IMG/VR virus record: IMGVR_UViG_3300009146_000047
Coordinates: 1-21,650 of that record
DNA: 21,650 nucleotides
Strand: one strand, 5' to 3'
From: a virus
Below the pieces are notes generated by a model that made no database searches, had not been told where the DNA came from, and saw only the letters and a list, made by a program, of their open reading frames with translations. How positions within the stretch are numbered: the stretch's first letter is position 1; each line of letters opens with the position of its first letter. A program made the position numbers and the translations under genes. Positions 1-21,650 of the stretch are shown one piece after another.

Positions 1-2
1 CA

Positions 3-1322
3 GAGATACTAGATAAGTTTCTAGTATGGTGGAGAACTAAGACTATAGTAGATACAAAGGGTCAATTCAATGAAATACCCTTAGATGAAGTCAGAGACTT
101 ATTACCATATTGTAATAATACTCTGAAAAAAGGAAAATTGAAACAACTAAACATTATATATAAAAATTTTCAATTTGACTTTGGAACTGGTGGATTACAT
201 GGTGCAAAAGGTGTTGGAATATGGGAAGCTAAAGATGGTTATTTAATAGACCTCTTAGATGTATCTTCTTATTATCCAATGTTAGCTGCACGTAACAGAT
301 TACACCCTGCTCACTTTCCTGTTGATATATTTGTTGATGTAATTGACATTCTATATCAGCAGAGAATGGAAGGAGCAGTTATAGGAGATGCAGAAGTAGT
401 GAAAGCCATTAAATTAGCACTTAATGGAGCATTATATGGCAAATCCAATTCTGATCATTCCCCAATGTATGACCCGCAATTCATGATGCAAATATGTCTT
501 AATGGACAGTTATTGTTAGTCATGATTGCTGAACAATGCCTTGACAATGATATTGAAGTAATACAAGTTAATACAGACGGTGTATTGATACGCTATCATC
601 ACTCAAAAAGGTCTATAGTCAATACCATTATTAATCAATGGATGCAACTTACAAGACTGAAACTAGAACTTGATAGTTATGTAAAGATTATACAACGTGA
701 CGTTAACAATTATCTAGGTATCAAAGTGAATGGGAAGATTAAAAGAAAAGGTGTATTCTTAATAGAACGTGAACTCCACCAGAACCATAGTCAATTGATT
801 GTGCCAAAAGCAATTGAAGAATATTATATAAATGGTATTAAACCAGAAATCTTTATAGCTGAACATGCTAAGAAGGATAAAAACTTATATGATTTTTTCA
901 AGCTGGCTAAGTTGGCAAAAACCTCAAAGTTAGTGCAAAGAATTCAGGCAACAACAGTTGTAGAATATGCAACAAAAACAAAAAGAACTAAGAAATATTC
1001 AATAACTTGCATTGAAGAAGAACAACAGTTACCCAACATTACTAGATATTTCGTTGCAAAAGAAGGTTTTAAGTTTATAAAGATAATGCCACCATTAGAA
1101 AATAAAGTTATCAAAGAAGGTAAACTTATTAAGATAACTGATGTAGGACATAGAGAGATTGGTATTGAAGCAGCATATTTATGTGTACAATGTAATAATC
1201 TTGATTTGATAACTCCACAAGAAGTAAGAGATAATCTTGATTATGATTATTATACTCAAAGATGTTATAAGATAATAAATGCTATTGCAGCAGGAATAGA
1301 ATTTGATATTGAAGAAGATTAA
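3..1322 (+). CDS. DNA polymerase, family B, C-terminal part (5' end outside window)
   Basis: The reading frame is open from base 3, so the gene begins upstream of the window; 439 residues are visible. A TTG at 138 is in frame but is only an internal Leu codon. The palm motifs of family B polymerases are present in order: motif A DVSSYYP (Asp at 258-260), motif B KLALNGALYGK (411-443) and motif C VNTDGV (567-584). Motif C has Asn in the first position of the usual DTD, but keeps the second Asp, which is the metal ligand in RB69-type enzymes. The gap between motifs A and B is only about 50 residues, so the TPR1 insertion of protein-primed phi29-type polymerases is absent. The proofreading exonuclease domain would lie upstream. 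It is the likely replicative polymerase of the phage. Family assignment is firm; subfamily is not. Confidence 0.93.
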   Translation, partial: EILDKFLVWWRTKTIVDTKGQFNEIPLDEVRDLLPYCNNTLKKGKLKQLNIIYKNFQFDFGTGGLHGAKGVGIWEAKDGYLIDLLDVSSYYPMLAARNRLHPAHFPVDIFVDVIDILYQQRMEGAVIGDAEVVKAIKLALNGALYGKSNSDHSPMYDPQFMMQICLNGQLLLVMIAEQCLDNDIEVIQVNTDGVLIRYHHSKRSIVNTIINQWMQLTRLKLELDSYVKIIQRDVNNYLGIKVNGKIKRKGVFLIERELHQNHSQLIVPKAIEEYYINGIKPEIFIAEHAKKDKNLYDFFKLAKLAKTSKLVQRIQATTVVEYATKTKRTKKYSITCIEEEQQLPNITRYFVAKEGFKFIKIMPPLENKVIKEGKLIKITDVGHREIGIEAAYLCVQCNNLDLITPQEVRDNLDYDYYTQRCYKIINAIAAGIEFDIEED

Positions 1323-1332
1323 ACTTTAAATT

Positions 1333-1539
1333 ATGAAAGGTCAAGTATTAAGATTGAAGATAATCAAGACAAGATTATCAAAGCTGTCAATAGCAGATTT
1401 AGGAGCCATGATAGAATTTTGTAATGATATGTCAGTAAGTAAACCACAACAATCTGAATCGTGGAATGAGATGAAAATGACAGCAAGAGATGAACTAGAA
1501 AAAAGGGTAAATAATTTGTTCTTTTCAATTAAACCATAA
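1333..1539 (+). CDS. Small orphan protein, 68 aa
   Basis: I do not recognise a family. The product is basic at the N-terminus and mostly predicted helical, with no cysteine pattern or membrane segment. It starts ten bases after the polymerase stop and ends four bases before the next ATG, so it is co-transcribed with the replication genes. An ORF of similar length on the other strand over the same interval is a shadow. Its codon use matches its neighbours, which supports it being a real gene. Function unknown. Confidence 0.7.
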   Translation: MKGQVLRLKIIKTRLSKLSIADLGAMIEFCNDMSVSKPQQSESWNEMKMTARDELEKRVNNLFFSIKP

Positions 1540-1543
1540 AACA

Positions 1544-1873
1544 ATGCAAGCTATATTTGAAGTAATTGTACAACTAACTGTTACTGATGATAAAGGTGAT
1601 GATAAAACAAGACCAGTAAGTACACAAATAGCATTAAATGCACAAAGTAATCTTGATAGAAGTGCATATGTAAATCCAGATGGTACACCAACTGAAGCTG
1701 GTGGTAAAGTAATAACTGAAACTCTCTTGAAAGGTATTGTAGGACATATTCATGCCATGAAAGAAATTGGTATAAGGGATGATGTTGAACATGTAAGGTA
1801 TATTATTGATAAAATAGAAGATGGATTTGCACAAGTTACAGAGGTATCTATTGATAAATTAACACCATTATAA
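1544..1873 (+). CDS. Hypothetical protein, 109 aa
   Basis: No family recognised. The protein begins with a likely beta strand (FEVIVQLTVTDD) followed by an acidic turn and a central Asn/Asp/Gly-rich stretch, then a predicted helical C-terminal half with many Ile, His and Glu. It is soluble, with no cysteines. It starts four bases after the previous stop and lies in the polymerase-helicase transcription unit. A replication accessory role is only a guess from position. Confidence 0.75.
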   Translation: MQAIFEVIVQLTVTDDKGDDKTRPVSTQIALNAQSNLDRSAYVNPDGTPTEAGGKVITETLLKGIVGHIHAMKEIGIRDDVEHVRYIIDKIEDGFAQVTEVSIDKLTPL

Positions 1874-1882
1874 TTCTATAAA

Positions 1883-2224
1883 ATGGAATACAAAACACAA
1901 CCAGAGTTACCGCCAATATTTGTGTACAATGCCACAGTATTAAGAAAATATGAATTAAATGTACCAAGCAAGTTCAAATTATTTGTATGTAAATTACTTC
2001 ATATTGAATACCAAAAGTATTACAAATATGTATGTTGTTTATATATAACAAATCCTGAACAACTAACAATTGGTCATATTATATGGTTCCTAAATCATAA
2101 GTGGTACGTAACAGATATGAATTTAATATCAGCAACAATTGAAAGTATTGAACCAGTAAAGAACTTTGATTTAATTAATGGTAGAATTAGAATATTAGCA
2201 TCATCTTTTAAAGAAGAAAATTAA
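1883..2224 (+). CDS. Hypothetical protein, 113 aa
   Basis: No family recognised. The sequence is rich in aromatic residues and alternating hydrophobic stretches, with a cluster around residues 30-60 that includes several Cys and Tyr, suggesting a compact beta-rich fold and not a membrane protein. It is separated by nine bases from the gene before it and ten from the helicase after it, with A-rich sequence before the ATG and no Shine-Dalgarno motif. Conserved placement between polymerase and helicase would be the first thing to compare in related phages. Confidence 0.75.
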   Translation: MEYKTQPELPPIFVYNATVLRKYELNVPSKFKLFVCKLLHIEYQKYYKYVCCLYITNPEQLTIGHIIWFLNHKWYVTDMNLISATIESIEPVKNFDLINGRIRILASSFKEEN

Positions 2225-2234
2225 CATCATTGCC

Positions 2235-3515
2235 ATGACACAAAATCTAACTATCTTAGAAAACATTAATGCATATGCTGAATGGTTAGAAACATCAGAA
2301 GAAAATTTGCGTCAAATTGATTTTGAATTAACTATTAATATAGTTAGAATGCAACTAGCTGATGAAGTATCATTTAAATTTCATCAAAATGGTAAGAAAG
2401 GAGCAATAGATGCTGCAACTGGTGTTGGTAAATCTTATTTTGCTATTAAAGAATGCATTGATCTAGTAAGTAAAAGACCAAGAGCAAAAATCCTCTTAGT
2501 AGTACCAACAGAAGAATTAAGAGATAATAACTGGAAGGATGAATTTCTGAAATGGGGAGCAATAGACATATATAATAATAATGTCAGGAGAGTGTGCTAT
2601 GTTAGTTTGCATAAGATAAAGAATGAACAATTCGATTTCATCATAGAGGATGAATATCATCACATTACTACAGCAAATGCAATATTTTTCAAGCACAACA
2701 TTTATGAGGGTATCATGTGTCTATCCGCAACCAAACCCAAAAGTGAAGAGAAATTAAGGCTTTTAGAGGCCATTGGCATCAAGACCATAGTAAGTATTCC
2801 CCTAGCCACCGCAGTCAAATTAAAGCTGGTTTCTCCTTATTCTATACTAATTGTGGAAACTAGGTTGGACAATTTTAACCGGAATATTGAGGCTGGCGGG
2901 AAGGAAAAAAAGTTCATGGTGACAGAGAAAGAGAACTATAATTATAAGGACAAAAAGCTTCAAAAAATGCTCTATGCTAAGAAAGATAAGGAAGGTAGGG
3001 TAAAATATGAGTATGCTGTAAGAGAAAGAATGAGGCTAATCTACAACATGAGTAGTAAGAAAGAAATTGCTAAGTATTTGTTAGACAATTTCATTCCAGA
3101 GAATGAGAAATATCTTATATTTGCAGGGTCTATTGAACATGCTAATGAGTTATGTAAATACAAGTTTCATTCTAGCAATAAAAGATATAATGCAAAACAC
3201 TTACAGTTATTCAATGATGATGTAACTAATAGATTAGCATGTGTTGAAGCACTAAATGAAGGTGTTAATATCAAAAAAGTAAAAGGTGCATTGGCTCTCC
3301 AAGTAAATTCTGTTGATAGGGATTTAGTACAAAGGTTAGGTAGACTAATCAGGTATATTCGTGGACATACAGGTAAATTCATTATCTTATGTTGTGTTGA
3401 TACGCAAGATAAAGAATGGACTGATACTGCACTAGAGTCATTTGATGAATCTACTATAACTAGAACTAGTTATTCCCAAATATTAGTAGGTAACTTTAAA
3501 TACAATGACTTTTAA
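2235..3515 (+). CDS. SF2 DNA helicase (DEAD/DEAH-like, UvsW/XPB type)
   Basis: The 426-residue protein carries the SF2 helicase motifs in order: motif I ATGVGKS (61-67), motif II DEYH (139-142) preceded by a hydrophobic strand, motif III SAT (164-166), a motif IV-like strand YLIFAGS (293-299), motif V around ALNEGVNI (339-346) and motif VI QRLGRLIR (366-373). It is therefore an ATP-driven translocase or helicase, probably acting on forks or recombination intermediates as UvsW does in T4. The length fits a two-domain SF2 core with little extra. The stretch from about 2700 to 2960 uses noticeably different codons (CCC, ACC, GCC, GGC) from the rest of the gene; see findings. It lies ten bases before the next gene in the same unit. 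Confidence 0.93.
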   Translation: MTQNLTILENINAYAEWLETSEENLRQIDFELTINIVRMQLADEVSFKFHQNGKKGAIDAATGVGKSYFAIKECIDLVSKRPRAKILLVVPTEELRDNNWKDEFLKWGAIDIYNNNVRRVCYVSLHKIKNEQFDFIIEDEYHHITTANAIFFKHNIYEGIMCLSATKPKSEEKLRLLEAIGIKTIVSIPLATAVKLKLVSPYSILIVETRLDNFNRNIEAGGKEKKFMVTEKENYNYKDKKLQKMLYAKKDKEGRVKYEYAVRERMRLIYNMSSKKEIAKYLLDNFIPENEKYLIFAGSIEHANELCKYKFHSSNKRYNAKHLQLFNDDVTNRLACVEALNEGVNIKKVKGALALQVNSVDRDLVQRLGRLIRYIRGHTGKFIILCCVDTQDKEWTDTALESFDESTITRTSYSQILVGNFKYNDF

Positions 3516-3524
3516 AATCAGTAT

Positions 3525-4082
3525 ATGATAGTAAATAAATCAGTTTATGAACAACTTGAGAGATTTAATATCGAAACAAATGCAGGCACATTATATCTAT
3601 TGTCAATCTTTTATAATGTAGATGCAACTGGAATTATTGATGATGAAATTATAAAGCAGGTAAACTTCACTAAGATAGTAGAAAGAAATTATTCTACAAG
3701 AAAGATAACATGGAATATTCCTCTATTTAGTGAAGAAGGAACTGCTATTGATGTAAAATGGGATTGGGTTATTGATGATTATCGTAAATTATGGATGGAT
3801 ATAAAAGGCTCTAAAGGAGGAGATAGAGCAACATGTATAGCAAAGATGAAGAAGTTCTTTGCTGCTAATCCTGATATAAGAAAAGCTGATGTAATGGAAG
3901 CTGCAAAACATTATACAAGTGGGTTTGTTAAAGGAAACAGTCCTACATATATGATAGAAGCAGATAATTTTATCTCTAAGAAAGTAGAAGGAACAACAAG
4001 GTCAAAGTTAGAACAAATGTTAGAGATTGTTAAACTAAGTAAAGGTAGTGAATCAAATCGCTACACAGATAAAATCCGATGA
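3525..4082 (+). CDS. Hypothetical replication-region protein, 185 aa
   Basis: No family firmly recognised. The N-terminal half resembles a small helical, winged-helix-like module; the C-terminal half has a pattern seen in phage genes beside helicases: a Trp-rich segment, a basic stretch (SKGGDRATCIAKMKKF), then helices including a conserved-looking AKHYTSGF and NFISKK. A DNA-binding or helicase-loading role is inference from position between an SF2 and a DnaB-like helicase. The stop overlaps the next start as ATGA, implying translational coupling. Confidence 0.8.
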   Translation: MIVNKSVYEQLERFNIETNAGTLYLLSIFYNVDATGIIDDEIIKQVNFTKIVERNYSTRKITWNIPLFSEEGTAIDVKWDWVIDDYRKLWMDIKGSKGGDRATCIAKMKKFFAANPDIRKADVMEAAKHYTSGFVKGNSPTYMIEADNFISKKVEGTTRSKLEQMLEIVKLSKGSESNRYTDKIR

Positions 4083-4330
4083 AATACACATTTAGCGATG
4101 GGATAGTATATAGTAATATTGCTGAAGAACAACTTGATGACCCTATGATACAACATGGTTATTTAGGAGTTATGCAAAATGACAAGTTTAAAAGAACTCT
4201 GAAAACTCCTGTTGAATATCTGTTATATGGTTTATCAGCAACACATTATGTAATCATGGAAGAACCTGATAATAGTGGATCAATTATGGTAGTCTATCCT
4301 GTTGAACATCTTGTAAAAGTAGAACCTTAA
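4079..4330 (+). CDS. Hypothetical protein, 83 aa
   Basis: No family recognised. It overlaps the upstream stop (ATGA) and its own TAA shares one base with the ATG of the DnaB-like helicase, so the three genes form a coupled set. The sequence is mixed beta and helical, acidic overall, without cysteines or membrane segments. Such tight coupling to a replicative helicase suggests an accessory factor, but nothing in the residues proves it. Confidence 0.75.
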   Translation: MKYTFSDGIVYSNIAEEQLDDPMIQHGYLGVMQNDKFKRTLKTPVEYLLYGLSATHYVIMEEPDNSGSIMVVYPVEHLVKVEP

Positions 4331-5448
4331 TGAATTTCGTTACCGCATTCCAAAAAGGAAAAGAAGGAATGAACTTGGGTTTACCAATGGGCATTCCTTC
4401 TTTAACTAAGGACACATTAGGAACTCAAAAAGAACATATATATAGTATAGCAGCACCGCCAAAAGTAGGAAAGACAACATTAATAGATTTCATATTCATA
4501 TTAGCTGTATATATGTTATCTCCAAATGCTAATGTAGAATGGATATATTATTCATTTGAAATAAGCAGGTTAAGAAAGGAGTTTAAATTTGCTGCTTTTT
4601 TTATGTTTCGTGATTTTGGTATTCAGTTATTTGAACATGAAGGTAAACAATATCCAATAAGTGCTGATTATTTAATGGGGAAGTTACTAGATGATAATAG
4701 TAAACCAATTGTTGTTAAGACTGAACATGAAGAGCAATTAAGAATAATCTATAGAACAAGGATAATTCCTTTATTTGGTGAGTATAATATAAGAGGAGAA
4801 AGAATAAAGAAAGGTAGAATAGATTTCATTGAACATAGAGAAAATCCAACTGGTATTAGGAACTACATATTGACATATGCCAAACAGAATGGAAAGTTTG
4901 TTGTTGAAAAATATACTATCATTGATAAGAATGGAGATAAGGAACAGAAAGAAAGGATTATAGGTTATCAACCTAATGATGAAAACAAACAATTGATTGT
5001 TATCACAGATCATGTTAGAAAGTTAGTTAGAGAGAGAAATTTTAGTATGAAAGAGAACATTGATAAGTTTGCTGAATATCAAGTAGAACTTCGTAATATA
5101 TGCAAATTTATATTCGTTAATGTAATTCATACTAATAGAAACATATTTGACATTGAAAGAATAAAGTATGCTGGTGAATACTTTTATCCTAGTTCTGAAG
5201 ATGTGAAAGATACAGGTAATTTGAGTGAAGATAGTAATGTAGTATTTACAATGTTTAATCCAAATGATGATAAGTATGGTATTAAGAAACATTTCGGATT
5301 AGAGATAGTAGATAAGAATGATAGATTACTTCATCCTAATTATCGTAGCTTACATATAGTTGAAGCTAGAGATATTCCTGATGCACCATTACATTACCAG
5401 TTAAATATGTTTGGTAATTTGAATTGGTTTAACCCCATTAAAAAATAA
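4330..5448 (+). CDS. DnaB-like replicative helicase (RecA-fold ATPase)
   Basis: The 372-residue protein has a RecA-type core in the DnaB order: Walker A APPKVGKTT (42-50), a YYSFEIS segment (74-79) like the FSLEM motif of DnaB, Walker B LIVITDH (222-228), a FVNVIHTNR motif (262-270) in the place of the DnaB H4 sensor, and DVKDTGNLSEDSNVVF (291-306), which follows the DnaB pattern DLRESG...DADVV closely. It lacks the N-terminal primase-binding domain and carries an insertion of about 110 residues between the FSLEM-like motif and Walker B. It should unwind the fork ahead of the family B polymerase and work with the primase encoded at 7814. The call is firm at family level; whether it is hexameric and replicative is inferred from context. 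Confidence 0.85.
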   Translation: MNFVTAFQKGKEGMNLGLPMGIPSLTKDTLGTQKEHIYSIAAPPKVGKTTLIDFIFILAVYMLSPNANVEWIYYSFEISRLRKEFKFAAFFMFRDFGIQLFEHEGKQYPISADYLMGKLLDDNSKPIVVKTEHEEQLRIIYRTRIIPLFGEYNIRGERIKKGRIDFIEHRENPTGIRNYILTYAKQNGKFVVEKYTIIDKNGDKEQKERIIGYQPNDENKQLIVITDHVRKLVRERNFSMKENIDKFAEYQVELRNICKFIFVNVIHTNRNIFDIERIKYAGEYFYPSSEDVKDTGNLSEDSNVVFTMFNPNDDKYGIKKHFGLEIVDKNDRLLHPNYRSLHIVEARDIPDAPLHYQLNMFGNLNWFNPIKK

Positions 5449-5479
5449 AAATAAACTACGAAAAACAAAAACCCTAAAT

Positions 5480-5572
5480 ATGACAGAGACAATATGTTTT
5501 GTAGCATTCCTTATAGTATTATACTATTTAGAGGACATTGATAGATTCATTCAAAAAAACTTTTTTAAATGA
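5480..5572 (+). CDS. Candidate microprotein, 30 aa, hydrophobic N-terminal half
   Basis: A short ORF fills an otherwise empty 120-base gap between two ATPase genes. The product has a hydrophobic stretch CFVAFLIVLYYL (6-17) followed by an acidic turn and a basic, Phe-rich end. Its TGA overlaps the ATG of the next gene as ATGA, the same junction seen at proven gene boundaries here, and A-rich sequence precedes its own ATG. The hydrophobic run is short for a full span, so a peripheral or small membrane peptide is possible. It could be a chance ORF or a translational leader for the Sak4-like gene. Confidence 0.5.
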   Translation: MTETICFVAFLIVLYYLEDIDRFIQKNFFK

Positions 5573-6315
5573 GTAACATTTTAGTGATTGCTCCAAGTGG
5601 ACTTGGAAAGACAACATCTTTCATACCGCATCCTGAATTTGGAATTAAAGGATTGAATCCAGCAGAGACATATGTGTTATCCATAACAAAGAAAGATTTA
5701 CCGGGAAAAGGTACAAGAAAGATGTATCCTGTATATGAGAAGTTCAGCTTAAAGAGTATAGCTGTTGATTTAAAAGATTACAGGAGGTTGATATTTTCTG
5801 ATTGGAATACTAGAACAGACTTAATAGTTCATGCATTGCACCTATTAGCTGGAATAGCACCAATTAAGAATATAGTATTAGATGATGCTAATTACATCAT
5901 GCAGGACTATTATATGGCAAAGTCATTGAGTACTGGATGGGATGCACCAAAGAAGATAGGTAACATGATGGGTAAGATATTTGAAGCAATTGAAAAGTTG
6001 CCAAATAATAAGAACTTCATCATGATGGCTCATGGAGAAGAATATGATACTGCTGATGGCAGAAAAGGTTATCGTTTTAAGACTACTGGCAAAGCAGTTC
6101 AGGAATACATTACTCCCGAAGGCAAATTTGACATTGTTCTGATTGGTAGGAGCAGGTATGATGATGCCGAAAAGAAGGCTATTAAAGAGTTCGTAGTCGA
6201 AGATGATGGCTTTTATGCTACTGCAAAATCTCATGGCGCATTTGGTACTCCATATATCTTAAATGATATGGGATTGGTGGTTGACAAGGTAAATGCCTAT
6301 TATGATGGAATTTGA
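5569..6315 (+). CDS. Sak4-like RecA-fold ATPase (AAA_24 type), probable recombination protein
   Basis: The 248-residue protein begins directly with a Walker A motif, APSGLGKTT (8-16), at the very N-terminus, and has a Walker B NIVLDDANYI (101-110) and a sensor-like segment MMAHGEE (152-158). This compact single RecA core with N-terminal P-loop is the arrangement of phage Sak4/AAA_24 proteins, which promote single-strand annealing together with the phage SSB. An SSB-like gene lies 600 bases downstream, and two PD-(D/E)XK nucleases lie in region 4, which fits. It could instead be a generic phage nucleotide-binding protein of the AAA_24 family. No terminator is evident after it. Confidence 0.82.
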   Translation: MSNILVIAPSGLGKTTSFIPHPEFGIKGLNPAETYVLSITKKDLPGKGTRKMYPVYEKFSLKSIAVDLKDYRRLIFSDWNTRTDLIVHALHLLAGIAPIKNIVLDDANYIMQDYYMAKSLSTGWDAPKKIGNMMGKIFEAIEKLPNNKNFIMMAHGEEYDTADGRKGYRFKTTGKAVQEYITPEGKFDIVLIGRSRYDDAEKKAIKEFVVEDDGFYATAKSHGAFGTPYILNDMGLVVDKVNAYYDGI

Positions 6316-6360
6316 AACTTCATTATTTCACAAAAAAATTAAAAAAAACATGCAATTAAA

Positions 6361-6391
6361 TTTGTCAGGTTAGAAAAGTACTATATATTTA
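6361..6391 (+). promoter_or_regulatory. Bacteroidota-type promoter candidate
   Basis: In the 123-base gap before the 6439 gene, TTTG (6361-6364) is followed after 19 bases by TATATTTA (6384-6391), which matches the -33 TTTG and -7 TAnnTTTG elements of Bacteroidota housekeeping promoters except for the last base. It would start transcription about 40 bases before the ATG. The gap also has long A tracts, and no hairpin. This is the only clear promoter-like site in a long gap of the window. It is a pattern match, not proof. Confidence 0.5.
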
Positions 6392-6438
6392 CACTCATAA
6401 ACAACGAATAATAATCAAAAAATTCTAAAATTTAAAAA

Positions 6439-6849
6439 ATGAGTACTGAAAACACAACTTTGGATGCGGGAACTAATGAAGCACCAAAAGTAAAAAGGGA
6501 AAGAATTGTTGGAAAACCTGTTACTGTAAGCGTTTCCAGCGTTATTGCAGCCTTGGAAGCTGGTAAAAGCCGGAAGGTAATTAAAAAAGAATTAGGGCTT
6601 ACAGCAGATCAGGCAAAGCAATTGTTTGACAAGCCACAGATTAAGGGTAAGAAAATGCATTACAGCAAAACATCTACCAAAGCACCAATCACCATTATTG
6701 ATGATGTGGAAATGCCTGTAGAGGGTGAAGCTGGTGATGCAACAATAACAGCACAGGGTAATGGTACAAGTAATGGTGCTGAAAATGCTGGAGTTAGGAC
6801 AGCAGAACAAGCAGCACAGCCAGTACAGGCTGATTCTGATAGCTGGTAA
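6439..6849 (+). CDS. Acidic-tailed putative nucleic-acid-associated protein, 136 aa
   Basis: No family recognised. Residues 1-25 are disordered and charged; about 31-72 resemble a small helical, HTH-like unit (SVIAALEAGKSRKVIKKELG followed by a basic KPQIKGKK); the remainder is a low-complexity Gly/Asn/Ala/Gln segment ending in QADSDSW. This end is like that of the SSB-like protein encoded next (ending ESDNSGW), suggesting that both tails dock on the same replication partner. It sits alone between a promoter candidate and a terminator, so it is probably expressed strongly. Codons here are somewhat richer in G and C than in the flanking genes. Function unproven. Confidence 0.8.
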   Translation: MSTENTTLDAGTNEAPKVKRERIVGKPVTVSVSSVIAALEAGKSRKVIKKELGLTADQAKQLFDKPQIKGKKMHYSKTSTKAPITIIDDVEMPVEGEAGDATITAQGNGTSNGAENAGVRTAEQAAQPVQADSDSW

Positions 6850-6872
6850 ACATTGTAGGATGGGGTAATAAT

Positions 6873-6904
6873 AGAAACTCCCTTATTAAGTTAAGGGAGT
6901 TTCT
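6873..6904 (+). terminator. Intrinsic terminator, 13-bp perfect stem
   Basis: Arms 6873-6885 (AGAAACTCCCTTA) and 6892-6904 are perfectly complementary around a six-base loop, 24 bases after the stop of the 6439 gene. Short T-rich sequence follows (TTATATT). The arms are palindromic, so the hairpin could work in either direction, but all genes here run forward. Confidence 0.85.
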
Positions 6905-6935
6905 TATATTGTAAACAATCATAAAAATATATTGT

Positions 6936-7727
6936 ATGGCAGAAGAAATTTCAAAGGTGGGTTATGGACTAGGTAACGATAACGTTAGTGTAGGTTCTAG
7001 TCTTAAATTTGGTGGTAACTTCGGTAAGACATATATGACGAAGTTTGAGTACACAGATAAAGCAGGTAAGAATGGTGCAGCAATGGAAGCACTTGATATA
7101 ATCTTTAAAATTGGCGGGGTTGAGAAAAGCTACAGGTTATTCCCAGTAACTAAAGAAAGTAAGCTTTATAATACAGATAAAGACAAAAGTAATGAGGTTG
7201 TTGAGTTTGGTACAAGGGAATGGAAGATAGCTGCAAACGAAGCTACGCAAAGTTTGAATGACAGGATTACACACATTATGCATTGTTTCTTAACGAAAGA
7301 AGAACTGGAAAAGGGTTTAAGTGTTGAAATCAAAACATTTAAGGACTTTTGTGCTGTTTGTATGAAAATTTTGCCAAAAGATTTTGCGGATAGAAAATTA
7401 GACATATTTTTACAATGGCAATGGAAGATTAGCGGAGACAACACAAAGACCTTCTTAGAAATTCCATCCAAAATGAAGTATGGCAAATTCATTGTTAAAG
7501 CGGAAGAGCCTGTTGGAGAATGGAAAGAAGATAGAACAGATGGTGAACTCCACTACAAAGATGATGCTAACAACTACCACACTTTCGGAAGGAATTCGTG
7601 GTTTATGGAAAGCCATTATGCTACACAGCAGAAAGAAGCTGGTAGTGCAGAGGATACTATGAGTAGTGCAACTACAAGCCAGCCTGCCACAACTGAAGCA
7701 GCAGAAAGTGACAATTCAGGTTGGTAA
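6936..7727 (+). CDS. Probable phage ssDNA-binding protein with acidic Trp-ending tail
   Basis: The 263-residue protein starts with a Gly/Ser-rich segment, then a mixed core containing aromatic and basic residues (FKIGGVEKSYRLFPVTK at about 54-70) that follows the pattern of replication SSBs in large Bacteroidota phages, and ends in a disordered Ser/Thr/Ala/Glu-rich tail terminating in ESDNSGW. An acidic tail with a terminal aromatic residue is how phage and bacterial SSBs (T7 gp2.5, E. coli SSB) recruit partners. It is flanked on both sides by strong terminators, as expected for an independently and highly expressed coating protein. No classic OB-fold signature can be proved by eye, so the call rests on tail, context and pattern. 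Confidence 0.65.
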   Translation: MAEEISKVGYGLGNDNVSVGSSLKFGGNFGKTYMTKFEYTDKAGKNGAAMEALDIIFKIGGVEKSYRLFPVTKESKLYNTDKDKSNEVVEFGTREWKIAANEATQSLNDRITHIMHCFLTKEELEKGLSVEIKTFKDFCAVCMKILPKDFADRKLDIFLQWQWKISGDNTKTFLEIPSKMKYGKFIVKAEEPVGEWKEDRTDGELHYKDDANNYHTFGRNSWFMESHYATQQKEAGSAEDTMSSATTSQPATTEAAESDNSGW

Positions 7728-7749
7728 AAAGAAAAATTTCTGCTAATGT

Positions 7750-7787
7750 ATAGGGAAAGGATGCTAACTTTGGCATCCTTTCTCTAT
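7750..7787 (+). terminator. Intrinsic terminator, 15-bp stem
   Basis: Arms 7750-7764 and 7773-7787 pair over 15 positions with a single G-U pair, around an eight-base loop, 22 bases after the stop of the SSB-like gene. T-rich sequence (TTTATATC) is at the 3' side. The loop contains TAACTTTG, which looks like a -7 element, but no TTTG lies at the right distance upstream. Confidence 0.85.
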
Positions 7788-7813
7788 TTATATCATCCTA
7801 CAACTTATCCTGT

Positions 7814-8866
7814 ATGTACCAATATTCAGAGTTCATTCCATGTAGGAAGGAAGAAGTGCTGAAAAGATTAAGTCAAGAAGAAATCTACTTATTAGTATTA
7901 GATGAATTACCACCAGTTAACACATATGTTAAGTCTCCATTTCGAGTAGATAAAAAGCCAGGTTGTTACTATACATGGTATAATGGCATACTATATTTCA
8001 AAGATTTTGGTGACCCGAATTATCCAATGAGAGATTGCTTTCAAGCAGTCATGGATAAGATGCATCTTACATTCAAAGAATGTTTGTTATTCTTAAATGA
8101 TTACTTTCAATTAGGCTTGAACTCTGGTAGTTCCAAGCCTATTTTGTTTGATAACGTATTTATAAATAACAAAGCTAACAAATCAATACTAGGCAAAATC
8201 ACTAAGATTGGTGAAGAAAGACCTAGTGATGAAATAGTGTATAAAGCTAGAGGCTTCTTTCCAATAGATAAGAACTACTGGTATGATAGATACGAAATAA
8301 GAAGAACTAATTTGATGGAAGATAATGTATTTGCTGGAATATGGTATCAGTTTTATAGTAGAAAAGGAATACTGATTACTATTAGGCCAACAGATATTAT
8401 GTATGCATATAGTGACTTTGACAATGGAAGAACAAAGATATACAGACCTTTGGCTCCACAAAAAGCAGGTAAATGGCTTACTAATTGTAATGAAAATGAT
8501 ATAGGTGGTATAAGAAGATTACCGAGAATTGGTATTATCTTATATATATTGAAGTCATATAAAGATTACAGAGTAGTCAAGAATGAAGGAAAGGATTGTA
8601 TATGGTTTCAAAATGAAGGAATGTTTCCGAAAGAAGAAATATTAATGGACTTGTGCATTAGATTTGTCAAAATAATTGTTATCTTTGATAATGACGAGAA
8701 AGGTATTATTGCTGGATTGAAACTCACAGAGAAAATTAATAATCTCTATCCAAACAAAGCAGTATTAAAATACATTTCAAATCAAGTCAAGGATGCGAAA
8801 GACCCATCAGATTTAAAGCATAGGCATGGTAAAACTGAATTAAATAAATTTTTAGATTATGGCTAA
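7814..8866 (+). CDS. DnaG-like primase (TOPRIM)
   Basis: The 350-residue protein shows the TOPRIM signature in its C-terminal half: an ILKSYKDYRVV strand-helix (245-255), the catalytic-Glu segment FQNEGMFP (265-272), the metal-binding FDNDEKG (291-297) and the downstream KDAKDPSDL (326-334), all as in DnaG-type primases. The N-terminus has a SPFRVDKKPG segment (41-50) like the zinc-ribbon domain of DnaG, but the four metal-binding cysteines are not there, so this domain is degenerate. It would make RNA primers for the polymerase and work with the DnaB-like helicase. The primase stop overlaps the UDG start by eight bases. Confidence 0.88.
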   Translation: MYQYSEFIPCRKEEVLKRLSQEEIYLLVLDELPPVNTYVKSPFRVDKKPGCYYTWYNGILYFKDFGDPNYPMRDCFQAVMDKMHLTFKECLLFLNDYFQLGLNSGSSKPILFDNVFINNKANKSILGKITKIGEERPSDEIVYKARGFFPIDKNYWYDRYEIRRTNLMEDNVFAGIWYQFYSRKGILITIRPTDIMYAYSDFDNGRTKIYRPLAPQKAGKWLTNCNENDIGGIRRLPRIGIILYILKSYKDYRVVKNEGKDCIWFQNEGMFPKEEILMDLCIRFVKIIVIFDNDEKGIIAGLKLTEKINNLYPNKAVLKYISNQVKDAKDPSDLKHRHGKTELNKFLDYG

Positions 8867-9551
8867 TATTCCAGCATCAATTCATGAATCATGGCATCCA
8901 TTAATAGGAGGTTTTTTTGAAAGTGATTCATGGAAGAATCTAAGAGATAATGTACTGAAGTCTAAATTTTATCCTGAAAAAGAAAATGTATTTAGAGTAT
9001 TTAAAATGCCAGTTGATAAGGTTAGAGTAGTAATATTAGGACAAGACCCATATGCTAAGAAAGGTCAGGCTACAGGCTTGGCCTTTGCTGTTAATGAAGG
9101 ATTTCCTAAACCATTTAGCTTACAAGCTATAGAAAAAGAAGATGGTAATAACTTTGATAAATCATTAACTGATCTTGAAAATAGGGGAGTGTTCTTATTA
9201 AATACTGCTTTAACTGTTGAACCTAATAGTCCCGGCTCACATGTAAAATATTGGAGAGGCTTTTCAGAGCAACTTATAAGTAGATTAAGTAAAGTACAAC
9301 CAGCATTCTATTTATTATGGGGAGAGAAAGCAAAATCTTTCTTACCTTTCATACATGATAATGATATACTGGAATATCAAAGTTGTCTACAAGCTTATGT
9401 TAAGCTAGATAAGAATAATGTGTTAATAGCAGGGCATCCTGCTGCTGAATATTATACTAGTGGTAAAGGTGGATTTTATGGTAAACATCACATGAGACTG
9501 ATAGATGATATTCTAACTAGTAGAAGAATGAAAAGAATTTTTAAATATTAA
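8859..9551 (+). CDS. ung: Uracil-DNA glycosylase, family 1
   Basis: The 230-residue protein removes uracil from DNA. Family 1 motifs: GQDPY (61-65, Asp63 the general base) followed by the GLAFAV segment (73-78) whose Phe stacks on uracil; FLLNTALTV (112-120) with the uracil-specific Asn115; and AGHPAAEYY (191-199), where His193 replaces the usual start of HPSPLS. The usual His after GQDPY is Ala here, and HPSP has become HPAA, so the DNA-binding loop differs from cellular enzymes, but catalytic residues are kept. It overlaps the primase gene and precedes the Ubl candidate by twelve bases. Presence in the replication operon suggests repair of misincorporated or deaminated uracil during genome copying. 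Confidence 0.95.
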   Translation: MANIPASIHESWHPLIGGFFESDSWKNLRDNVLKSKFYPEKENVFRVFKMPVDKVRVVILGQDPYAKKGQATGLAFAVNEGFPKPFSLQAIEKEDGNNFDKSLTDLENRGVFLLNTALTVEPNSPGSHVKYWRGFSEQLISRLSKVQPAFYLLWGEKAKSFLPFIHDNDILEYQSCLQAYVKLDKNNVLIAGHPAAEYYTSGKGGFYGKHHMRLIDDILTSRRMKRIFKY

Positions 9552-9563
9552 AAACAAAACACA

Positions 9564-10316
9564 ATGTCACAAGAGTTAAGTATCTCCGAGCAAAGAAAAA
9601 TTAATGTTGTTAACACAGGTGGAAAGAACTTTGTCCACACTTCATCTGCACAAACATTAGGACAGCTAATGGCAGAACTGGAAAGACAAGGTGTTAGCAG
9701 ACAAGGTAAGAAGATGATAATTGGTGAGAACAGGCATACTCTGGAAGTAGATGAAGCAGTATTGCCTAAATCAAACTTTACTTTCTTTTTGTTACCTGCA
9801 CAAACTAAGAGTGGAGCATCTGAAACAAGAGCAAGGATTAAGGAAATAATTGGGCATTTCCCCGTAGAGGGGAAAGCCCATTTTAGTGCAGATAAGAGTT
9901 ACACTAATAAGAAGGAAGCTGATTTGGTTGCATTGTTAGATAGTTGGGTAACGCCAAAGGTAGCAGCAGCATTGGAAGCACAGGATAAGTTACCTAAAGA
10001 AAAGAAGGTGAAAGAGCCTAAAGCTACAAAGAATGTAGCAGATGTTGTGCAAAGTGTAGCTGATGCTGGCCCAAAAGAATTCAAAGGTAGTGTTAAAGGT
10101 GTTAGTGAAACAAATGGTGATAATCATACTGAAATGTTATTGAAAGCTATTGATAAAAAGCTGGATTATATCATATCACACATTAATACACCACCACCAG
10201 AGGTTAAAGTACCAGAACAACTTCCATTTAATGACGAACCACTTAAAGAAATTACCGATATTAATTCAGCAACAATGGATATTAAAAGGGAGTTTCGTGG
10301 ATTAATCAAATATTAA
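9564..10316 (+). CDS. Ubiquitin-like (beta-grasp) domain protein candidate, 250 aa
   Basis: Residues 13-84 can be read as a beta-grasp fold: strands INVVNTGG and KNFVHTS, helix LGQLMAELERQG (32-43), strand KKMIIGEN, and final strand NFTFFLLPA (71-79), which ends in QTKSG (80-84). The end recalls the small Ubl of PRTRC cassettes. The identification leans on the E2-like, JAMM and E1-like genes directly downstream. Unlike a free ubiquitin, 166 residues follow: a helical part, a Lys/Pro/Glu-rich linker (140-180), a helix (187-207) and a Pro-rich end. If Gly84 is the conjugated end, proteolytic processing is required. A hairpin like a terminator lies within codons 96-106. The gene is the last of the primase-UDG unit and is followed by a terminator. 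Alternative: an unrelated replication protein. Confidence 0.6.
   Translation: MSQELSISEQRKINVVNTGGKNFVHTSSAQTLGQLMAELERQGVSRQGKKMIIGENRHTLEVDEAVLPKSNFTFFLLPAQTKSGASETRARIKEIIGHFPVEGKAHFSADKSYTNKKEADLVALLDSWVTPKVAAALEAQDKLPKEKKVKEPKATKNVADVVQSVADAGPKEFKGSVKGVSETNGDNHTEMLLKAIDKKLDYIISHINTPPPEVKVPEQLPFNDEPLKEITDINSATMDIKREFRGLIKY
9851..9884 (+). other. Terminator-like GC-rich hairpin inside the Ubl candidate gene
   Basis: Arms 9851-9863 and 9869-9880 pair over 12 bp with one bulged A at 9856 and a five-base loop (GTAGA, 9864-9868); four T follow at 9881-9884. The stem includes TTTCCCC/GGGGAAA and GGGC/GCCC, by far the most GC-rich stretch in the gene. It lies about 35 bases after the codon for Gly84, the candidate end of the Ubl domain. 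It could attenuate transcription or stall translation within the gene. Confidence 0.6.
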
Positions 10317-10330
10317 TTGATTACTTAATC

Positions 10331-10362
10331 AGGAGGGATAGCATCATGTGCTATTCCTTTTT
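10331..10362 (+). terminator. Intrinsic terminator after the Ubl candidate gene
   Basis: Arms 10334-10343 and 10349-10358 pair over 10 bp with one G-U, around a five-base loop, and extend outward with G-T pairs; the 3' side runs into a T tract (10358-10362). It begins 15 bases after the stop. It covers the ATG at 10346 that would otherwise look like an N-terminal extension of the next gene. Confidence 0.8.
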
Positions 10363-10375
10363 CATTCTTCATACT

Positions 10376-11506
10376 ATGGAAAGAGTAACAAACAAATTAA
10401 TGACTGATTGGTTAGATGCTGTTAATTTAGCACAATTACCAAAGAACATTCATTGGATAGATAATCAAATTAAAAAAGGGAGGATAAATAAAAAATGGCA
10501 TAACTTCTTGCTTTTTACAATGGAATCTTTACAAGTTATATATCCTGATAAATGGGATATACAATTCAATATCTATAATCACTTTACTACTGAAATAAAA
10601 GAGAACTATGCAGGTTATGATTATGTAATTACTTATAATCAGCGACAATATATCTTTGATATAATTGTTAAGTTCCCTGATATAACTATTACCAATTCAG
10701 TAAATTTTAAACATAATATAAAAGATTTGTATGTTAAGATACAATTTGTATATTGTGAGGAAATTGACAATTTTGTTCCATTTGCCATTGGTGGAACTAG
10801 AGGTAAAGTAACTGATATTGAAGCATATAGTTCTTATATGCATTCTCATCTACAATTTCTAGTAGGTAATTTTTATCCATTTTGTATAGGTGACAGGGAA
10901 AGTGAATTTGGTGCTTTGATGATGGAATGTGCTGATAACTTAACCAGAGAAAACTTTCAAGCATTATTCTATATGTTAGAAACACTAGTAGGATGGGAAT
11001 CATTAGAAGGAGTACCGTTTTATAAGATAGGAAATTTAAATAGTAATGAAACTACACTACCAGTAATCTTAGAATCAGATAATAAAAGTTATGCAGAAAA
11101 GCTATTTGAATATAGACAGGAAAATAGAATGGATATTAACTGGAAGTATGAGAATGAAGTAAAAATAAATGATGATGAAACATTTGAAGAGTACATTAAG
11201 TTTTCTAGTGACATTAGAGAGTATGTTCAAAGTTATATAGTAGGAAGATTAACAAATGGTGATTATGTAAATCTATCTAAAAGAAAGAAACTTCCTACAC
11301 AAACTCAACTTGATAGAACATTCATTTATAATGGAGATAATATTAAGCTTGAAATAGTAACAACAACTGAAAGCTTTGTAAATAACTTCTTTGTTCATCC
11401 AAATATTAAAAAATACATTAAAACTCATTTAGAAAATGAAGCCAACAACCATATCAAGAGAAGTAATAGAGAGAAAAGAATTAGTAAGTTTGGTTATCCC
11501 GAATAA
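10376..11506 (+). CDS. E2-like (RWD/UBC-fold) ubiquitin-conjugating enzyme homologue
   Basis: I place the start at the ATG at 10376 because an upstream in-frame ATG (10346) lies inside the terminator hairpin; the product is 376 residues. Residues about 80-215 follow the pattern of prokaryotic E2-like proteins: paired strands (YDYVITYNQR, QYIFDIIVKFPD), another strand pair, then YMHSHLQ (154-160), and GNFYPFCIGD (164-173), resembling the HPH...G.xCxG segment that holds the E2 catalytic Cys (Cys170, bases 10883-10885). GWESLEGVPFYKIG (206-219) resembles the post-catalytic region of such families. About 150 further residues form an unknown C-terminal part. The next genes encode JAMM and E1-like enzymes, which strongly supports the call. 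The gene overlaps the JAMM gene by 71 bases. Confidence 0.6.
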   Translation: MERVTNKLMTDWLDAVNLAQLPKNIHWIDNQIKKGRINKKWHNFLLFTMESLQVIYPDKWDIQFNIYNHFTTEIKENYAGYDYVITYNQRQYIFDIIVKFPDITITNSVNFKHNIKDLYVKIQFVYCEEIDNFVPFAIGGTRGKVTDIEAYSSYMHSHLQFLVGNFYPFCIGDRESEFGALMMECADNLTRENFQALFYMLETLVGWESLEGVPFYKIGNLNSNETTLPVILESDNKSYAEKLFEYRQENRMDINWKYENEVKINDDETFEEYIKFSSDIREYVQSYIVGRLTNGDYVNLSKRKKLPTQTQLDRTFIYNGDNIKLEIVTTTESFVNNFFVHPNIKKYIKTHLENEANNHIKRSNREKRISKFGYPE

Positions 11507-12545
11507 CATCATGCATAAGTTAAGATATATCTGTAATGAAATCTACAAAGAAGAATGGTCAGCAGCATTGTTTTATAGAGTGAAAGGTTCTATCCGCAAT
11601 CCAAGTAAAATGAAATTAACAGTAATTGATTTCTTTCCAATGGATAAAGGTAGTGTTGCACATACTGAATATGATATAGACCAAGGTGATAATGCTCTTG
11701 TAGGTTACATGATGGAAAATGAATTGTTTGGTAATATTATATTAGGACATTTGCATTCTCATAATACAATGTCAGTATTCTTTTCTCCAGAAGATACAGG
11801 TGAATTACAACGCAATGTATCAAATCATAACATCTATTTATCATTAATAGTAAATAATAAGATGGAAATGACAGCAAGAGTTGCTTATGAAGCAAATTGT
11901 GTTGTTAATCCAAATTTTGTTGCTAGAGATGAGAATGGAGATGAGTATAATATCAAAGGTAATGAGTATACTGAAAGCATTATGTGTTTTCACAATGTGG
12001 AAATTATTAAGCCACCAGAGATATTCAATGTTGATACTAAATTTAAGGAAAGGATTGCGGAAATTATTAAGGAAGCAGAGAAAAGAGAAGCAGATAAGAA
12101 AGCAAAAGCTATTGTTCCAGTAAGTCAAGCATACCAAGGTAGTTGGAATCAAGGATGGGAAGGTAATGATTGGACAAATAAAGAAGGTAATAGGAGCAAT
12201 AGTAATAATGGTTCAATGGAAGATTTACTTAAATTTGTTCTTAATAATGGGAAGAACTATGGATATGAAACTACTACTGCTATATTGAATAAGAGAGAAA
12301 GAGTAGCAAAGACAGATGTAGAGTATGTTAAATTTGTAGTTGAGAACTATCTTAAATTATATATGAAGTATTTCAATCTTGTTGATTCTAATCAAATCAA
12401 AGCAAATACATTTGTTAGTCATTTAGATAGTGTAATAACTAATCTTAGAATGTATGAAAAGCAATTCCCATTTGTAGTTAATATCGGAGTACAATTAGAT
12501 TCTTATAAAACAAAATTATTATCAAATGTCACAACAACGGGATGA
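11436..12545 (+). CDS. JAB/JAMM metallopeptidase (Ubl deconjugase or processing enzyme)
   Basis: The MPN+/JAMM motif is complete: His107-Ser-His109, seven residues, Ser117-x-x-Asp120 (in GHLHSHNTMSVFFSPED), with an upstream Glu at 39 or 40 (KEEWSAALFY) in the place of the catalytic Glu. His107, His109 and Asp120 would bind zinc. Such enzymes cleave isopeptide or peptide bonds after Ubl C-termini. The upstream strand LVSLVIP (16-22) belongs to the domain, so the start at 11436 is preferred over the ATG at 11511, although that one sits just after the E2-like stop. After residue 160, a linker (about 230-255) rich in Gly/Asn/Trp joins a helical C-terminal region (260-369) of unknown role. The end overlaps the E1-like gene by 20 bases. 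Confidence 0.88.
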   Translation: MKPTTISREVIERKELVSLVIPNNIMHKLRYICNEIYKEEWSAALFYRVKGSIRNPSKMKLTVIDFFPMDKGSVAHTEYDIDQGDNALVGYMMENELFGNIILGHLHSHNTMSVFFSPEDTGELQRNVSNHNIYLSLIVNNKMEMTARVAYEANCVVNPNFVARDENGDEYNIKGNEYTESIMCFHNVEIIKPPEIFNVDTKFKERIAEIIKEAEKREADKKAKAIVPVSQAYQGSWNQGWEGNDWTNKEGNRSNSNNGSMEDLLKFVLNNGKNYGYETTTAILNKRERVAKTDVEYVKFVVENYLKLYMKYFNLVDSNQIKANTFVSHLDSVITNLRMYEKQFPFVVNIGVQLDSYKTKLLSNVTTTG

Positions 12546-13782
12546 TTTCTCAATATCAAGAAGTCTTGCAGCAATAGAAGCAAGAGATTTAGCAGCAGAA
12601 AGAAGAAGGTTAATGGAACCAATGTCAGAAGAAGAAAGAGCAGAATATGAAAGGACATTTATAGAACCACCAGATAATATAATGATGAATAGTTTATCTG
12701 TTAATGCAAGACCCAATGTAACTGGTGTTCCATTTACTACTGCAATGGGTACACCATCAAGTGATTTAGTAATGTCAGCAGCTACAGCTATGTTAGCAGC
12801 ACAAAGAAGAAATCCATTAACTTCAAGTGAAGTATATCCAAATGCTAGTGATATGTTTGAACAGTTAGCACAAGAACATGTAAGAACATATGAAATTTCA
12901 TCAACTGAAAGTTCCAATGTAAATGATATTACTGCATATACTGAAGAAGAAGCAAGAAGAATGTATGAAACATTTGTTCAACCTATTGAAACTGCAAGAC
13001 AAGCAGCATTTGATACATTAGGAATACCAGCATCAAAGTTAAATGAAAATCCAGATGTTACTAAATCAATGGAGATAGCTGATAAAGCAAAAGAGAAGAT
13101 AGTACCAACTAAGTATTCTAGGTTTAAAGATGCTCCTTGGTTTGGTGATGGTGAACATGTATTGATAGGTGGTGCAGGTGGTATTGGTTCATGGTTAGCA
13201 TTGTTTCTAAGCAGAGCAGGATTTAAACCTATTGTATATGACTTCGATATAATTGAAGAACATAATATGGGTGGACAATTCTTTAGGAAAAAGAACATTG
13301 GTAAGACAAAGACATTTGCATTATCTGAACTGATAGGTGAGTTTTGTGATAGTTCCATTGACAATATTAATGAAGCTTATGGTGAAGATTCAATGGTAAA
13401 TGAATATACTTTCTCTGCTTTTGATAATAATGCAGCAAGGAAAATTATGTTTAATAAGTGGAGAATGGAATATGAAGGAAATCCTAATGCAATTTTCATT
13501 GATGCTAGGTTATTATTTGAACAATTAACTATATTTGTAATACCGGGAACAGACTATGATAGAATTGAGGAATATTTAAGTAAGAACTTGCCTGATGATT
13601 CTACTATTGCAAATGAACCTTGTAGTCAGAAACAAACTACTCACACCGCTGCTCACATAGCTGCTCAAATGGTAGAATTCTTTACTAATTTCCTTACAAT
13701 GCAGAAATCAGAAGATGAACTTAAATTATATTTACCATTCAAATGGGAATATCTAGTACCATTGGGTGAAATACCAACTTAA
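12526..13782 (+). CDS. ThiF/E1-like Ubl-activating enzyme
   Basis: Residues 208-390 form a ThiF/E1 adenylation domain: Rossmann loop LIGGAGGIGSWLA (213-225), the acidic strand end VYDFDIIEEHNMGGQFF (237-253), which matches the E1 pattern D.v..sNl.RQ, then KKNIGKTKT (255-263) and FDNNAARK (299-306), like the D...aR segment. Cys366 in NEPCSQKQTTHTAA (363-376) is positioned as the catalytic thioester Cys seen in E1 and ThiF enzymes. The CxxC zinc pairs of ThiF/MoeB are missing. The first 200 residues are Ala/Glu/Ser-rich, mostly helical and without known domain. It would adenylate the C-terminus of a Ubl and pass it to the E2-like protein. The gene overlaps the JAMM gene and is three bases from the next one. 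Confidence 0.9.
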   Translation: MSQQRDDFSISRSLAAIEARDLAAERRRLMEPMSEEERAEYERTFIEPPDNIMMNSLSVNARPNVTGVPFTTAMGTPSSDLVMSAATAMLAAQRRNPLTSSEVYPNASDMFEQLAQEHVRTYEISSTESSNVNDITAYTEEEARRMYETFVQPIETARQAAFDTLGIPASKLNENPDVTKSMEIADKAKEKIVPTKYSRFKDAPWFGDGEHVLIGGAGGIGSWLALFLSRAGFKPIVYDFDIIEEHNMGGQFFRKKNIGKTKTFALSELIGEFCDSSIDNINEAYGEDSMVNEYTFSAFDNNAARKIMFNKWRMEYEGNPNAIFIDARLLFEQLTIFVIPGTDYDRIEEYLSKNLPDDSTIANEPCSQKQTTHTAAHIAAQMVEFFTNFLTMQKSEDELKLYLPFKWEYLVPLGEIPT

Positions 13783-13784
13783 TC

Positions 13785-14438
13785 ATGGAAAACTTTTTAA
13801 ACTTAGATAGTATTGGTAGGATAAGTTCATATCTATATAAAAAGACAACTACTTGTGATACAGTTAACAATCCTTTTGTTCCATTTTTCAATTTGATTAA
13901 TGGACAAAAGATTGTTTTTGATGGGAGGATGCTATATGAATATAATAGATATTATTATGGAGTTAGTGATACCATAAGACAACATCGTAATGATTATCTT
14001 AATTTAATGAGATATATAGTAGGTGGAAATGGTTTACAAGCTGTAAAGTTAGGGGAAGTAACTTATATTGTAGCAAGAGGCTTATTAATAGAATATGAAA
14101 ACTTAACACAAGAAAAAACAATTTTAGCATTGTGTATTGCAAAGGATAGCATTTTTAAATTTGATAGGAATAATATTGATACATCTAAAATGGTACTATT
14201 AGTTGACTATAGATTTGCAACAGAAGAAAGATATAAACCTGTATTTAAAAAAATTAATACAATTTATCTTACTGCTGCAAGAGTTCACAAAATAGCAATT
14301 ATGTATGTTGATGATGTTGATAGTTGGTGTTATAATCCAAATGACGAAATAAAGATGAAGTTTAGAAATGTTACTCAAATGAAAGAATATTTAAATAAAT
14401 TTAATTCATTAACTTATGGACAAGCACCAGAACTCTGA
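13785..14438 (+). CDS. Unknown protein tied to the Ubl module, 217 aa
   Basis: No family recognised. It is rich in beta-prone hydrophobic stretches (VTYIVARGLLIEY at about 89-101, TILALCIAKDSIF at 107-119, KMVLLVDYRF at 130-139) with a later TIYLTAARVHKIAIMYVDD. Starting two bases after the E1-like stop, it is almost certainly co-translated with it, and it overlaps the next gene by 23 bases. Cysteines are present but no catalytic pattern is clear. A substrate adaptor, E3-like factor or target of the conjugation system is possible from position only. PRTRC cassettes also carry extra proteins of unknown fold beside ThiF, so a comparison with them would be useful. Confidence 0.8.
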   Translation: MENFLNLDSIGRISSYLYKKTTTCDTVNNPFVPFFNLINGQKIVFDGRMLYEYNRYYYGVSDTIRQHRNDYLNLMRYIVGGNGLQAVKLGEVTYIVARGLLIEYENLTQEKTILALCIAKDSIFKFDRNNIDTSKMVLLVDYRFATEERYKPVFKKINTIYLTAARVHKIAIMYVDDVDSWCYNPNDEIKMKFRNVTQMKEYLNKFNSLTYGQAPEL

Positions 14439-15021
14439 TGATTTAGTAACTCTTCTTCCTAAGAAGATATTAAGTGGCAAACAGAGAAAGTTAATAGGAA
14501 GTAGTGCTGAAAGGTACTTTGGCAAACTCATACGTGAAGTTTGGAAACAAGAGTATTGTATGACAACAAGATTTAACTCTAAGTTTCTGGATAAATGTGG
14601 AATTGATTTTGACAATGTACCTTTCAGACTGCAACTGAAAGCTGGTAATCAAAAGGGAATGAGACCAGTTCTTGAATTGATGTACGTTCATCAACAATCA
14701 ATAGCTTGTTTAGCACCAGATAATGAATGGTTAAAGAGACCAAAGATATTAATTCACCATAAGACTAATTCAGTTGGAAGAAATAAGAGTGACGGATTTG
14801 ATCGTGTATATATGACTTTTCTTGACTTTGATACATTAATTAAAAAGAATGAAGAATTGCTTGGTAGTATTCCTTATCAATTAATGACAAATAAAGATAA
14901 GACAGATTCAGAATTTGATGTGATTGTGGTATTAGATTTAGATTCACTCACGAAGATAATAACTAGTATTTTCCCACCACATTTAAAACCAATACAAAAT
15001 GATTCACAGGTCAACAAGTAA
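14416..15021 (+). CDS. PD-(D/E)XK nuclease, Holliday-junction-resolvase-like
   Basis: The 201-residue protein has GSSAERYFGKLIREV (28-42) with Glu32, then Asp64 in CGIDFDN and the Gln73-Leu-Lys75 pair in RLQLKAG (71-77). This Glu ... Asp ... (Q/E)xK spacing is that of small PD-(D/E)XK enzymes such as archaeal Hjc-type resolvases and many phage nucleases. It would cut branched or replicating DNA in a metal-dependent way. It lies between the Ubl module and a RecB-like nuclease, overlapping the former by 23 bases and the latter by 23. Endonuclease is the best guess; a restriction-like or packaging role cannot be excluded. Confidence 0.7.
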   Translation: MDKHQNSDDLVTLLPKKILSGKQRKLIGSSAERYFGKLIREVWKQEYCMTTRFNSKFLDKCGIDFDNVPFRLQLKAGNQKGMRPVLELMYVHQQSIACLAPDNEWLKRPKILIHHKTNSVGRNKSDGFDRVYMTFLDFDTLIKKNEELLGSIPYQLMTNKDKTDSEFDVIVVLDLDSLTKIITSIFPPHLKPIQNDSQVNK

Positions 15022-16138
15022 GGAGGTTGCAGAATATTTCGATAGTAATGCTCTTAATCAATCTTCTTTAAAGAGGATTATTGAGAGTAGGTTAGCGTTT
15101 ATGGAAATGAAAACAAAAACAGGTAGACAATTATATTATGAAGAGAAAGGACACTTCATAATAGGTTCAGGAGTAGATTTGTTATTAAGTAATCATGATG
15201 AATTCGATAATATATATTTCTATAAAGAACTCAAAAAGCCAAGTGATAATTTAGTAAGTTTAGGTATGAGTATTTATGATGCTTGCAATCAAAATGGAAC
15301 TCCATTAAATACACAATTTATACGTACTGATGCATTCAAGTATATAGTACATGATTCATTAAAACTTATTGATTATTATAATAAGGATGCAAAAGCTGAT
15401 TGGAAAGCAGATGGTAGAATGGGTAGAATTGAAAAGACTGATTTCTATAACTACATGGAAGGTCTTGTGGAATCTAATGGTAAGCAAGTTATTGATACAC
15501 AAGAAAAAGAAAAGATTTATAAGATACATGAATCTCTCACAACAAATCCAACAACATCTGAATTATTTGAAGATAAACCGGGATGCGATATATATTTCCA
15601 AAAGACATTTTATTTTATGTATCGTGGTTATTTATGTAAAGCAATGATAGATAGATTGGAAATCAATCATAACAATAGAACTATCCAAATTGATGATTGG
15701 AAAACTATGGCTGGTTTAACAATTTATTTTCTACATTCATTAAAGCTAAGAAGATATGATATACAAGTAGGATGGTATTGGCTTGCAGTATTAACACAGA
15801 TAGTAAATTCAGGAAGAACAGAACGTTATCGTGAATATGAAATATTATTACCAAGGTTTATTGTAGAATCAACAGATATTCAAGGTATGCCAAGAATATT
15901 TACTTGTGATGCTGAAATAATGTTAATGGGTAAATATGGCAGAAAAGAAGTTAGTTCTCCATTTGTTGATGCAGGTGCAGATATAGCATATTCAAGATAT
16001 ATTCCTGAAATATGGGGATATGATAGATGTATTGATGAAATTACTTGGTATAATGAAAATGGATGGGAAAATGATAGGAATTATATTGAAACTGGTGGAC
16101 ATCACGTTATTAACTGGAGTAAAACATTTAACATATGA
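14999..16138 (+). CDS. RecB/RecE-like PD-(D/E)XK exonuclease (DUF3799-like)
   Basis: The 379-residue protein shows the RecB-nuclease pattern: FIIGSGVDLLL (53-63), AMIDRLEI (215-222) with Asp218, IDDWKTM (231-237) with Asp233-x-Lys235, and the QxxxY motif Gln256-VGW-Tyr260. This is the arrangement of phage RecE-like, Cas4-like and DUF3799 exonucleases. Together with the Sak4-like ATPase (5569) and SSB it could form a complete phage recombination system, producing single strands for annealing. The first 50 residues include a small helical region (KEVAEYFDSNALNQSSLKRI) typical of this family. It overlaps the resolvase-like gene and its stop overlaps the next ATG as ATGA. Confidence 0.85.
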   Translation: MIHRSTSKEVAEYFDSNALNQSSLKRIIESRLAFMEMKTKTGRQLYYEEKGHFIIGSGVDLLLSNHDEFDNIYFYKELKKPSDNLVSLGMSIYDACNQNGTPLNTQFIRTDAFKYIVHDSLKLIDYYNKDAKADWKADGRMGRIEKTDFYNYMEGLVESNGKQVIDTQEKEKIYKIHESLTTNPTTSELFEDKPGCDIYFQKTFYFMYRGYLCKAMIDRLEINHNNRTIQIDDWKTMAGLTIYFLHSLKLRRYDIQVGWYWLAVLTQIVNSGRTERYREYEILLPRFIVESTDIQGMPRIFTCDAEIMLMGKYGRKEVSSPFVDAGADIAYSRYIPEIWGYDRCIDEITWYNENGWENDRNYIETGGHHVINWSKTFNI

Positions 16139-16590
16139 CAAAACAAAAAGCAGTCCTGTTAATGATTGCTCCAATGGCAGGACTATTAAAGGAAAGAAAA
16201 GCAGAATGGGAAGAGATTGAAGAACTAATTGATTATTTTGGTGATGTATATGATAAAGTTGTTGAACTGGTTCCAGAGGAAGAAGAGATAGAAGATATTG
16301 ATGATGATGAACTATATGATGATGGAGATATGGGTGGTTATCATGTATCATCTATCAGACCAGATGAACCAAAAGAAGTAGACCCTTGGAGTTCAGTAAA
16401 TGAGTATATGTCAGGAAAGCATGAACCACCTATTGCAGCACCAGTATATGACCCTAGTATAGTAACTCCAAGTGATGAAGAAATAATCAATAACTACTAT
16501 AAAGAAGAAGCAAAGAAGGAACAGTATATCCCATTTGTAGAAGAAAAAGTAAAATCAAAAGAAATTAAATCAACAGGTTCAATCTTATAA
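16135..16590 (+). CDS. Acidic protein, 151 aa, function unknown
   Basis: No family recognised. The first 20 residues are hydrophobic and basic (KAVLLMIAPMAGLL); residues 23-70 are extremely acidic (several EEE and DDD runs) and predicted helical or disordered; the rest is a Pro-rich, charged linker that ends in a basic segment. This composition suggests a DNA mimic or an intrinsically disordered scaffold, but this is inference. It starts inside the stop of the RecB-like gene (ATGA), so it is coupled to it, which would be consistent with an inhibitor or partner of that nuclease. Confidence 0.8.
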   Translation: MTKQKAVLLMIAPMAGLLKERKAEWEEIEELIDYFGDVYDKVVELVPEEEEIEDIDDDELYDDGDMGGYHVSSIRPDEPKEVDPWSSVNEYMSGKHEPPIAAPVYDPSIVTPSDEEIINNYYKEEAKKEQYIPFVEEKVKSKEIKSTGSIL

Positions 16591-16591
16591 A

Positions 16592-17173
16592 ATGCTAATT
16601 CAGATAGGTAATATTTATATGAATGATACATGGAAGTTCTTAATTCCTGTATTGAAAGAATATGGTGATGAATTTGTATATAAATTTAATTCTGTTTGGA
16701 AAGTAGCAGTTGGTATCGGAGATATGATTTTAGTAAAAAGTAATATAAGATATGAACAACATCTATTTGTATTACTGGATAGTAAAAGTGGTAAGAAACA
16801 TTTCATTGATTTTATGAAGTGGATTAAAGATCAAGAAATGTATGAGGATGATTATTGTTATGATAACATTAATTCAGGTAGATTTCATATGGTTGTAATA
16901 AAGATGCCATCATCAGGATATAAAGCTATTGAAAACTTTAGACATTCTCAATTCAGTAAGATGTTTACAGTTAGTGAAGTGAATAAGTATTTTAAAGATA
17001 ATCCTGATGTTACAAAGATAATAGTGAAAGACAAGAAATATAGACTTGAATATGTTGACAAACTAAATCATCTATTCGATACCAAAATTCAACCAGATGA
17101 ATTTGATGGAGAGTTATCACTTCCCATTCGTAAGAGTAAAGAAATATTTAACATTAAACGAAAGAAGGCGTAA
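16592..17173 (+). CDS. Hypothetical protein, 193 aa
   Basis: No family recognised. The protein is soluble, Lys- and aromatic-rich, with beta-prone segments in the first half (ILIQIGNIYM-like start, VAVGIGDMILVKS) and helical segments later. It ends in a basic peptide (FNIKRKKA). The TAA stop lies in the loop of the following terminator hairpin, so the gene and the transcript end together. An alternative start at an ATG about 30 bases downstream (16619) cannot be excluded. It is the last gene of the E2-JAMM-E1 transcription unit. Confidence 0.8.
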   Translation: MLIQIGNIYMNDTWKFLIPVLKEYGDEFVYKFNSVWKVAVGIGDMILVKSNIRYEQHLFVLLDSKSGKKHFIDFMKWIKDQEMYEDDYCYDNINSGRFHMVVIKMPSSGYKAIENFRHSQFSKMFTVSEVNKYFKDNPDVTKIIVKDKKYRLEYVDKLNHLFDTKIQPDEFDGELSLPIRKSKEIFNIKRKKA

Positions 17174-17185
17174 GTGCCTTCTTTC
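17160..17185 (+). terminator. Intrinsic terminator at the end of region 4
   Basis: Arms GAAAGAAGGC (17160-17169) and 17176-17185 pair perfectly over 10 bp around a six-base loop that contains the stop of the 16592 gene; T-rich sequence follows. It shows that the next gene starts at 17205, and not at an earlier in-frame ATG at 17097. Confidence 0.8.
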
Positions 17186-17204
17186 TTCATTAAAACCAAC
17201 AATT

Positions 17205-17714
17205 ATGAAAAAGTCAAGCATTTTATTCTTTGCAATCATATTTCCTTTAGCTATAATTAGTTTCTTTACTAAAGGTAATATTGAATTTATACTCATTATC
17301 GCAACCTATGTTGTCTTTAAATATATAGAGATTGCATGTGAAAAGAAATTACCATTCTGGAAGCCAATAAGAAAGTTCATGTTTAAGTATGACTATAAGC
17401 CTCACATAATTAAAGTAGCAAGAAAAAATTCATCATTTATAACATTTCCATTCTTATCAGCAATTGAATTTGATGATAGTCCATTCATTAATTTAGGATT
17501 TGAAGAAGGTACTAAAACAGTATTAGATAAAGTAAAAGAAGATATGAGAAGTTCTATATTTACAGTCATACAACAAATAGAATCTCTTAACAACATGACA
17601 GAAGAAGAAAGGGTTAACTATTTCATTCAAAGAACAAAGGATGCGGAAATCAAAGATAACGAAAATGATCTTGATTTGCATTGTCCAGAGTGGAGACAAA
17701 TTATAAACAATTAA
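17205..17714 (+). CDS. Membrane protein, two spans, 169 aa
   Basis: The start at 17205 places the ATG after the terminator; an earlier in-frame ATG would put 36 residues across the hairpin. Two hydrophobic segments (about 5-21 and 27-43) form a hairpin-like membrane anchor, followed by about 125 hydrophilic residues, likely cytoplasmic, with helical and charged parts near the end. No family recognised. It is first in the last transcription unit, together with a second two-span protein and a glycosyltransferase-like protein, so a role at the cell envelope is plausible. Confidence 0.8.
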   Translation: MKKSSILFFAIIFPLAIISFFTKGNIEFILIIATYVVFKYIEIACEKKLPFWKPIRKFMFKYDYKPHIIKVARKNSSFITFPFLSAIEFDDSPFINLGFEEGTKTVLDKVKEDMRSSIFTVIQQIESLNNMTEEERVNYFIQRTKDAEIKDNENDLDLHCPEWRQIINN

Positions 17715-17726
17715 ACAAAGTCAAAT

Positions 17727-17957
17727 ATGAAAAGAACATTAGAGTTAGTAACTACAAGATTAAAAAGAAACAAGAAGTTAGAGAAATTAGTAATGCATAG
17801 TTTATCTGTACAGGCTGCATTCATTTTTGTAACAATCATTGCAAGTGGATTTGTGTTCAATCATAGTGATGTTGTATATGCAATATTAATGACACAACTT
17901 ATTGCATTTTCATTAACAGTTCTCATTGGTTGGAAAATATGGGAGGATTGGTTATGA
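17727..17957 (+). CDS. Small membrane protein, two spans, 76 aa
   Basis: A basic N-terminal helix (KRTLELVTTRLKRNKKLEKL) precedes two hydrophobic spans (about 30-46 and 50-70) and a short end containing Trp. Holin-like in topology, with a positively charged end, but no lysis gene is beside it. Its TGA overlaps the next ATG as ATGA, and a GGGAGG sequence at 17941-17946 within the gene can act as the ribosome site for that next gene. Superinfection exclusion and lysis are both possible; neither is shown. Confidence 0.75.
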   Translation: MKRTLELVTTRLKRNKKLEKLVMHSLSVQAAFIFVTIIASGFVFNHSDVVYAILMTQLIAFSLTVLIGWKIWEDWL

Positions 17958-18670
17958 GAGATATAGTGTATATTTTAGGCAAGGGTTCAATGTGGAGTAA
18001 CGATGAATTACGTTACTCTTTAAGATCATTAGAGCAGCTTGGCAGAAACTATGGGAAAGTATTTCTTATAGGAGAAAAGCCTGATTTCATTAGTGATGAA
18101 GTAATATTCATATCAGACCCAGATATGCATAATAACAAAGCTAGGAACATTCATGAAAAAATTGTCACCGCATCCTTTCAAAAAGAAATAAGTGATGATT
18201 TCGTTTTAATGAATGATGATTATTACTTCATTCAAGATTATGACTTTGCCGATTACGAATACAATTATCAATACACATTACAACAAACATTAAAACTACT
18301 AGGTAAAAACATCTATGCGAAGCACGTTTTGGCTACTATCAAACAGTTACAGAATCCTAAAGCTGGTAACTTCGATACTCATTATCCTTTTGTTATTAAC
18401 AAAGAACTGTATCTACTTCAAAGTAGCAAGATTGACTGGAACGTTAAATTCGGATATTTAACAAAAACAATGTATGTTAACAATCTGCTTAATCATAGTA
18501 CTATTGATATAGCATATAGAATTAAGAGAAAGTCAGATTGTTTAATGTACAAACCGGGACAAGTATTACCTAACTTCACAGTAATATCAGTTAGTGATAG
18601 AGGATTAACTGATGAAATCAAAGAAATGCTCATTGAAAAATTTCCTAACAAATCAAAATTTGAAAAGTGA
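17954..18670 (+). CDS. Stealth-like glycosyltransferase / sugar-phosphotransferase homologue
   Basis: I choose the ATG at 17954 (overlapping TGA and preceded by GGGAGG) over one 24 bases upstream; 238 residues. The layout resembles Stealth proteins: DIVYILGKGSMWS (3-15) like conserved region 1, ELRYSLRSLEQLGRNYGKVF (18-37) like the S-R-S-I... segment, DDFVLMNDDYYFIQDYD (81-97) like the metal-binding FNDD region 2, and THYPFVINK (142-150) like the His-containing region 3. Cellular Stealth enzymes transfer sugar-phosphates to build capsules. A phage homologue may modify host surface glycans, or another phage-specific acceptor. The length is shorter than cellular members. Codon use in 18130-18500 is less A/T-biased than in neighbours. 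Confidence 0.7.
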   Translation: MRDIVYILGKGSMWSNDELRYSLRSLEQLGRNYGKVFLIGEKPDFISDEVIFISDPDMHNNKARNIHEKIVTASFQKEISDDFVLMNDDYYFIQDYDFADYEYNYQYTLQQTLKLLGKNIYAKHVLATIKQLQNPKAGNFDTHYPFVINKELYLLQSSKIDWNVKFGYLTKTMYVNNLLNHSTIDIAYRIKRKSDCLMYKPGQVLPNFTVISVSDRGLTDEIKEMLIEKFPNKSKFEK

Positions 18671-18867
18671 TAACAGATGAAGAAATATCAGACAAACAAA
18701 GCAAATATGTTGAATTCATCATAATTGGTAAAATGTCCTCTAAATCTAAAAGATTTACTAAACGTCATACTGATTATAGATATACACAAGCTATTAAGTT
18801 ATATAGAGGAAATATTTGGGGAGTTTTAGCTAATGGTAAAAGAGAATTAATTAAATCAGTAAAATAA
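18667..18867 (+). CDS. Small basic protein, 66 aa, GTG start
   Basis: A GTG at 18667 overlaps the TGA of the glycosyltransferase gene (GTGA), the same junction style as the ATGA boundaries of this window. The product is acidic for twelve residues and then strongly basic, with an SSKSKRFTKRHTDYRYTQ stretch that could bind nucleic acid, and ends in a beta-prone IWGVLANGK segment. No family recognised. If the GTG is not used, the next ATG would give 44 residues. Confidence 0.65.
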   Translation: MITDEEISDKQSKYVEFIIIGKMSSKSKRFTKRHTDYRYTQAIKLYRGNIWGVLANGKRELIKSVK

Positions 18868-18872
18868 AAACT

Positions 18873-19175
18873 ATGACACCTACATTTAGTGCAATGCGTT
18901 TATTACAATATGCCATGCAGGGCATAGGAAGTAGTTTAAATAAAATGCAAATGGAAGTTATAATGCATGAAAGATTCGGAGATACTGCTGCACCAGATAA
19001 GCATAATTATAACCCATTACGTTCTTATTCAACATTAGAAGAAAAGAAGCAACGAGTAAATCAACTTACAACATTTGCTAAAGAAGTTCAAACTATGTTG
19101 AATAAAGTACAAGAAAAAGAAATGGAAGAATCAGCAGAAGCATTTGTTTCTCATTTAAGATCAAAAAAACAATAA
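18873..19175 (+). CDS. Hypothetical helical protein, 100 aa
   Basis: No family recognised. An N-terminal Met/Gln-rich helix (MRLLQYAMQGIGSS) is followed by a polar turn and a long C-terminal helix with heptad-like spacing (about 54-100) that could be a coiled coil. It lies five bases after the previous stop and two bases before the next ATG. Confidence 0.75.
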   Translation: MTPTFSAMRLLQYAMQGIGSSLNKMQMEVIMHERFGDTAAPDKHNYNPLRSYSTLEEKKQRVNQLTTFAKEVQTMLNKVQEKEMEESAEAFVSHLRSKKQ

Positions 19176-19177
19176 TT

Positions 19178-19606
19178 ATGTCAGACTTTAAATGTTTTCG
19201 TGGCTTTACTACTAGAACTGGTAAAGAGTATAGTTATGGTATTCTTATTAGTGAAGCTGAATATGATGCTTTACATTTCATGGACAAGATAAGATTTATA
19301 AGAGTAGCTGGTACTGCAAGGTATAGACCACCAGACAGGGATGATAATGAAACATTTCCTGTAGTCTTACCTGTATTTGATAGACCTGATACTAGTGACT
19401 GGTCATATGATGTAAGAAATGATACTAGAAACCAAACCAATCAAGATGATACACCTCAACATGAATATGGTGGTGGCTCCTTTGGAGGTGCTGGCGCAGG
19501 TAGTAACTATGATACTAGAGATAATGATAGGGATGATACTGACAGTCATAGCGATAATGATAACGATACTAGTGATGATAGGGGAGGGAGTAATAAAGAT
19601 GATTAA
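19178..19606 (+). CDS. Protein with Asp-rich low-complexity tail, 142 aa
   Basis: The first 75 residues look globular, with a FRGFTTRTGKEYSYGILISE start and a conserved-looking RPPDRDDNETFP segment; a Gly-rich linker (about 97-107) leads to a 35-residue tail made almost only of Asp, Asn, Ser, Arg and Thr. The coding DNA of the tail (19505-19600) is a degenerate repeat of GAT/AAT codons. This architecture (small domain, Gly linker, acidic tail) resembles SSB-like or DNA-mimic proteins, but the family is not recognised. Confidence 0.8.
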   Translation: MSDFKCFRGFTTRTGKEYSYGILISEAEYDALHFMDKIRFIRVAGTARYRPPDRDDNETFPVVLPVFDRPDTSDWSYDVRNDTRNQTNQDDTPQHEYGGGSFGGAGAGSNYDTRDNDRDDTDSHSDNDNDTSDDRGGSNKDD

Positions 19607-19626
19607 ATAATCTTTAAACTTATTTT

Positions 19627-19833
19627 ATGCCAATATGTGATTGTTGTGGAAAAACAATGACAGAAGGATTTGTCATTGCAGGTGGAGAAGAACATTACTG
19701 TTCTGATGAATGTCTACATTCAAAATACACAAGCGAAGAATGGGATGAAATGTCTACTAACGAAGATTTAGATAACTATTGGACAAAATGGGAAGATGAA
19801 GATGATGGTGATAACGTAATAATACTTGAATAA
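19627..19833 (+). CDS. Small zinc-binding (treble-clef-like) protein, 68 aa
   Basis: Cys4 and Cys7 (ICDCCGK) with Cys25 and Cys29 (HYCSDECL) form a C-x2-C ... C-x3-C site, typical of small zinc ribbons and treble clefs; Cys6 is extra. The remaining 39 residues are strongly acidic with many Trp and Glu. It may mediate protein or nucleic-acid contacts. Treble-clef proteins sometimes serve as E3-like factors near prokaryotic Ubl genes, but this gene is over five kilobases from the E1-like gene, so I do not claim that role. Confidence 0.75.
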   Translation: MPICDCCGKTMTEGFVIAGGEEHYCSDECLHSKYTSEEWDEMSTNEDLDNYWTKWEDEDDGDNVIILE

Positions 19834-19851
19834 ACTATTAAAACAACTTTT

Positions 19852-20151
19852 ATGAGTGACGCAGAAAGCACATTAAGATTTGCAATAACAAGTGGAGTAA
19901 CTAATGGATGGGATAAAGGCCCATATGTTATAAGTGATGAAGTATTTAAAAAGATATTTGAACCTCACTTAATATGGGCTATAACAGATTATCTAAAAGA
20001 ATTAAATAATAATGAAGATGAATTGGTTAAAGCTGCTAAAGAACTTATTGCAGATATAAGAAGCAAGCCTAATGATACCAGATATGCTACGCATATTAAA
20101 CGCTTAGAAGATGTTATTAAACAATTAAATACTCTAGGCCATGAGAGATAA
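19852..20151 (+). CDS. Hypothetical helical protein, 99 aa
   Basis: No family recognised. The first half is mixed; from about residue 40 it is helical (IWAITDYLKELNNNEDELVKAAKELI), followed by a polar turn and a final amphipathic helix. No cysteines or membrane segments. It overlaps the start of a small membrane ORF by eleven bases. Confidence 0.75.
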   Translation: MSDAESTLRFAITSGVTNGWDKGPYVISDEVFKKIFEPHLIWAITDYLKELNNNEDELVKAAKELIADIRSKPNDTRYATHIKRLEDVIKQLNTLGHER

Positions 20152-20230
20152 TTTTTTTGAAACAAAGATTGCGGTAATCTTATTAATCATATGGTTAGCA
20201 ATTATGTGCCTATTACTTTCCGCATCCTAA
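20141..20230 (+). CDS. Single-span membrane microprotein, 29 aa
   Basis: ATG at 20141 to TAA at 20228-20230 encodes a polar nine-residue N-terminus followed by a 17-residue hydrophobic span (IAVILLIIWLAIMCLLL, 10-26) and a short tail. It fills the gap between two genes, overlaps the previous stop by eleven bases, and is too short for usual gene finders. The high hydrophobicity over a single clean span makes translation likely. It could be a holin-like, inhibitor or regulatory membrane peptide. Confidence 0.6.
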   Translation: MRDNFFETKIAVILLIIWLAIMCLLLSAS

Positions 20231-20242
20231 AATAAAAGAAAT

Positions 20243-20464
20243 ATGAAGAAGATTGACTTGTTAAAGTTAGCTGAATTAATAAGGTACTCTGATAGATATG
20301 AAATATCAATTCAGTTTTGGCCTGAACAAACAGCAGTCTTTATTGAGAAAGATGGTGTGGAATTAACTTCATTTGGTTCAAGTGATGATGATTTTGCTAT
20401 TACAACAGCAGTTGATTATCTTAATGCTATAAATCAAAAGAAAAAACATGAGAGTAGTAATTGA
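20243..20464 (+). CDS. Small hypothetical protein, 73 aa
   Basis: No family recognised. Predicted layout is helix, two strands (EISIQFWPEQTAVFIEKDG), helix (TTAVDYLNAINQKKK), so a compact alpha-beta fold. It overlaps the next gene by 17 bases in another frame. Soluble, slightly acidic. Confidence 0.7.
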   Translation: MKKIDLLKLAELIRYSDRYEISIQFWPEQTAVFIEKDGVELTSFGSSDDDFAITTAVDYLNAINQKKKHESSN

Positions 20465-20645
20465 GATTCATTGTGAAAGACCATACCGATTAATATCCTA
20501 TCTCTATAGGTGTATTTATGATATAAAGAAAAAGGATAAGAAAGATCAGTCCTTAATTGGTACTAAACTTGAAGTTAAAGATGATGATTCTGATTTAACA
20601 ATGGAAATTTTTTCTGATAACTTTAAAACAAAAGAAAATGAGTAA
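20448..20645 (+). CDS. Small hypothetical protein, 65 aa
   Basis: No family recognised. A hydrophobic, aromatic start (RVVIEIHCERPYRLISYLYR) is followed by a Lys-rich turn and an acidic end. It overlaps the upstream gene by 17 bases and the downstream gene by eight, so translation is probably coupled. Confidence 0.65.
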   Translation: MRVVIEIHCERPYRLISYLYRCIYDIKKKDKKDQSLIGTKLEVKDDDSDLTMEIFSDNFKTKENE

Positions 20646-20976
20646 ATATCAGTACACAGAAAATTCTGGTGAAATATCAGGCATGGGTGGTGGTTATGAA
20701 AGTGCTTGTAAAGAAATGGTTATTACAGGAATGGATTGGTTAGATAATCATGAAGGGGCTAATCCAACATTTGATGAATTTGAGAATATGTATGGTGTAA
20801 CAACCAATGAAAATGATGATATGAAAGCAATGCAGAAAGTTATGAATGAAGCAATTGGTAACGAAGCTACTGGTGCAATGATGCAAGCTTGTACAAATCA
20901 TATACTTCATGCTAAGGAAGTTGGTTGGGAAACTTATATTACTGAAATGGAAGAAAAAACTAAAAAAGATGGCTAG
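20638..20976 (+). CDS. Conserved-looking phage protein, 112 aa
   Basis: The segment GEISGMGGGYESACKEMVITGMDWL (starting at about residue 11) has the GxGGxYE...C..Mv..G..WL shape that I have seen in small hypothetical proteins of many phages, but I do not know its function. The remainder is helical and Met-rich. This is the only gene here that ends in TAG; the ATG of the next gene lies inside its last codons. A readthrough would add only four codons before TAA. Confidence 0.75.
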   Translation: MSKYQYTENSGEISGMGGGYESACKEMVITGMDWLDNHEGANPTFDEFENMYGVTTNENDDMKAMQKVMNEAIGNEATGAMMQACTNHILHAKEVGWETYITEMEEKTKKDG

Positions 20977-21175
20977 AGAACCTATTAAATTACCACCCAT
21001 GACAGATAAAGATATTATGCCTATGGGAAAGCATAAAGGTACAGAAATGGGAAATGTACCTGCTCAATATCTAATGTACATGTATGAAAGTAGTATGTTT
21101 GATAGTTTCCCAAGAGTTAAGCAGTATGTTATTGATAACCTTGACGTAATAAAACAAGAATTAAAAGGAGGATAA
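20969..21175 (+). CDS. DUF3820-like protein, 68 aa
   Basis: The start is set at 20969, where the ATG overlaps the end of the previous gene; an in-frame ATG 60 bases earlier lies wholly within it. The MPMGKHKGTEMGNVPAQYLM segment (16-35) has the MPFGKYKGK...P..YL pattern of DUF3820, a small family of phage and bacterial proteins often next to exonucleases or helicases. Its biochemical role is not established. The last codons (AAAGGAGGA) double as a ribosome site for the next gene. Confidence 0.75.
   Translation: MAREPIKLPPMTDKDIMPMGKHKGTEMGNVPAQYLMYMYESSMFDSFPRVKQYVIDNLDVIKQELKGG
21164..21171 (+). promoter_or_regulatory. Canonical Shine-Dalgarno site, start-deciding
   Basis: AAAGGAGG lies four bases before the ATG at 21176, encoded in the last codons of the DUF3820-like gene. 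Nearly all other starts in the window lack such a site. Confidence 0.8.
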
Positions 21176-21454
21176 ATGATACAGGTAAAAAGCAAAAAAG
21201 TAAATCTAAATGCCTTTGATGTTCCCGGTTATGACCTTCCTACATTTCAACGTGATGCTATAATTAAAACTGTATATTGGAAATGGTGGATATTTAGAAT
21301 TAAAATTAGAAGGTATCTTATGTTCACTTATATTGCAATAATACCTGGAATATCTTGGGGAGTAAGAGCAGCAAGTAATAAAGAACATGATGAATTTATT
21401 TATTTAAAAAAATACATAAAATTAAAAGGAGGACAGTATGGTATTATTAACTAA
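21176..21454 (+). CDS. Small protein with one probable membrane span, 92 aa
   Basis: No family recognised. A polar, basic first half leads to a hydrophobic segment YLMFTYIAIIPGISWGV (about 43-59) and a charged end. The start follows a canonical Shine-Dalgarno sequence, so it is well supported. The last codons overlap the next gene by 17 bases and contain the same 14-base AATTAAAAGGAGGA block that lies before this gene. Confidence 0.75.
   Translation: MIQVKSKKVNLNAFDVPGYDLPTFQRDAIIKTVYWKWWIFRIKIRRYLMFTYIAIIPGISWGVRAASNKEHDEFIYLKKYIKLKGGQYGIIN
21425..21432 (+). promoter_or_regulatory. Canonical Shine-Dalgarno site, second copy
   Basis: AAAGGAGG lies five bases before the ATG at 21438, again inside the end of the preceding gene. 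The surrounding 14 bases are identical to those around the site at 21164. Confidence 0.8.
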
Positions 21455-21638
21455 ACCAATTCCAATATCACAGCTTACAATAGGACAAATCTTCATATTG
21501 CATTTCAATGGTAGAAAATATAAGATTAAAGATCAAACTGTTTCTATCCATGATAAGAAGATACAGTATGTTATAGCTGAAAGCCAAGGTACTCTCACCG
21601 CATTCAAATCTGATAAATTAGTATATCCAAGAACTTGA
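21438..21638 (+). CDS. Small hypothetical protein, 66 aa
   Basis: No family recognised. The sequence alternates short strands (LTIGQIFILHFNGRKYKI, KKIQYVIAES, LTAFKSDKLVYP) and looks like a small beta-barrel of the SH3 or KOW type, which is inference. Its start has a Shine-Dalgarno site. It ends eleven bases before the window end, and nothing else is seen there. Confidence 0.75.
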   Translation: MVLLTKPIPISQLTIGQIFILHFNGRKYKIKDQTVSIHDKKIQYVIAESQGTLTAFKSDKLVYPRT

Positions 21639-21650
21639 CCCTATTAAAAC

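Follow-up and report, generated by a model that had tools for sequence, protein, structure and literature searches.

Ubiquitin-like pathways of bacteria are known mainly as weapons against phages and, outside the locus described here, complete kits for tagging proteins with a ubiquitin-like protein (Ubl) are to our knowledge described in cells and plasmids. The PRTRC systems of plasmids (type 6d, Iyer et al. 2006) comprise a Ubl (PRTRC-C), an E2-like protein (PRTRC-B), a JAB protease (PRTRC-A) and a ThiF-type E1. The anti-phage operon Bil (BilABCD) likewise has four genes for Ubl, E2, JAB and E1, in the same order, and its JAMM protease matures the Ubl (PMC11354881). CBASS Cap2/Cap3 and 6A-MBL systems have E2–E1 fusions, with an E1 adenylation domain and a JAB protease, and lambda-type tail genes pair the Ubl gpI, which carries a C-terminal extension, with the JAB peptidase gpK (PMC1779556). 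The Ubl-E2-JAB-E1 layout is already known from PRTRC and Bil; new in the present locus are its phage setting, a predicted removable tail on the Ubl and the absence of the PRTRC proteins ParB, E and F.

The window analyzed here spans an IMG/VR virus record in full (IMGVR_UViG_3300009146_000047; 21,650 bases). All four open reading frames of a putative Ubl module, here called A to D, are present where a preliminary description of this DNA had placed them, on the plus strand of an operon that reads left to right and is an early/replication operon. Helicase/ATPase-like genes are followed by a DNA primase (from 7814) and a uracil-DNA glycosylase (UDG; from 8859), which together occupy 7814..9551 (+) and mark the module's genomic address, and then by A, B, C, D and a fast-evolving partner gene, E (13785..14438, +), which by synteny and HMM was seen only with A-D. 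Downstream of E lie a gene at 14416 that matches a PHROG only and an exonuclease VIII-like gene at 14999. B and C overlap by 71 nt, C and D by 20 nt, and only 2 bases separate D from E, so translation of B-C-D-E is probably coupled. Coding-sequence comparison with the nearest relative (L001) indicates purifying selection on A-D, with dN/dS of 0.23 for A, 0.28 for B, 0.26 for C and 0.20 for D, similar to the neighboring UDG (0.27) and primase (0.16). The joint presence of the four genes is far beyond chance. We judge it probable that A-D give crAss-like phages of Bacteroidota a reversible and self-contained pathway for conjugating a ubiquitin-like protein.

The preliminary description had suspected a beta-grasp fold at the N-terminus of A, and structure searches found one. 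In an AlphaFold model built from 135 window and IMG/VR sequences (pLDDT about 95 over residues 10-80), A has a ubiquitin-like fold, and Foldseek matches for the model in the PDB are almost solely ubiquitin, SUMO, ISG15, NEDD8 and UBX folds (E from 9e-5, probability 1.00, target TM mostly 0.55-0.69). Profile searches (Pfam, NCBIfam, PHROGs) gave A neither a named family nor a match by sequence to any known Ubl family, and a PDB sequence search gave nothing useful. The Ubl domain (residues 1-84; 9564..9815, +) ends at K82-S83-G84, whose glycine (codon 9813..9815, +) is the sole invariant residue of A (157/157 distinct homologues, mostly in a K-S-G context) and lies six residues past the last strand of the model, much as in ubiquitin. 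Gly84 is the predicted end of the tag, at which the JAMM protease would process A and from which conjugation would proceed.

Beyond Gly84, A in the window continues into a C-terminal extension (9816..10316, +) that is predicted to be cut off the Ubl, with a helical HeH/SAP-like stretch (modeled helices 87-98, 100-107 and 118-141) followed by a coiled or unstructured tail. HeH and SAP each match the extension weakly in 2 family members; that the tail binds DNA is a guess. Its length is bimodal, as about 20 of the 157 homologues end 1-5 residues after the glycine and 2 at 22-24, while 135 run on for 50-252 residues; mapped onto an E1 FastTree, the two forms require up to 13 switches, at least six of them forced by well-supported branches. 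In phage cr106_1 the A gene is split directly after KSG (KSGKF-stop); next comes a homing endonuclease, followed by a separate ORF for the C-terminal domain. We rejected a group I intron at this split, as Rfam gave no match and the downstream ORF possesses a start of its own. Two rII-bearing phages that lack B, C and D (L274 and L348) have an ORF of 82-92 aa whose match to A is confined to the region beyond KSG (E 2e-8 and 1e-10), and the Ubl domain was not found in either; the module boundary at Gly84 is likewise marked in L014. Short forms, the cr106_1 split and tail-only ORFs mark the same boundary independently several times, and since L274 and L348 keep the tail alone, the Ubl domain appears to travel with the enzymes and the tail does not.

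Protein C (11436..12545, +) carries the complete JAMM motif that had been read from it, with Glu40 (11553-11555, +) and His107, His109, Ser117 and Asp120 (11754-11795, +) present in the window and 98-100% conserved among 162 distinct homologues. Prok-JAB matched 12 of 12 members of the JAMM family, mostly weakly (best 1.1e-6), and the C family profile matches PRTRC-A (P 5e-8), with the remaining PRTRC proteins at P 0.02 or worse. Judged by its sequence, C is a complete JAMM protease of predicted activity. The E1/ThiF domain proposed for D (12526..13782, +; domain at about 196-414), with its Rossmann glycines, ATP site and Cys366, was borne out as well: D keeps R199, and the GxGG motif, D241, K262, D300, R305 and C366 (13621-13623, +) are fully or nearly fully conserved in 155 distinct homologues. 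D scores above the cut-off of Pfam ThiF (2.6e-12), it matches the structures of UBA5, MccB, Uba1 and Cap2, and comparison with the PRTRC-ThiF profile (P 9e-21) aligns C366 with the PRTRC cysteine. The domain is small, without a separate Cys or UFD domain, and is preceded by an N-terminal stretch that varies in length and sequence; its residues are those of a complete E1. The profile searches proposed in the preliminary description thus named D through ThiF and, mostly weakly, the C family through Prok-JAB, and named neither A nor B.

Protein B (10346..11506, +, with a conserved start at 10376) is in our assessment most likely a very diverged E2. Its His168 (10847-10849, +) and Cys180 (10883-10885, +) are invariant in 162/162 distinct homologues at about 20% identity, and this cysteine is the one that had been assigned to an E2-like segment as Cys170, counted from 10376. 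The model of B (pLDDT 92) runs through helices, a four-strand meander, HxH, the Cys and two helices, in the order given for the E2 fold (PMC1779556). B is also placed between Ubl and JAMM, like PRTRC-B and BilB, and of seven PRTRC profiles PRTRC-B aligns best with it, pairing the cysteines of both although not significantly (P 0.036). These features argue against a reading in which conjugation is real and the E1 transfers the Ubl directly, as with Urm1/SAMP, B being a substrate-binding protein or another thiol enzyme with a fold of its own. We consider that reading unlikely, although it would accommodate the long strands and large C-terminal half of B, which are unlike minimal E2s, and the lack of a significant E2 fold or profile match. 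The preliminary description had made a UBC/RWD fold in this product a further test; Foldseek of B gave no significant match in the PDB, the best being a chain of the kinetochore protein CENP-O (E 0.035, poor superposition), which we take to be a protein with RWD domains; in BFVD it returned phage proteins without an informative name, most of them likely relatives of B. Searches of Pfam, NCBIfam and PHROGs gave B no named family, a PDB sequence search gave nothing useful, and a profile comparison with Cap2-type E2s was not significant, its sets being too small (four sequences, two badly extracted). Prok-E2 families sampled in Spirochaetota and Bacillota had too few members for a profile, and Prok-E2_D was not found in the three genomes searched.

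The preliminary description had made conserved co-occurrence of the four genes in related phages a test of the module, and it is almost perfect. With D as tblastn query, 78 phage records were found in INPHARED, 74 of them crAss-like (Steigviridae such as crAss001, DAC15, PhiCrAssBcn and cr85_1, Flavobacterium Fpv phages, Dulem 41 and bajarodcaudo 1) and four jumbo phages with a related E1 (Xanthomonas PhiXhv-12/15/16 and Erwinia Ep032); the JAMM query returned 74 records of the same organisms minus the jumbo phages, in agreement with the E1 count. Pfam recognized no JAB, E2 or Ubl among the neighbors of a jumbo-phage E1 (L006). In crAss001, A-D are gp79-gp76 and E is gp75, flanked by primase gp80 and UDG gp74. 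In IMG/VR, three alignment scans yielded 240 loci, and confirmed relatives number 267 for E1 and 300 for JAMM; many of the loci come from overlapping stretches of one contig, which leaves about 155-162 distinct sequences per gene. By our own HMMs, the A-B-C-D order on one strand recurs in about 155 distinct phage contigs, with contig ends and the E1-only jumbo group as exceptions. One pattern scan of 84,980 prokaryote genomes found 3 loci, all in metagenome-assembled genomes, a lower bound because the scan relies on short patterns.

Although a phage module of Ubl, E2-like protein, JAMM and E1 is strongly supported, the families in which the preliminary description had sought its place, PRTRC, Bil and CBASS, do not take it in. 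The likeness to PRTRC extends to the gene order, homologous E1 and JAB proteins, the conserved Gly end of the Ubl, a CxG motif in the E2-like protein and a mobile replicon. However, the phage Ubl is mostly long-extended, B is larger with an upstream HxH, the JAB protein shows no sign of an RPW-type N-domain, and the module sits in a phage replication region without ParB, E and F: no phage A-E profile matched any of these three and none is annotated beside the module. The curated models stay far below cut-off (PRTRC_A 11.9 of 101.8 bits; PRTRC_ThiF 26.7 of 144.75 bits). Because C and D are homologous to PRTRC proteins and ParB, E and F are absent, the locus is best described as a phage-specific variant. 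Bil differs in its BilD with a pseudodimer and Cys domain, its two-domain BilA, the CEHH motif of BilB and its carrier, which here is a phage; PADLOC Bil models matched no window protein, and BilD was matched weakly (2.5e-5) by the crAss001 E1 only. The module is a member of neither PRTRC nor Bil. Unlike CBASS and 6A-MBL systems it is unfused and has its own Ubl; D is not fused to an E2 as in CBASS type II, and no nucleotidyltransferase was recognized beside the module. Lambda gpI/gpK, in turn, lie among tail rather than replication genes and have neither E1 nor E2. Of the general elements of a Ubl pathway, the phage locus has a beta-grasp modifier with an invariant Gly, an E1 with ATP site and Cys, and a processing-type JAMM protease, all of predicted activity, next to a candidate E2 that fits in its Cys and its order of structural elements.

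Established family chemistry together with the anatomy of the module suggests how maturation, activation, relay and reversible attachment may proceed. C would cut the precursor A after Gly84, leaving a Ubl domain with a C-terminal glycine; D would adenylate the freed glycine with ATP and hand the Ubl on via Cys366; B would take it on Cys180 and transfer it to lysines of target proteins, from which C could also strip it again. The same genes might instead form a sulfur-carrier system of the ThiS/ThiF/JAMM-like kind, serving cofactor, amino acid or RNA modification with no protein tagged. The closest named E1 models are indeed ThiF (1.3e-14), databases call the protein 'thiamine biosynthesis protein', a label we reject as a misnomer, and E1, Ubl and JAMM also occur together in sulfur-transfer operons (PMC1779556). 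However, D misses all ThiF equivalog cut-offs by far, annotations alongside the module in the phages inspected include no thiazole synthase, rhodanese, MoaE or thiolation enzyme, the invariant-Cys protein B is always present, and A mostly has a long extension beyond its glycine, all of which make sulfur transfer very improbable as the purpose of the module.

Existing annotations label the components one by one ('ThiF', 'metalloprotease', 'E1 enzyme family protein'). We found no paper describing the system in the open-access literature searched, and the terms searched did not turn it up in the crAss001 paper or in a 2021 survey of crAss-like phages. If the conjugation reading holds, a complete pathway that is constant in a large, cultivable phage group, crAss001 and its relatives, would reverse the picture of such pathways as anti-phage weapons and give a new route to study how phages take over bacteria. 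It would also assign functions to several 'hypothetical' crAss-like proteins, open poorly understood gut phages to biochemical study, provide a small four-protein system for dissecting the evolution of ubiquitin conjugation, and directly predict Ubl adducts in infected Bacteroides.

Encoded with replication genes, the proposed conjugation pathway would most likely modify phage or host proteins to favor infection. Modification of the phage's own replication or repair proteins is possible: primase and UDG always adjoin the module, with helicase and exonuclease genes close by; among plasmids, PRTRC loci have a link to partition (ParB), and on an Anabaena plasmid an E2-D/JAB/ThiF locus adjoins a primase-polymerase and dnaN. 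However, relatives with the same primase manage without it. In Steigviridae that lack the module, a different cassette adjoins the primase. In cr108_1 and Cellulophaga phi14:2 it comprises genes for ATP-grasp or GGACT, COOH-NH2 ligase, Gln amidotransferase and Amidoligase_2; in cr116_1 it is rIIA/rIIB, which act in anti-exclusion in T4. Because other phages hold amidoligase or rIIAB cassettes there, the module is not indispensable to the replisome or to replication. The module may instead serve host takeover or anti-exclusion, tagging or disabling defense proteins of the host or jamming a Ubl-based host defense, even though it is constant within its phage groups, not patchy like many anti-defense genes, and its homology to Bil or CBASS goes no further than the E1 fold; given the swap with rIIAB, we rate takeover or counter-exclusion as slightly likelier than replisome modification. 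Both the Ubl and the amidoligase cassettes would make amide bonds with ATP, which suggests a shared task. We tentatively propose that the site adjoining the primase is an exchangeable address for protein tagging, held by a full Ubl pathway in most of the phages surveyed and by an ATP-grasp–amidoligase cassette or rIIAB in others, all three serving host takeover or counter-exclusion; if so, ubiquitin-type conjugation would be an offensive tool of viruses in bacteria. A primase-anchored survey with 5 kb downstream visible, which counts loci rather than independent lineages, found the Ubl module at 32, the amidoligase cassette at 7, rIIAB at 5 and other genes at 8, and never two together.

Some crAss-like phages without the ubiquitin-like protein (Ubl) module have, between the primase and uracil-DNA glycosylase genes, a cassette of ATP-grasp, COOH-NH2 ligase, amidotransferase and amidoligase genes (comparison loci L273, 10277-17330, and L275, 10025-15666). 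In other relatives the primase is adjoined by rIIA/rIIB homologues (L274, 10529-15584; also L348, L298, L302, L308, L339 and L344). L274 and L348 also have, ahead of these homologues, a free-standing copy of the C-terminal tail domain of protein A, the module's Ubl.

Within the module, the JAMM protease gene of the Flavobacterium phage Fpv1 (1370-3662, minus strand, of L276, which spans Fpv1 64000-71500; comparison locus L002, 8737-10005) is split by an interruption of about 1 kb that carries an endonuclease gene on the opposite strand and falls exactly at the catalytic His-Ser-His codons (YVGH/IHSH), whereas the Fpv3 gene is uninterrupted. One phage (L110) encodes protein A twice, in tandem (4706-5137 and 5227-5709). 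Gene E (window 13785-14438), directly after the E1 gene, evolves fastest in the module (dN/dS 0.37), and its product is possibly a substrate or adaptor.

A related E1 occurs in a group of jumbo phages of about 228 kb (Xanthomonas PhiXhv-15, L006, 7932-8615), where its neighbours include no recognisable Ubl, E2 or JAB. On an Anabaena cylindrica plasmid (L269, 1155-8324), an E2-D/JAB/ThiF locus is flanked by primase-polymerase and dnaN genes, further tying such systems to replication.
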